In this document: piece after piece, positions 1 to 55,280 of the stretch
How positions within the stretch are numbered: position 1 is the stretch's first letter
How the letters are laid out: each line of letters opens with the position of its first letter
Notes under the pieces: generated by a model
What the model was told of the DNA's origin: nothing
The model's database searches: none
Seen by the model: the letters and a program-made list of their open reading frames with translations, nothing else
Assembly: GCA_022360055.1 (NCBI GenBank)
Contig: JAKSDO010000193.1
Coordinates: 1 to 55,280 of the forward strand
Source of the DNA: Cytophagales bacterium
GTDB lineage: Bacteria; Bacteroidota; Bacteroidia; Cytophagales; Cyclobacteriaceae
DNA length: 55,280 nucleotides
Direction: 5' to 3'
Made by a program: the position numbers and the translations under genes

Positions 1-621
1 GGTACACCCGGCGGCATTGGTTACCGTCAGCGTATAGGTGCCCGCCATAGCGGCCGTGGCTGAAGCGGCCACGTTTGGGGACTGGCTGCTGCTGGAAAAT
101 GCGTTGGGTCCGGTCCATGCATATGAGGACATGCCGTCCGGCCCTCCGGTCAGGTCCAGAGTCGCGCCGATACATGTCCCGTTGTCCGATGCGGTTGCCG
201 TAGGCGGGGTATTTACTGTAATTGTAGGATTTCCCGTAAGAGTTGGAGCAGCGCCATCAGTATCCTCGACCGATATTAAAGTATACGATGTTGTACTTGA
301 GGGGCTTACAGGGATATTTGATCCGCTGGTATAAGGATCTGCTATTGTACCGTCACTTAACTCAACTCTATAGGTCCCGTTACCTCCGACTATAGTTACA
401 ACCAGGTTGGCAGTCTCTCCGGAACAGATTGTAGCGTCACCACTAAGATCTGCGCTGGTCGGCTGTGAAATTGCACTTGCTATCCCTAAAAAAAACATTA
501 GAGACACAAGTATAAAGGATTGCAATCCCCTGGATGTATCATGGGTAGACTTAGAAAAATTGATTCTTCGAAATGATAACTTGATAAATTTTATCTCAGA
601 AAATTTGTAAAAATGCTTCAT
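1..621 (-). CDS. Secreted Ig-like/PKD-like repeat protein, 5' part only
   Basis: Reading the minus strand from the ATG at 619-621 gives 207 codons with no stop before the window edge, so the gene continues to the left. The N-terminus is long and basic (MKHFYKFSEIKFIK), followed by a hydrophobic segment (SFILVSLMFFLGIASAISQ, about residues 39-57) that looks like a late signal peptide. Two Ser/Thr/Gly-rich beta domains follow, each with a Cys (TICSGETANL near 67; NGTCIGATLDL near 143) and the typical YAWTGPNAF and GTYTLTVTNAAGC strings of bacterial Ig-like domains in large Bacteroidota surface proteins. Such proteins are often adhesins or gliding-associated and exported by the type IX system; the C-terminal sorting domain that would show this lies outside the window. 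Base composition is richer in GC than the AT-rich gap that follows. Confidence 0.75.
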   Translation of the reverse strand, partial: MKHFYKFSEIKFIKLSFRRINFSKSTHDTSRGLQSFILVSLMFFLGIASAISQPTSADLSGDATICSGETANLVVTIVGGNGTYRVELSDGTIADPYTSGSNIPVSPSSTTSYTLISVEDTDGAAPTLTGNPTITVNTPPTATASDNGTCIGATLDLTGGPDGMSSYAWTGPNAFSSSSQSPNVAASATAAMAGTYTLTVTNAAGCT

Positions 622-873
622 ATTATGGACTGAACAACATTTAACCGATCTATATATGGCAGCGTAGTCTGTTTGTTTGGCTCAAGTAAATATTTACTTA
701 AAGCCAAAAAATCTTACCTTGTTATAATAATTTACATATTTTACTACGGTTCATTTATGTATTAATTACCAATGAGGTAACAATCATTTTGGAACTATTT
801 GTAAAGATAATAGAAAATTTGCCTAATTATATAATTATATTTATTTTTTTTGTGATTAATTTAAGTTGGTGCC

Positions 874-2049
874 ATGCATAAGTATATCGAATTTTTTTTC
901 TGGATATGCATTTCAGTCGTCCTTTATACCTATTTTGGCTATGGGTTTTTTCTTTTTACTCTGGTAAAATTTAAGCGCCTATTTAAAAAGAAAGGAATAA
1001 TAAAATTAAAAAACAACCCTAATGTTACACTACTCATTGTGGCCTATAACGAGGAAGATCATATCCGGGAAAAAATTGAGAATTCATTGAATCTGGATTA
1101 TCCGGAAAAGAAAATCCAGATTCTGGTGGTTACGGATGGTTCCGATGACCGCACCCCTGAGATTGTTCGAAGTTTTCCAAATGTGAAATTGATGCATAAA
1201 CCCAATCGGCGGGGGAAAATTTTAGCTGTTGAACGGGCAATGCCGGAAGCGACAGGAGAGATCGTGGTATTTACGGACGCCAATACCTTACTGAATAGAA
1301 AAGCGCTCAAAAATATTGTCCGGAATTTTGCCAATAAAGAGGTTGGAGTGGTCGCAGGAGAAAAAAGAATATTGCAAAAAAAAGTTGACGAAGCCGCCGG
1401 AGCTGGTGAGGGATTGTATTGGAGGTATGAGTCTGCGTTGAAAAAATGGGACGATGAGCTATGTTCGGTCATGGGTGCTGCGGGCGAACTCTTTGCAATC
1501 AGGAAACAGTTGTTTGAGTCAATTCCCGGCGACAGCATAATTGAGGATTTTTATCTATCCTTTAAGATCATTCAAAAGGGATACAAAATTGCCTATGAAC
1601 CGGAGGCGTATGCGCTTGAAGAACCGAGTATTTCCGTAACCGAGGAACTAAAGCGAAAGATCAGAATTTCAGCAGGAGGCATTCAATCAATAGCGCGATT
1701 AAAAGAGTTTCTAAATCCGTTTAAATATGGTTTGATCACTTTTCAATATATTTCTCACAGAGTACTGCGATGGACTCTGGCACCACTATCTTTGCCCATC
1801 GTGTTTTTGACAAATGTTTTTCTTCTCAGCCACGGTGCAATTTATCAATATATATGCTCCATCCAGGTATTGTTTTATCTGACCGCACTTATCGGTTATT
1901 TAATGGAGAAAAAGAGGGTCCGGTTTAAATTGCTCTTTATCCCATTTTATTTTTGTATGATGAATTATGCCGTCTTTGCGGGTTTTTTCAGATATATACG
2001 AGGCGCCCAACCGGTGATGTGGGAAAAAGCTTCAAGACGAAGGCCTTAA
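874..2049 (+). CDS. Membrane-bound family 2 glycosyltransferase
   Basis: 391 residues. An N-terminal membrane segment (about 8-33) precedes a GT-A fold: VTLLIVAYNEE near 51, TDGSDD at 87-92, the FTDAN metal/nucleotide motif at 133-137, and an ED pair near 224-225 where the catalytic base is expected. A KRKIRISAGG stretch (260-269) stands where processive synthases have QxxRW, so the Trp is missing. Three hydrophobic segments follow (about 300-318, 328-342, 352-373). This is the layout of inner-membrane glycosyltransferases of the chitin/cellulose/hyaluronan synthase-like group, which use a nucleotide sugar on the cytoplasmic side. Acceptor and sugar cannot be read from sequence. It stands alone on the plus strand, facing the aminotransferase gene tail to tail. 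The start ATG precedes the first membrane segment directly. Confidence 0.85.
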   Translation: MHKYIEFFFWICISVVLYTYFGYGFFLFTLVKFKRLFKKKGIIKLKNNPNVTLLIVAYNEEDHIREKIENSLNLDYPEKKIQILVVTDGSDDRTPEIVRSFPNVKLMHKPNRRGKILAVERAMPEATGEIVVFTDANTLLNRKALKNIVRNFANKEVGVVAGEKRILQKKVDEAAGAGEGLYWRYESALKKWDDELCSVMGAAGELFAIRKQLFESIPGDSIIEDFYLSFKIIQKGYKIAYEPEAYALEEPSISVTEELKRKIRISAGGIQSIARLKEFLNPFKYGLITFQYISHRVLRWTLAPLSLPIVFLTNVFLLSHGAIYQYICSIQVLFYLTALIGYLMEKKRVRFKLLFIPFYFCMMNYAVFAGFFRYIRGAQPVMWEKASRRRP

Positions 2050-2102
2050 ACCTGGATGATGCGATAGATTTCGTTATGAGGACTTAAATTGCAATAAATC
2101 AG

Positions 2103-2145
2103 GTTTACTTTGACAGCATAGCACCGCTATGGTGAAAAGTAAAAC
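2103..2145. repeat. Imperfect hairpin in a convergent gap
   Basis: Two 20-base arms around the loop ACC: GTTTACTTTGACAGCATAGC and GCTATGGTGAAAAGTAAAAC, which pair apart from a few mismatches. It lies between the convergent glycosyltransferase and aminotransferase genes, so a bidirectional transcription end is the simplest role. There is no clean T-run, so this stays an inference. Confidence 0.4.
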
Positions 2146-2209
2146 GAAACGAAGGGACTGATTTGAAGTAATTCAGGCTCGGAATAGAAAGGCTATTGCA
2201 TATTTCAGG

Positions 2210-3322
2210 TTAAATAAGAGCAAAAAAAGATCTGATTTGATGGCAGATATAGAGGATCTCCTCTCTGGTAGTTCCGGGATAAATGGGCAGACTCAGTTCC
2301 GAACGGCATAAGTTTTCGGCAGTTGGAAAGCTCCCCTCTGTTTGATTTAAAAATGAAAAGGATTTTTGAAGATGAATGGGGCTTTCATAATGTATCCGCG
2401 TATCGACTCCATATAATTTTAAGTATTCTTTCAGGTCATCTCTCTTTTGGGTCAATATTGGAAAAATGTGCCGGACACCTTTGGAATTTGCATCGACGGA
2501 CTGCAACTGAATTTTATGGAGATCATTCAGCTCCTCTTCGTACCAGCCTGCGATGCGTATTCTTTCCTCATTCCACTTTTCCAGGTATTTTAATTTTAAT
2601 AAAAGCATCTTGGCCTGAAGTTCGTCCAGCCGGCTGTTAAGGCCCACTGCATCATAGTCGCCATCTGTTGATTTGCCATAATCCCTTATTGCTTTGGCTT
2701 TGTCGGACAGTTCCTTGGAATTAGTTGTAATCAATCCGCCATCACCCAATGCTCCGAGATTTTTTGTCGGATAGAAGCTTGTAAAGTTCATTATGCCGAT
2801 ACTCCCGGTCTTTCTGAATTTATATTCAGCACCATGCCCCTGCGCATTATCTTCAATAAGAAACAGGTTGTTTTTTTCTGCAATCGAGCTGATTTCGTCC
2901 ATTTCACATGGATTTCCGTAGATATGAACGGGAACGACCGCCTTCGTTCTGGCCGTGATCTTTGCTTCGATTAACCTAGGATTAATATTAAACGTGTTTT
3001 CGTCGATATCCACAAGGACGGGAGTAGCGCCGGCATTAATTACCGACAGCGCGGTGGCGATAAAGGTATGGGCAGGTATGATTACTTCATCTCCTTTGCC
3101 AATACCCAGGGTCCTCAAAATGATTATAAATGCATCGTGGCCATTTCCGACACCTACGCCATATTTTACTCCGGTAAATTTTGCATATTCATTTTCAAAT
3201 TGTTTCAAACCCGGCCCTGAGATGTATTGCTGTCCATCGTAGAATTGCTTAAAAACATCCGTCATTTCTTTTCTGAGTTCCGGATGAACATGAAGGAATG
3301 GAATGTATGGGATTCTTTTCAT
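2210..3322 (-). CDS. DegT/DnrJ/EryC1/StrS-family sugar aminotransferase
   Basis: PLP-dependent transaminase of fold type I that acts on keto sugars bound to a nucleotide. From the chosen start (MKRIPYIPFL, CAT at 3320-3322) it has 370 residues. The PLP-binding lysine is K187 in SFYPTKNLGALGDGG, and the cofactor-ring Asp is D158 in IEDNAQGHGA; RDYGKSTDGD and GLNSRLDELQAKML are typical of the 3-keto-6-deoxyhexose aminotransferases (FdtB/QdtB type), so a dTDP-3-amino-sugar product is likely but not proved. The frame is open for 39 more codons upstream, but those residues do not resemble the family and run into an intergenic repeat, so the internal Met is preferred. The Gfo/Idh gene lies upstream on the same strand, 384 bases away. 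Confidence 0.88.
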   Translation of the reverse strand: MKRIPYIPFLHVHPELRKEMTDVFKQFYDGQQYISGPGLKQFENEYAKFTGVKYGVGVGNGHDAFIIILRTLGIGKGDEVIIPAHTFIATALSVINAGATPVLVDIDENTFNINPRLIEAKITARTKAVVPVHIYGNPCEMDEISSIAEKNNLFLIEDNAQGHGAEYKFRKTGSIGIMNFTSFYPTKNLGALGDGGLITTNSKELSDKAKAIRDYGKSTDGDYDAVGLNSRLDELQAKMLLLKLKYLEKWNEERIRIAGWYEEELNDLHKIQLQSVDANSKGVRHIFPILTQKRDDLKEYLKLYGVDTRIHYESPIHLQKSFSFLNQTEGSFPTAENLCRSELSLPIYPGTTREEILYICHQIRSFFALI

Positions 3323-3385
3323 TGGAGCGGATATTTTGTCGGGTAATACACCGGGAAAAATGCAAATCAAAATGCCATTTCGATC

Positions 3386-3552
3386 CCGGTTTATTCGGAC
3401 CGAAATGACACGGTAGGTATTGACCCGATTTATTCGCAATAAATCATTTTCTAAAGAATAATATATCTGTAAAAGATCGAATCATAAGCAAATATACGCA
3501 TCGGGATAATGATCGACCCTTCGGGCGAAAAATTATGAATTTTTCGGGTTAA
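3386..3552. repeat. Dispersed intergenic repeat, copy 1
   Basis: 3512-3552 (41 bases) is identical to 15150-15190. It contains the perfect inverted repeat CGAAAAATT-ATG-AATTTTTCG. A second block, 3425-3450, matches 15048-15073 at 23 of 26 bases, and its first 12 bases recur in the variant CCGGTTTATTCG at 3386-3397. The two blocks lie 61 bases apart here and 76 in the other copy, with unrelated sequence between. The gap separates the aminotransferase gene from the upstream oxidoreductase gene. Confidence 0.85.
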
Positions 3553-3706
3553 CATAAAACCGGATGAACAGAACATGGATCCCATATGATTTTATTTCAA
3601 GATAAGACCCGACGAATCATTATCTCATCTCAAAAATCATCTGTTTTGAATCAGCGATCAATGTTTACAGCGGTGCAAAAAAGCCGGATGAGCCTTGGCG
3701 GCAACC

Positions 3707-4777
3707 TCAAAGCTCTACCGTTTTACCGGTCCGTACGGCCTCATCGCACGCAAGGACGATCTTTAAGCTGTTCACCGCATCTTCCAGATGATCCTTTAGG
3801 TCTATGTGCTCGTTAATGGATTTTAAGAAAAACTCCTGTTCCAAATCGCAAAGGCCCTGGTGATCCGGCTCATCTTCGGTGTTTATGATCTCATCAGATT
3901 TCAAGAATTCATCATTTTTGTCCCGCGCGGAATAGTGCATCTTCAGACGGTTGGTTTTTGTATGCGAATCGATATCATCCGATCCTTTTTCACCCTGCTC
4001 GGCATCCATGATATTTACACAACCTTTGGGGCCGATTACATCTTTCACAAAAAATGCCACTTCGCTCATCATTGGGCCCCAACCAACCTCATACCATCCG
4101 ACCGAGCCGTCTTCAAACCGCACCTGAAGCTGGCCGTAATTGTACATGTCTTCATCGATCTGTTCGGTCAGCCTGGCGCCTATAGCGCTTACGGATACCG
4201 GTTTGGACCTTGTCATCTGGCACATTACATCCACATAATGTACGCCGCAATCGACTATAGGCGACATACTATCCAGTATTCTCATGTGTGTATGCCATGT
4301 TTTTCCACTGCTTTGTTGGTTCAGGTTCATTCGCATCACCAATGGTTTTCCGAGGCTCCGGGCTATTTCGATGAATTTTTTCCATGAAGGGTGGACTCTT
4401 AAAATATATCCGATTACCAATTTTTTGGCGTACTTATTTGCTGCTTCCACCATAGCGGTTGCATCTTTGATGTTTGGAGCAAGTGGCTTTTCACAAAATA
4501 CGTGAGCGCCATTTTCCAGAGCTTTGATCGTGAGTTCGGCATGCGTGCCCGGGTAGGTGCAAATAGCTACTGCGTCCGGTTTTTTTACTGTCAGTGCCGT
4601 ATCGAAATCATCGAACTGGTCTATCCCACCAAGTTCTTCAGAAAGCCTGTCCCGGATTTCGGCATTTTTATCTACCAGGCCAATTAAGTTGAATCCTTCC
4701 AGTTTATGATATGCCCGGGCATGGGATGAGCCCATGTTTCCGCATCCCACAACAATTACATTTACTTTATCACTCAT
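3707..4777 (-). CDS. Gfo/Idh/MocA-family NAD(P)-dependent oxidoreductase
   Basis: 356 residues. The Rossmann motif GCGNMGSSHARAY (11-23) binds NAD(P). CEKPLAPN (95-102) carries the family's EKP lysine, and DCGVHYVDVM (176-185) has the His of the active-site helix in the C-terminal alpha/beta domain. Members oxidise or reduce hydroxyls of sugars, inositols or nucleotide sugars; the substrate cannot be told here. It lies upstream of the sugar aminotransferase on the same strand, and such pairs (dehydrogenase making the keto sugar, transaminase adding the amine) are common in surface-sugar synthesis. The 384-base gap with a repeat argues against tight co-transcription. Confidence 0.85.
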   Translation of the reverse strand: MSDKVNVIVVGCGNMGSSHARAYHKLEGFNLIGLVDKNAEIRDRLSEELGGIDQFDDFDTALTVKKPDAVAICTYPGTHAELTIKALENGAHVFCEKPLAPNIKDATAMVEAANKYAKKLVIGYILRVHPSWKKFIEIARSLGKPLVMRMNLNQQSSGKTWHTHMRILDSMSPIVDCGVHYVDVMCQMTRSKPVSVSAIGARLTEQIDEDMYNYGQLQVRFEDGSVGWYEVGWGPMMSEVAFFVKDVIGPKGCVNIMDAEQGEKGSDDIDSHTKTNRLKMHYSARDKNDEFLKSDEIINTEDEPDHQGLCDLEQEFFLKSINEHIDLKDHLEDAVNSLKIVLACDEAVRTGKTVEL

Positions 4778-5028
4778 TTTTTATGTATCTAAAAGTTAAA
4801 AATCTTGTTCGAATTCTGTAATCGCATTTTCAAGTTACCTTTCGATTGAGAATGCAATATTTCAATTATTTATTCACTTTTTCCAATAATTTGAGATAAC
4901 AAAAATTTAAACGGTTTTTTCAATCGTTCCAGCCGGAAATACCGAATGGCGCCAGTACGCGAATTTTTCAGACAAATATATCAATTCCATGAATATGTTT
5001 GGATTTACCTGACTTTTGAGCGCGAATG

Positions 5029-5583
5029 CTAGGGACTCAGGAAATTATTTTCCTTAAGAACTTCGCGGAACTTTTTCAGGGCCAATCGGATATGCGTTTC
5101 CACAGTGTTGATGGAAATACCAAGTCGTTTGGCAATTTCTTTGTTGGTGTACCCTTTGAGGCGGCTAAGTATGAAGACCTTGCGGCGTTGATGCGGGAGA
5201 GACTTTGTTATTGCTTTGATCATTACGAACAACTCGGCAAAATTCTGTTCGTCTTCGGGATCAAATGTTTCCATTTGAATAATCCCCGTTTTTTTGTCTT
5301 TGAATGCCTTTTGATAGACCTTCTTCCTAATCGCGTTATAGATGTGGTTTTTAGCGATTGTAAACAAGAGCGATTCGAATGTTTTGGGGTCATTTATCGC
5401 CTCTCTCTTATTCCAGATCTTAATAAACACTTCCTGGGCAATCTCCTCACAATCCTGAATATCTTCGAAATATTTTGCCGTGAAGTTCAGGATCTTTGGC
5501 GCATAGGTTTTGAAAATAGATTCGAAAGCGTGGGGGCTTCCTTTTTTTAGTAATCGAACCTGATCCTCCAATGAACTTTTCAT
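5029..5583 (-). CDS. ECF-type RNA polymerase sigma factor
   Basis: 184 residues from ATG 5581-5583 (MKSSLEDQVRLL). The frame is open for 19 more codons, but those are hydrophobic and foreign to the family. Sigma region 2 is seen in AFESIFKTYAPKILNFTAKY and CEEIAQEVFIKIWNKR, and region 4 in LPHQRRKVFILSRLKG and YTNKEIAKRLGISINTVETH, the DNA-binding helix-turn-helix. The form is that of Bacteroidota ECF factors paired with FecR anti-sigma proteins. Its partner starts 164 bases away on the opposite strand, which is divergent rather than the commoner tandem order. It probably drives transcription of the SusC/SusD locus. Confidence 0.9.
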   Translation of the reverse strand: MKSSLEDQVRLLKKGSPHAFESIFKTYAPKILNFTAKYFEDIQDCEEIAQEVFIKIWNKREAINDPKTFESLLFTIAKNHIYNAIRKKVYQKAFKDKKTGIIQMETFDPEDEQNFAELFVMIKAITKSLPHQRRKVFILSRLKGYTNKEIAKRLGISINTVETHIRLALKKFREVLKENNFLSP

Positions 5584-5747
5584 CGCAAAAAATGACAACC
5601 ATGAAATATCAAAAAAATAAAAATTTGAGCATAAAATCAATTACTCAAAATTGCATGCTTCAAAAGGAACCGGGGATTCGGAAAAAAAAATCGATCCGCA
5701 TTCACGGCAGGCGGCCTTTTAGTTGTATTAAATATAAAAAGTAAAAA

Positions 5748-6815
5748 TTGAATCCCGAATTAATTAAAAAATATCTGAGAGGTCGATGCACCAGAAGCGA
5801 GGAAATAGAACTCCTGGAATGGATTGATTCGATTCAGGCCAATAAATCATTCGGCGACGAATTAATCAAATCGCTGGAAATTTCAAATGACCAGGCAGAA
5901 GACTTCGATCTGGACAGGCTGCATGATAAACTAAAAGAACGGTTGAATATTGAGCAACTGATCACCTCTTTGAAAAATTCGGAAGAAGAGCGCATGGCCG
6001 GTGATCCGATTGATCTTCACGAGTATTATTCGCAGTCAAAAAGGTCGTTCCGGAACACGTTTACAAAAATTGCCGCTGCCATCCTACTTTTACTTAGTGC
6101 GGGATTTGCGATTTATTCCGGTTTCCTAAAAGAAAAGGAAAGTCTGATTGCTGTTGAAGACGACCGTTGGGTCCTGAAAAAAACGGGCAGAGGCCAACGG
6201 CTTACATCCGTGCTGCCCGACGGATCAAAAGTAATATTGAATTATAATACCGAATTGAAATACCCGGGCGCATTCAGTGATTCTATAAGAATGATCGAAC
6301 TCACGGGAGAAGCCTATTTTGATGTGGTAAGGGATGCGAATAAACCTTTCGTTGTCGATGCGGGCGATTTGAAGGTAAGGGTGTTGGGGACGTTGTTTGC
6401 AGTTTCTTCAAGACAGGGCGACCGGAATTCCGCGGTTTCGCTGGTGAGCGGTAAAGTCGAAGTCGGGGCTCCGGATCAAAATCGCAAAGACTTTATAGCC
6501 ATGAGCCCCGGCGAAGCGGTGGTCTTTGATGGTCTGACCGATACATTTGAGCGGTACGCGTATATACCCGATCATTTTATTTCCTGGACAGATGACATCA
6601 TCAGTTTCACGGAGGCGAGTTATGAAGAGGTTTGCGGGGAACTGGAAAACTGGTTTGATGTGGTAATTTCCACTAAAGGCCCCATACCCTCATGGAAATT
6701 TACCGCAACCTTTGAAAAGGAAAATCTGGTCAATATCCTTGAAGGGATAAGCCGGTCCCAAAAAATCAAATATGAACTTATGGATAAAAAAGTAACTATT
6801 TACACAAAAAAATAA
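5748..6815 (+). CDS. FecR-family anti-sigma factor
   Basis: 355 residues. A cytoplasmic N-terminal helical domain (MNPELIKKYLRGRCTRSEE, DUF4880 type) binds the sigma factor, one membrane segment spans about 107-125, the periplasmic FecR domain carries LPDGSKVILNYNTELKYP (156-173) and GEAYFDV (187-193), and a C-terminal DUF4974-type domain ends the protein. The start codon is TTG at 5748: an in-frame TAA sits at 5742-5744, and the next Met is at residue 83, inside the protein, so no ATG start is possible. It should hold the neighbouring ECF factor inactive until the STN domain of the downstream SusC signals through the periplasm. Confidence 0.92.
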   Translation: MNPELIKKYLRGRCTRSEEIELLEWIDSIQANKSFGDELIKSLEISNDQAEDFDLDRLHDKLKERLNIEQLITSLKNSEEERMAGDPIDLHEYYSQSKRSFRNTFTKIAAAILLLLSAGFAIYSGFLKEKESLIAVEDDRWVLKKTGRGQRLTSVLPDGSKVILNYNTELKYPGAFSDSIRMIELTGEAYFDVVRDANKPFVVDAGDLKVRVLGTLFAVSSRQGDRNSAVSLVSGKVEVGAPDQNRKDFIAMSPGEAVVFDGLTDTFERYAYIPDHFISWTDDIISFTEASYEEVCGELENWFDVVISTKGPIPSWKFTATFEKENLVNILEGISRSQKIKYELMDKKVTIYTKK

Positions 6816-6849
6816 CAATGCCTATGAAGAAAAAGCAAGCATAAAAAGC

Positions 6850-6903
6850 AACCGGCAAAAATATGCCGGTTGAACCCGCATGGCGTCTGCCAACGCTTCA
6901 TGC
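6850..6903 (+). promoter_or_regulatory. Two hairpins in the fecR-susC leader
   Basis: The 122-base gap between the anti-sigma and SusC genes contains a perfect 8-bp stem AACCGGCA/TGCCGGTT with loop AAAATA (6850-6871), then a second stem GCATGGCGT/ACGCTTCATGC with a two-base bulge (6878-6903). Neither has a T-run, so they are not ordinary intrinsic terminators. They could shape an mRNA leader or mark a processing site. Confidence 0.5.
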
Positions 6904-6937
6904 AAGTAAAATTATTTAAATATTAACATTTGAAATT

Positions 6938-9900
6938 ATGGAAAAAAAACTATTACGACAAATTGTGATGGTCGGAAAAAGAACAATCTATGGGTTTCTG
7001 GCGCAGTTGATTTTCTTGAACCTGCTATGGGCCCACCCGGGGAATGCCCAGGTCAACCGGATACTTAGTGTAAAAGATTATCAAATTGAAATCCGGTTTC
7101 AGAATGCCAAACTTATCGATGTTTTCAAACAAATCGAACAGAAAACAGGCTATCATTTTGCGTATGACGCCGAACGGCTCGATCGTGATTTTGTATTGAA
7201 CAAGAGATACCGAAGCAAAGAGGTAGTTGCCGACGTGTTAATGGACATCGCCAGGGCGACAGGCCTGAAATTCAAACAGATCAATAAAACGATCATTGTA
7301 GTTCCACAAGACGATAAACCGTCGGTCGAAACCCTGGAAATCGTAATCGACGGAATAAGGATTACCGGCAAGGTCACCTCTTCGGAAGATGGTCAGGGTC
7401 TTCCGGGAGTAAATGTCATGGTAAAAGGAACGAGCCTGGGTACGGTTACGGATGTGGACGGCAACTATTCGCTGGAAGTACCTGGAGAAGAATCCGTATT
7501 GGTGTTCAGTTCAGTAGGTTATGTACGTGAAGAAATAACAGTAGGAACTCAGACTGTAATCGCAATTTCAATGGTGCCGGATATAACTGCCCTGGAGGAA
7601 ATTGTTGTCGTGGGTTATGGCAGGCAAGAGAAAGTAAATCTCACGGGAGCCATTTCATCGGTTCGTACCGAAGACCTTATTTCGGTTACTACGACTGATT
7701 TGAGGACTTCAATGGTAGGTAAGTTGCCCGGGCTTCGGGTTATGCAGCGAGGCGGTGAACCAGGCAGTTATGACAGCTATATAGATATTCGAGGGTGGGG
7801 AGCTCCCCTGGTGATTGTCGATGGAGTACCGAGGGGAGACTTTCAGAAAATTGATCCGAACACAATAGCCAGCATAACCATTTTGAAAGATGCTTCGGCA
7901 GCCGTTTATGGAGTAAGGGCAGCGAATGGAGTTATCCTCATTGAATCAAAAGAAGGCCAGGAAGGAAAAACGGAAATATCCTTTACTTCGATCTACGGTA
8001 TTCAAAAGATGACCGAATTTCCCAAACCGATTGATAACTCGATTGACAATTTGATATTGAAAAACGAAGCGGCGCTTGCGGCCGGGCATCCCATCCCATA
8101 TCCGGATTATCTGGAATACGATGGAAGCGATCCATTGAAGCCGAGCATCAATTATTGGGATCTTACCATGAGGAAATCCTCTCCGCAAACACAAAATGTT
8201 GTAAATGCCAGTGGCGGATCAAAAAAAATTAAATACTTTCTTTCCTTTGGCCACATGTATGATATGGGTTTGTTTAAATCAGACAACCTTTACTACAATC
8301 GCTACAACATAAAATCAAACATTACTGCACAAATTATAGATAACCTGTCAGCTCAAATGATCATTACAGGATTAAGTGACAAAAAACGCAGACCCTACGG
8401 GAGTACCTCCTGGGATTTTTTTAAGCAGGTTTGGATGCAGCCTCCTTACGAACCTGTTTATTATTGGGATCCTGAGTTGGGGGGATATGATGAAGTAAAA
8501 TATTTTGATGGGCAAGCGGATCGAAATCCTGTAGCCGTAATCGATCCGGATGTTGCTGGCTACAGGGATATAGCTAATAAGCAAATAGAATTAACAACTT
8601 CTTTAACCTATAACGTACCTTTAATAGAAGGTCTTTCTTTAAAAGGCCTCTTTGCATATGATGTACGCATTAAAACGGAAAAACAGTGGCGAAAGGGATA
8701 TAAGGAATACAAAGCAAGTGGAGCTTTTGTTCGGCCACAGGGAAGTACTCGCTTAAGACATAGTATGAATGAGTGGCTTTATCCGAATCTTCAGTTTTCT
8801 GCTAACTATAGAAATACTTTTGGCAACCATAATTTTACCGGCCTGCTGCTGTACGAGCAAAGAACGGGGTCCGGAAATGGATTTATGGCCGGGAGATATT
8901 TTGCGTTAGATGTTTTAGACCAATTGAATTCGGGAAACACCACAGATCAGCAGGCATCCGGGATAGAAAAGGTACCCGGAGCAGGTGTGGATGCTGCCAA
9001 CAGGGCAATAATAGGACGCTTGAACTATGATTTAAGCTCCAAATATTTGATGGAGCTTAGTTTTCGTTATGATGGCTCTTCGAATTTTGCAGAAGAAGAT
9101 CGTTGGGGCTTTTTCCCTGCAGCGTCTTTAGGCTGGAGAATTAGTGAAGAATCCTTTATAAAGGACAATATCTCCGGTATGGATAATTTAAAGTTGAGAG
9201 TGTCTCATGGAGTTCTCGGAGATCATAGCGCTGCCGGTGGATTTCAATATATTGAGGGGTATAGCTATCCGTCCGGCGGGTATCTGTTTTCCGGCGATTC
9301 ATGGACTACCGGTTCGGAATACAGGGGTTTAGCCAATCCTCATATTACATGGTACACGGCGACTACGTCCAATGTTGGAATGGATGTTTCTTTTTGGAAC
9401 AACCTACTGGGAGCCCAGGTCGATTTATTTCAACGGAGAAGAGAGGGCTTACTTGCCAACAGGGCAATCCAGATTCCCGGAACGTTTGGGACCTCATTAC
9501 CCCTGGAGAATTTAGAAAGCGATCAGAGCCGGGGATTCGAAATTGAGCTCAGCCATTTCAATAAAATCGGGCAGGTGAGGTATTGGGTAAAAGGAACATT
9601 TTCTTTTACGCGAACAAAGTGGTTACACCGGGAAGCAACGCCCGCGGGAAATTCTTATGCACAATGGAGGCATCGCAGCGATGACAGGTGGAAGAACATC
9701 CGTTGGGGCTATGGTTATACAGGACAATTCCAGACCGAAGAAGAGATCAGAAATTATCAAATAGTGCAACTTAATAATGGCCACGACAGGATGTATCCCG
9801 GAGATATAAAATATTTGGACTGGAATGAAGACGGAATGATTGACGGTAAGGATGAACATCCGATAGGCCGGGGTAATGATCCTGAAGTATTTTTTAGTTT

Positions 9901-10396
9901 TAATGTGGGCGCCGAATGGAAAGGGCTGGCAATACATGCATTTTTCCAAGGAGCATCCAGATACGATATTAAAAACAGTGAGCAACTGCAGGGACCTCTT
10001 CCGTGGGGAAGGAATTCTTCACAAATATTCTTGGATCGTTGGCATCACGAAGATCCGTTGGATTTTTCGACTCCCTGGGTGCCGGGTAAATATCCGATTT
10101 CGAGAGATGGTTTTGGGTATGGACCGAATAAAAAAACATCTCCATTTTGGTTGCACGATGTAACCTATCTCCGCCTCAAAAATGTAGAAATCAGCTACAC
10201 ACTGCCCTCAAGCTGGACCAATCGCATCGGTTTGGAACATGTGAGAATATTCACAAATGGACTCAACCTTTACACATGGAGCGACATTAAAGAACTGAAA
10301 GATCCCGAACAACCATTGGATGGGAGCGGAGCTGATAATGGATATAAATATCCTTTGATGGCGAATTACAGCTTTGGTATCAATGTAACATTTTAA
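6938..10396 (+). CDS. SusC/RagA-type TonB-dependent outer-membrane transporter with STN domain
   Basis: 1152 residues. The signal peptide ends near 38 (WAHPGNAQ). An STN signalling domain follows (about 50-120; LIDVFKQIEQKTGYHFAYD), then a carboxypeptidase-regulatory-like beta domain (about 141-212; GLPGVNVMVKGTSLGT), the TonB-box-like EEIVVVGYG (220-228), a plug with VIVDGVPRG and the family string SITILKDASAAVYGVRAA, and a long beta barrel ending in an aromatic residue (SFGINVTF). It imports oligosaccharide captured by its SusD lid, with energy from TonB. The STN domain is the extra part found in transporters that report substrate to a FecR/ECF pair, and that pair lies just upstream. SusD follows after 11 bases. 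Confidence 0.96.
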   Translation: MEKKLLRQIVMVGKRTIYGFLAQLIFLNLLWAHPGNAQVNRILSVKDYQIEIRFQNAKLIDVFKQIEQKTGYHFAYDAERLDRDFVLNKRYRSKEVVADVLMDIARATGLKFKQINKTIIVVPQDDKPSVETLEIVIDGIRITGKVTSSEDGQGLPGVNVMVKGTSLGTVTDVDGNYSLEVPGEESVLVFSSVGYVREEITVGTQTVIAISMVPDITALEEIVVVGYGRQEKVNLTGAISSVRTEDLISVTTTDLRTSMVGKLPGLRVMQRGGEPGSYDSYIDIRGWGAPLVIVDGVPRGDFQKIDPNTIASITILKDASAAVYGVRAANGVILIESKEGQEGKTEISFTSIYGIQKMTEFPKPIDNSIDNLILKNEAALAAGHPIPYPDYLEYDGSDPLKPSINYWDLTMRKSSPQTQNVVNASGGSKKIKYFLSFGHMYDMGLFKSDNLYYNRYNIKSNITAQIIDNLSAQMIITGLSDKKRRPYGSTSWDFFKQVWMQPPYEPVYYWDPELGGYDEVKYFDGQADRNPVAVIDPDVAGYRDIANKQIELTTSLTYNVPLIEGLSLKGLFAYDVRIKTEKQWRKGYKEYKASGAFVRPQGSTRLRHSMNEWLYPNLQFSANYRNTFGNHNFTGLLLYEQRTGSGNGFMAGRYFALDVLDQLNSGNTTDQQASGIEKVPGAGVDAANRAIIGRLNYDLSSKYLMELSFRYDGSSNFAEEDRWGFFPAASLGWRISEESFIKDNISGMDNLKLRVSHGVLGDHSAAGGFQYIEGYSYPSGGYLFSGDSWTTGSEYRGLANPHITWYTATTSNVGMDVSFWNNLLGAQVDLFQRRREGLLANRAIQIPGTFGTSLPLENLESDQSRGFEIELSHFNKIGQVRYWVKGTFSFTRTKWLHREATPAGNSYAQWRHRSDDRWKNIRWGYGYTGQFQTEEEIRNYQIVQLNNGHDRMYPGDIKYLDWNEDGMIDGKDEHPIGRGNDPEVFFSFNVGAEWKGLAIHAFFQGASRYDIKNSEQLQGPLPWGRNSSQIFLDRWHHEDPLDFSTPWVPGKYPISRDGFGYGPNKKTSPFWLHDVTYLRLKNVEISYTLPSSWTNRIGLEHVRIFTNGLNLYTWSDIKELKDPEQPLDGSGADNGYKYPLMANYSFGINVTF

Positions 10397-10407
10397 AGCG
10401 TTAAATT

Positions 10408-12171
10408 ATGAAAAAACTGGTGATATATATCATGATGTCGGTTGGAGGGGTTCTTTTAACCTCATCATGTGATGATGAATTTCTTTCTCCCAAACCTGTT
10501 AACTCTATTACGGAGGAAGATGTTTTTAGCAGCAAGGAAGCAATCGAAGCGCATTTGGCAAGACTTTACTGGAGGTGCCCTATGGAAGATTTCAACTGGC
10601 CTTCTGATCATGCCGGGTTTAGCCTTCATACCGATGAAATGGTAAATTGTACCCAGGACCAAAATGGTTATAATCCGGGTAATTATCAATGGTGGGGCGA
10701 TGGATATAAGGCCATTCGCTACTTGAACAATTTTATTGAAAAACTTCCGGAGTCGACAGCTTACTCCAACGAAAGTGAAAAAGAGGACGTGCTGGGTCAA
10801 GCCTATTGGCTTAGAGCCTATACGTACATGGCATTGGCGCGAAGGTACGGAGGGGTTCCTATTCTGACCAAAGTACAGGAGTTGACAGAGGACCCGACCG
10901 AACTGCAAATTCCCCGTTCTACGGAAGAAGAAGTATTTGACCGGGTTCTTGAAGATCTGGACATAGCCATTTCGAAACTTTCGGACAATACTTCACCCTA
11001 CAAAATCAATAAGTGGTCGGCCATTGCTTTTAAATCGAGGGTTATGCTCTACGCCGCTTCGTTGGCCAGATATAGCGATAAAGTATACGATGGCGGAATG
11101 TATATGGATGGTCTGCTGGGCATTCCGAAGGAAAAGGCGACGGATTATTACACGGGAGCTAAACATGCTGCCATGCAGGTAATCGAAAGCGGGAAGTATG
11201 AACTCTATGATTATGAAGGAGATACATACTATGCAAAAATAGCGAACTATGAAAAGCTGTTCTTTGACGAATCTTCAACGAATAAAGAACGCCTACTGGT
11301 CCGGGCGTATAACTTCCCTGACAGAACCCACAAATTTGATGAGCGGGTAACCCCTTTTAGCTTCCGCGCAGGTTCCGGATACAGCAGTAGAAGATGTCCT
11401 CCTCTTGCGATGGTAGAGAAATTTGAATACGTTGACGAACGGGACGGTTCAATTCGCTATGAAGGCAAGCAATTAAATGAGGATGCCTCAGATCCTATTA
11501 TCGTCGACGACCCGAACGAATTATTTAGGAATAAAGATCCCAGGTTTATGCACAATGTGCTCTATCCCGGCAGGGAATGGCGCAACGATATAGTTGATGT
11601 CTATGTTGCAACTGTTAAAAATGGAGAAACATTTACGGCACAAGGTAAAGATGGTATCGGACAACCGGAGGCCACTTCAACGGGATTTTATTTTGCAAAA
11701 TGGCTCCAGCGCAAGCCGGTCAGAGCTTTCAATGAAGGGTCGGATGTCGACTGGCAAATTATTCGTTATGCAGAGGTTGTTCTTAATTATGCCGAAGCTT
11801 GCTTTGAATTGGGAGAAACAGGCCAAGCACTAGAGTATGTGAACAAAATCAGAAAAAGAGCGGGTATACAGGCGCTTACGGCAATTGCCCGGGAAGATGT
11901 GCGCAACGAATTTGCAATTGAATTTTATGGAGAAGGGAATCGTTATTGGGACTTGAAGCGCTGGAGGACATTTCACGAAGTGCTCAATAATACGGAGACT
12001 TTTGCAATATGGCCTACATACAACGAAGACCAACAAGCGTATAGCTTTGTCAAGCATCAGTTGCCTTCTGCAAAATTTAAGAAAACTTTTGAGCCCAAGC
12101 ATTACTATATGAAGATACCGCAAAATGAGATTGAAAAGAATCCTTTGTTAATACAAAATTTCGGACATTAA
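10408..12171 (+). CDS. SusD/RagB-type glycan-binding lipoprotein
   Basis: 587 residues. A lipoprotein signal ends at Cys21 (VLLTSSC), followed by DDEFLSPKP, as is usual for exported surface lipoproteins of this phylum. The N-terminal SusD-like helices include GQAYWLRAYTYMALARRYGG with the typical TPR-like core, and the C-terminal part has IRYAEVVLNYAEACFELG and GEGNRYWDLKRW. SusD sits as a lid on SusC and binds the target glycan at the cell surface. The ligand cannot be read from sequence. It is co-transcribed with susC (11-base gap). Confidence 0.96.
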   Translation: MKKLVIYIMMSVGGVLLTSSCDDEFLSPKPVNSITEEDVFSSKEAIEAHLARLYWRCPMEDFNWPSDHAGFSLHTDEMVNCTQDQNGYNPGNYQWWGDGYKAIRYLNNFIEKLPESTAYSNESEKEDVLGQAYWLRAYTYMALARRYGGVPILTKVQELTEDPTELQIPRSTEEEVFDRVLEDLDIAISKLSDNTSPYKINKWSAIAFKSRVMLYAASLARYSDKVYDGGMYMDGLLGIPKEKATDYYTGAKHAAMQVIESGKYELYDYEGDTYYAKIANYEKLFFDESSTNKERLLVRAYNFPDRTHKFDERVTPFSFRAGSGYSSRRCPPLAMVEKFEYVDERDGSIRYEGKQLNEDASDPIIVDDPNELFRNKDPRFMHNVLYPGREWRNDIVDVYVATVKNGETFTAQGKDGIGQPEATSTGFYFAKWLQRKPVRAFNEGSDVDWQIIRYAEVVLNYAEACFELGETGQALEYVNKIRKRAGIQALTAIAREDVRNEFAIEFYGEGNRYWDLKRWRTFHEVLNNTETFAIWPTYNEDQQAYSFVKHQLPSAKFKKTFEPKHYYMKIPQNEIEKNPLLIQNFGH

Positions 12172-12200
12172 ATCGAAGAAGAGGTTAAAATAAATGAAAG

Positions 12201-12890
12201 ATGAAAATTGTAAATTATAGATTGATATTGCTCGCTTCCGTCGTTTTCGCTTCTTGCCAAATAGATAACTACCCGGAACCGGATGCTGTTTTTATTGGAA
12301 AAATTGTAGATGTGCAGACGGGAAAGACGATTCAAACCAGGCAGCCCGACGGCATACAAATTCGTCTGATACAAGAAGGGTATGAGAATCCTGTTCCGTA
12401 TGACTTTTGGGCAAAAAATGACGGTACGTTTAGAAATACAAGATTGTTTGGAGGAAATTACAAGGTAACAGTTCAAGCCGGTCCTTTTCATAATAGCGTT
12501 ACAAAAACAGTGATGCTTAAAAGTGGAAGCGAGACAGATGAAACGTTCGAGGTAGAACCTTACGTTAGAATTACCGATGTAAATATTTCCGTGTCCGGAA
12601 CTACGATTACAGGTTCCTATAAACTATCGATGGGAGATGGCACCACTCAAATCAAACATTCAAAGTTAATTTGTCATGTTTCCCCAATCCTTCATAAGAA
12701 TACGGATAATTTGGGAAGTTCCGAAAAAAACGACTTGACCGGGGTAAGTGCATCGGAGCTTGAATCCATGTTGTTTACCGATGAAATAACCGGATTAAAA
12801 GCGGGGACATACTACGTTCGGGTCGCAGTCGAATCCAAGAACTCGTTGGGAAGAAATAATTACTCGGAAATAGTAAAAGCAGAACTCTAA
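12201..12890 (+). CDS. DUF3823-type SusCD-associated lipoprotein
   Basis: 229 residues. The lipobox VVFASC puts the acylated Cys at 19. DNYPEPDAVFIGKIVDVQTG, then QPDGIQIRLIQEGYENPVPY, DFWAKNDGTFRNTRLFGGNY and KVTV match the DUF3823 pattern: a carboxypeptidase-regulatory-like beta domain, then a second Ig-like beta domain with a loop that may bind glycan. Proteins of this family usually sit directly downstream of SusD as here (29-base gap) and are thought to be extra surface glycan-binding proteins; the role is inferred. Two terminator-like hairpins follow, so this is probably the last gene of the SusC operon. Confidence 0.88.
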   Translation: MKIVNYRLILLASVVFASCQIDNYPEPDAVFIGKIVDVQTGKTIQTRQPDGIQIRLIQEGYENPVPYDFWAKNDGTFRNTRLFGGNYKVTVQAGPFHNSVTKTVMLKSGSETDETFEVEPYVRITDVNISVSGTTITGSYKLSMGDGTTQIKHSKLICHVSPILHKNTDNLGSSEKNDLTGVSASELESMLFTDEITGLKAGTYYVRVAVESKNSLGRNNYSEIVKAEL

Positions 12891-12907
12891 GAGATTCAAG
12901 TAATTTT

Positions 12908-12934
12908 AAAAGGTTCATACGGCTGAACTTTTTT
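12908..12934 (+). terminator. Terminator-like hairpin after the susCD-DUF3823 operon
   Basis: AAAAGGTTCA, loop TACGGC, then TGAACTTTTTT: a 9-bp stem with one G-T pair and a following T-run, starting 18 bases after the DUF3823 stop. This is a good rho-independent terminator shape. Confidence 0.7.
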
Positions 12935-12960
12935 AGACATAATTACAGAACCAAATGACG

Positions 12961-13010
12961 AAAAAGCTCGTTTTTTGTTGATGCAACGATCACGGAAAAT
13001 GAGCTTTTTT
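12961..13010. terminator. Second, larger terminator-like hairpin
   Basis: AAAAAGCTC (12961-12969) pairs with GAGCTTTTT, and the inner GTTTT pairs with AAAAT, giving a stem of about 14 bp that ends in six Ts. The loop holds a small GTTG-ATG-CAAC stem. The A/T symmetry would let it work in both directions, backing up the hairpin at 12908. Confidence 0.6.
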
Positions 13011-13541
13011 AGATAAGAATTATACGAAAAAAGACGAAGGAAAACATGGACGCGCCTTATTGGGAATGCTGTAGACAGCCTGCGAGGACAAGGAAGGAGC
13101 TCGACGATTGTTGCCCCTCAAGATCAGTATTCAAGATGTATTCAGAAAAGAAGGATGGATATGCCCTTCCCGCCTCTAGTTTAGCGGAGCGTAACCCGAG
13201 ACGACGTATGACGGCACGTTAACTGGTTCTGAATGCGGTGAAATTCTTAAAGCTATATTTTAAGTCCGACAGAAAAACGATCCCGGCTATTGGGGATGCA
13301 GATGTCAAACATCCAATATGCCTCCGGGTGAAGCAGCGTAGTAAACCGAAAGCCTCACCGACCGGCTCATACAATAAAGATGGGCTCGCAATGGCAAGTC
13401 TCCGCCGAACCCCGGCCTATGATTCGCCGGAAATTTCATGAATCATTCGGGTAAAAAGAACAGTAGATCGATCAAAAGTTGAAAAAGATTGCATGTGCGG
13501 GTTATATTCGCAACTTAATGTGGAATAAAAGTAATGATGAA
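13011..13541. other. 531-base gap without a convincing gene
   Basis: It holds short open frames (58 codons from 13046, and 67 codons from a GTG at 13238), both basic and Cys/Arg-rich with no recognisable family, so I treat them as chance. It is richer in GC than other gaps. TCCGCCGAAC (13401) pairs with ATTCGCCGGA (13422) apart from one mismatch and a loose end. The stretch 13428-13452 resembles the ATGAATTTTTCGGG part of the dispersed 41-bp repeat. It may be the worn remains of a mobile or repeat element, now carrying the promoter of the next gene. Confidence 0.4.
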
Positions 13542-14879
13542 ATGAAGAGAAGTATTTTGGTTTTAGGACTGCTTGCTCTTATCGAATTTCAGGTTGATGC
13601 TCAGCGGTTAAGAATCAGCGATGATCAAAGATATATTGTTTACTCCGATGGCAGGCCGTTTTTCTGGTTGGGTGATACGGCGTGGGAATTATTCCACAGA
13701 ACGACCAGAGAAGAAGCCGATTTCTACCTGAAGAATCGAGCGGAAAAAGGATTTAATGTGATTCAGGCCGTCGTACTGGCGGAGCTTGACGGTTTGCGCG
13801 TTCCAAATTCTTACGGAGAAACGCCTTTTGACGGTATAGATCCGGCAAAAATCAATGAGGGGTATTTCGAGCATGTCGACTACGTGATTGACAAAGCCAA
13901 CGAACTCGGTATGTATATAGGATTACTGCCTACCTGGGGAGATAAATTTAATCGATCGCGGGGCATCGGACCGGTAATATTTAATTCGAACAACGCCTAT
14001 GAGTACGGCAAATTTCTAGGAAAAAGATATAAAGGCAAAAACATCATCTGGATTATGGGGGGAGACCGAAACCCGACCGGAGAAGGACATATGCAAATTG
14101 TCCGCCAAATGGTAAAAGGTATAAAAGATGAGACGGGCAGGATGCAACTATTCACTTATCATCCACAAGGAGGCAGCAATTCTGCCATGTGGTTTCATAA
14201 CGATGAATGGCTGGATTTTAATATGTTTCAATCCGGGCATGGAGAGGTGAATAATCAAAATTATAAGATCACAAATCATATTTATAATCTGCCAAAGACA
14301 AAGCCTGTTTTGGACGGTGAGCCTTGCTATGAAGATCATCCGGTCAATTGGAAAGAAGAAAATGGCTGGTTTGATGAATTTGACAGCAGGAGAGCCGGCT
14401 GGTGGTCGATGCTTGCCGGAGCCTGTGGGCATACCTATGGCAATCATAATGTTTGGCAAATGTGGCTGACCGGGAGAAATTCGGTCTTGGCTGCGCGTAC
14501 GCTGTGGAAAGCATCCGTCGATTATCCGGGCGCATTTCAAGCAGGGTATATGCGGTCATTTTTTGAAGCGCTGGATTGGCAGAAACTCGTGCCAAAACCT
14601 GATCTTGTCAAGAATGGCCCGAATACCAATGGGAGAGAAATCCTGGCGGCTATAGCCAGCGATCATACCTTTGTCGTTGCATATTCTCCTTATGGCATGA
14701 ATTTCAGCCTGGATCTGGGCATGCTTTCGGCAGACCGGTTGGTCGCAAGCTGGTACAATCCCAGAAACAACAATTATGTGAATTTGGGAGAGTTGCAAAA
14801 GGGCGATGACATATCCTTCGACCCGCCTGCCGACCCGCAGCGGGGAAACGATTGGGTACTGTTGGTCAAATGTAAATAA
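13542..14879 (+). CDS. DUF4038/GH140-like secreted glycoside hydrolase
   Basis: 445 residues from the ATG at 13542 (MKRSILVLGLLALIEF), which begins a clean signal peptide ending near QVDAQ; the frame is open from a TTG at 13479 and an ATG at 13518, but those add a non-signal extension. A (beta/alpha)8 barrel of the DUF4038 type follows: FFWLGDTAWELFHR (about 41-54), IIWIMGGDRNP with D175 as likely acid/base, and PVLDGEPCYEDHP with E260 as likely nucleophile, then a C-terminal beta domain of the putative collagen-binding type. Characterised relatives (GH140) are apiosidases acting on the pectin rhamnogalacturonan-II, but the family is broad and the substrate is unknown here. It is probably the degradative arm of the adjoining SusCD locus. 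Confidence 0.85.
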   Translation: MKRSILVLGLLALIEFQVDAQRLRISDDQRYIVYSDGRPFFWLGDTAWELFHRTTREEADFYLKNRAEKGFNVIQAVVLAELDGLRVPNSYGETPFDGIDPAKINEGYFEHVDYVIDKANELGMYIGLLPTWGDKFNRSRGIGPVIFNSNNAYEYGKFLGKRYKGKNIIWIMGGDRNPTGEGHMQIVRQMVKGIKDETGRMQLFTYHPQGGSNSAMWFHNDEWLDFNMFQSGHGEVNNQNYKITNHIYNLPKTKPVLDGEPCYEDHPVNWKEENGWFDEFDSRRAGWWSMLAGACGHTYGNHNVWQMWLTGRNSVLAARTLWKASVDYPGAFQAGYMRSFFEALDWQKLVPKPDLVKNGPNTNGREILAAIASDHTFVVAYSPYGMNFSLDLGMLSADRLVASWYNPRNNNYVNLGELQKGDDISFDPPADPQRGNDWVLLVKCK

Positions 14880-15006
14880 TCCGGACGGACGATTCGTTTG
14901 ACAGTATAGGTCCCGGGATTTTCATTTGTATGATGATGTGAGCTCAGGTGCTGTTGCGTACCTCGATTTCTTTTTACTATATTCACATCCGATCCGGTGA
15001 TTCCCT

Positions 15007-15023
15007 CGACTACAAGTCGAGCG
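15007..15023. repeat. REP-like hairpin
   Basis: CTCGACT-ACA-AGTCGAG is a perfect 7-bp stem with a 3-base loop, flanked by ATTCC and CGGAACG. The size and tight loop resemble REP hairpins, but the sequence differs from the REP pair at 21298. Only one clear copy is seen here. Confidence 0.45.
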
Positions 15024-15047
15024 GAACGCTCCCGGAGAAAATTTAAT

Positions 15048-15190
15048 CCGGTTTATTCGTAATAACTCATTTTTTTGTTCCTCAAATTTGAGGAACAAAA
15101 AAATGATTGCTACCATTAAACGGTTACTTTTTTGAGCATAAAAGTAATTATCGACCCTTCGGGCGAAAAATTATGAATTTTTCGGGTTAA
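15048..15190. repeat. Dispersed intergenic repeat, copy 2
   Basis: The second copy of the repeat at 3425-3552. The 3' block 15150-15190 is identical over 41 bases, and the 5' block 15048-15073 matches at 23 of 26. The middle is unrelated to copy 1 and contains the palindrome at 15068-15105. It fills most of the 338-base gap between the DUF4038 gene and the glucanotransferase gene; no gene is visible in that gap. Confidence 0.85.
15068..15105. repeat. Perfect 38-bp palindrome
   Basis: CATTTTTTTGTTCCTCAAA is followed at once by its exact reverse complement TTTGAGGAACAAAAAAATG, with no spacer. The T-run precedes the stem and the A-run follows it on both strands, the opposite of an intrinsic terminator, so that role is unlikely. 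It could extrude as a cruciform, bind a dimeric regulator or be an insertion scar. Confidence 0.9.
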
Positions 15191-15217
15191 TTTTCGTCGG
15201 TTTAAATACTGCTCTAT

Positions 15218-17932
15218 ATGAATTTGAAATTTAAGGTAAATTATCACACGATCTGGGGACAAAATGTACTGGTAAGCGGTTCATGTAAGGAGCTTGGGAA
15301 TAATAATCCCGATAACGCCTTACCTTTAAACTATATGGATAACGGTGATTGGGAAGCAAGTGTGAAAATCGATTCAATGACCATAAAGAAGATCGAGTAT
15401 AAATACTTGATCAAAAATGAGACCGATGATCGCGTTTATTGGGAATGGGGAGCACCTCGAAGATTAAAGCTTCCGTCCAAAGTATCCGGTTTTGCTTTGA
15501 AAGATTCCTGGAGGTCACACAAAGCGCCGGAAAATGCTTTTCTCTCCCAAGCTTTTGCAGCCAACCTGTTCAAAAGGAAACAGCCAAAAAAGAAGAAGGC
15601 AGCCGTAGGAGCAAATTTAGGCCTGCAGCTAATCGCTCCAAGAATAGGTAAGAATCAATCATTTTGTATTGTCGGCAACTGTAAATCCATGGGATCGTGG
15701 AGCCCGGATGAGCCGCTGATAATGTCGGATGCCGATTTCCCGGTTTGGAAAGCAGAGATAAAAGTTGATAAACGAGACGACAACATTGAATATAAGTACG
15801 GGATTTACGATCACGATGAAAAGAAGCTTGTCGAATGGGAAAACGGTGAAAACAGATCTGTATCCATAGACAAAGGATATCCCTATACACTGAAAACAGA
15901 TTTAAATTTTCGATATGCTTCCGGCGGATGGAAAGGGGCGGGCGTTGCTGTTCCCGTATTTGCACTTCGATCTAAGAATAGCTGCGGAGTGGGCGAATTT
16001 CTCGATATAAAACTATTGATCGACTGGGCGGTAAAAACCGGACTGAAGATGGTGCAAATTTTGCCGATCAACGATACCGTAGCCACTCATACCTGGACAG
16101 ATTCCTACCCCTATGCAGCAATTTCCGTCTTTGCGCTGCATCCGATGTATCTCAATTTGCGTGCCATGGGGCTCCTGGCCGACAAGAATGAGATGAAGCG
16201 ATTTCAGAAAAAAGGCAAGGAATTGAATGCACTTGAGCTGATCGATTACGAGGCGGTCATGAATCTGAAATCGCCATACTACAAAAAGCTGTATGATCAG
16301 AATAAAGAACAGTTTTTAAATGATAAAGGATTCCTGGCTTTCTTTAAGGAAAATAAAGATTGGCTTATTCCTTATGCTGCATTTTCCAGACTGAGAGATA
16401 AATACAGCACCCCTGATTTTACTAAATGGGGAGAATACGCCCTCTATGATAAATCCAAGATCGAACGTTTGACGGATCCGAAGAAGAAAGATTACGACGA
16501 TTACGCCGTTCACTATTTCATACAATATCATCTTCATTTACAGATGCAGGAAGTTGCAGATTATGCAAGGGAGAAAGGCGTGATACTTAAAGGTGATATT
16601 CCCATCGGTATTTATAGAAATTCTGCGGATGCATGGTTGGAACCGGACCTTTATCATATGGATAAACAAGCGGGTGCCCCGCCGGATGCTTACGCGATCT
16701 CGGGGCAGAATTGGGGATTCCCGACATACGATTGGGAGGAAATGGCCAGGGATGGTTATTCCTGGTGGCGCAGAAGATTGTCGAAAATGGCCACCTATTT
16801 CGATGCTTACCGGATCGATCATATACTTGGTTTTTTCAGGATCTGGGAAATTCCCCGGGAATCAGTGGAAGGGTTGATGGGGCGCTTTAATCCGGCAATT
16901 CCGATGTTCAAATATGAGTTGGAGGGCAATGGCCTGCATTTCGATTATGATCGCTATTGCAGGCCGTACATCAGGGAATACATGCTCGATGAACTGTTTG
17001 GTGAAGAAAAAGAATGGGTAAAGCATACCTTTCTCAATAAAGGGGAAGGTGATTTTTATGCCGTGAAAGACACGTTTGATACTCAGCGAAAAGTAGAGGA
17101 TCATTTCCTTCCACTGCTAGCCGAAGCCGAGAATAAAGACCAATTGTCGAAGATCAAACATGGATTGTTTACCTTGATTGGCAACGTGCTCCTGATCGAA
17201 GATCCCGACAGTAACGGACAGGGATTTCATCCGAAAATAGCGCTGCATTTCACGTATTCTTTCAAAGAACTCGATGAACAGGCCAAAGCCGCTTTGGATA
17301 AGGCTTACATACACTATTATTACGAACGCCAGGAAAACTTCTGGAGAGAAAAAGCGATGGTGAAATTGCCGGCTATTATCAATGCAACAAACATGCTTGT
17401 GTGCGGGGAAGATCTCGGTATGGTACCTGATTGCGTACCGGGCGTAATGGGGGAGTTGGGGCTGCTCAATCTTGAGATTCAGCGTATGCCTAAAGATTCC
17501 AACAGCGAGTTTAGCCACCCGTCGAATAGCAATTACCTGAGTGTGGTGAGTCCGAGTTGTCACGATATGTCGACCATACGCGGATGGTGGGAGCAGGACC
17601 ATGAACGTACGCAGCGATTTTATGAAAACATCCTGGGACATACGGGAAGGGCTCCTCAATTCTGTGAACCATGGATAGCTCGCGAGGTGATCATCCAGCA
17701 TTTGCACGCACCTGCCATGTGGGCGATTTTCCCAATTCAGGATTTGGTGGCAATGGATGAAAAGCTGCGGCTGGAAAATCCGTTTGCCGAGCAGATCAAT
17801 GAACCCAGCAATCCAAAGCACTACTGGCGCTTTCGTTTTCATTTATACATGGAGGACTTGCTCAAAGCCAAAAGTTTCAATAAAATGCTCAGCGAGTTGG
17901 TGTCCCTATCAGCGCGGAATGGGGGCATCTAA
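15218..17932 (+). CDS. malQ: 4-alpha-glucanotransferase, GH77, with two CBM20 domains
   Basis: 904 residues, no signal peptide, so cytoplasmic. Two N-terminal CBM20 starch-binding domains (about 1-100 and 133-225; VLVSGSCKELGNNNPDNALP and FCIVGNCKSMGSWSPDEPL) precede the GH77 barrel. Catalytic residues are visible: nucleophile D533 in AYRIDHILGFFR, acid/base E731 in CGEDLGMVPDCVP, and transition-state Asp D783 in PSCHDMSTIRGWW. This is the DPE2/long MalQ form, which transfers maltosyl or glucosyl units between alpha-1,4-glucans and serves in maltose and glycogen turnover. The gene is not obviously tied to the SusCD locus upstream: the gap of 338 bases holds repeats, and no GH13 or GH97 enzyme is present. 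Confidence 0.95.
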   Translation: MNLKFKVNYHTIWGQNVLVSGSCKELGNNNPDNALPLNYMDNGDWEASVKIDSMTIKKIEYKYLIKNETDDRVYWEWGAPRRLKLPSKVSGFALKDSWRSHKAPENAFLSQAFAANLFKRKQPKKKKAAVGANLGLQLIAPRIGKNQSFCIVGNCKSMGSWSPDEPLIMSDADFPVWKAEIKVDKRDDNIEYKYGIYDHDEKKLVEWENGENRSVSIDKGYPYTLKTDLNFRYASGGWKGAGVAVPVFALRSKNSCGVGEFLDIKLLIDWAVKTGLKMVQILPINDTVATHTWTDSYPYAAISVFALHPMYLNLRAMGLLADKNEMKRFQKKGKELNALELIDYEAVMNLKSPYYKKLYDQNKEQFLNDKGFLAFFKENKDWLIPYAAFSRLRDKYSTPDFTKWGEYALYDKSKIERLTDPKKKDYDDYAVHYFIQYHLHLQMQEVADYAREKGVILKGDIPIGIYRNSADAWLEPDLYHMDKQAGAPPDAYAISGQNWGFPTYDWEEMARDGYSWWRRRLSKMATYFDAYRIDHILGFFRIWEIPRESVEGLMGRFNPAIPMFKYELEGNGLHFDYDRYCRPYIREYMLDELFGEEKEWVKHTFLNKGEGDFYAVKDTFDTQRKVEDHFLPLLAEAENKDQLSKIKHGLFTLIGNVLLIEDPDSNGQGFHPKIALHFTYSFKELDEQAKAALDKAYIHYYYERQENFWREKAMVKLPAIINATNMLVCGEDLGMVPDCVPGVMGELGLLNLEIQRMPKDSNSEFSHPSNSNYLSVVSPSCHDMSTIRGWWEQDHERTQRFYENILGHTGRAPQFCEPWIAREVIIQHLHAPAMWAIFPIQDLVAMDEKLRLENPFAEQINEPSNPKHYWRFRFHLYMEDLLKAKSFNKMLSELVSLSARNGGI

Positions 17933-17962
17933 CCGGATATTCTTTGTAGTAGTAATACGTGT

Positions 17963-18440
17963 TTATCCGGGATAAATTCTTAACACCAATCCCGGAGCCG
18001 AGATATCGCCGTTATTGTTTGACGAGGTTCCAACCGTATCGATTAGAGCACCGGAAAGTTTTATTCGATGCTCCTGAATCAAGACATTTTTTGTTATGTC
18101 GAAAGAAAAACCGGCCGATAAATCCTGCGCGTAGATCGTAATGTTCTCCGGTAAGGTCTTTTCGAATTCCAATATAAGCGATTTATAACGACCAAAAATT
18201 CCAACGGGTTTATCCGTCTGTAATTCCATTATTGTAAAATCTGCTCTCGGGTGCCTCCAGGGAGTTTTCATTGGATGTCTTTTACTGCGACAAGTAATCC
18301 CAAGGCAGCCGCAATATTGCAATCGTCCTGAATATACAGCGTTGCCTGATGTTCGGAGTTGCCGGCAGTTAACGTCAAATTATCGCGAATGCGCAGCAAG
18401 GTCGTCGTGTTTACAGGCAAAGGAGCTGCATCCCGGGCAA
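17963..18440 (-). pseudogene. Decayed C-terminal gene remnant, family not identified
   Basis: Directly after the GH2 stop (minus strand), two protein-like stretches lie in different frames. One runs from about 18440 to a TGA at 18268-18270 and contains TLLRIRDNLTLTAGNSEHQA and LYIQDDCNIAAALGLLVAV. The other, ending at 17963, contains EFEKTLPENITIYAQDLSAG and SSNNNGDISAPGLVLRI, the sort of beta-rich C-terminal end seen in secreted carbohydrate enzymes. No start codon fits either one. A gene that lost its 5' part and then frameshifted near 18270 would explain this. I cannot name the family. Confidence 0.45.
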
Positions 18441-21134
18441 TCAGATAACCAGATCTTTCTTCAAGTTCATTCCCTGAATCTTGAGCACAGGCTCATCATT
18501 ACCGAGATCTTTCTGATAAAATTTCAGGTTAAGCGTTTTGCTCTTTCCCGGAGCCAGGGAGATATAATTGTCGCTCCAGAATACCGGTAGTATGGATGAA
18601 CCGTCGGATTTTTTGGTAGCCATAAGCTCAACAAAAAACACAAGTTTGTCGGACGGGTTGGTAACTGTCACATGCAATTCCCATTCTTCTCCCCGCCTCA
18701 CGATTTCTTTTTCAACCGAAATGTCGACCTTGTCCATGGAATTGACGGCAGTGAAATCCGCATACTGTTTTTGCGGAGTATAGTACCAGACTGTGTTTGG
18801 CCAATCAAGCAGATCCTTTTTTGTTGATAACCAATAGAAGTTATCCGATACTGTTTCTGAAGAACCATTTACTAACTGAAGGTCGAGAAAGCAGACTTTG
18901 CCAGCATCTTTTAATGGAGGCAGATCCGTAAGTTTAATTGTTTCATCTGAGCTCAGGTTTACCGCTATTTCCTCGTTGAGCATGGTATTGGAATTGATAT
19001 CATAAATCGTAATTAGAGCCTTATGATCTTTTATGGCATTTGGAGCATCATTGCTTGCGTATACGTTGTTATCATCGTAATTGTATATGAGCGTAGAAGG
19101 CTGACCTGATTTTTGAGTGCCAAAATATGCACCTGTTGGCATCAGGTAATAATCGTATAGTTGCCAGTACATTTCCGGCCATGGGGAATTGAGCATCCAT
19201 TGTACAACTCCGGTAGTAGTTGGCCTGTTAATGACATGTGCTTCAAACATCGGACGGATAGCTTCATAATTCATGAGCTGGGCTTTGAGGGCAAGTTCTT
19301 CCAGGTCCTTGGGCTCCCCATATCGATTGTTTAGAGCTTTGAGGTAAACTTTTACGCTGTTGAAGTCTTTTCTTCCGGAGTGGTAATTCCACATTTTATT
19401 GGCCGGTGGCCATAAATGTGCTTCCGGGATCATTTTCTTTATACTTTCTATCGGAGGTATTTGTGGCCCCGGTCCGGTTTCTGAGTTAAACCCGTAAGCG
19501 CCGCCCCATTTTTTGTCCTCGAACCAATATACGGGAGGTACATATTCATAGGGACCAAGCATCTTCATGCCGGAAGGTCCTGAAATTTCGCTTTCAAATT
19601 CACCTGCCGAGATTAGAAGTGAGCGTGTCTCATCATACTGATCGAGGGTTTCCCGATAAAGCGACTCAAGCCTGGGTTTGGGCATTGCATCGCTTCCTAC
19701 GGCCCAGCAATAAATGCTCGGGTGGTTTCTCAGCCACTTCACCTGATGTTTTAAATATTCGTTGAGTAAATCTTCTTCTTTTGAGGTTAATTTAACACCG
19801 CTCATTTCGGTACTTTCCGCTATGGTCATGCTTTCATCGTAGTCTTCCGGAACCACCAGGGGCAAACCAAGATAATCGGGCCATTCCCATTGACAACTCC
19901 AACCCACCATAAGTAAAATGCCATTGCGGTCACAAAGATCATAGATGTGATGGTTGTTGCCCCATACGCCTTCAAACCTCAGAGCGTTCATGTTCATCTC
20001 TTTTACATAGCGGATTTGAGCCGCATCTTTTTCCGGCATGTATCGCAAGAAAAGATCATCGACCCAACCGCCGCTTTTTTGCATCACTTTCCGGCCATTT
20101 ACCTTATATCCGCGTACACCGCTTTCATTCAGGTAGGTTTCAATTGTTCTTATTCCGAAATTGACAATTTGTTGATCTTTAATCGATCCATTTTCAATTA
20201 CCCGGAGATCAAGTGAATACATGTTGGGCGCCCCCAAACCATTTGGCCACCAGAGACGGGGATTTTTCATATCGAGTTGTGGTACATCCTTCGGAGTGAA
20301 TAGGACCGTCTTCCTTTCATTTGGTCCAAGAACAAAGTCCTTTTTAAATTGGATTTCTTCGATTTTTCCGGTAACGGAAACCGTCTTTTCATCCGAACTG
20401 AAATTGGAGAGCTCAGCGCTGACGGAGAGTCGGGCTCCGTTCAGGGTTTTGGTATTTACATCTGTTTTTACAAATGGGTGATCGATTGCCACTTTACCGG
20501 TTCTTTTAAGCCGTACTTCACGATAGATTCCCATATATTTATCAGGCGGGGTAGGGGCCCAATCCACAAATCCCATGTAGAAATCTCTCGGTTTTGGAGG
20601 TATTATCTCAAAAGCGAGCACATTATCTGCCTGAACATACTGAGTTATATCGATCTCAAATTGTCGAAAGGCCCCGTAAAGTGTATCCTGAGAAGCAATT
20701 TGCCGACCATTCAACCAGATGTTGGCCCGGTAGTTGATGCCGTCGATCAACAGCCGGAGCTCTTCTGATTTTGAATTGAAGTTTTTGATGGTAAACTCCT
20801 TGCGGTACCACCACGGAATTTCAAAGGGCTGCGTTGGGATCTTGGCTAAATTATCCCCATAAAACACGTCTTTATATATTCCGGCTTCGATCAAAGCAGC
20901 CAGGACAGTGGTGGGGACTTTGGTGTTTATCCAGTTGGCCGTTGATCGTCCGGTTGTAGAAACAGCCTTTCCATCTTCCGTAATTTCTTTTGAGGATATG
21001 ATCTGCCACCCTTCGGTGAGGTTTTGCTCTTCCACCGTTACTTTTTCAGAGCAAGAGGGGAGTAATGCAGACAAACCTAAAATACCTATCAATAAGATGT
21101 TTATTGAGCTTTTGAACCATTCGGATATATTCAT
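18441..21134 (-). CDS. GH2 glycoside hydrolase, exo-beta-D-glucosaminidase-like lipoprotein
   Basis: 897 residues from ATG 21132-21134 (MNISEWFKSSINILL); an ATG seven codons upstream is also possible. A hydrophobic signal ends in LSALLPSC, a likely lipobox. The N-terminal sugar-binding jelly roll (WWYRKEF, ANIWLNGRQIA, GIYREVRLKR), immunoglobulin-like linker, GH2 barrel and C-terminal beta domains are in the usual order. The acid/base position reads AVGSDAMP (Asp, not the Glu of mannosidases and galactosidases), and the nucleophile is the Glu in GFNSETGPGP; both features match the chitosan-acting exo-beta-D-glucosaminidases (CsxA type). A non-reducing-end beta-glucosamine is therefore the likely target; beta-mannosidase is the alternative. 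Location is periplasmic or surface. Confidence 0.82.
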   Translation of the reverse strand: MNISEWFKSSINILLIGILGLSALLPSCSEKVTVEEQNLTEGWQIISSKEITEDGKAVSTTGRSTANWINTKVPTTVLAALIEAGIYKDVFYGDNLAKIPTQPFEIPWWYRKEFTIKNFNSKSEELRLLIDGINYRANIWLNGRQIASQDTLYGAFRQFEIDITQYVQADNVLAFEIIPPKPRDFYMGFVDWAPTPPDKYMGIYREVRLKRTGKVAIDHPFVKTDVNTKTLNGARLSVSAELSNFSSDEKTVSVTGKIEEIQFKKDFVLGPNERKTVLFTPKDVPQLDMKNPRLWWPNGLGAPNMYSLDLRVIENGSIKDQQIVNFGIRTIETYLNESGVRGYKVNGRKVMQKSGGWVDDLFLRYMPEKDAAQIRYVKEMNMNALRFEGVWGNNHHIYDLCDRNGILLMVGWSCQWEWPDYLGLPLVVPEDYDESMTIAESTEMSGVKLTSKEEDLLNEYLKHQVKWLRNHPSIYCWAVGSDAMPKPRLESLYRETLDQYDETRSLLISAGEFESEISGPSGMKMLGPYEYVPPVYWFEDKKWGGAYGFNSETGPGPQIPPIESIKKMIPEAHLWPPANKMWNYHSGRKDFNSVKVYLKALNNRYGEPKDLEELALKAQLMNYEAIRPMFEAHVINRPTTTGVVQWMLNSPWPEMYWQLYDYYLMPTGAYFGTQKSGQPSTLIYNYDDNNVYASNDAPNAIKDHKALITIYDINSNTMLNEEIAVNLSSDETIKLTDLPPLKDAGKVCFLDLQLVNGSSETVSDNFYWLSTKKDLLDWPNTVWYYTPQKQYADFTAVNSMDKVDISVEKEIVRRGEEWELHVTVTNPSDKLVFFVELMATKKSDGSSILPVFWSDNYISLAPGKSKTLNLKFYQKDLGNDEPVLKIQGMNLKKDLVI

Positions 21135-21297
21135 AACGACTGCGATTGACATCATACTTAAAAATAGCTAAAAAAAAATGAAATGGAGTTGATTGAATAT
21201 GTGATAAAAACCTTATTTATAGTACTGCAAAAATGTGAAATGGTCTATTGGCATGAAAGGATAAATTATCGGAATTGTACTCTTTGCCGGATTTGGT

Positions 21298-21366
21298 GGT
21301 CTTAGCGAGACGCTAAGACCAGTGATAATAGATAAACTGTCTCTAGTCTTAGCGTCTCGCTAAGAC
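21298..21366. repeat. REP pair (BIME-like), copy 1
   Basis: Two hairpins in inverted orientation: GGTCTTAGCG-AGA-CGCTAAGACC (21298-21320, extendable by one pair) and GTCTTAGCG-TCT-CGCTAAGAC (21346-21366), separated by 25 bases. The second hairpin is the reverse complement of the core of the first, so each strand shows the same REP unit facing outward from the spacer, each preceded by CTGG or CTAG. Confidence 0.92.
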
Positions 21367-21392
21367 GAATACGCACAAAACTTTAAGTCGAG

Positions 21393-21944
21393 TCAATCAA
21401 GAAAATAGATTTCAATTTCACCTTTAACACCTTGATAGTTCCTGGCACTACTACCTGCCCAACAAGAAGGTTCATTAACAAAACCAGCTTTCACTGGATT
21501 ATTGTGCACATATTCAAGGCGTTGCCGAATCATCTCGTTTGAGGATAATTCGATGGGATGATTATGATGTTCCCAAAACTGAAAATCCCTGGTATTTGAT
21601 TTCATTGAACCCTCAGTTTTCATGATTTTTAATATCCATTCTTTTCTACTCTCATGAGGATTATTTTCTACGTATTTTCGGATATGTCGTGAAGTATAAC
21701 TTTTGAAATCTCGGATGATATCCTCCAGTTTATCTTTTCCCGCAGTACCAAGTATCAAGTGAATATGATTTGTCATAATGCAATATGCGCCAATCAAGAG
21801 ACCTTTTTCTTGTTGACAGTAACGAAGGGATTCAAAAATAATATTTCTGTATTCTTGCCTGGCAAATACGTCAATCCAGCGGACAACCGTAAATGTCACA
21901 AAATAAAAGTGATTCTGACTTCTTATTTTATACTTCCTGCCCAC
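21393..21944 (-). CDS. REP-associated tyrosine transposase (Y1_Tnp, IS200/IS605-like)
   Basis: 183 residues. The HUH metal-binding motif is MTNHIHLIL (His60 and His62), and the catalytic tyrosine is probably Tyr83 in RDFKSYTSRHIRK. FWEHHNHPIELSSNEM and YVHNNPVKAGFV are typical of the single-domain RAYT subgroup. The enzyme cuts and joins single-stranded DNA through a 5'-phosphotyrosine link and is thought to spread REP hairpins without moving as a classical insertion sequence. Length and motifs look intact, so it may be active. The gene is framed by two near-identical REP pairs. Confidence 0.93.
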   Translation of the reverse strand: MGRKYKIRSQNHFYFVTFTVVRWIDVFARQEYRNIIFESLRYCQQEKGLLIGAYCIMTNHIHLILGTAGKDKLEDIIRDFKSYTSRHIRKYVENNPHESRKEWILKIMKTEGSMKSNTRDFQFWEHHNHPIELSSNEMIRQRLEYVHNNPVKAGFVNEPSCWAGSSARNYQGVKGEIEIYFLD

Positions 21945-22020
21945 TGATCGAGAATTGATTTGTAGTTTATGTTCAAATTAACGTAAGATCGACCACAAAC
22001 AAAACTGTCATGCCAGAAAA

Positions 22021-22089
22021 GGTCTTGGCGAGACGCTAAGACCAGTGATAATAGATAAACTGTCTCTAGTCTTAGCGTCTCGCTAAGAC
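22021..22089. repeat. REP pair (BIME-like), copy 2
   Basis: The same 69 bases as 21298-21366 except G instead of A at 22028, which turns one pair of the left stem into a G-T pair. The left hairpin is 22021-22043 and the right 22069-22089. It lies upstream of the transposase gene, in the same orientation as copy 1. Confidence 0.92.
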
Positions 22090-22214
22090 TCCCGCTCGAC
22101 GAATTTGCTCAAAACTTATATTTTGACTCCTTTTTCTTCTTAAGCTCCTGAAATCCCATTCGGATGTATCAAACTTTTTATGAGTAACATTTATCGAGGA
22201 ATATCCACTGCCTT

Positions 22215-22877
22215 TTAATATCCGCCTCCTCCGATCATTTTTTGAAAATCTGCCTGAGAGATATCTTCGTAGCCATCCGATTTGTCGAAGATTGCATCCG
22301 AAACCGATTCTTCCGAAACGACGCTTGCAGTTATTCCCATTTTTATATTCTGTTGAGTCACCGAGTACTGCAACGGGAATCCTTTAAGTCCGACAAATTC
22401 TCTTTGAGCTTTATTGCTGATTTTCTCCGTATAATAAACAGTCATGCTCAACTGCCCGGTTTTGTCCTTCATAATTGCTTTTTTACATGGATATCCGGCG
22501 ATCGTCTTGGTCTCTTCCAGGTATTCGATATTCGGCATCTGATTAGCATCTTTATCAAACTCTTCCGTAGAGATGTTTATTCTTATTTTCTGACCTCCCA
22601 TCTCCATCTCCATAAAGCCGTTTTTCCGATCCATGTCGCTTATTACGATCGTTTTTCCCATCATTTGATTTTGTTCAAGCCGAGACTTGCTCCCCTTGAT
22701 ATGAATGATCATTTCTTTTGGAAGCATGGATTCCATCTCTTTCATCTCGGCAGGCATATCCTCGTAAGATATGGAGTAAACAACCCTTCCTTCAAAGCTG
22801 CTTTGTGCAAATGAATTGGAAATGAGAAATGACACAAGTAAAGAAATGTAAGTGGTTGATTTCATTAGTTTTTTCAT
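22215..22877 (-). CDS. Secreted DUF4412/GLPGLI-like protein
   Basis: 220 residues from ATG 22875-22877 (MKKLMKSTTYISLL); the frame opens ten codons earlier at a TTG, which would spoil the signal peptide. The signal peptide ends near ISNSFAQ. The mature part (SSFEGRVVYSISYEDMPAEM, KEMIIHIKGSKSRLEQ, TIAGYPCKKAIMKDK) follows the DUF4412 pattern: a beta-rich periplasmic or outer-membrane-associated domain with the conserved AGYPCKKA segment. The tail is Gly-rich (MIGGGGY). Function is unknown. Confidence 0.75.
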   Translation of the reverse strand: MKKLMKSTTYISLLVSFLISNSFAQSSFEGRVVYSISYEDMPAEMKEMESMLPKEMIIHIKGSKSRLEQNQMMGKTIVISDMDRKNGFMEMEMGGQKIRINISTEEFDKDANQMPNIEYLEETKTIAGYPCKKAIMKDKTGQLSMTVYYTEKISNKAQREFVGLKGFPLQYSVTQQNIKMGITASVVSEESVSDAIFDKSDGYEDISQADFQKMIGGGGY

Positions 22878-23018
22878 AATTGCAATAATTAGAACATGAG
22901 CCCGCAAATTACTCGGGGCGTTTTGGAATTCCTATTTGAATCTGTTATTTAATTTTGGGCCATGCTGTTTGCAAATACCCGGAAAGGATTAGAATATTAA
23001 AGAATCGCCGGGCTGTGG

Positions 23019-24392
23019 TTACCTGGAAATTTCAAAGTGCAACCGCTGTCTTTCTTCCATCCTCGGGTTTGGCATAGATATCAGGTTTTTAGGTATTTTC
23101 GAGGCCGCCATTCGCGCCGGGTCCGTTATTGTTTTGCCAGTGATCAGCTCAGCTGTTCTCGCCAGCATATTTTCCGCAAGCGATCCCAATTCAGCGTCGT
23201 AGTCATCGCCGACAATATGGTGAGGGGCAAATCCGTCGCCGTAGTCCGATTCGCCGTTCACATTTGCCGCTTTCATTACAATAGGTTGTAATGCCCAGCC
23301 ATGGCTCGTTTCTTCATCATGAACCGTGATTGATCCGACATATTTTCCGCTCGTATGATCTTCTCCAACAAGTATCACCTCCATATAAGGGTTTAGGCAG
23401 TTAATGACGAGTTCGCTGGCGGAAGCGGTATTGGAAGTTGTGAGGATATACACCCTTTCCAGATTGAGATTTACTTCCGGAGTGATAAATTTGGTAAGCA
23501 GGTTTGGCGATTCTTCACCTTCTTTGTCAATCCAATATTGTTGAACATCGGCATTCCACATCGTTCTGGAGTATATCTCTTTATTTTCTACTGCCAAAGC
23601 AGGGGCGAGCATGCTGGACAATAATACTGCCGAGTACCTGGCACCTCCCGGATTATACCTGAAATCTAATATGAGATCCTGAATTTGGTCGCTTTTAAAT
23701 TGATTAAAGGCGCTGATCAATTGATCATTAAAGTCTGTGATGAAGCGATTATAAACCAGGTAACCTATTCTGATTCCGTCAATATCCAGGGTTTTGTTGA
23801 TATGGATCGGATTTTCGGTCAATTCAACGGCATTTAAAGTTTTTTCACCCTTGAACATCAACTGTCCGTTTTGGTTAAATTCCCCGAAAGACAAGGTATA
23901 TGAATCTTTCTCAAACAGCAGGTCATAATAATTATCCAGATCCAGATTTACTCCATTGACTTGGTAGAACACATCGCCGCGTTTGATTCCGGCCAACTCT
24001 GCCGGAGAATTTGGGACCGTGTATTTAACAATGGCATAGACGGAATTGGAACCGGATGCCCTAAAAAGCTTGAATTCATGTCCGAACGATTTTTCTATGC
24101 CTTTGAAACTGTTAATCAGGCCGTCGTAATCATCGGTAATATAGGACCACTTATCCGTAGGCTTGAAGAGTAATTTTGTAAAATATGCTTCAGGATCAAA
24201 CTCGCTGTTCACGTCAATATTTTGAGGGATATGATCGTCCCAAAGATAGACATCGTTCATACTTTTCCATATAAATTCATTGATCTCAAGGACCTTGGCA
24301 GATGGCTTTAAATCCTCTTCCTTACAAGCTGTGAAAAAAAGTATAAGTAGTATTACGGCTGTAAATACGGAAAATCTGTTTATTGATTGCAT
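23019..24392 (-). CDS. S41-family peptidase, C-terminal-processing-protease-like lipoprotein
   Basis: 457 residues. The lipobox FFTAC puts the acylated Cys at 23. An N-terminal helical region with IWKSMNDVYLWDDHIP (41-56) leads into a PDZ-like domain (about 115-170; NSPAELAGIKRGDVFYQVNG). The S41 core follows: LILDFRYNPGGAR (240-252), the catalytic serine motif TTSNTASASELV (318-329) and the general-base lysine K350 in HTSGKYVGS. Bacteroidota have several such lipoprotein S41 enzymes that cleave periplasmic or surface proteins; the substrate is unknown. It stands alone with its own gaps on both sides. Confidence 0.9.
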   Translation of the reverse strand: MQSINRFSVFTAVILLILFFTACKEEDLKPSAKVLEINEFIWKSMNDVYLWDDHIPQNIDVNSEFDPEAYFTKLLFKPTDKWSYITDDYDGLINSFKGIEKSFGHEFKLFRASGSNSVYAIVKYTVPNSPAELAGIKRGDVFYQVNGVNLDLDNYYDLLFEKDSYTLSFGEFNQNGQLMFKGEKTLNAVELTENPIHINKTLDIDGIRIGYLVYNRFITDFNDQLISAFNQFKSDQIQDLILDFRYNPGGARYSAVLLSSMLAPALAVENKEIYSRTMWNADVQQYWIDKEGEESPNLLTKFITPEVNLNLERVYILTTSNTASASELVINCLNPYMEVILVGEDHTSGKYVGSITVHDEETSHGWALQPIVMKAANVNGESDYGDGFAPHHIVGDDYDAELGSLAENMLARTAELITGKTITDPARMAASKIPKNLISMPNPRMEERQRLHFEISR

Positions 24393-24497
24393 ATTTCAAA
24401 CTCCAATTCAAATATATATCATTTGGAATAAGTAAAGTCCTCCACAGGTGTAAAACACCCGACAATGATCCGATATTGTCTTGCAACACGCATTTTA

Positions 24498-25601
24498 TCA
24501 TTGATTTTTTTCGACAAACTCAAACTTGTACCGGCGAAAGTACATGATGTTTGCGGATATAAAAATGAACAAAGTGGCCAGTATTAATGGATGTACGGAA
24601 AAGAGAATTAAAAAAGTAACAATTACGATCAACCAGAAAATCCGGGTAATCAGTTCACTCAGCTCCATCTGCTTTATTATGAGCATTCCATAAATCAATA
24701 AAACTGCGCTCAGGCCAAATACTTCTGTCCCAAACACGTCGAAAAAATGAGCTTCCACCGGATAGTATCTTAAGATTATGATTATTTCGGGGATCAATAA
24801 CAGAAGGAAAGTAGACAGATGTTTGAGACTGCTTGTTATGAAGCGCTCCGGGAGATTGGCGATGATCCTCAGTTCAAGATAGTAAAACCTGATGTACTTA
24901 TGAAGTATTGCCGCATTGCCGACCAGCGCCAGCAAAATACCTTCATTGAAAAGCCTCAGATCGAACTGGTCCGTAGAATACAGAGCCGATGTGCCTATGA
25001 TCATCGAACATGTATATATTTTTGATAAGACAAGCAGGACAGGATCATTGCGCACAAGGTGTTCGATAAAGAAGACGTAGGATGGTTTGGCAAGTTTGTT
25101 CAGGAGCCGGACTTCAATAAATTTTTTTTCGTGCGGAAGTCCGTGTAGCTTCTTCATTAGCATAATCGCAACTAGAAAATGCAGAATGAATAAAGATATC
25201 AATATTGATAAAATGGAAAGGTAAAATGATCGTGGTACGGACAGGATTATTAAGAATACCGAATATCCGATTACCGGAACCAATAACATCATGGAAGCCA
25301 AAACGACGGCACTGATTTTGATTTTTGGCGGCAACAAATAGAATGCTTCCAGGAATTGGTTTTCCCGATGATTGAGCGATGTAATGATAAATAGGATCAG
25401 CTTTATTCCATAACCAAACCAGAGTGCGTACAGAAAGAAGAGCAATAATGGATTTGCGACCAGGAAAGATCCGATAGCTATGTGTTCCTGCGATTTGACA
25501 AACCCAAATAAAATCAGGAACATCAGTCCGAAAAAAGCAGCATTTTGCTTGTAAAACTCGATAACCAGGCACCTTGCCAGGACGCTCAATACCCCATTCA
25601 T
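24498..25601 (-). CDS. Polytopic membrane protein, probable ABC transporter permease
   Basis: 367 residues with about ten hydrophobic segments and a basic C-terminus (YFRRYKFEFVEKNQ). It belongs to no family I can name from sequence. The ATG directly abuts the stop codon of the upstream ATPase gene (25602), so the two are translated together, and the protein is best read as the membrane half of that ABC system. There is no large extracytoplasmic loop or substrate-binding protein nearby, so an exporter is more likely than an importer. Confidence 0.7.
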   Translation of the reverse strand: MNGVLSVLARCLVIEFYKQNAAFFGLMFLILFGFVKSQEHIAIGSFLVANPLLLFFLYALWFGYGIKLILFIITSLNHRENQFLEAFYLLPPKIKISAVVLASMMLLVPVIGYSVFLIILSVPRSFYLSILSILISLFILHFLVAIMLMKKLHGLPHEKKFIEVRLLNKLAKPSYVFFIEHLVRNDPVLLVLSKIYTCSMIIGTSALYSTDQFDLRLFNEGILLALVGNAAILHKYIRFYYLELRIIANLPERFITSSLKHLSTFLLLLIPEIIIILRYYPVEAHFFDVFGTEVFGLSAVLLIYGMLIIKQMELSELITRIFWLIVIVTFLILFSVHPLILATLFIFISANIMYFRRYKFEFVEKNQ

Positions 25602-26231
25602 TTATTCCCGGGCTATTGTGAGGTTATTTGCCATGTACCGGCCATCTATACGTATTCCCAGCTTCCCGATATCCTGATGAGAAACAAGGATAAAGTTTAC
25701 TCCATCATCGCAATGCTTGACGATCATAAATTTCAGAATTTCAATGGCGGATGCGTCAAGCGTATTAAATGGCTCGTCCAGGAGAACTAATGACGGCGTA
25801 CCGAGAAAAGCAAGTGTAAGTGAAAGGCGCTTTAGCATTCCGGAGGAGTATGTGCCGATGTGGTCAAACAGGTATTCATTTACTCCGAACGTTTCCGCTA
25901 TGGAAGTTTGGTCGTTTTTGGTTGCACCTTTTGCTTTGCCAATAAATGATATGAGGTCGTTGGCAGAAAGGAAGTCGGGATAATTGGCTTCGGACTCTGA
26001 ATAATTCACCTGCTTCCGGTAAGCGACCCCGGATTTTACGGGGCTGAACTTTTTGAGGAGCGTTACCTCCCCCTCAAAAGGAATTAATCCGGCAATAATC
26101 TTTGAAAAGGTAGTTTTTCCGCTGCCATTGATGCCTTTCAGATGAGAAATTCCACGATCGATATGCAGGTTTTCAATTTCAAGAATGGTTTTGTCTCCAT
26201 ATTTTTTCAGGAGTTTATTGACTTGCAGCAT
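25602..26231 (-). CDS. ABC transporter ATP-binding protein
   Basis: 209 residues, close to the minimum for a single nucleotide-binding domain. Walker A is GINGSGKT (33-40), the signature SSGMLKR (129-135), Walker B SLVLLDEP (147-154), and the switch His is H185 in LVSHQ. The signature's SSGM form occurs in ABC-2 and CcmA-like exporters. The Q-loop lies near 74 (YRKQVNYSE). It pairs with the adjoining membrane protein; cargo unknown. Confidence 0.92.
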   Translation of the reverse strand: MLQVNKLLKKYGDKTILEIENLHIDRGISHLKGINGSGKTTFSKIIAGLIPFEGEVTLLKKFSPVKSGVAYRKQVNYSESEANYPDFLSANDLISFIGKAKGATKNDQTSIAETFGVNEYLFDHIGTYSSGMLKRLSLTLAFLGTPSLVLLDEPFNTLDASAIEILKFMIVKHCDDGVNFILVSHQDIGKLGIRIDGRYMANNLTIARE

Positions 26232-26274
26232 TCGGGAAAATTGTTGTTGTTTCTATTCTTGCACGAAAACCGGA

Positions 26275-27198
26275 TCAGTAAGTTCGCCTGCTCGTGGAAT
26301 TTTCATCCGGAAAGTCTTCCGGAACCTTAAAAGCCACCTCCTTACCGGCCGCCCATTCACATCCTCGTATAAAAGTTGTCATAAATCCGACGCAGGAAAG
26401 CGCCAATTTGTGATGTCCCATTACGGTGTGAAAGACACGCCCTTTTTCATATTTTACGGTCATTAAAACGGGTTCGTTCCGGTTGGTGCCGTCATACTTT
26501 TCTGCAGAAAAGGAGGTGGCAAGAATTTCCATATTCCTGGCAGGACCGCGCAACATATCATATAGTTCATCTTCCGTATGCAGCCATTTTGCCGGTAGGT
26601 TTTTCATGATAGGATGATCTTCATTCCTGGTTTCGACCACATACTCATGCCGGGGGCCGTGATGCCCCGCATTTCCCGGGGAGGTGTCCCGGACCACCTC
26701 GCCAAGGTCATTTACATATACATAGGGACCTGCGGTTTCCGTTCGATTCCCCCAGCCACCCAGTCCGATCATATCATTGTAAGCTGTCCAGGTCGGAAAA
26801 GCATTGTCAGCGGCATGAATGACTACAAAACCACCTCCGGAAGATATATATTTTTCAAGATTGCGTTGAGTGCGCATCGACCAGATGTCTCCGTCATAAA
26901 TCGAAACAACTACATCATAGTTCTTAAATTTGGGATTGAATTTATCCAGACTTTCGCCTTTCATTGGCGATGTAGCCACATCAATCTGAAACAAACCCGA
27001 ATCATCGAGCTGCTTCAGAAGCACCGGCGTCCATTCTTTCCAGTGCTTGTGATTTATGCTTTGACCGTCAATCAAGAGGACTTTGATCCCGTTCCCATTT
27101 TTCTTTTTTCTTTTTTTTGCTTCTGCAGGCAAGCACAACAGAATTGAGATTAGAAAGAGGGTAAAAAAAGAAGTCTGGTTTAAAAATGTTTTATTCAT
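26275..27198 (-). CDS. ThuA-domain secreted protein
   Basis: 307 residues. A signal peptide (TSFFTLFLISILLCLPAEA) is followed by a very basic KKRKKKNGNG stretch and then a class I glutamine amidotransferase-like ThuA fold: IKVLLIDGQSINHKHW, YDVVVSIYDGD, GGGFVVIHAADNAFPTW, HEYVVETRNEDHPIMKNLP, and RVFHTVMGHH near the end. The fold lacks a catalytic Cys, as usual for ThuA-like proteins, and is common in Bacteroidota near sugar-metabolism genes; a role in handling sugars is often assumed but unproven. It ends 43 bases before the ABC ATPase gene, so it may share its transcript. Confidence 0.85.
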   Translation of the reverse strand: MNKTFLNQTSFFTLFLISILLCLPAEAKKRKKKNGNGIKVLLIDGQSINHKHWKEWTPVLLKQLDDSGLFQIDVATSPMKGESLDKFNPKFKNYDVVVSIYDGDIWSMRTQRNLEKYISSGGGFVVIHAADNAFPTWTAYNDMIGLGGWGNRTETAGPYVYVNDLGEVVRDTSPGNAGHHGPRHEYVVETRNEDHPIMKNLPAKWLHTEDELYDMLRGPARNMEILATSFSAEKYDGTNRNEPVLMTVKYEKGRVFHTVMGHHKLALSCVGFMTTFIRGCEWAAGKEVAFKVPEDFPDENSTSRRTY

Positions 27199-27282
27199 CC
27201 TCCGATATTTTTCTTGCTTTCCAAAGTTATTAAAGAAAAGCTTATTTTTATAGCGATGAAGTATTCACTTTATTCCGGCAAT

Positions 27283-27290
27283 TATTTTTG
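27283..27290 (+). promoter_or_regulatory. Candidate promoter -7 element
   Basis: TATTTTTG fits the Bacteroidota -7 consensus TAnnTTTG and lies 20 bases before the ATG of the TPR protein gene. No clear -33 TTG is seen at the right distance. Confidence 0.4.
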
Positions 27291-27310
27291 CAGAGCTTAC
27301 AAATGAAATC

Positions 27311-28933
27311 ATGAAGCGTATCTCTATTTTTATTGTAGTTGGTTTATTCGTTTTTAACCCGGTGCGAAGCCAGGAATACAAACTCGGGACCATAAACTTT
27401 GAAGCGAGTGGAGACGAAGTTGCACAGCCGTATTTTATGAAGGGCATGTTGCTCCTTCATAATTTTGAATATGCCGATGCGGCTGAGGAATTTGAAATGG
27501 CGCAGCTCCTGGATCCCAATTTCGTGATGGCTTACTGGGGCGAGGCCATGTGTTATAACGAGCCTGTGTGGTTCCGGCAGGATTTTGAAAAGGGAAGAGG
27601 CGCCCTGTACAAACTCGGTGTGAAAGCGGAAGATCGTATTGGAAAAGCCAAGACGGATGTAGAAAAGGATTTTATCAAGAGCATTGAGCTTCTTTATGGA
27701 GATGAGCCGGACATAAAGGTCAGAAACCGGAACTATGAGGCAGCTATGGCCGAGATGTACAAAATATACGGATCAAGTGAAGAAATTGCGGCCTTTTATG
27801 CCTTGTCGATTTTGGGAAATTGTTACACTGGAAATGAACGGGAAAAAAAAGATCTGGCATCCGGGATATTGATGAAACTGAATGCAGCCAATCCAAACCA
27901 TCCCGGGGTTTTGAATTATCTTATTCATATTTTCGATGATCCTTCTCAAGCTTACAGAGGAAAGAAAGCTGCGGAATCGTATTTCAAACTGGCAAGGGAT
28001 TCCAAATACGGATTGCATGCCCCGTCCCATATCTTTTTGGCCATTGGAGATTGGGAGAAGGTTGTGAAAAGCAATGAAGCTTCGTGGGCAGCGGCGGAAG
28101 CATGGGTAAAGAAGCGGAAAAAATCTCTGGAGGACCGGGACTATCATTCACTTTGGTGGCTGCAATATGGTTATTTGCAGCAAGGTAAACATGTCAAGGC
28201 TTTGGAATTGCTGGAAAATATGAATCGCGATGCCCGGTATAGCAAGTCGGAACGATTGCGGTTTCACCTGGCGATGATGCGGGGGCATTATCTTGTGGAA
28301 AGCGGCAACTGGATGAGCGATGTCGTACAGATACAAATACCGACAAAAGGATTTAGTGCAAGTACAAAGAATATGTGTTTTTATGTAGAGGCGATGGCGG
28401 CCATAGAAAAGAATGATTTTCCCAGGGTCCGTTGGTATCTGGACCAAATGACCGACCAGCGCATGGTAGAACAAAACCGGAAGATGGCATTCAATGACTT
28501 TCGGACATGCGGTACCTCCCTGATCACAAGGGATGCCGGATTGGAGCTTGAGCTGGCGCGGGCGGAATGTATGGAATGGGAGTTGCAGGCATTGCTGGCA
28601 CTTAAAACCGGTAAATACGACGAAGCGGAGACATACATAAAAAAGGCAGTGGATTTAGAGGATAAAGCAAGATACGAACCGGGCCCACCCGTGATCTTAA
28701 AACCATCCCGCGAAATGTTTGGTGAAATTCTCTTGGCCAAAGGAAACGACCAGGGAGCGATCGAACAATTCGATCTGGCTCTGCGGCGAGCCCCTAACCG
28801 CAGTTTATCTTTGCTTGGAAAATACAAAGCTTTAAAGAACCTGGGAGAACTTCAGAAGGCAGCCCAGGTGAAAGAGATGCTCATGAAAAACTGGTCCGGA
28901 GCAGATGAGCAGGTCTTGTTGTTTGTGAAGTAA
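27311..28933 (+). CDS. Secreted TPR-repeat protein
   Basis: 540 residues. The signal peptide ends near NPVRSQ (20). Many helical pairs of the tetratricopeptide type follow, such as LLLHNFEYADAAEEFEMAQL near 48, LQYGYLQQGKHVKALELLEN near 280, LALKTGKYDEAETYIKKAV near 430 and ILLAKGNDQGAIEQFDLALR near 470. The protein is acidic and soluble, so it is probably periplasmic and acts by binding partners. The best match in memory is a family of uncharacterised secreted TPR proteins with an AYWGEAMCYNEPVW motif (about 75-88). Function unknown. Confidence 0.78.
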   Translation: MKRISIFIVVGLFVFNPVRSQEYKLGTINFEASGDEVAQPYFMKGMLLLHNFEYADAAEEFEMAQLLDPNFVMAYWGEAMCYNEPVWFRQDFEKGRGALYKLGVKAEDRIGKAKTDVEKDFIKSIELLYGDEPDIKVRNRNYEAAMAEMYKIYGSSEEIAAFYALSILGNCYTGNEREKKDLASGILMKLNAANPNHPGVLNYLIHIFDDPSQAYRGKKAAESYFKLARDSKYGLHAPSHIFLAIGDWEKVVKSNEASWAAAEAWVKKRKKSLEDRDYHSLWWLQYGYLQQGKHVKALELLENMNRDARYSKSERLRFHLAMMRGHYLVESGNWMSDVVQIQIPTKGFSASTKNMCFYVEAMAAIEKNDFPRVRWYLDQMTDQRMVEQNRKMAFNDFRTCGTSLITRDAGLELELARAECMEWELQALLALKTGKYDEAETYIKKAVDLEDKARYEPGPPVILKPSREMFGEILLAKGNDQGAIEQFDLALRRAPNRSLSLLGKYKALKNLGELQKAAQVKEMLMKNWSGADEQVLLFVK

Positions 28934-28943
28934 AAGCGCTTTT

Positions 28944-29008
28944 TCAGGTAGATGTCAGGTAGAAATACCTGACATCGCATACATTACCTGACACTTTATT
29001 TACCTGAA
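28944..29008. repeat. Nested TCAGGTA/TACCTGA hairpin cluster
   Basis: A perfect 11-bp stem GATGTCAGGTA/TACCTGACATC with a GAAA loop (28951-28976) is preceded by TTCAGGTA and followed by two more TACCTGA boxes. In 65 bases the 7-base box appears twice forward and three times reversed. There is no T-run after the main stem. It lies 11 bases after the TPR gene stop. Confidence 0.85.
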
Positions 29009-29065
29009 GTCACCGAAACTTTTCACTGACCCGGATTCGACAGAAAAATGCTTATCGGGCAAAAA

Positions 29066-29446
29066 TCAGTTTGGTTGTTCTGCCTGCTCACATTGTTGTA
29101 TTTGGGCCAGGATTTCATCGTGTTTATCTTTGAAAAGATTGCGAACCAGTTTTTCATCGCCGGAATGCAATTGACGAACGCGCTTCGCTTTTGTGCAATA
29201 TGCTTTGCAATTTTGGTTTATTACCTTTACCAGGTAGTTCTGTCCTTCAACGGGCATAATCACCTCCATAAAATCACTGTTAAAGGATACCTCCATCTTT
29301 TTAACAGTCGGCGAGTTCTCCATTTTTTCGGCCTGTCCAAACATATACTTGTTTTCAAGAATCTGAATTTGAATGTCACAGGCCTGAGCCCTTGCCTGAA
29401 TTACCGATAAGTAAAAAAAGATAATCAGAAAAAGTTTTTGCTTCAT
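29066..29446 (-). CDS. Small secreted protein, unknown
   Basis: 126 residues. A clear signal peptide (MKQKLFLIIFFYLSVIQARA) is followed by a mixed alpha/beta sequence with four Cys residues (ACDIQI, NQNCKAYCTKAK and QQCEQAEQ), which could form disulphides in the periplasm. The C-terminus is helical, polar and Gln/Glu-rich. I recognise no family. It is convergent with the TPR gene, separated by the hairpin cluster. Confidence 0.6.
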   Translation of the reverse strand: MKQKLFLIIFFYLSVIQARAQACDIQIQILENKYMFGQAEKMENSPTVKKMEVSFNSDFMEVIMPVEGQNYLVKVINQNCKAYCTKAKRVRQLHSGDEKLVRNLFKDKHDEILAQIQQCEQAEQPN

Positions 29447-29928
29447 GATTTTGAACGTTTGTGTACAGCTAGATAACCAATCGATGGGAAAGGTAAATGG
29501 ATTAATATCACTTTTTTTTGATTTGTCGCCCCAGCGTCAAAATATCTGCCCTCCAAATTTCTTCGAAAACAGAACCAATGGCTGCGTTGGATTGCTTTCA
29601 CTTTCTGTATAAGATTCGCGGGGATCTATATGCTTCCCACAACAAAAATTATATGGCCATTTATCCACAAGGCGATTGGTAATCAATAACGGATTACATC
29701 TGGTTTCAGGATGTATTTCCGATAATTCGGTCGAGGGGTAGATGAGCTTCATCGGAAACATCGCAGGAAGTAGGTAAGTAAGTGGCGCAGTATAAATAGA
29801 GTATGCCACAATTCGTGTTGTTTACCCGCGCGTTGAGATGTTAAAAGATAAAAACTTTTTATGAATGGTTCTAATGAATAACTTCGTGGGAGCAATGCAA
29901 CACTTTGGTTATTTCCGAATTCTTTTGA
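29447..29928. other. 482-base gap, no confident gene
   Basis: The only open frame of note is 90 codons on the minus strand (29537-29809) from a GTG. It has no family resemblance, signal or good codon pattern, so I do not call it. The last 100 bases are AT-rich and should hold the promoter of the dehydrogenase gene. Confidence 0.4.
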
Positions 29929-30891
29929 ATGATGCCCAAAATTAAACTCCTCGATACCGGGTTTGACTCATTCACCTATGAGCAACAACTATTCGAATCT
30001 CATAGGTATAGCTTTGAGGTTTGGCCGGGGGACAAAGGCGATGTCGACGGAAAGATCAGATTTGCCTCTGATGCCGAGGGCCTGCTGATCCGGTGGACAC
30101 TGATTGACGATGACTTTTTATCGAAAATGAATGGATTAAAGGCCATTGCACGATATGGAGTGGGATATGAAAACATTGATCTGGATGCGGTAACCAGATA
30201 TGGGGTGAAAGCGGCAAATGTTCAGGGATATGGCGACCATTCGGTTTCCGATCATGCCTTGGCATTGATGTATGCCTGCAACAGAAATTTGCTTCGAGGG
30301 CATCGTGAGATCCGGGAAACGTTTAGCAATGCTCCGGATAAACGCGTGTTGGATTTTCATGAATGCATACTCGGCATTATAGGGTTGGGCAGGATAGGAG
30401 GGACCTTGAGTAGGAAAGCGGCACATCTGTTTAGAGAAGTGATTGCATACGATCCATACATTGACGATCAAAGGTTTGATGAACTGGGCGCTAAGAAGGT
30501 TTCTTTGGAGACTTTGATGGGAAAAAGCGATGTCATATCAATTCACTGTAATCATACCGACGAAAGTGAAAACCTTTTGAATGAAAAGACATTTGCCTTG
30601 ACCAAAAAGTGCCCGATAATTATCAATACCGCCAGAGGTCCGATAGTGAATCAAGGAGCCTTGTTAAGCGCCCTGGATATGAAACAGGTTTTCAATGCCG
30701 GATTAGATGTATTTCATACCGAATTGGCTCATGAGCTTCCCGAAGAATACCTCCGCCACCTTTCAATTGTCTGTACGGGTCATTATGCGTGGTATTCCAT
30801 CCGGGCGCTCCGGGAATTACAGAAGCGGACAGCAGATAATTTACTGGCCATGCTTCAGGGAAAGACCCCCGAAGATTGCTTGAATCCCTGA
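29929..30891 (+). CDS. D-isomer-specific 2-hydroxyacid dehydrogenase
   Basis: 320 residues. The NAD-binding motif is GIIGLGRIGGTLSRKA (149-164) with the acidic residue D175 (AYDPY) at the end of beta-2, which favours NAD over NADP. Catalytic residues: Arg236 in INTARGPIV, Glu265 in DVFHTE and His285 in CTGHYAWYS. The N-terminal substrate lobe has ARYGVGYENIDLDA. The form is close to the CtBP/phosphoglycerate-dehydrogenase-like group; the acid it reduces is not known. The second Met (residue 2) is an equally possible start. It stands alone between gaps. Confidence 0.9.
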   Translation: MMPKIKLLDTGFDSFTYEQQLFESHRYSFEVWPGDKGDVDGKIRFASDAEGLLIRWTLIDDDFLSKMNGLKAIARYGVGYENIDLDAVTRYGVKAANVQGYGDHSVSDHALALMYACNRNLLRGHREIRETFSNAPDKRVLDFHECILGIIGLGRIGGTLSRKAAHLFREVIAYDPYIDDQRFDELGAKKVSLETLMGKSDVISIHCNHTDESENLLNEKTFALTKKCPIIINTARGPIVNQGALLSALDMKQVFNAGLDVFHTELAHELPEEYLRHLSIVCTGHYAWYSIRALRELQKRTADNLLAMLQGKTPEDCLNP

Positions 30892-31237
30892 TGCTTTCAG
30901 TTCCCCTATCCGGAGCGCCGAGCTCTTGCTTTCCGGGAAAGGGAATAGCCGTTTTAATTGCTTTGAATAATTTTATCCCCGTGCTGTGTTCCTCCTGCAC
31001 AGAAAGATCTATGGACATAAAGTGTAATCAGAAGTAATCCTTAATACCCTCCACTTTGTCTTACTTCACAATCAAATCATTGATCGGACAAGTCTTAAAT
31101 GTTTTGTTTATTGACCATCTTGAAATTCCGGTTATTTGAAGGACCATTGTCAGTCAAATTACCAGAATAATCAATCACATAGTTTAGGCATTCTTTCTGA
31201 AATGCCCTTTGGGAATCAACCCGTGATGACATTGGAC
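30892..31237. other. 346-base gap, no confident gene
   Basis: Between the dehydrogenase and the ExbB/MotA-like gene (convergent). It contains a short palindrome CTTTCCGGGAAAG near 30930 and AT-rich DNA. The open frames crossing it on either strand mostly overlap real genes and have no family resemblance. Confidence 0.4.
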
Positions 31238-31621
31238 TCAATGATCGATTTTCCGGTTCCAGTTCCTGAGCAAGATGAAAATCAGCCAGGAAAACAAGAA
31301 TATAAACATGCCATAAAGTGTGGTGATGAAGGACACTTTGATGCCTCCGTATACGACAGCAGGTGACACATCAGGACTTGCCTCCAGCGCTTTCAGCGCC
31401 TGAAACAATCCAAGACTTTGACCAAAAATCCCCCAGACGATAGCAAATATTCCCAGGTCTTTGATGTCTTTTATAACTAGAATTTGATCCGCCGGATTAT
31501 ACTTTCCTTTGGAAAGACGAATGATATTAAGAATGGCTGTAGCGATGATGATCGTTAATGAAATTGATAGCACGATCATGAACAATGCGCCACCCATCCA
31601 ATGAAATTCTATAAAACTCAT
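31238..31621 (-). CDS. Short MotA/TolQ/ExbB-like membrane protein
   Basis: 127 residues with three hydrophobic segments: about 10-32, 56-76 and 92-117. The order GIFAIVWGIFGQSLGLFQAL, then VYGGIKVSFITTLYGMFIFL, resembles the last two helices of ExbB/TolQ/MotA proton-channel subunits, including the small polar residues of the second segment. It is about half the usual length, and there is no ExbD/TolR or MotB partner beside it. The ATG at 31621 follows an AT-rich leader. It may form a channel or scaffold in the inner membrane; the role is unknown. Confidence 0.65.
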   Translation of the reverse strand: MSFIEFHWMGGALFMIVLSISLTIIIATAILNIIRLSKGKYNPADQILVIKDIKDLGIFAIVWGIFGQSLGLFQALKALEASPDVSPAVVYGGIKVSFITTLYGMFIFLFSWLIFILLRNWNRKIDH

Positions 31622-31840
31622 AATTCTTAATTTTAAATTAAATAATTTTTAAGCAATTTATAACCATGAGCAATAGGTGTATTTCTTTTTAGACCAACTC
31701 ATTGAATAGTTGCATTTATATTGAATCTGAGGCTTTCGCTGCAATTGATCTGCTAAGTTCCTGCAAAAGCCTTATTGAAACAGTAATTGGTCGATTTTTA
31801 CTTAAAAAATGCTAAATAATAAAGTATTTTGTTTTAGGAT

Positions 31841-32914
31841 ATGAATTCAAGGGCGAAATATGATCTGTTTGAGTGGGCAGGCGATCAAAAATCCAGATGG
31901 CTGTTACACCTTATTTTTTGGTCAGCGGTTCTGGTTTTCTATACCTTTTTTTTTGGATATAAAAATGTGAATTACAAAATCACTTTTTCATTTGTGATCA
32001 TTCTTTTACCGGTCACCATCATTACGACGTATTTTTTAAACTATGAGTTGATCCCCAACTACCTTTTCAAAAAAAGATATGCAGAGTTTTTTCTTTATTT
32101 CATCTATACCCTGATCGTGTCTTTCTATATCGAAATGGCCACTGTAATGGTGATCTTTATTGTTGTGGCCGAATTGAAAATGGAAGAACTTCATCCATCG
32201 AACACAAACGCTTTGTTTTTGATCGCAGGTATGTATGTAGTTGTGTTTCTTGGTGTAGCGGTGAAATTAGTAAATCAATACCATAGCAGCCGGCTTGAAA
32301 TTCAGAAGCTCAACCGTGATAAAATGGAAGCTGAGTTAAAATTTTTAAAGACGCAGTTACATCCGCATTTTCTATTCAATACATTAAATAATTTGTATTC
32401 ATTAACACTTGAAAAATCCGACCGGGCCTCGGATGTCGTATTAAAACTAAGCGGATTACTGGATTACATTTTATATGAGTGCAATGCGGAAATGGTCGCG
32501 CTTGACAAAGAAATAAAGCAAATTGGAAATTATATTACACTGGAAAAGCTCCGGTTTGAGGACCGCCTCGAGGTAGATTTTGGTTTTCACGGATCATCAC
32601 CAGAGGTAATGATCCCACCTATGTTGTTAATGACCCTGGTTGAGAACAGCTTTAAACACGGTGTTTCAAGAACAATGAAAAGATCATGGATCAGGATTGA
32701 ACTTAAGGTCGAAAGTGACAGGCTTCTATTTGACATTAAAAATAGTAGGCATAATATAATGAATTCAGAACGAGAGCTATCTGGAGGTATAGGTTTGCAA
32801 AACCTCAGGAATCGATTGCAACTGATTTACAAGGATGATTTTAAATTGGAAATTAGTAACGATGAACGATCGTACGAGGTACAACTTGAAATAAAAACTT
32901 TCTCAGGATCATGA
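31841..32914 (+). CDS. LytS/YehU-type sensor histidine kinase
   Basis: 357 residues. Four membrane helices fill about 18-145 without a recognised ligand domain. A short coiled linker (LEIQKLNRDKMEAELKFLK) leads to the His_kinase domain, with the phosphorylated His176 in LHPHFLFNTLNNLY, the N-box TLVENSFKHG and the G-box SGGIGLQNLRNR. The gene overlaps the response-regulator gene by four bases (ATGA), so the two form one operon and one signalling pair. The signal is unknown. Confidence 0.92.
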   Translation: MNSRAKYDLFEWAGDQKSRWLLHLIFWSAVLVFYTFFFGYKNVNYKITFSFVIILLPVTIITTYFLNYELIPNYLFKKRYAEFFLYFIYTLIVSFYIEMATVMVIFIVVAELKMEELHPSNTNALFLIAGMYVVVFLGVAVKLVNQYHSSRLEIQKLNRDKMEAELKFLKTQLHPHFLFNTLNNLYSLTLEKSDRASDVVLKLSGLLDYILYECNAEMVALDKEIKQIGNYITLEKLRFEDRLEVDFGFHGSSPEVMIPPMLLMTLVENSFKHGVSRTMKRSWIRIELKVESDRLLFDIKNSRHNIMNSERELSGGIGLQNLRNRLQLIYKDDFKLEISNDERSYEVQLEIKTFSGS

Positions 32915-33630
32915 AAACCAAATGTCTGATTGTGGATGATGAACCGCTTGCCGTAAAAGTAATCAAATCTCATGCAGAAAAGATTCCAAGCCTTGAAGTG
33001 GTCGGTACGTGTAGCAATGCATTGCTGGCATTTGATCAGCTTTTGAGACATGATATCGACCTGGTTTTCTTGGATGTAGAGATGCCTGAGATTACGGGCA
33101 TAGATCTTTTAAAGTCATTGAAGAAGGCCCCGGCTATAATCTTTACTACGGCATACCGGGATTTTGCATTAGAGGCGTACGAACTGGACGCTGTGGATTA
33201 TTTGTTAAAACCCATCGCTTTTGAACGGTTTTTCAAGTCAATTTCAAAATATTACCAATGGAAAGGTAAAGGTCATTTGGAAGTAAGGGGGAAAGTCCAG
33301 TCCGTTTTGGTGGAGGATCCGTTTATTTATGTGCATTCCGACCGAAAGATCGTGAAGATTCTTTTGGGGGATATATTGTTTATTGAAAGTTTGAAGGATT
33401 ATGTAAAAATTCATCTGAAGGATGAAATGATCATTACAAAAGAAAAGATAAGTTCACTGGAAGAAAAGTTACCTTCAAGCCAGTTCGTACGTACACATCG
33501 GTCATTTATTGTGGCAATGAAAAGCATTAAGGCATTTACTGCAGAGACGATTGAGATCAGAAACTATGAAATCCCCATTGGCCGCACCTATAAAAACCTG
33601 GTGTTGAGTTTTTTGGGATATCAGAAATAA
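32911..33630 (+). CDS. LytTR-family response regulator
   Basis: 239 residues. The receiver domain has the acidic pair VDDEP (8-12), phospho-acceptor Asp55 in LVFLDVEMPE, and Lys in LLKPIAF. The C-terminal LytTR DNA-binding domain runs from about 140 with ILFIESLKDYVKIHL, RTHRSFIVAMKSI and IPIGRTYK. It is partner to the kinase directly upstream. Targets are not visible, though the EamA gene downstream is a simple candidate. Confidence 0.93.
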   Translation: MKTKCLIVDDEPLAVKVIKSHAEKIPSLEVVGTCSNALLAFDQLLRHDIDLVFLDVEMPEITGIDLLKSLKKAPAIIFTTAYRDFALEAYELDAVDYLLKPIAFERFFKSISKYYQWKGKGHLEVRGKVQSVLVEDPFIYVHSDRKIVKILLGDILFIESLKDYVKIHLKDEMIITKEKISSLEEKLPSSQFVRTHRSFIVAMKSIKAFTAETIEIRNYEIPIGRTYKNLVLSFLGYQK

Positions 33631-33663
33631 ATATCAAAATCCATAATTATACGACATCTTTTT

Positions 33664-33671
33664 TACCTTTG
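33664..33671 (+). promoter_or_regulatory. Promoter -7 element of the EamA transporter leader
   Basis: TACCTTTG matches TAnnTTTG exactly. It sits eight bases before the ATG of a 23-codon leader ORF, so transcription would start only a few bases upstream of that ATG. No TTG is found at the -33 distance. Confidence 0.6.
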
Positions 33672-33678
33672 TGCTGCA

Positions 33679-33750
33679 ATGAAAAAACGATCGCATATCG
33701 ATATTCTGAAGTCACTCCATTATAAAACGGAATCCGGAGTTGTGGAATAG
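33679..33750 (+). CDS. Putative leader peptide (23 codons)
   Basis: It starts ATGAAAAAACGATCG (MKKRSHIDIL) and ends in TAG at 33748-33750, 19 bases before a strong terminator hairpin. Position directly after a promoter motif and before the terminator is the layout of an attenuator leader. The peptide has two His, two Ile and two Leu but no run of one amino acid, so which signal it would sense is unclear. Confidence 0.35.
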   Translation: MKKRSHIDILKSLHYKTESGVVE

Positions 33751-33768
33751 CGCATGCAAAGAAATTAC

Positions 33769-33805
33769 GAAAAGCCTTCCCGACTCATTCCGGAAGGCTT
33801 TTTTT
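33769..33805 (+). terminator. Intrinsic terminator just upstream of the EamA gene
   Basis: AAAAGCCTTCC and GGAAGGCTTTT form a long stem around a loop with CGACTCATTC, followed by further Ts. It ends 13 bases before the EamA ATG and 139 bases or more after the LytTR stop. As a simple terminator of the two-component operon it would cut off any leader transcript, so conditional read-through is likely. Confidence 0.8.
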
Positions 33806-33818
33806 ATGGACTTCAACC

Positions 33819-34709
33819 ATGAGGATGTCAGATAGAAATATAGGGGCGTTAATTGCCATAGCCGGGGTCGTCATGTTTTCGGCCAAAGCTGTCATGGTAA
33901 AATTAGGTTATCGGTATGAAGCCGATACCGTAACCCTGTTGTTGCTCCGAATGATCTTTGCATTGCCGTTTTATTTGGCGGTCATGGTGCGATCGACTAA
34001 AAAAACAAATGCTTATAAACTCACAAGGAAAGACATCGGATCAATCGTTGGCCTTGGATTTATCGGATATTATCTGGCGAGTTATTTTGATTTTTATGGA
34101 TTGCAGTTTATTTCTGCCAGCCTGGAACGACTGATTCTGTTTATATACCCAACGTTGGTCATTGTCATTTCCGTAATCATTTTAAAGAAAAAGGCCTCCA
34201 GAATTCAGATATATGCTATTTTGATCACCTATCTGGGCATTTTTATTGCTTTTGCGGACGACCTGAATATGGAAAGCGAACACCTGTGGATTGGTGTCAT
34301 CTCTATTTTTCTCAGCGCACTTACATATGCATTTTACCTGGTAGGCAGCGGTGAGATGATCCCAAAATTGGGAGCGGTCAGATTTACATCCTATGCGATG
34401 ACGGTTTCCTGCGTCATGGTAATTTTGCATTACCTGTTCATCAATTCTTTCGAGGTGTTGCGCCAGCCATGGGAGGTCTATGTGCTGGGATTTGGTATGG
34501 CCACGATATCTACGGTTATACCCTCCTTTCTGATTTCAGAGGCGATTAATCGATTAGGGGCATCTAACTTTGCTATTTACGGTAGCCTGGGGCCGATTTC
34601 AACCATCTTGCTCGCTATTTTTTTTCTGGGTGAATGGATTGATCTCTATCAGATTGTTGGTACGGTGATCGTAATCGTAGGCGTGAGCATCATCAACATA
34701 AAAAAGTAG
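33819..34709 (+). CDS. EamA/DMT-family transporter
   Basis: 296 residues with ten hydrophobic segments in two repeated halves of five, the drug/metabolite transporter architecture. Recognisable family stretches include ALIAIAGVVMFSAKAVMVKL in helix 1, FYGLQFISASLERLILFIYP, and in the second half YGSLGPISTILLAIFFLGEW. Members export amino acids, nucleosides or other metabolites from the cytoplasm; the substrate is unknown. A terminator ends 13 bases before the ATG (see the leader entries), so expression is probably set by attenuation. Confidence 0.9.
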   Translation: MRMSDRNIGALIAIAGVVMFSAKAVMVKLGYRYEADTVTLLLLRMIFALPFYLAVMVRSTKKTNAYKLTRKDIGSIVGLGFIGYYLASYFDFYGLQFISASLERLILFIYPTLVIVISVIILKKKASRIQIYAILITYLGIFIAFADDLNMESEHLWIGVISIFLSALTYAFYLVGSGEMIPKLGAVRFTSYAMTVSCVMVILHYLFINSFEVLRQPWEVYVLGFGMATISTVIPSFLISEAINRLGASNFAIYGSLGPISTILLAIFFLGEWIDLYQIVGTVIVIVGVSIINIKK

Positions 34710-35030
34710 ACCTTTTTCCCTATTGATATTCATACATATCCCTGTAATATACACATGGATCCAAAATTTAGGTGTGTCCCCCTGATGTCTATCGGGAATG
34801 GTTTCCAGGCCTCTTCGCGTTTAGCGGAATTAAAGGGTTAAAATTAAAAATACCTCCTTTTATCCTTCTGGTCTCATTATCCCTGTCAGCGGATATCTTG
34901 AGCTCAATTAAGAATTGATATGAAAGAAACACAAAAAAGTCAATAATTGACATTTATCATAAAATGTAAAAGGATAAATTTTTATCTTTCTTTTTCAATT
35001 TTTGATAGGAAAATTTTTTAATACTTGAAT
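34710..35030. other. 321-base gap with a dispersed repeat
   Basis: The left part carries one copy of a repeat shared with 44463-44515. The rest is AT-rich without a gene; the last 60 bases should be the leader of the small helical protein. GCCTCTTCGCGTTTAGCGGA (34807) loosely resembles 13171, which may be chance. Confidence 0.5.
34725..34780. repeat. Dispersed repeat B, copy 1
   Basis: GATATTCATACATATCCC...CATGGATCCAAAATTTAGG, ending GTGTGTCCC, matches 44463-44515. The core ATGGATCCnAAATTTAGnTG is almost the same in both, with a few indels to the left. It lies right after the EamA stop, in a gap. Confidence 0.75.
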
Positions 35031-35255
35031 ATGAAAAAAACGATGGAATATCTCGCTAAGGCGATTGAATACTTGGAGAAATGTGAGCTGGAATCTCCTT
35101 ATAAGAATGTTGTGGATATAGAGCAAGCGAAGACCGCTCTGCAAATTGTGGAGCTGGAACATAAAATTGAGGAGGCCCGACAGCTTCATCATTATGAAGA
35201 TGTGGAGGAATTGAAAGGGGAAATGGAAAAATTAATGACAAAAGTGCAATTATAG
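35031..35255 (+). CDS. Small helical acidic protein, unknown
   Basis: 74 residues from ATG at 35031; a TTG two codons upstream is in frame but less likely. It is almost entirely polar helix with heptad-like spacing (MEYLAKAIEYLEKCELESPY, then LEHKIEEARQLHHYEDVEEL and KGEMEKLM), so a coiled-coil or two-helix bundle is likely. No family is recognised. The ATG follows an AT-rich leader, and the stop codon lies inside the loop of its own terminator (35244-35268), which is strong evidence that the gene is real and transcribed alone. Confidence 0.65.
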   Translation: MKKTMEYLAKAIEYLEKCELESPYKNVVDIEQAKTALQIVELEHKIEEARQLHHYEDVEELKGEMEKLMTKVQL

Positions 35256-35268
35256 TTGCACTTTTTTT
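35244..35268 (+). terminator. Terminator overlapping the small-protein stop codon
   Basis: GTGCAA-TTATAG-TTGCAC followed by seven Ts. The TAG stop is inside the loop. Confidence 0.85.
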
Positions 35269-35370
35269 GATTTTTTTAACTTTTACATTTACATTTATGC
35301 TTGTAACCAATAAAAATTATGCCTATGTGCTAATCTTTACCTCTTAAAGGGGAATACCCAAAATTATGAG

Positions 35371-35398
35371 TAAGAAGGCCCCGTCAGGGGCTTTCTTA
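35371..35398. terminator. Bidirectional terminator
   Basis: TAAGAAGGCCCC-GTCA-GGGGCTTTCTTA: a 12-bp stem with one G-T pair and T-rich sequence on both outer sides. It separates the small-protein gene from the convergent acyl-CoA dehydrogenase gene. Confidence 0.8.
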
Positions 35399-35401
35399 TT
35401 T

Positions 35402-37108
35402 TTACTGTTTAATTATTCCGAGATCTCTGTTCTCCGTACGATCTATGTAGTAGACCTTTTCCTTGTTATTTGCTTCAGCTCGCTTGATAAACACTTCGGC
35501 AATGTTTTGATACTCTTCATCTCGCATGGCATCCAGTACAAGCAAGTATCCCATGATGATGTTGCCGGCCATTTCCACAAGCCTTCTGGAATGGAAATCG
35601 AGCAATTCTTCATCCTTCATTTCTATAACATTCTGAGCCGTTTGCTCATATTCTTCCGTCATTTTGATCAATCGCTTGCGCAGGAATACCAATTCGGGGC
35701 GCAAAGGTTCTTTTTCGTATTCTTTTATTCTCCCGAGGAAAACTTCTGTAGTCACACCTTTGATTGCGGCGACGACCTGGAGCTGTGACGTGCCTTCATA
35801 GATCGAAGTGATTCTCGCATCTCTGTAAAGTCGCTCCACAGGGAAGTCTTTCATATAACCTGTGCCTCCATGAACCTGTATGGCATCGTATGCAATCTGG
35901 TTACAATACTCGCTTGAAATCATTTTCAGAAGAGGTGTAAAAGAATCCGCCAGCTTTTGATATTTCTTCATTTCTTTTCTTTCCTCGGGCTCAAGAGATC
36001 TTTCTTCGGATACTTTTTGATATGTTTTGTACAGATCGACAAACCTGGAAGTTTCATAAAGCAATGAGCGAATTGCAAAAAGTTTTACCTTCATTATCGA
36101 AAGCATCTCATAAACGGCAGGGAAATGGATGATTTCTTTCCCGAACTGGCTTCGTTCCTGGGCGTATTTCAATGCTTCGCGATAGGCGGCTTCAGCGATC
36201 CCTACAGATTGGGCTCCAATACCAAGTCGGGCGGCGTTCATGAGACTCATCACGTACTTGATCAATCCAAATTTACGAGTACCGACCAATTTTGCCGGAG
36301 CATTTTTAAACACCAATTCGCACGTTGGAGATCCTTTGATGCCGAGTTTGTTCTCAATTCTTCGGATGGTTACCGCTTTGTGACTCCTGTCATAAACAAA
36401 GAGCGAGAGCCCCCGCGCATCATGGGTGCCTTCTTCCGATCTTGCGAGCACTAAGGAAACATCGGCATCGCCATTGGTTATGAATCGTTTTACACCGTTT
36501 AGGATCCATTGGTCATTTTCCTTATCATATTCTGCCTTAAACTGGACGGCCTGAAGATCGGATCCTGCATCCGGTTCCGTAAGATCCATGGCGCCGGTAG
36601 CTCCTTCTTTCGTGAATTTTGGGAGGAATTCATCCCTCACATCCTCATCCGCAAATTCATTTATGGTTTCGGCACAATCTTGCAAGCCCCATATGTTGGC
36701 AAAGCCTGCATCCGCTCTTGATACAATTTCATTGGCCATCACAAAGGCAGAATTGGTGAAGTTCAATCCGCCATATTTTCTTGGTAGCGACAGGCCTATC
36801 AATCCGGCTTTCTTAAGTGCTTCGTAATTTTCCTGGGTTCCCGAAGCGTATTTCACTTCATTGTCAACAATCGAAGGCCCTTCCTTATCTACAGATTCCG
36901 CATTTTCGGCAATGATGTTGCCGGATATATCTCCAACGATCTCCAGCACTTTTTCGTAACTGTCCAATGCATCTTCAAAATCGACCGGAGCGTAGTCAAA
37001 TTCCTCTTTTTCTATATAATCATTTTCCCTGAGCGAAATAATTTTCTTCATCAAGGGGTGGCTCAGGTGAAATTTCAAATGTTTATTATCGATATAAAAA
37101 TTTGGCAT
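35402..37108 (-). CDS. Acyl-CoA dehydrogenase
   Basis: 568 residues, about 180 longer than the typical enzyme because of an N-terminal extension and a long C-terminal helical part. The FAD/substrate core is clear: TGAMDLTEPDAGSDLQAV (the family's TEPxAGSD), KRFITNGDADV, RSQFGKEIIHFPAVYEMLS, IQVHGGTGYMKDFPVERLYR and DARITSIYEGTSQLQ, whose Glu is the expected catalytic base. It oxidises an acyl-CoA and passes electrons to the ETF encoded just upstream. Chain length and substrate are not readable, and the extended type is often close to very-long-chain enzymes. It is the last gene of the etfB-etfA operon. Confidence 0.93.
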   Translation of the reverse strand: MPNFYIDNKHLKFHLSHPLMKKIISLRENDYIEKEEFDYAPVDFEDALDSYEKVLEIVGDISGNIIAENAESVDKEGPSIVDNEVKYASGTQENYEALKKAGLIGLSLPRKYGGLNFTNSAFVMANEIVSRADAGFANIWGLQDCAETINEFADEDVRDEFLPKFTKEGATGAMDLTEPDAGSDLQAVQFKAEYDKENDQWILNGVKRFITNGDADVSLVLARSEEGTHDARGLSLFVYDRSHKAVTIRRIENKLGIKGSPTCELVFKNAPAKLVGTRKFGLIKYVMSLMNAARLGIGAQSVGIAEAAYREALKYAQERSQFGKEIIHFPAVYEMLSIMKVKLFAIRSLLYETSRFVDLYKTYQKVSEERSLEPEERKEMKKYQKLADSFTPLLKMISSEYCNQIAYDAIQVHGGTGYMKDFPVERLYRDARITSIYEGTSQLQVVAAIKGVTTEVFLGRIKEYEKEPLRPELVFLRKRLIKMTEEYEQTAQNVIEMKDEELLDFHSRRLVEMAGNIIMGYLLVLDAMRDEEYQNIAEVFIKRAEANNKEKVYYIDRTENRDLGIIKQ

Positions 37109-37152
37109 GATTCAATCCTTTATTTGTTTTTTAAAAAGCTGGGTGCCAAAAT

Positions 37153-38172
37153 TTATTTGGCATTTTTCTTATAATATTTAATCATTTTTGGAATGACCTC
37201 CCCGACATCTCCAATAATGGCATAATCTGCAATGTTGTTGATCGGAGCGTTTGGGTCTTTGTTTATGGATATAATCATGGCTGATTCCTCCATTCCTGCG
37301 CGGTGCTGTACAGCGCCGGAAATTCCGCAAGCAATATATAAATGCGGCCTTACGGTCACTCCGGTTTGTCCCACCTGCCTTTCGTGTGGGATAAATCCGG
37401 CATCGACCGCGGCCCTGGACCCTCCGACTTCGGCTCCAAGCACATCGGCCAATTCAAAGAGCAGTTCGAAGTGCTCTTTTGAACCAACTCCGTAGCCGCC
37501 CGATACGATGATATGTGAATTTTTGATATCGATCTTTTTCTTCTCTATGTGGCGTTCAAGGATTTTAACTACGAAATCCTCTTCTTTGATGTATTTGGGG
37601 ACATCGAGTTTTTTCACTTTGCCTTTATAATTTGGCGCATATATTTCTTTCTTCATTACCCCTTCGCGAACGGTAGCCATTTGAGGCCTTGTTTCAGGAT
37701 TTATAATCGTAGCGATGATGTTTCCTCCGAAAGCCGGCCGAATCTGGAAAAGCAGATCTTTATAATCTTTTTTCTGTTTTTTATCTCTGTGCGCTCCAAT
37801 TTCAAGACTTGTACAGTCGGCGGTAAGTCCGCATTTCAAAGCCGAAGCTATCCTTGGTGCCAAATCCCTGCCAATTGATGTAGCGCCAAACAGTGCTATC
37901 TGAGGTTTCTCTTCTTCAAACAATTTGCTAAGAATGTTGGCGTGAGGGAGGGTCAGGTATGGGTATAACCTGTTTTCTTCGGCTGTAAAGAGGGTATCGA
38001 CTCCGTATTGGAAAACTTCTTTTTCCATCCCCTTTATATCGCTTCCGATCAAAACTGCTTCCAATTCACATTTCAATTCATCGGCAAGCTTTCGACCTTT
38101 AGTTAGTAATTCCAGGCTCACATCGGCTATGGCCTTGTCCTCGATTTCACAATAAACTATTATATTATTCAC
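37153..38172 (-). CDS. etfA: Electron transfer flavoprotein, alpha subunit
   Basis: 339 residues. The N-terminal alpha/beta domain starts MNNIIVYCEIEDKAIADVSL, and the C-terminal FAD-binding domain has IIVSGGYGVGSKEHFEL, VGGSRAAVDAGFIPHERQVG and HLYIACGISGAVQHRAGM, all typical of EtfA. Together with EtfB it carries electrons from acyl-CoA dehydrogenases to the respiratory chain. It follows etfB by 26 bases and precedes the acyl-CoA dehydrogenase gene by 44. Confidence 0.97.
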   Translation of the reverse strand: MNNIIVYCEIEDKAIADVSLELLTKGRKLADELKCELEAVLIGSDIKGMEKEVFQYGVDTLFTAEENRLYPYLTLPHANILSKLFEEEKPQIALFGATSIGRDLAPRIASALKCGLTADCTSLEIGAHRDKKQKKDYKDLLFQIRPAFGGNIIATIINPETRPQMATVREGVMKKEIYAPNYKGKVKKLDVPKYIKEEDFVVKILERHIEKKKIDIKNSHIIVSGGYGVGSKEHFELLFELADVLGAEVGGSRAAVDAGFIPHERQVGQTGVTVRPHLYIACGISGAVQHRAGMEESAMIISINKDPNAPINNIADYAIIGDVGEVIPKMIKYYKKNAK

Positions 38173-38198
38173 AATCGTATATTTTTCAAATTAAAAAA

Positions 38199-39074
38199 TT
38201 ACCCAATGGTATGATTCTCTAAAAGTTCCTTGATGAGATCTTCGATTTCTTCATCTCTGTCACCCAGCACTTTTGACTCCTTCGCTGTGAATACCACGTT
38301 GGTTACTTTCTTTACTTTGGTGGGCGAACCGGAAAGACCTAACCATTCTTCATCCGCATTCAAATCATCGACCGTCCATTCTTTTATGTCGAGATAGGGT
38401 CTGGTATCGTACAGGTCGAGATAATCATCCGTAGCTTCCTGAAGTTCGGTAACTGTTTTGGCGTGCTTGAATTTCATGAGTAATCTGGCATTTCTTGACC
38501 TGCAATCAGGGGCAGAACCATGTACGGTTACCAGGGCGGGGAGTGGGCACTCTACTGTTTCCACACCTCGTTCCAAACGTCTTTTTATCTGAACCCTGTG
38601 CTTTGAGATCGAAACTACTTCTTCACAATACGTTACCTGGGGAATCCCTATCTTCTCCGCTGCCTGGGGGCCTACCTGAGCCGTATCGCCGTCAATAGCT
38701 TGTCGCCCGGATAAAATGATATCGTAGGGAGACAGCTTTTTTATAGCCAGGGATATCGCGTAAGAGGTCGCCAGTGTATCCGATCCGGCAAATTTTCGGT
38801 CGGTAATCAATATTCCATCGTCGGCCCCTCTGTAAAGTCCTTCCCGTATGATTTCGGCTGCTCTTCCGGGCCCCATTGTCAAGAGGGTGACTGTCGATCC
38901 CGGATTTTCATCCTTGATTCTGAGTGCTTGTTCGAGCGCTTTCAAGTCTTCAGGGTTGAATACCGCCGGAAGGGCAGCCCTGTTTACTGTTCCATTTGCT
39001 TTCATCGCGTCCTTGCCTACATTCCGGGTGTCGGGTACCTGCTTGGCAAGTACGATGATTTTAAATCCTTTCAT
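38199..39074 (-). CDS. etfB: Electron transfer flavoprotein, beta subunit
   Basis: 291 residues, a little longer than most because of an inserted C-terminal region. MKGFKIIVLAKQVPDTRNVG starts the fold, and ILSGRQAIDGDTAQVGPQAA carries the AMP/FAD-interacting loop. The family signature VECPLPALVTVHGSAPDCRS lies in the middle. It is the first gene of the etfB-etfA-acyl-CoA dehydrogenase operon. Confidence 0.97.
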   Translation of the reverse strand: MKGFKIIVLAKQVPDTRNVGKDAMKANGTVNRAALPAVFNPEDLKALEQALRIKDENPGSTVTLLTMGPGRAAEIIREGLYRGADDGILITDRKFAGSDTLATSYAISLAIKKLSPYDIILSGRQAIDGDTAQVGPQAAEKIGIPQVTYCEEVVSISKHRVQIKRRLERGVETVECPLPALVTVHGSAPDCRSRNARLLMKFKHAKTVTELQEATDDYLDLYDTRPYLDIKEWTVDDLNADEEWLGLSGSPTKVKKVTNVVFTAKESKVLGDRDEEIEDLIKELLENHTIG

Positions 39075-39247
39075 TTACAAAATTTTTGAGTATCATTAAA
39101 AAATGCCGTCGCAATATAGCGGATGAGTTATTTAAAAATAATGACCTAAGTCAGGTAAAGAAAAAGTAATTTGTCGCCGCCAGACGAAGAAAGATGGAGC
39201 GATTTAATAGAAATTATGCGTGTTATGCAGTTGGCAAAGCAGCGCGA

Positions 39248-40258
39248 TTACGGTCGCATATTTTCGACCAGGTAGTGATCTACAGATACATTTGCATTGC
39301 TCTTTTCAACAAACAAATATCCGTTGATGTAATCAATTACAATAACGGAATCGCGGAAAAACCGGCTTCCTATTGAGCCGTGTTTCTCAATCTCATCTAT
39401 GGATTCCCGGTGATATGTCCGCTTTGTCGGAACTAGAATTTCAACATTGCTGTAGTTCAATGTTCCAAGCTTGATCGATTCGCAAAGCCCCTTTTTACCA
39501 TAGATCGGGCCACTCAAACCTTCCGCAATGCGATGGTCCATGCTGCGAAACGGATCATATGAACGCTTTACTTTGGTAGGGTCGAAAACAAGTAGATGAT
39601 GATTAGCTCCGAGATCTAAAATCAAATTCATTTTATGCCAATCATTGTTTTGCGATAAAAACTTTACTTCAACAAATGGCTTCGTATCGTATATGGATAT
39701 CGGAATTGCCTCAAATCCGTTTATTTTGTTTCTTTTATAAGGTTCCCTGAGTGTAATCAAGTGATTGTCATAATCGATTATTACCTGAAACCGGGCAAAG
39801 AGCTGATAGCCGAATGCCCCATGAATTTTGACCCCTTTTAGTTTATGAAGGTACCTGTTTGACCGCTCGAGGATCACTGTGTTGATGCTGTTAGCAGTCA
39901 CATCATCACATAAGCGAAGATTGTGATTTGTCGATACCGTGGCTTCAATTGGCTTCCCCAAACCTGCACTGTTAAACTTGATTTCAAAAGTGTTATCGCT
40001 AACTTTCGGAATATAAGATTTATCAAATATAATCAGTGAGCGAACTCCGGTATCCAATATTAAGTTGAGTTTGTTTTTCCCGTCAATTACTGATTCAAGG
40101 ATAATAAGGTTTTTAACACTTTTAAAAGGAATTGTGACGGATTTCTTATTGTTGTCAAATCCAAACCCGAGATGGTTAAAGTCGGCATGTAAATGAATAG
40201 GGCAAGACAAGAATGATGTGAAAAGCGCAATGAAACCTTTCCGGAAGAAAGCTGGCAT
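39248..40258 (-). CDS. Secreted retropepsin-like aspartic protease with two lobes
   Basis: 336 residues. The signal peptide region is MPAFFRKGFIALFTSFLSCP. Two similar halves follow: LNLILDTGVRSLIIF in the first and MNLILDLGANHHLLVF in the second, each the start of an aspartic-protease lobe. The first has the DTG triad; in the second it is DLG. IHGAFGYQLFARFQVIIDYD and HGSIGSRFFRDSVIVIDYIN also repeat, marking the flap-to-core part of each lobe. So this is a fused dimer, like eukaryotic pepsins but of the bacterial retropepsin-like family. A usual PDZ domain is absent. The substitution in the second triad could lower activity. Confidence 0.8.
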   Translation of the reverse strand: MPAFFRKGFIALFTSFLSCPIHLHADFNHLGFGFDNNKKSVTIPFKSVKNLIILESVIDGKNKLNLILDTGVRSLIIFDKSYIPKVSDNTFEIKFNSAGLGKPIEATVSTNHNLRLCDDVTANSINTVILERSNRYLHKLKGVKIHGAFGYQLFARFQVIIDYDNHLITLREPYKRNKINGFEAIPISIYDTKPFVEVKFLSQNNDWHKMNLILDLGANHHLLVFDPTKVKRSYDPFRSMDHRIAEGLSGPIYGKKGLCESIKLGTLNYSNVEILVPTKRTYHRESIDEIEKHGSIGSRFFRDSVIVIDYINGYLFVEKSNANVSVDHYLVENMRP

Positions 40259-40471
40259 GTGCAGTTTTGGTTATGTTCACCTGAATCTAACATTTACTGC
40301 TCTTTGATGAAATCACTTAAAAAGCGTGAATTTTTTCAGATCACGGATGTGAGAAATACCACATTTTGGGGTAATAAATAATTATACGGACTTTGTTTTG
40401 GACCGTATTCCGGGAAATTGGGGACACCAAAGTGGGGAGAAGCCACGAGCCAAGGGCATCCTTTCCAGGGA

Positions 40472-40810
40472 TTATTTACCTTCTGTCTTTTTTACGTGTT
40501 CGGCCAACTTTTCGCATAGATCATGGATTTTGTGAGCCATTTCGTCATCGCCTGTCGATCTTTTGACACTGTCGCCCATTCCGGCCAGGCATTCTATATA
40601 AAACCGCTTCATTTCATCGACAGGCATATCTTTTGACCAAAGGTCGATGCGCAAAGAATGTTTCTGAAGGTGATCCCAAAGAGCAATACTTACGGCTTTG
40701 GTCTCGGTTGGAGTGTTTCCCTGAGGGTTGTCCGTGGCACTCCAGTTTATTTTTTCCGGTATATGATCCTGGTCTAACTCGACGTCGAAAACTATTTTGG
40801 ATTTACTCAT
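40472..40810 (-). CDS. gldC: Gliding motility protein GldC
   Basis: 112 residues, cytosolic, no signal. IPEKINWSATDNPQGNTPTE, SIALWDHLQKHSLRIDLWSK and DMPVDEMKRFYIECLAGM match GldC, a small cytoplasmic protein of the gliding and type IX secretion context in Bacteroidota; its exact task is not settled. Sixteen bases separate it from the upstream ribF gene, so it is the tail of the housekeeping cluster. Confidence 0.92.
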   Translation of the reverse strand: MSKSKIVFDVELDQDHIPEKINWSATDNPQGNTPTETKAVSIALWDHLQKHSLRIDLWSKDMPVDEMKRFYIECLAGMGDSVKRSTGDDEMAHKIHDLCEKLAEHVKKTEGK

Positions 40811-40826
40811 AAAAATCTGAAATTGA

Positions 40827-41756
40827 CTACACGGTTTTTAAAATGACTAGTGCTTCTTTTTTGTCTTTCTGAAGTTGCGCTTTTAGTGCCCCGACATTCT
40901 GGAATTTTATTTCGGACCGGATTTTTTTGTAGAATTCCACTTTAATTTCATCCCCGTAAATGTCTTTGTCAAAATCAAAGATGTTTACTTCAACGCGCTT
41001 TTGTGTCCCTCCAAAAGTTGGTCTGAATCCGATATTCAGCATCCCCCGGAAGCGTTCATTATCAATAAATACTTTTACTGCATAGATCCCCTCTGACGGT
41101 ATCAATTTGTGCTTAAAGGTTATTTCGATATTTGCTGTTGGAAAATTCATGGTTCTTCCTATCTTATCGCCTTCGATCACTTTTCCATGAATGCAAAAAG
41201 GTCGGCCAAGGAATTCGTTTGCTATTTCAATTTTTCCCGAAGATAGCGCTTTTCTGATTTTTGTGGAGCTTACAGCATTGTTTTCAATCATTTGCTTGGG
41301 GATTTCCTCTACTTCAAATCCATATATCGGAGCATCCTTTTTCAATTCCTCAAAGCTTCCGGACCGGTTTTTCCCAAATTTATGGTCGTATCCGATGACC
41401 AGTTTTTTGGTTCCAATCTTATCTACCAAAATATCTTTTATAAACTCCTCCGAGGACATACCTGAGAATTCCTGAGTAAATGGAATAATAACCAGGTGAT
41501 CGACATTTTTTTTGCCCAGCAATTCGGCTTTTTCTTCTATTGAGGTCAGTAAGTATAATTCCTGATCCGGATATAGAACCAATCTGGGGTGTGGCCAGTA
41601 CGTGAGCAATACGGATTCTCCACCGTTATTTCTGGTGATCTCTTCAAGCCGTTGAAGTATTTTCTGGTGCCCGAAATGAACGCCGTCAAATGTGCCGCTT
41701 GTGACGACAGCATAATCTAATTTTTTGAATTCATCAAGTCCCCGGTATATTTTCAT
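40827..41756 (-). CDS. ribF: Bifunctional riboflavin kinase/FAD synthetase
   Basis: 309 residues. The N-terminal FAD synthetase half has the nucleotidyltransferase motif GTFDGVHFGHQ (21-31), and the C-terminal riboflavin kinase half has GDKIGRTMNFPTANIE and GMLNIGFRPTFGG. It turns riboflavin into FMN and FAD in the cytoplasm. It overlaps truB by four bases and belongs to the ftsX-uppP-truB-ribF-gldC cluster. Confidence 0.97.
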   Translation of the reverse strand: MKIYRGLDEFKKLDYAVVTSGTFDGVHFGHQKILQRLEEITRNNGGESVLLTYWPHPRLVLYPDQELYLLTSIEEKAELLGKKNVDHLVIIPFTQEFSGMSSEEFIKDILVDKIGTKKLVIGYDHKFGKNRSGSFEELKKDAPIYGFEVEEIPKQMIENNAVSSTKIRKALSSGKIEIANEFLGRPFCIHGKVIEGDKIGRTMNFPTANIEITFKHKLIPSEGIYAVKVFIDNERFRGMLNIGFRPTFGGTQKRVEVNIFDFDKDIYGDEIKVEFYKKIRSEIKFQNVGALKAQLQKDKKEALVILKTV

Positions 41757-42436
41757 GAATTAGGTGGCTCAATAGATTTCCTAAATTCGTGGATTGTCAG
41801 CGCATCTTCAAGCTTAAACCCTCCGATTCTCGTTCTTTCCAATTTCGACATATAAGCTCCGACGCCAAGGTCTTTGCCAAAATCATTTACTAAGCTGCGC
41901 ACATAAAATCCTTTGGAGCAGACCAGCCTGAAATGTATTTCCGGAAAATCAATATTGGTAATCTCAAATTCCCTGGATTCAACTTCTCTCGGATGAACAA
42001 TTACTTTTTCTCCTTTTCTGGCTTTTTTGTAAAGCGGCTCTCCATCTTTTTTCAGAGCAGAATAAATAGGAGGGGTCTGCATCAATTTTCCGATAAACTT
42101 CTTTGATGTAGATATAACATCATCTTTGCCGATATGTTCGATGGATTTTTCACTGTTGATCTCGGTCTCCAGATCAATAGAAGGAGTTGTTTTTCCGATC
42201 ACCAGGGTCCCCGAATATTCTTTTTCCCAATTCATAAATTGATTGATCTGTTTGGTCTTTTTGCCGATACAGACAATTAAAAGTCCGGTAGCCAATGGAT
42301 CCAGGGTTCCGGCATGACCGACTTTTTTTATGCGTAGAAGATTTCTGATTTTCTTCACCACGTCAAAAGAAGTCCAATGCAATTCTTTATTGATAAGTAT
42401 TACTTTTCCTTCTTCAGGTATGGCATTTTGGATCAT
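41753..42436 (-). CDS. truB: tRNA pseudouridine-55 synthase
   Basis: 227 residues. HAGTLDPLATGLLIVCIGK carries the catalytic Asp46, and KSWTS-type residues appear as LHWTSFDVVKKIR near 19. GDITRTEP-type C-terminal binding parts are short, so the protein is at the small end for the family, like other Bacteroidota TruB. It makes pseudouridine at position 55 of tRNA. It overlaps ribF and uppP by four bases each. Confidence 0.96.
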   Translation of the reverse strand: MIQNAIPEEGKVILINKELHWTSFDVVKKIRNLLRIKKVGHAGTLDPLATGLLIVCIGKKTKQINQFMNWEKEYSGTLVIGKTTPSIDLETEINSEKSIEHIGKDDVISTSKKFIGKLMQTPPIYSALKKDGEPLYKKARKGEKVIVHPREVESREFEITNIDFPEIHFRLVCSKGFYVRSLVNDFGKDLGVGAYMSKLERTRIGGFKLEDALTIHEFRKSIEPPNS

Positions 42437-43227
42437 ATAAAGTTGGTGACGATTGAAATTAATCCGATCAGAAAGCAGTAATAGGCAAAGTAAATCAGTT
42501 TCCCGCGTTTCACAATTTTTATCATCCAGGCGCAGGCCGCCAGTCCTGAAATAAAAGCTGCTAAAAATCCAAGAACCAATGCTCCTGTGCTTATTCCTCC
42601 CGTAATGGATGGAGCTTCGAAGTAGTCTTTAACTTTTAAAAGCGTAGCGCCAATGATCGGGAGGAGCACCATAATAAAAGAAAACCGGGTTGCTTTTTCC
42701 TTATCGACCCTGAGGATCAGTGCGGTTGAAATTGTAGCGCCGGATCTCGAAATACCCGGTAAAATGGCAACAGCCTGGGCCAGACCGATCATCAGGGCCC
42801 TGCCGTATGAAACATCTTTCTCCGTATTCTTCAAATAATAAGTTATCGTAAGCAAGATGCCTGTAACTATAAGCATAATTCCAACCAGAAGCACATTTCC
42901 GGTAAATAGCGATTCTATTTTGTCCTCAAAAAAAACACCGACAATTCCTACGGGAATCATTGATACAATGATTTTCATTGCGTAGTGAAAAGATTCATTA
43001 TTTCTAAATTGCAGAAGTCCTTTGAAAATCTCAAGGATATCTTTTCGGAAAATAATCGTCGTGCTGAGTGCGGTAGCGCCATGTACCACAATTGAAAATA
43101 GCAGATTATCCGTTGTTTGAATTTTCAGCATGGCTTTTCCCAATTCGATATGTCCGGAACTGCTTACCGGAAGAAATTCCGTGAGCCCCTGGACAATTCC
43201 CAGGATAAATGCTTCGACAATACTCAT
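42433..43227 (-). CDS. uppP: Undecaprenyl-diphosphatase
   Basis: 264 residues, polytopic. QGLTEFLPVSSSGHIELG carries the family's Glu and Ser-rich motif (13-30), and LPGISRSGATISTALIL has the second conserved motif with the catalytic Arg. It dephosphorylates undecaprenyl diphosphate, recycling the lipid carrier for peptidoglycan and surface glycans. It sits three bases after the DUF3098 gene and overlaps truB by four bases. Confidence 0.97.
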   Translation of the reverse strand: MSIVEAFILGIVQGLTEFLPVSSSGHIELGKAMLKIQTTDNLLFSIVVHGATALSTTIIFRKDILEIFKGLLQFRNNESFHYAMKIIVSMIPVGIVGVFFEDKIESLFTGNVLLVGIMLIVTGILLTITYYLKNTEKDVSYGRALMIGLAQAVAILPGISRSGATISTALILRVDKEKATRFSFIMVLLPIIGATLLKVKDYFEAPSITGGISTGALVLGFLAAFISGLAACAWMIKIVKRGKLIYFAYYCFLIGLISIVTNFI

Positions 43228-43230
43228 ATT

Positions 43231-43440
43231 CTATTTTTTGCTTTTATAGAATATGGCAAAAAATTCGATAATAAAGCCTGTCATCACAACGATTGGTCCA
43301 AGCGTAATCCCCAGAAAACCAAACCCATAATCCTCCTTGTCTAATGTCATGATAAAAAAACCGACTATCAACACTCCAATTCCTATAAGCATCAGCACAT
43401 AGTTTGCTTTTTTAAAGGCTAATTTTTCTTTATTACTCAT
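43231..43440 (-). CDS. DUF3098 small membrane protein
   Basis: 69 residues with two hydrophobic helices (about 14-32 and 43-64) joined by DKEDYGFGF and a basic end (YKSKK). The size, the ITLGPIVVMTGFIIEFFA stretch and its place between ftsX and uppP fit DUF3098, which is restricted to Bacteroidota. Its job is unknown; the context suggests the cell envelope or division. Only three bases separate it from each neighbour. Confidence 0.88.
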   Translation of the reverse strand: MSNKEKLAFKKANYVLMLIGIGVLIVGFFIMTLDKEDYGFGFLGITLGPIVVMTGFIIEFFAIFYKSKK

Positions 43441-43443
43441 GAT

Positions 43444-44343
43444 TTAATATAGTTCATCCAATGACATTTTCAGATACTTTTTTACAGCCCGGTAAGTGCT
43501 CATCATACCAATAATCAATCCCAGAGCCAGCATAAATCCAAAAAGTACTAAAAGTTCGTTCAGCGATTGTAGTTGTTTCAATTCCTCTACAACCGAATTA
43601 GCGTAAGTCAGCAGTATAAATAATAGTGCGGAAGCGAGCATTCCGGCAACGATGCCATGCCGTGCAGCCCGTCTTAAAAACGGGGCAATGATGAAGCCGG
43701 CCTTAGCGCCTACAAGCTGCATACTCCTTATCAGGAATCTCTGGGAAAACAAGGCGAGTTTGATCGTATTATTGATCAGGACAACAATGGTGATCAATAA
43801 TACCAGGGTAAATCCGATAAGAACGAGGCTGATCTTGGTAATGTTCTTATTTATCGATTGCACCAGATTTTGAGCGTATGCGATTTCGAATACAGAATCG
43901 ATTTTACCGAGATCGGATTTGATGTTTTGAAGACTGTCGACCTGCTGATAAGCAGGATCAATTTTTACGCTAAATGCATCCCTCAGAGGATTGTCTCCTA
44001 AAAATTCAATAAAATCTTCACCGGTGCGCTCAATAAAGACTTTTGCCGCATCCTCTTTTGATACAAACTCAACGGATGAATTATCGCCTTCTTTTAAAAC
44101 ATATCTTTTTTGCTTTAAGAGCTTATTTATTCTGATGATGTCGTTTTCTGTTACAGATTTATCGAGATAGATTTGAATCGCGATATTTTCCTGGATCGAG
44201 TCTTTAAGTTTGTTGGATTGCAGAATAAGCAACCCAAATAGACCAATCACAAAAAGAGCGAGCGCAATGCTGAAAATCATGCTCACGTACGGAAAGCTAC
44301 CCAGTTTTTTTTTCTTTTTGTATGTCAACAGTGAATTGCTCAT
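43444..44343 (-). CDS. ftsX: Cell division protein FtsX
   Basis: 299 residues from the ATG at 44341-44343 (MSNSLLTYKKKKKLG); the five codons open upstream to a TTG are not needed. A first membrane helix (about 19-43) precedes a large periplasmic domain (LDKSVTENDIIRINKLLKQK, FIEFLGDNPLRDAFSVKID), then three membrane helices with the FtsX-like permease core (LFSQRFLIRSMQLVGAKAGF, MLALGLIIGMMSTYRAVKKY). With FtsE it links cell division to peptidoglycan hydrolase activation. The ftsE gene is not in the window. It heads the cluster with DUF3098, uppP, truB, ribF and gldC. Confidence 0.9.
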   Translation of the reverse strand: MSNSLLTYKKKKKLGSFPYVSMIFSIALALFVIGLFGLLILQSNKLKDSIQENIAIQIYLDKSVTENDIIRINKLLKQKRYVLKEGDNSSVEFVSKEDAAKVFIERTGEDFIEFLGDNPLRDAFSVKIDPAYQQVDSLQNIKSDLGKIDSVFEIAYAQNLVQSINKNITKISLVLIGFTLVLLITIVVLINNTIKLALFSQRFLIRSMQLVGAKAGFIIAPFLRRAARHGIVAGMLASALLFILLTYANSVVEELKQLQSLNELLVLFGFMLALGLIIGMMSTYRAVKKYLKMSLDELY

Positions 44344-44355
44344 TTTTTCTGATGG

Positions 44356-44383
44356 CAAAGCTAATAATAAAATAGAAAAGCAA
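44356..44383 (-). promoter_or_regulatory. Promoter of the ftsX cluster
   Basis: On the minus strand TTG (44381-44383), 17 bases, then TAGCTTTG (44356-44363): the -33 and -7 elements of the Bacteroidota promoter at suitable spacing. Transcription would start only a few bases before the ftsX ATG. Confidence 0.65.
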
Positions 44384-44462
44384 TTGAGAATCGAATGAAA
44401 TTATGTGGTTTACGGGAATGCGACTGCTGCCCGCACAAGTTCCACAGAACTTCTTTCTTATG

Positions 44463-44515
44463 GATATTCAATATCCCCATCATATACTCATGGATCCGAA
44501 ATTTAGATGTGTCCC
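44463..44515. repeat. Dispersed repeat B, copy 2
   Basis: It shares CATGGATCCnAAATTTAG and GTGTGTCCC-type ends with 34725-34780. The left part forms GGATATTCAATATCC, an almost perfect palindrome that is broken in copy 1. It lies in a gap upstream of ftsX and downstream of the anti-sigma gene. Confidence 0.75.
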
Positions 44516-44599
44516 ACAGGTTTTCGGATTGATCCTGTAAATCTCCGCAGATACCAATTGGTCTGTAAATCCGGAGGAAGAAATAAATTGATGGAGATG

Positions 44600-44621
44600 A
44601 AAAAGCCCCTCGTGCGGGGCT
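44600..44621 (-). terminator. Terminator of the anti-sigma gene
   Basis: On the minus strand AGCCCC-GCACGA-GGGGCT followed by Ts, 30 bases after the anti-sigma stop codon. A classic rho-independent shape. Confidence 0.85.
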
Positions 44622-44650
44622 GGCTTAATATTTAGGAATTTATTGAAAAT

Positions 44651-45553
44651 CTATTGCTGATTTGATTGAATTATTCTCAATTCATGCACCAAGCTATCGT
44701 TTTCGATCTTTATCAATGGCGTAGGTTTTACCTGTTCGGCATTTAGCTTATAGAAGCAGTCGTCATAGTATAAGAAATAGGATTTGCCTTTAGATGAATT
44801 CAACTCGATGATCTCATACGGCATTTCATTAAAGCTTCCCAACAGGTACAACTTATTTTCAAAGAATTTATAATGGAATTTGTTCCGTTTATCTTTGACG
44901 GTGGCAATTTCTACAGTGCTTTCAACGTGCTCCTTGATGTCTTCAAAGTTGTCAATCTGACGTTCGATACCAATATCCTCTGATTCGATATCTTCATCTT
45001 CGAACGATTCGACAACGTCGGGTTGAATAACGGTTGGCTGAATAATCTTTGGTTCCGGTTTTACTTCGTTATTTTTTGCAACTATTCCTGCTTTTGGCTT
45101 TTCCTGGGGCACAACATCCGCAATTTTTTCTTCTTTCGATTCTTCATTAAAAATAGGAGTAATGGCATCAGGAATTACAGGGATATTCTTTTCATCAGTT
45201 TGCGTGATTTTATTTTCGATTATGTCGACAACAGTAAGCTCGAGATTGTCATCTTCTTTTAACAGATAATATGCTCCAAATCCGATCCCGGCCGAAATCG
45301 ATGCGACGGCGATTGCTTTAAACCCAACTGTCTGATATAGTGGTGTATTTATTGGTATATTGCTTAACCGGCTTTTAAGCTCGAGCCGTCTCACTTCTTT
45401 GATCCCTTCAATAAGGTCTTTCTGGAAATTATACTCCTCCCTTAGCTCTGAGTCGTGCAGCAATCGATTTTCAAAGTCCAAGCGATCAATATCGCTCAGT
45501 TCGTTATCGAGATAACTGTTTACTAACTCTTCATTCGTCAGGTTTCTATTCAT
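44651..45553 (-). CDS. Membrane-bound anti-sigma-like protein
   Basis: 300 residues. The cytoplasmic N-terminus (NEELVNSYLDNELSDIDRLD, FENRLLHDSELREEY) resembles the short helical anti-sigma domain of Bacteroidota, with no zinc-binding HxxxCxxC. One membrane helix lies at about 77-97 (GFKAIAVASISAGIGFGAYY). The outer part is rich in Pro, Glu and Val, ending in a small beta domain (KLYLLGSFNEMPYEIIELNS, KGKSYFLYYDDCFY). It follows its sigma gene by six bases. It probably holds the sigma factor until a signal from the periplasm; the sensing domain is not of a family I know. Confidence 0.75.
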   Translation of the reverse strand: MNRNLTNEELVNSYLDNELSDIDRLDFENRLLHDSELREEYNFQKDLIEGIKEVRRLELKSRLSNIPINTPLYQTVGFKAIAVASISAGIGFGAYYLLKEDDNLELTVVDIIENKITQTDEKNIPVIPDAITPIFNEESKEEKIADVVPQEKPKAGIVAKNNEVKPEPKIIQPTVIQPDVVESFEDEDIESEDIGIERQIDNFEDIKEHVESTVEIATVKDKRNKFHYKFFENKLYLLGSFNEMPYEIIELNSSKGKSYFLYYDDCFYKLNAEQVKPTPLIKIENDSLVHELRIIQSNQQ

Positions 45554-45559
45554 AGCTTA

Positions 45560-46099
45560 CTAATCTAAAAAGTCGCTCTTTGAATATTTTGATTTAACTA
45601 ACTGATATAACTTTTGTTTGCACTTGTATTTTTTGGTTTTCGCTGTATCAGTATTGGCATAACCCAACTTCTCTGCTATATCTGTCATAGACAAACCGTC
45701 AAAATAGTGGTACGACAATATTTTTCTACAGGTTTCACCCATTTCGTTGATACAATCATGTATGATTTTTGCTTTTTCTTCCGACTCGTGGTTGGAATAC
45801 TGTGCGCCATCTTTCTGATCATGTATCAATCTGCTTTTTCTTTCGAGTTCTTTTCTCCAAAGGTTCAAGCAAATGCTGTACAAAAATGTACTTATTTTAG
45901 AAGTTAAGACCAAATTGCCACTTGTAGCTTTTTGCCAGAAAACTACTAAAGCGTCTTGATAAATATCCTTAGCTTCTTGTTCAGTACCATTGTTTTTGAT
46001 GACCAAATTGGTCATCATACGATAATACTTCTTATACAAGTAATCCAGGGCACTTTCATCGCCTTTGGAAAGTTTATTCAAAACTTCACTATCCTTCAT
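45560..46099 (-). CDS. ECF-like RNA polymerase sigma factor
   Basis: 179 residues. Region 2 is seen in ALDYLYKKYYRMMTNLVIKN and EAKDIYQDALVVFWQKA, and region 4 in CRKILSYHYFDGLSMTDIAE and KLGYANTDTAKTKKYKCKQK, a helix-turn-helix with a KxxKCKQKL tail that marks a distinct Bacteroidota subgroup. It is followed at six bases by the anti-sigma-like gene. Targets are not visible in the window. Confidence 0.9.
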   Translation of the reverse strand: MKDSEVLNKLSKGDESALDYLYKKYYRMMTNLVIKNNGTEQEAKDIYQDALVVFWQKATSGNLVLTSKISTFLYSICLNLWRKELERKSRLIHDQKDGAQYSNHESEEKAKIIHDCINEMGETCRKILSYHYFDGLSMTDIAEKLGYANTDTAKTKKYKCKQKLYQLVKSKYSKSDFLD

Positions 46100-46212
46100 T
46101 TTGCCCTCAGTTGTTAATACACGTTAATTTATCCAGGTAACCTGATTAGTAGCGTTAAAATAATAAAATTTATACCTATTCCTCAAAATAACATGGTATC
46201 AATTGTTTTTTT

Positions 46213-46863
46213 TTAAAACAGGTGTATGATTTTTTGATTAGTGATAGCATAAATTTTGTCCGTTTTATTTCGTTTGGGCATCTTTGATGTGCCTGTAAAG
46301 CTGCCAAATGCTGGCAAAATTCCATGATTTTTGCCAAAATAAAAACATTCTACACGAATCGATTGCCTCGCATAACCGGTAATTCTCACGGACGGATGTA
46401 TGTGTCCGCACAGATTGTAATACTCATTTAACCGGTCGGTTTCCAGCGGTTTATGAGATAATACGAAGGGGTTCAAAACAATTTTATCTTTGTGTACGAT
46501 CAAAAAATCGTATTGATTTTCTTCCAAAACATCGTGATTGCCCAGTACCAATTCCGGGACCAATTTGATTTTTCCGGAACAAAACTTCTTAAACGTTTGC
46601 CATGAATTATTGTAACTGCTGTGAAATAAATCGCCCAGGACGATCAATCTTTCCGGGCGATATATGTTTATCAGCCCTTCAATCCGGTCAAAATCGGATT
46701 GATGGATTACTTCGGGAATTGGGATGCCCGATTTGCGGAAATGCGCGGCCTTCCCCAGATGTACGTCCGCCAGCAAAAGAATTTTTTTCCGTTCCCAGTA
46801 CAGTGATTTGAAGGGATGAAGCAAAAGATTTTCTCCTAAATATGTAATCTTAAAATCTTTCAA
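46213..46863 (-). CDS. pdeM: Ligase-associated DNA repair endonuclease PdeM
   Basis: 216 residues, metallophosphoesterase fold with all metal ligands: LADVHLGKAAHFRK (D33, H35), LGDLFHS (76-82), LGNHD (107-111), SHKPL (136-140) and CGHIHPS (152-158). The HFRKSGIPIP stretch is specific to PdeM, part of the ligase-associated damage-response set of ATP-dependent ligase, Lhr-type helicase, exonuclease and PdeM. The partner helicase is encoded 0.5 kb away on the same strand; the ligase is not in the window. Confidence 0.93.
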   Translation of the reverse strand: MKDFKITYLGENLLLHPFKSLYWERKKILLLADVHLGKAAHFRKSGIPIPEVIHQSDFDRIEGLINIYRPERLIVLGDLFHSSYNNSWQTFKKFCSGKIKLVPELVLGNHDVLEENQYDFLIVHKDKIVLNPFVLSHKPLETDRLNEYYNLCGHIHPSVRITGYARQSIRVECFYFGKNHGILPAFGSFTGTSKMPKRNKTDKIYAITNQKIIHLF

Positions 46864-46876
46864 TTTATATTTATAT

Positions 46877-46884
46877 TAACTTTG
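46877..46884 (+). promoter_or_regulatory. Candidate -7 element for the DUF2147 gene
   Basis: TAACTTTG fits TAnnTTTG. It lies 72 bases before the DUF2147 ATG in the divergent gap with pdeM. No TTG is seen at -33. Confidence 0.35.
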
Positions 46885-46955
46885 AGATCGACCCATCTTC
46901 CAGGCCGCCTGAATCTTTTTGTTTTGGAATAGATTTAATAACTAAACAAATTAAA

Positions 46956-47393
46956 ATGAAACCGATACTTTTTGTAATCTCATTTTTCATTCTTGGTTGT
47001 TTTTTATCCGCTAATTTATCCGCTCAAGCCAATCCCGATGCCATACTGGGTATTTGGTTCAATGAAGAAAAAGATGCAAAGATCAAGGTATACAAAGAAA
47101 ACGGCAAATTTTATGGGAAAATAGTATGGCATAAAACCGGCGACGACATCTCTCCATATGACGAAAACAATCCCGATCCCGAATTGAAGAAAAGAAAAAA
47201 GGTCGGATTGGTGATCCTTACGGACTTTGAATTTGATGATGGTCAATGGGAAGACGGGGATATTTATGATCCTAAAAGCGGGAAAACGTATAGCTGTGTG
47301 ATCAAGCTCCAGAAAGACGGCAGGCTCCATGTGCGGGGTTATATAGGGATTTCACTTTTGGGCAGGACGACCCACTGGACCAAAGCTGAGTAA
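46956..47393 (+). CDS. DUF2147 secreted protein
   Basis: 145 residues. A signal peptide (FVISFFILGCFLSANLSAQ) is followed by the lipocalin-like DUF2147 pattern: ILGIWFNEEKDAKIKVYKEN, GKFYGKIVWHK, then ILTDFEFDDGQWEDGDIYDP, KSGKTYSC and RGYIGISLLGRTTHW, which is a typical end. These periplasmic proteins have unknown function. It is transcribed away from pdeM and toward the helicase gene, and its stop codon (47391-47393) touches the helicase's stop codon (47394-47396) with no base between. Confidence 0.88.
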   Translation: MKPILFVISFFILGCFLSANLSAQANPDAILGIWFNEEKDAKIKVYKENGKFYGKIVWHKTGDDISPYDENNPDPELKKRKKVGLVILTDFEFDDGQWEDGDIYDPKSGKTYSCVIKLQKDGRLHVRGYIGISLLGRTTHWTKAE

Positions 47394-49862
47394 CTAATTG
47401 GCTAGGATTTCCAGTTGTTTTTGCAGGCGCAATAGTTGATCGGATACCTTTTCCGATGTCATTTTTTGTCGGAGTCCATCGGCCATGATAGGGAAAGCAA
47501 AAGGAGTGAAACGCTCCGTTTCTTTCAGGATGATTTTTTGTTGATTAATGCGTTTCATGGCATCTAACAATCTTTGATAATCAAGCTGGAGTGTGACCAC
47601 TTCTTCTTTGGCCTGCTTTAGGAGGAGGTTATCGGGATCATAATGATTAAATACCTCGTAAAGCAAGCCAGACGATGATTGCAAATGCTTATTGGAAATG
47701 AATTTTCCAGGATAGCCTTTGAATATGAGGCCTGCTATTGTTGCTATATCCCGGAATTTCATTTTTGCCAGCCCGGCATTGTTTATACATTCTTCCATAT
47801 GCTCAACCAGGTTTTCCAATGAGAACAGATTCGATTCCAGGGCTTCTTCTATCGGTATTATCTGATCGGAAAGCAATTCGAACCCATAGTCATTCATAGC
47901 TATCGAAAAGGTGATTGGCAAGATTTTCCCGATTCTGTGGGCAATTAGCGCACTCAATATCTCATGGACAAATCTTCCTTCGAACGGATATATGAAGATA
48001 TGGTGGCCGTTATCCGAGCTGGTTTTTTCGATGAGTAATGTGGAACTTCCCGGGATTTCCGACCATTTTTGCTGCAGCTCCAGAGTGGATTTCAACTTGA
48101 TCATTTCAATTTCTTCAAAAATTCCGTTTTTTGCGTTTTCCAGTTTTTGCCTGATAAGGTCGGCAAGCTTGGAGGATAGCGGAAGCCTGCCTCCGCCCCA
48201 TGCCGGAATTTTTCCACCTTTTCTTTTTGATTTAGCAACGTAAACGGTCATGTCCTTTAACTTGATAAATTCAAGCGGCCTGCCACTGAACCAGAAGATA
48301 TCCCCCGGGTTTAAGGATGAAATAAAGCTTTCTTCAATAGTTCCGAGATAACCTCCGGAATTATACCTGACTTTAAGTATCGGATCACCTACAATGGTAC
48401 CTATGGATAATCTGTGCTTAGTCATGGTTCGCCTATTTAATACCTTGTACAATCCATTATGGAAATTCACTTTTGAATATTCCGAATAATTTGAAAGACT
48501 CCTGCCACCGGAGGTGATAAAATCCAATGCCCAGTTCCATTCCTTCCTCGGTAAATTTCTATAAGCAAATGTATTTCGCACTTCTTTCCAGGCTTCCCGT
48601 TTTTCAAAACCCGGCCCGACGGATAACGTAATTAGGTACTGGACCAGAACGTCCAGAGAACCTTCTATCGGCGATCTGTTTTCATGGATTTTGTTTTTTT
48701 CAGCCGTTCTGAGCGCAGCACCTTCAACAAGTTCAAGCGAATGCGTTGGGACAAAATAGATTTTGCTCAGTCCGCCGGGCTGATGCCCACTTCTGCCCGC
48801 TCTTTGCATAAACCTGGAGACACCTTTCGGGCCCCCGACCTGAATGATTGTATCAACCGGGCTAAAGTCGACCCCAAGATCGAGGCTCGAAGTGCAAACG
48901 ACAAGCTTCAATTTTCCGGTGCTCAAAGCATCTTCGACCCATAAGCGTATGTTATTATCGATCGAACCGTGATGCATCGCCATGGTGCCGGCAAGTTCAG
49001 GTTTTACATTCAATATTCCGCGGTACCACAACTCCGTTTGAGACCGCGTATTTGTAAAAAGTAATGTTGTTTTACTTTTTGCGATTATCGGAAGTACCTG
49101 GGGTAAAAGCTTGAGGCCAAGATGACCGGCCCATGGAAACCGGTCCAGCTTTTCAGGGATAATTGTTTCTATTTCAGTCTTCTTTTCGATCTGAGCCTTA
49201 ACGATTACCGGATTTCCGTCTGCTCCTGTTAAAACCCGGGCAGCTTCGCTTATGTTGCCAATAGTCGCGGATATCCCCCAGATTTTAAGATTAAACCGGG
49301 ATAAGTTTCTTATGCGGGAAATAGCCAATTCGGTTTGTACGCCTCGCTTGGTTCCGATGAGCTCGTGCCATTCGTCAGCGATGATTATTTTTACGTTTTT
49401 GAAGAAATCAATCGATTTTTTCTGACTAAATATAATATGCAGACTTTCGGGTGTGGTGATGAGACAGGTCGGGGCTTTTTGTAACTGTTTCGCGCGAAGG
49501 TTTGTGGGTGTATCGCCGGTCCTTGTATCGATTTGCCACGTCAATCCAAGGTGGTTGCAGAATTGTAGCAATGCCTTTTGGATGTCCTTTGCCAAGGCAC
49601 GAAGCGGTGTAATCCATATAACTTGTAACCCTGTTGGTGATCTGTTGAGGTCAAAGTTTTGTAATTCCAATAGCTGAAGAACGGATGGGATCCATAATGC
49701 ATACGTTTTTCCGCTACCTGTCGGAGCATTTAAAAGACCGGATTTGCCTTCGAGAAAAGCGTTCCAGGTTTCCAACTGAAATGGGAATGGTTTCCATTGG
49801 TTATGCTTAAACCATCGCAGGGCGATTTTGAATTTATACTTCTCCTGTGTTGAGCTTTTCAT
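47394..49862 (-). CDS. Ligase-associated Lhr-type DEXH-box helicase
   Basis: 822 residues. Motif I APTGSGKT (46-53), motif II DEWH (163-166), motif III SATIGN, then the second RecA domain with TLLFTNTRSQTELWYRG, MHHGS, TSSLDLGVDF and the RAGRSGHQPGG arginine-finger motif. The C-terminal winged-helix and DUF4145-like part (FIYPFEGRFVHEILSALIAH) is typical of Lhr helicases. It is the partner of PdeM in the ligase-associated DNA-damage set: 3'-5' unwinding in repair is the expected activity. It shares a stop-to-stop boundary with DUF2147. Confidence 0.93.
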   Translation of the reverse strand: MKSSTQEKYKFKIALRWFKHNQWKPFPFQLETWNAFLEGKSGLLNAPTGSGKTYALWIPSVLQLLELQNFDLNRSPTGLQVIWITPLRALAKDIQKALLQFCNHLGLTWQIDTRTGDTPTNLRAKQLQKAPTCLITTPESLHIIFSQKKSIDFFKNVKIIIADEWHELIGTKRGVQTELAISRIRNLSRFNLKIWGISATIGNISEAARVLTGADGNPVIVKAQIEKKTEIETIIPEKLDRFPWAGHLGLKLLPQVLPIIAKSKTTLLFTNTRSQTELWYRGILNVKPELAGTMAMHHGSIDNNIRLWVEDALSTGKLKLVVCTSSLDLGVDFSPVDTIIQVGGPKGVSRFMQRAGRSGHQPGGLSKIYFVPTHSLELVEGAALRTAEKNKIHENRSPIEGSLDVLVQYLITLSVGPGFEKREAWKEVRNTFAYRNLPRKEWNWALDFITSGGRSLSNYSEYSKVNFHNGLYKVLNRRTMTKHRLSIGTIVGDPILKVRYNSGGYLGTIEESFISSLNPGDIFWFSGRPLEFIKLKDMTVYVAKSKRKGGKIPAWGGGRLPLSSKLADLIRQKLENAKNGIFEEIEMIKLKSTLELQQKWSEIPGSSTLLIEKTSSDNGHHIFIYPFEGRFVHEILSALIAHRIGKILPITFSIAMNDYGFELLSDQIIPIEEALESNLFSLENLVEHMEECINNAGLAKMKFRDIATIAGLIFKGYPGKFISNKHLQSSSGLLYEVFNHYDPDNLLLKQAKEEVVTLQLDYQRLLDAMKRINQQKIILKETERFTPFAFPIMADGLRQKMTSEKVSDQLLRLQKQLEILAN

Positions 49863-50023
49863 AGATGACTGAATTCAAATATATCGATTTACAATAAGGA
49901 TTAAAGTTTTTCAATGGATGTTTAATATTTAGCCTGCATTCAGCGTTATAAATTCGAGATCCAACCATCAATAAAATAGCATAGAGCTTTCTTATTTCAG
50001 GGAACCTGGTTTCTGTATTTTTT

Positions 50024-50845
50024 ATGAGGTACTTTTTTGTCTTATCTGTTTTCTTGAAATCCTTTTACTCAAATGCTCAATCCATCACCAATGATTTTGG
50101 GGCAAAATCCAAAGGAGTGGGCAACAGCAATACAGCAATTGCTGACGAGTGGTCGATTTTCAATAATGCCGGAGGAATGTCCGCCCTTGAGCATGTACAT
50201 GTTTTTTTTGGATATGATCGTTACCACCGGCTCGAAGGATTTGATAAAGTGGCCGCCGGGATTATTCATCCGATGAAATTTGGAAATATTGGAATCGCAT
50301 TATTCCGTTTTGGCGATGAACTGTTTTCCGAAAGTACAATTTCCATGGCATACGGAAATAAAATTGGTTTCGTAAGACTGGGCGCGAAAGTAAATTACTA
50401 TCAATTACGTATTGACGAATTCGGAACGGCAGGAGCCATGTTTTTCGACTTAGGCGGAATTGTTGAGCTGGTACCGGACTTATCATTTGGGGCATTTATC
50501 TCAAATTTCAGCTCGGCGAAACTGAGTAATGTTGAGCGAAGTGAATTGCCTGTGGTAATGAAAATCGGACTTTCTTACACACCTGTCCGTAAACTCAGTG
50601 TAAATCTGGATGTATATAAAGATGTCCGGTTTATGCCTATGATTAAAGCCGGGATAGAGTATATCATCGCGGAAAAACTCTATTTACGAACCGGGGTAAA
50701 CACAAATCCGTTTCAAAATTTTTTCGGGATCGGGATTTCATTGGATCCTTTCAATATTGATTATGCCGTAAGTAATCATGATTTTCTCGGACTTTCTCAT
50801 CAGGCAGGTATATCGTTTACTTATTACAAAAAGGGTGAAAAATAG
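50024..50845 (+). CDS. PorV/PorQ-like outer-membrane beta-barrel protein
   Basis: 273 residues. The signal peptide ends near SFYSNAQ. IADEWSIFNNAGGMSALEHV near 40 is the conserved start of PorV/PorQ-type barrels of the FadL fold, found around type IX secretion and in other surface roles; the rest is alternating beta strand with Gly/aromatic turns (FGNIGIALFRFGDEL, FGIGISLDPFNIDYAVS). It has no TonB or plug part. The next gene begins 11 bases before this stop codon, so the two are co-translated. Confidence 0.75.
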   Translation: MRYFFVLSVFLKSFYSNAQSITNDFGAKSKGVGNSNTAIADEWSIFNNAGGMSALEHVHVFFGYDRYHRLEGFDKVAAGIIHPMKFGNIGIALFRFGDELFSESTISMAYGNKIGFVRLGAKVNYYQLRIDEFGTAGAMFFDLGGIVELVPDLSFGAFISNFSSAKLSNVERSELPVVMKIGLSYTPVRKLSVNLDVYKDVRFMPMIKAGIEYIIAEKLYLRTGVNTNPFQNFFGIGISLDPFNIDYAVSNHDFLGLSHQAGISFTYYKKGEK

Positions 50846-52910
50846 CATTGCTCGCATAGGGTTATTTTTTGCATCGCTTCATCAGACAGTTGGTCAGCAT
50901 GAAGGTGTGGAATCATTGGATTTTGAGCGGGTAATTGAGAATATTCTGCCTCAGCAAGAGTTCGATCTGGACTATAATGATCTATATGATCGATTATTTA
51001 CGCTCTACACAAACCCCTTGGATCTGAATTCTGCCAAAAGGGGTGATTTTCAATCCCTTTTCTTTTTGAGTGAGGATCAGATAAATGGAATAGTTGAATA
51101 CCGGAAAACCTTTGGCAGGTTTTTATCCGTATATGAATTGCAGTCAATAGACGGCTTTGACCGGGAAGCCCTTAAACAACTTTCACCTTTTATCACTGTC
51201 CGGAGCGACCTAAAAGAATCACTTAAAAGCGGATTGACTGATCCGGATATTCACCACTTATTTTTGAGATATCAAACGGTTCTTGAAAACAAAAAAGGGT
51301 ATACCTCGCCAGATACGTTGAGTTCCGGAAAATTAACTTCTCGCTATGTCGGCGATCCCAATCGGCTTTACTCCAGGTATTTATTTTCAAAAACCGGGAT
51401 GTATAGCTTTGGTTTTACCATTGAGAAAGATCCCGGCGAACAATTAGTATGGGATCCCGGGACTTCAAGGTATGGAATGGATTATTATTCCTTTCATGCC
51501 ATGGTCGAACAAATTGGGATCTTGAACAAAGCTGTCATTGGGGATTTTAGTTTGGATTTTGGACAAGGATTGATTTTTGGGTCGGGGTTCAATTTCGGCA
51601 AAGGGATCGAATCCGTGACAACAGTCAGGCGAAATAATTTGGGGCTGGTGCCATATCGATCCGTATTTGAAGATCGAAATTTCAGCGGAGTGGCTATTTC
51701 AACTACTTGTAAGGCCTTAGATCTCTGCGTGTTTGCCTCCCGGGTCAGGCGGGATGCGATTATTAGAAAGGATACCGTTGAGTTGACCAATCCGTTTTTC
51801 ACAGCGATTCAAACGACTGGATTGCACAGGACAACATCGGAAATTGCGGCTAAAAATAAGGTAGTCGATCGATCAATAGGAGGGAACATCAATTATAAGG
51901 TGGTAAACGGTAAGCTTGAATTGGGTTTAAATGGAATTTTTACAAGTTATAGTGTTCCGCAAAAGCCGAGCATGCGAAAATATAATCAATTTGATTTTCG
52001 AGGATCGAGGAATTATGCAGCGAGTGTCTACTTTAATTATTATTTAAGAGGTGCGCATATTTTTAGTGAAGCGGGGATGTGCCAAAGTAAAGGTAAGGCG
52101 GTTTCAACCGGAATAATTGCAAGTTTATCCCCTCAAGTTCAGGCATCGTTTCACTATCGAAATTATCAAAGAAATTTCCATTCATTTTATGGTGCGGCGT
52201 TTGGAGAAAATACAAAAATTGCTAACGAACATGGGTTTTACTGGGGCGTGAAAATCTTTCCAATTAGAAAGATGACAGTAACCTCATACATCGATTTGTT
52301 TCAATTCCCCTGGCTTAAATACGGCGTGGATAAACCGAGCAGAGGGCGTGATTTTATGCTTTCATCTGATTACCAATTCAATTCCAGGTTAAACATGAGA
52401 GTCCGGTTCAGGAGCAAGACAAAAGAAGAAAATATATCGGAGAAAATGTTGTCGCTAGTTAGGATCGTCCCCAAAAAGACAAATAGATTGCTCTTTAATC
52501 TCAACTTTGAGTTAAATGAAAAATATTCGATTCAAACGAGGGTACAGCAATCTAGGATGCACGTAGACGGAAATGTGCGTATGGGGTTTTTAATAGCTCA
52601 GGATGTCAATTTCCAAATGCCTGCCCTTTCGATTTCTGCAAGATTTTCATTGTTTGATGCGGAGAGTTATGACACTCGTCAGTTTGTCTATGAAAGGGAC
52701 CTTCTTTATGTATATTCGGTTCCTTCATTCTATAATCAAGGAAGCAGATTTTATTTTCTGACGAAGCTTTCAATTTTTAAAAATATCGAATTTTGGTTCA
52801 AAATTTCTCAAACAAAATATTTTGATCAGAATCAAATTGGATCAGGATTGGAAGAAATTGATGGAAATACAAAAACAAATCTGAATGTACAGGTTCGTTT
52901 AAAACTGTGA
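50835..52910 (+). CDS. Helix-hairpin-helix outer-membrane beta-barrel protein
   Basis: 691 residues from GTG 50835, which gives a signal peptide (SIARIGLFFASLHQTVGQ); the frame is open 19 codons further up but that would overlap the previous gene by 68 bases. Two helix-hairpin-helix motifs lie near 64-94 (LNSAKRGDFQSLFFLSEDQI) and 98-121 (LSVYELQSIDGFDREALKQL), as in ComEA-like DNA-binding proteins. The rest is a long beta-strand array (FGQGLIFGSGFNFGKGIE, MTVTSYIDLFQFPWLKYG) ending LNVQVRLKL, like a barrel. This HhH-plus-barrel family is common in Bacteroidota; DNA uptake is an attractive guess but unproven. Confidence 0.78.
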   Translation: MKNSIARIGLFFASLHQTVGQHEGVESLDFERVIENILPQQEFDLDYNDLYDRLFTLYTNPLDLNSAKRGDFQSLFFLSEDQINGIVEYRKTFGRFLSVYELQSIDGFDREALKQLSPFITVRSDLKESLKSGLTDPDIHHLFLRYQTVLENKKGYTSPDTLSSGKLTSRYVGDPNRLYSRYLFSKTGMYSFGFTIEKDPGEQLVWDPGTSRYGMDYYSFHAMVEQIGILNKAVIGDFSLDFGQGLIFGSGFNFGKGIESVTTVRRNNLGLVPYRSVFEDRNFSGVAISTTCKALDLCVFASRVRRDAIIRKDTVELTNPFFTAIQTTGLHRTTSEIAAKNKVVDRSIGGNINYKVVNGKLELGLNGIFTSYSVPQKPSMRKYNQFDFRGSRNYAASVYFNYYLRGAHIFSEAGMCQSKGKAVSTGIIASLSPQVQASFHYRNYQRNFHSFYGAAFGENTKIANEHGFYWGVKIFPIRKMTVTSYIDLFQFPWLKYGVDKPSRGRDFMLSSDYQFNSRLNMRVRFRSKTKEENISEKMLSLVRIVPKKTNRLLFNLNFELNEKYSIQTRVQQSRMHVDGNVRMGFLIAQDVNFQMPALSISARFSLFDAESYDTRQFVYERDLLYVYSVPSFYNQGSRFYFLTKLSIFKNIEFWFKISQTKYFDQNQIGSGLEEIDGNTKTNLNVQVRLKL

Positions 52911-53089
52911 AATTGACTTCTATATTTTATTTTATTAATAATTAATCTAATTTTGTTTAGAAGACATAATAAATATGAAAAATACTCTCAAAATTTTGCG
53001 AAAATATTATAAGAATATTTCGTATTATTTTAGATTGTTTTGTTAATTGGTAGTGCGCTACCAGATTGTTTGACCAAATCTAATATTGT

Positions 53090-54598
53090 ATGGAGGATTT
53101 AAAGAGACTCGTTAAGATCATCTCTAAACGAAAGCAACGTCAATTCCCTTTACTTGAATTGAAGAGTATAAATGAAAATTCGAGTAAAGAAAACATTTTT
53201 TTTCGGTATATCAAAAAAGGCATCATCAACTCGGATGATGATGCCTCGAGATTATTGTACGGAACAAAAAGTGACGATGATCGATTTAGAATGTTGAAAT
53301 CCAGGCTTAAGCAGAAATTGCTAAATCACGCGTTTTTTCTTGACTTTAGTGAGAATAACCAGAAGTCGTCAAGCCAGTACGAACAAGAATGTATACAGCA
53401 GTTGCATCAGGCGAAGATGCTGCTGTTCACCGGGGAAAACAAAATTGCGAGAAGTCTGGTATTGAAGGCTCTGACAACTGCGGAAAGATGCGAGTTTACC
53501 AAGTATAAAATAAGTTGCCTGGAAGACCTTGTGCATATATATAGCGAGAGTTGTCAGCCACATTTATTTGACGATGTAATCGCACAACTTGAGGAAACGA
53601 GAGCTTTATACAAGAAGGAAGTTGAGGCCAGGGAACATTTTTATTATATGAAGATGATGGTGGTCAAATCGGTTAATTCCAGAAAAAAGAATCTTGAAAA
53701 TGCCGCTGAGAGTATCGTGAAGCTTGAAAAGATTTGGAATGAAACCATGTCTTTTAACGTATTTGAATATTTGATCCAGCTTATTTTATTGCACAAGGAG
53801 TTGACGGGAGATTTTGATGAAATTATTCCGATCCTTCAGGAAGTGGAGTCAGGTAAATTTCGGGGTCAGCGGTTGAATATTAATCGGTTGAGCAAAAACA
53901 GTATTATTCAATCGATGTCGTTTGCATATTTCAGGGCGTGGGATTTTGAAAGTGGAATAAATTATGTTGAGAGCAACATTGATCTGATGAGTGATTCTGC
54001 TTCGGAATGGTTCAATTTATCGGAGATCTATTTCCATCTGGCCATATACAGCAAGAAATATAAACTCGCAAATGATATTGCCGACAAGGTATTCGAAAGC
54101 AAGGCATTTGAAAAAAAATCTGAAAAGGACAAAGAAAAATGGAGATTATTCAATGCATATCTGCAGCTTATCTATGCCGGGAATTTTTACATGGGTAATT
54201 TTAATTTCAAGACTTTAATTGAGCATATTCCGGAGTACCATAAGGAAAAGGAAGGGATAAATTTTGCGATTATAATTCTACAATTTTTGTATTTCATCGA
54301 ACAGCGGGATCTGAATGAATTGTCTGTCCGGAGAGATGAATTGAAGAGGTACATGGCGAACCACTTCAAAGAGAACTTTAGCTATCGTTCGAGGACGATT
54401 TATAAATTGTTGAATATCGTGGTAGAAAATGCCCTGGATTTAAAGTCAATTCAATTGAAATCTCGTTATTTGGTGAAAAAACTGAATGAGAACCGGGTGG
54501 TCGGCAATGCCTATCAGGAGTTGGAGATTGTTCCATATGAGCATTTGTGGGATTTGATCATGAGGATGTTGAAATATGGAGAAGTCCGCGGATTTTAA
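53090..54598 (+). CDS. Large helical protein, unknown
   Basis: 502 residues, no signal or membrane segment, so cytoplasmic. It is almost all amphipathic helix with TPR-like spacing in places (LHQAKMLLFTGENKIARSLV, IYFHLAIYSKKYKLANDIAD), and the N-terminus is basic (MEDLKRLVKIISKRKQRQF). Acidic and Lys-rich stretches alternate. The ATG follows an AT-rich leader with a small TGGTAG/CTACCA stem (53048-53063). I recognise no family. It lies just upstream of the rRNA operon's end, transcribed toward it. Confidence 0.7.
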   Translation: MEDLKRLVKIISKRKQRQFPLLELKSINENSSKENIFFRYIKKGIINSDDDASRLLYGTKSDDDRFRMLKSRLKQKLLNHAFFLDFSENNQKSSSQYEQECIQQLHQAKMLLFTGENKIARSLVLKALTTAERCEFTKYKISCLEDLVHIYSESCQPHLFDDVIAQLEETRALYKKEVEAREHFYYMKMMVVKSVNSRKKNLENAAESIVKLEKIWNETMSFNVFEYLIQLILLHKELTGDFDEIIPILQEVESGKFRGQRLNINRLSKNSIIQSMSFAYFRAWDFESGINYVESNIDLMSDSASEWFNLSEIYFHLAIYSKKYKLANDIADKVFESKAFEKKSEKDKEKWRLFNAYLQLIYAGNFYMGNFNFKTLIEHIPEYHKEKEGINFAIIILQFLYFIEQRDLNELSVRRDELKRYMANHFKENFSYRSRTIYKLLNIVVENALDLKSIQLKSRYLVKKLNENRVVGNAYQELEIVPYEHLWDLIMRMLKYGEVRGF

Positions 54599-54678
54599 TT
54601 TAATTTCGCAAGTGGAGTAGGGGATGCGGGCATGGTTGCGGTTGGTTGGTGATATTACATTTATAAGAAGCAAAGATA

Positions 54679-54706
54679 AAAAAAGGCTACCAATTGTTGG
54701 TAGCCT
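54679..54706 (-). terminator. rRNA operon terminator
   Basis: On the minus strand GGCTACCAA-CAA-TTGGTAGCC followed by seven Ts, about 15 bases after the end of the 5S gene. A 9-bp perfect stem, the strongest terminator in the window. Confidence 0.92.
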
Positions 54707-54720
54707 GTGTTAGTATAAAA

Positions 54721-54831
54721 TTTGGCGGCGACTTACTCTCCCACGTATTACGGCAGTACCATCAGCGCTGAGGGGCTTAACTTCTCTGTTCGGAAAGGTA
54801 AGAGGTGGACACCCTCGCCATAGCCACCATT
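54721..54831 (-). rRNA. rrf: 5S ribosomal RNA
   Basis: On the minus strand TGGTGGCTATGGCGAGGGTG opens, CCGAACAGAGAAGTTAAGCC and GCTGATGGTACTGC lie in the middle and GGGAGAGTAAGTCGCCGCCA closes, with the terminal helix TGGTGGC/GCCGCCA. About 108 nt. It is the last gene of the operon, followed by a strong terminator. Confidence 0.96.
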
Positions 54832-54939
54832 AAGGTTTTCAATTTTTTTTTTTGATGTTTGTTTTATTAAGTAAGCGACATGTATGTATGTGAAAGAGTT
54901 AAAGAGTTCTTTTCAGGTCAGCTAGTTTACAGAAGAAAT

Positions 54940-55280
<341 letters not shown>

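Follow-up and report, generated by a model that had tools for sequence, protein, structure and literature searches.

A probable REPtron with CT[AG]G-tagged hairpins at a single locus of a Cytophagales genome

An intact Y1-type transposase gene framed by two near-identical blocks of inverted hairpins raises two questions: what kind of element it is, and how a REP family, for which dispersal is usual, comes to stand at one place in its host. The window analyzed here is the whole 55,280-nt stretch (forward strand) of contig JAKSDO010000193.1 of a Cytophagales bacterium (Cyclobacteriaceae; assembly GCA_022360055.1), whose genome is a draft of 7,547,564 bases in 300 contigs, 98% complete. The reading favored below, with a probability of about 0.8, is that of a REPtron, in which a Y1 HUH transposase (RAYT or TnpA-REP, close to Bacteroidetes subclass 2.6) stands between inverted REP hairpins, probably its substrates. 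The features of the locus are as follows (positions in the window).

21298–21366, no strand: block 1, an inverted REP pair of 69 bp with tags inward, downstream of the RAYT gene
21299–21322, minus strand: REP with tag CTGG, a 21-nt hairpin with loop TCT on this strand, in block 1
21343–21366, plus strand: REP with tag CTAG, closest to the 3' end of the gene, tag on the side away from the gene
21393–21944, minus strand: RAYT/TnpA-REP gene, 183 aa, GTG start; HUH is H60-I-H62 and the tyrosine is Y145
22021–22089, no strand: block 2, an inverted REP pair of 69 bp with tags inward, upstream of the gene, identical to block 1 at 68 of 69 positions
22022–22045, minus strand: REP with tag CTGG, one arm mutated, closest to the 5' end of the gene, tag away from the gene
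22066–22089, plus strand: REP with tag CTAG, in block 2

The two blocks were as the preliminary description of this DNA had them, one base apart and each made of two inverted hairpins. The mismatch (A in block 1, G in block 2) affects the left arm of the first hairpin. Within a block, the 21-nt hairpins are spaced by 26 nt and are mutual reverse complements, exactly in block 1 and with one arm letter off in block 2, so that the whole block can also fold as one long hairpin. Folding of the plus strand gave −25.7 and −23.7 kcal/mol for blocks 1 and 2 (z −8.7 and −9.6); over the four block strands z ranged from −7.8 to −9.7, and in each none of 200 shuffles was as stable. The blocks are direct repeats of each other, with the tags inside each block facing inward, and delimit a unit of 792 bp. 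In the direction of the gene, the arrangement is (− +) RAYT (− +), with + denoting a tag 5' of the hairpin on the strand of the gene; the REPs nearest to the gene (+ upstream, − downstream) are inverted relative to each other, with tags outward. Block 1 follows the stop codon after 26 nt.

A single open RAYT gene lies between the blocks in the window. The Y1-type transposase of 183 residues with HUH and Tyr motifs was confirmed as the reading frame at 21393–21944 (minus strand), and H60, H62 and Y145 were invariant in 23 of 23 aligned sequences (the window protein and 22 relatives); loss of either motif in such an alignment, which had been named beforehand as speaking against the proposed reading, did not occur. 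The protein scored 102.4 bits with the RAYT model NF047646 of NCBIfam (cut-off 80) and 33.4 bits with the curated IS200 model, below its cut-off of 55. Its predicted fold was nearest to 4er8, closer than to IS608 or ISDra2, and the predicted structure agrees with the solved TnpA-REP fold. Its own genome held five other matches, 34–51% identical to the window protein and four of them partial, and no second near-identical copy of the gene, which remains compatible with a single-copy element. A second open Y1 transposase (L017; G000:C59:7332-7811) is 34% identical to that of the window, and RAYT pieces lie at or near contig ends at C255:1-165 and C164:528-848.

REP copies scattered through the genome had been expected, and a genome-wide count was proposed. 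With up to one mismatch, the hairpin core was found at four places in the draft, all inside the two blocks; about 0.004 places are expected by chance in a genome of this size for one mismatch or fewer to the 18 fixed stem letters (independent letters, GC of 0.42 assumed). Two mismatches added eight places, the total of 12 standing against 25 for a reversed-pattern control, and relaxing the pattern to up to three mismatches gave 4 matches within the window vs 1.03 expected. A DNA search of the genome with the block region returned both blocks on both strands and otherwise nothing better than E 0.2. Two possible relics were noted, at G000:C169:1511-1531 (2 mismatches in the 18 fixed letters) and, as a 17-nt half copy, at C246:53959; by chance, about 0.1 places would match the full stem with two mismatches or fewer. 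As far as the draft goes, the close matches are thus the four hairpins of this one locus, with two doubtful relics elsewhere; this is the outcome that the preliminary description had set against itself, and its claim of scattered copies fails for the host genome. Since dispersal is usual for a REP family, this also counts against the REPtron picture. A second REP type, GCGCAAGTCTGTGACTTGTGC, was found in the same genome with up to three mismatches at seven places on five contigs (G000:C164:415-435 and 902-922, C113:2067 and 2307, C162:1192, C255:222 and C62:28964); on C164 two such REPs flank a RAYT piece with an internal stop.

Scattered copies were present in the nearest relatives. The closest RAYTs among the named genomes are those of a Cyclobacteriaceae MAG (68% identity), a Cytophagales MAG (62%) and six Pedobacter (57–63%), and the same hairpin was found in 8/8 of these genomes (G001–G008), at 9, 9, 44, 17, 18, 32, 55 and 26 places respectively (two mismatches or fewer; control 0–3 places). 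The same search, which took in 17 of the 30 loci L033–L062, did not find it in nine other genomes with more distant RAYTs. Within the genus, family and order of the host, the tagged hairpin (up to three mismatches) was present in 11 of 59 genomes, the host included, at few places in each; the control gave one place in each of two genomes.

The type of hairpin was then compared with a tree of 85 RAYTs (loci L216 and L217 were left out). The 11 loci of TAGCG type and the 13 of another named type required 3 changes, vs a mean of 8.1 when types were shuffled (0/500 shuffles as low as 3); 61 of the 85 rows carry neither named type, and scoring all rows as TAGCG or not gave 4 changes. This is a quick tree in which many forks are open, and its split into two halves has an SH-aLRT of 79 only. 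The comparison supports hairpin types that go with the RAYT lineage, as judged from sequence, and the REPs appear to vary with their transposase, as the preliminary description needed. Its assignment to a RAYT with cognate REPs is borne out likewise by the NF047646 score and the 4er8-like fold. At L180 (G072:C9:11324-13472) a REP of CAAGCG type lies upstream of the RAYT gene and one of TAGCG type downstream, which perhaps represents a change of REP type under way.

The history of the locus was approached through its neighbors. The adjoining GH2 gene was found at E below 1e-50 in four of seven genomes of the genus, the host included. In L142 the order S41 peptidase, 230-aa gene, GH2 is that of the window, without the RAYT; two matched points are spaced by about 240 nt in L142 vs about 1090 nt in the window, and the excess of about 850 is near the 792 bp from block to block. 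The edges of the insertion are approximate only, since intergenic DNA within the genus is too diverged. The S41 gene adjoins GH2 in L141 and the context is different in L140. Gene order departs from that of the window in two of the three genus members that carry GH2, which counts against the favored reading. The RAYT gave no tblastn match better than E 0.4 in L140, L141 or L142, and the hairpin core was absent from all three. The 230-aa gene (window 22215–22907, minus strand) had no Pfam match at E 1e-5 and lies beside the S41 peptidase gene in L142 too. A recent arrival, accompanied by local duplication of the REP pair, would agree with the near identity of the blocks and with the missing cassette in one fully syntenic relative; absence in the relatives could be loss, and gene conversion could keep the two blocks alike. 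Of the recent or continuing activity proposed earlier, the recent event is consistent with these data; activity itself is conjectural. In marine gammaproteobacteria, REPs concentrated near the gene have been interpreted as REPs newly formed close to a gene acquired not long before (passages of PMC2817692 and PMC8266576).

An old resident, with a RAYT acquired long ago, dispersed REPs that decayed or never spread, and blocks kept alike by gene conversion over about 650 bp, is the alternative that survives best, although we consider it unlikely. The two possible decayed copies and the low-copy look-alikes of the hairpin in the same-genus genomes G020 and G023 are in its favor, but the syntenic place in L142 and the surroundings of GH2 in L140 and L141 contain neither a RAYT nor the hairpin core, and the best same-genus RAYT is only 57% identical to that of the window. 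It is quite improbable that REP copies exist elsewhere and are missing from the draft: the two RAYT pieces at or near contig ends would allow for this, but the second REP type was recovered on five contigs of the same assembly, and units of 21–69 bp seldom break assemblies.

The arrangement of REPs was surveyed at other RAYT loci. The nearest tagged REP upstream of the gene was + in 27 of the 35 loci having one (binomial 0.0009), and the nearest downstream was − in 22 of 28 (binomial 0.0019); the loci are related and the effective number is therefore smaller. This is a tendency in the direction of the rule for gammaproteobacterial RAYT genes, which are described as always flanked by two inverted REPs (Nunvar et al., PMC2817692, in the text consulted). 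Exact repeats of at least 18 nt, direct or inverted, were shared by the two 400-nt flanks at 43 of 82 RAYT loci, and at 0 of 102 control positions on L033–L062. Direct repeats also surround the gene in Fulvivirga imtechensis (L045, 62 nt) and are thus not peculiar to the window. In 40 stretches with dispersed copies (36 from two Pedobacter genomes and four from G001), adjacent REP pairs no more than 120 nt apart had tags outward in 17 cases, inward in 7 and in the same direction in 10, so that the inward type seen in the window is less common. The flanks of L210 and L196 share exact direct repeats of 98 and 94 nt that are unlike REP hairpins.

An ordinary insertion sequence of the IS200/IS605 type, with the blocks as its ends, would likewise place a Y1 transposase between hairpins and would be a single 792-bp unit missing in a syntenic relative. 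It is nevertheless very unlikely: the scores fall below the IS200 and above the RAYT cut-off, the predicted fold is closer to 4er8 than to IS608 or ISDra2, the five other matches in the genome are 34–51% identical and mostly partial (four of five), and the REPs closest to the gene are mutually inverted.

The letters preceding the hairpins were analyzed in the 600-nt flanks of 85 full-length RAYT genes, drawn from 99 loci with a RAYT reading frame. Of the 448 feet of 224 hairpins, 98 had CT[AG]G and 19 GT[AG]G; the runner-up among the 16 NN[AG]G motifs had 36. The half of the tree containing the window had CT[AG]G at 80 of 260 feet and at 30 of 39 loci with a hairpin; without the loci of TAGCG type it still stood at 35 of 166 feet (next motif 14). 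The other half, which is partly flavobacterial, showed only a weak excess (18 of 188 vs 14), a point against the favored reading. The window itself was scored 'u-', the mutated hairpin beside its gene being under the threshold, and the counts are given as computed.

Dispersed copies were examined in two Pedobacter genomes (89 copies in 36 stretches, exclusive of four places of G007 with one mismatch and most places with two). The C and T before the stem were conserved at 90–95%, preceded by A or T; the three-letter loop TCT was asymmetric and conserved, and the sequence 3' of the hairpin less so. CTGG or CTAG was present on 72 of the 89 copies, and 88 lay outside reading frames of at least 100 aa. 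Eight further copies in four stretches of G001, not among the 89, were all outside ORFs, five of them with CTGG or CTAG. Positions −1 and +21 formed a Watson-Crick pair in 55 of the 89 copies vs 35.6 expected from column make-up; the R of the tag may thus belong partly to the stem, with only CT as a strictly unpaired mark. A cleavage dinucleotide was sought in the letters upstream of CTGG and CTAG copies, with weak C enrichment from −10 to −8 in both and no trustworthy difference.

The REPs of the window lack the GT[AG]G carried by canonical REPs (PMC2817692, PMC6006769, as far as consulted) and have CT[AG]G instead, one letter apart, the first. The survey supports CT[AG]G, in place of GT[AG]G, as a conserved mark of this RAYT lineage. 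The earlier proposal of CTGG/CTAG as a guide tetranucleotide unlike GTAG stands as to position and conservation, and the tag may guide cleavage. A role of the hairpins solely in terminating transcription or stabilizing the mRNA of the gene is hardly credible: one block lies 26 nt past the stop codon and the single strands fold strongly, but there is a near-identical unit upstream as well, dispersed copies in relatives conserve the asymmetric loop and the CT tag, and hairpin type follows the RAYT tree. On the evidence given for each, the terminator-only, IS200-type and missing-from-assembly readings were set lower than the REPtron.

In the REPtron reading the chemistry would be that of the enzymes already studied, with Y145 and the tag CT[AG]G. 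The parts of PMC8266576 considered here report that the E. coli, Stenotrophomonas and Marinomonas enzymes cut single-stranded REP at C|T beside the hairpin (that of Marinomonas also at C|A), the complement strand not being cut by the first two, and that cutting forms a 5'-phosphotyrosine bond, followed by rejoining. By analogy, the window protein would bind the single-stranded hairpin through stem-loop and tag, Y145 would cut at a nearby C|T (or C|C), and a 5'-phosphotyrosine bond would form before the strand is rejoined; such cutting and rejoining could let REP pairs be copied. The cassette would have arrived recently in this lineage, the REP pair having so far been duplicated only beside the gene. 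With a Stenotrophomonas REP in vitro, cutting was weaker after the tag was changed to CTAG, only just detectable when the second letter was altered, and lost with alterations of the third and fourth (same source). Since a first-letter change only reduces cutting, a natural switch of that letter is the one best tolerated by the guide model. Tentatively, and at somewhat less than even odds, the RAYT lineage of Cytophagales and Pedobacter may have switched its head from GT[AG]G to CT[AG]G and retained the new head through repeated replacement of the stem, the window showing a REP family at its founding in a new host, with one gene and two REP pairs, before dispersal.

In our judgement, the start of a REP family is obscured after hundreds of copies have accumulated. 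An intact transposase gene accompanied by just two REP pairs gives a point of departure near zero. REPs of this RAYT lineage, missed by a search based on GT[AG]G, can be sought simply by the tag CT[AG]G, which also offers a direct test of the guide model.

Among known systems, the locus is closest to TnpA-REP subclass 2.6 of Bacteroidetes (Bertels group 5 in the table), for which Quentin et al. (2018, PMC6006769, in the portion used here) describe hairpins on the flanks, identified by manual inspection, that lack GT[AG]G. Phylum (judged from the nearest named relatives), NH[LIV]H motif and such hairpins are shared, and the lengths are 179 (subclass) and 183 (window). The signature of the subclass agrees in part, which weakens the assignment: NHIH fits; WE for WQ and YVHNNP for YIH[QN]NP are each one residue off, WQ being present in 14 and YIH[QN]NP in 18 of the 23 aligned sequences. 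Unlike in that description (its Table S1 lying outside the comparison), close copies are absent elsewhere in the host genome, and the tag is spelled out here as CT[AG]G. The supposition that a Bacteroidota version may be little described holds in part; no CTGG/CTAG head is named for Bacteroidota REPs in the passages surveyed, and priority is not claimed. As in gammaproteobacterial REPtrons such as those of Stenotrophomonas and E. coli (Nunvar 2010, PMC2817692; PMC8266576, both in part), a RAYT lies between inverted tagged palindromes, with RAYT/REP co-inheritance and intergenic copies in relatives, whereas those systems have a GT[AG]G head and usually many dispersed copies, and the window has CT[AG]G and four hairpins at one locus. 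REPtrons Ma and Mb of Marinomonas MWYL1 also have REPs concentrated near the gene, read by their authors as recent arrival, but belong to other RAYT groups (2 and 3) and carry GTAG (PMC8266576, same parts). A REPIN (Bertels and Rainey 2011, PMC3116915) is likewise a REP doublet able to fold into one long hairpin; unlike it, the blocks of the window have their tags inside (the TT dimers of PMC3733652), and the tag-outside pair encloses the gene. The locus is most probably a real REPtron, new as a locus and of a known kind, to which it adds the CT[AG]G tag of its lineage, within the limits given above, and a host with next to no dispersed copies.
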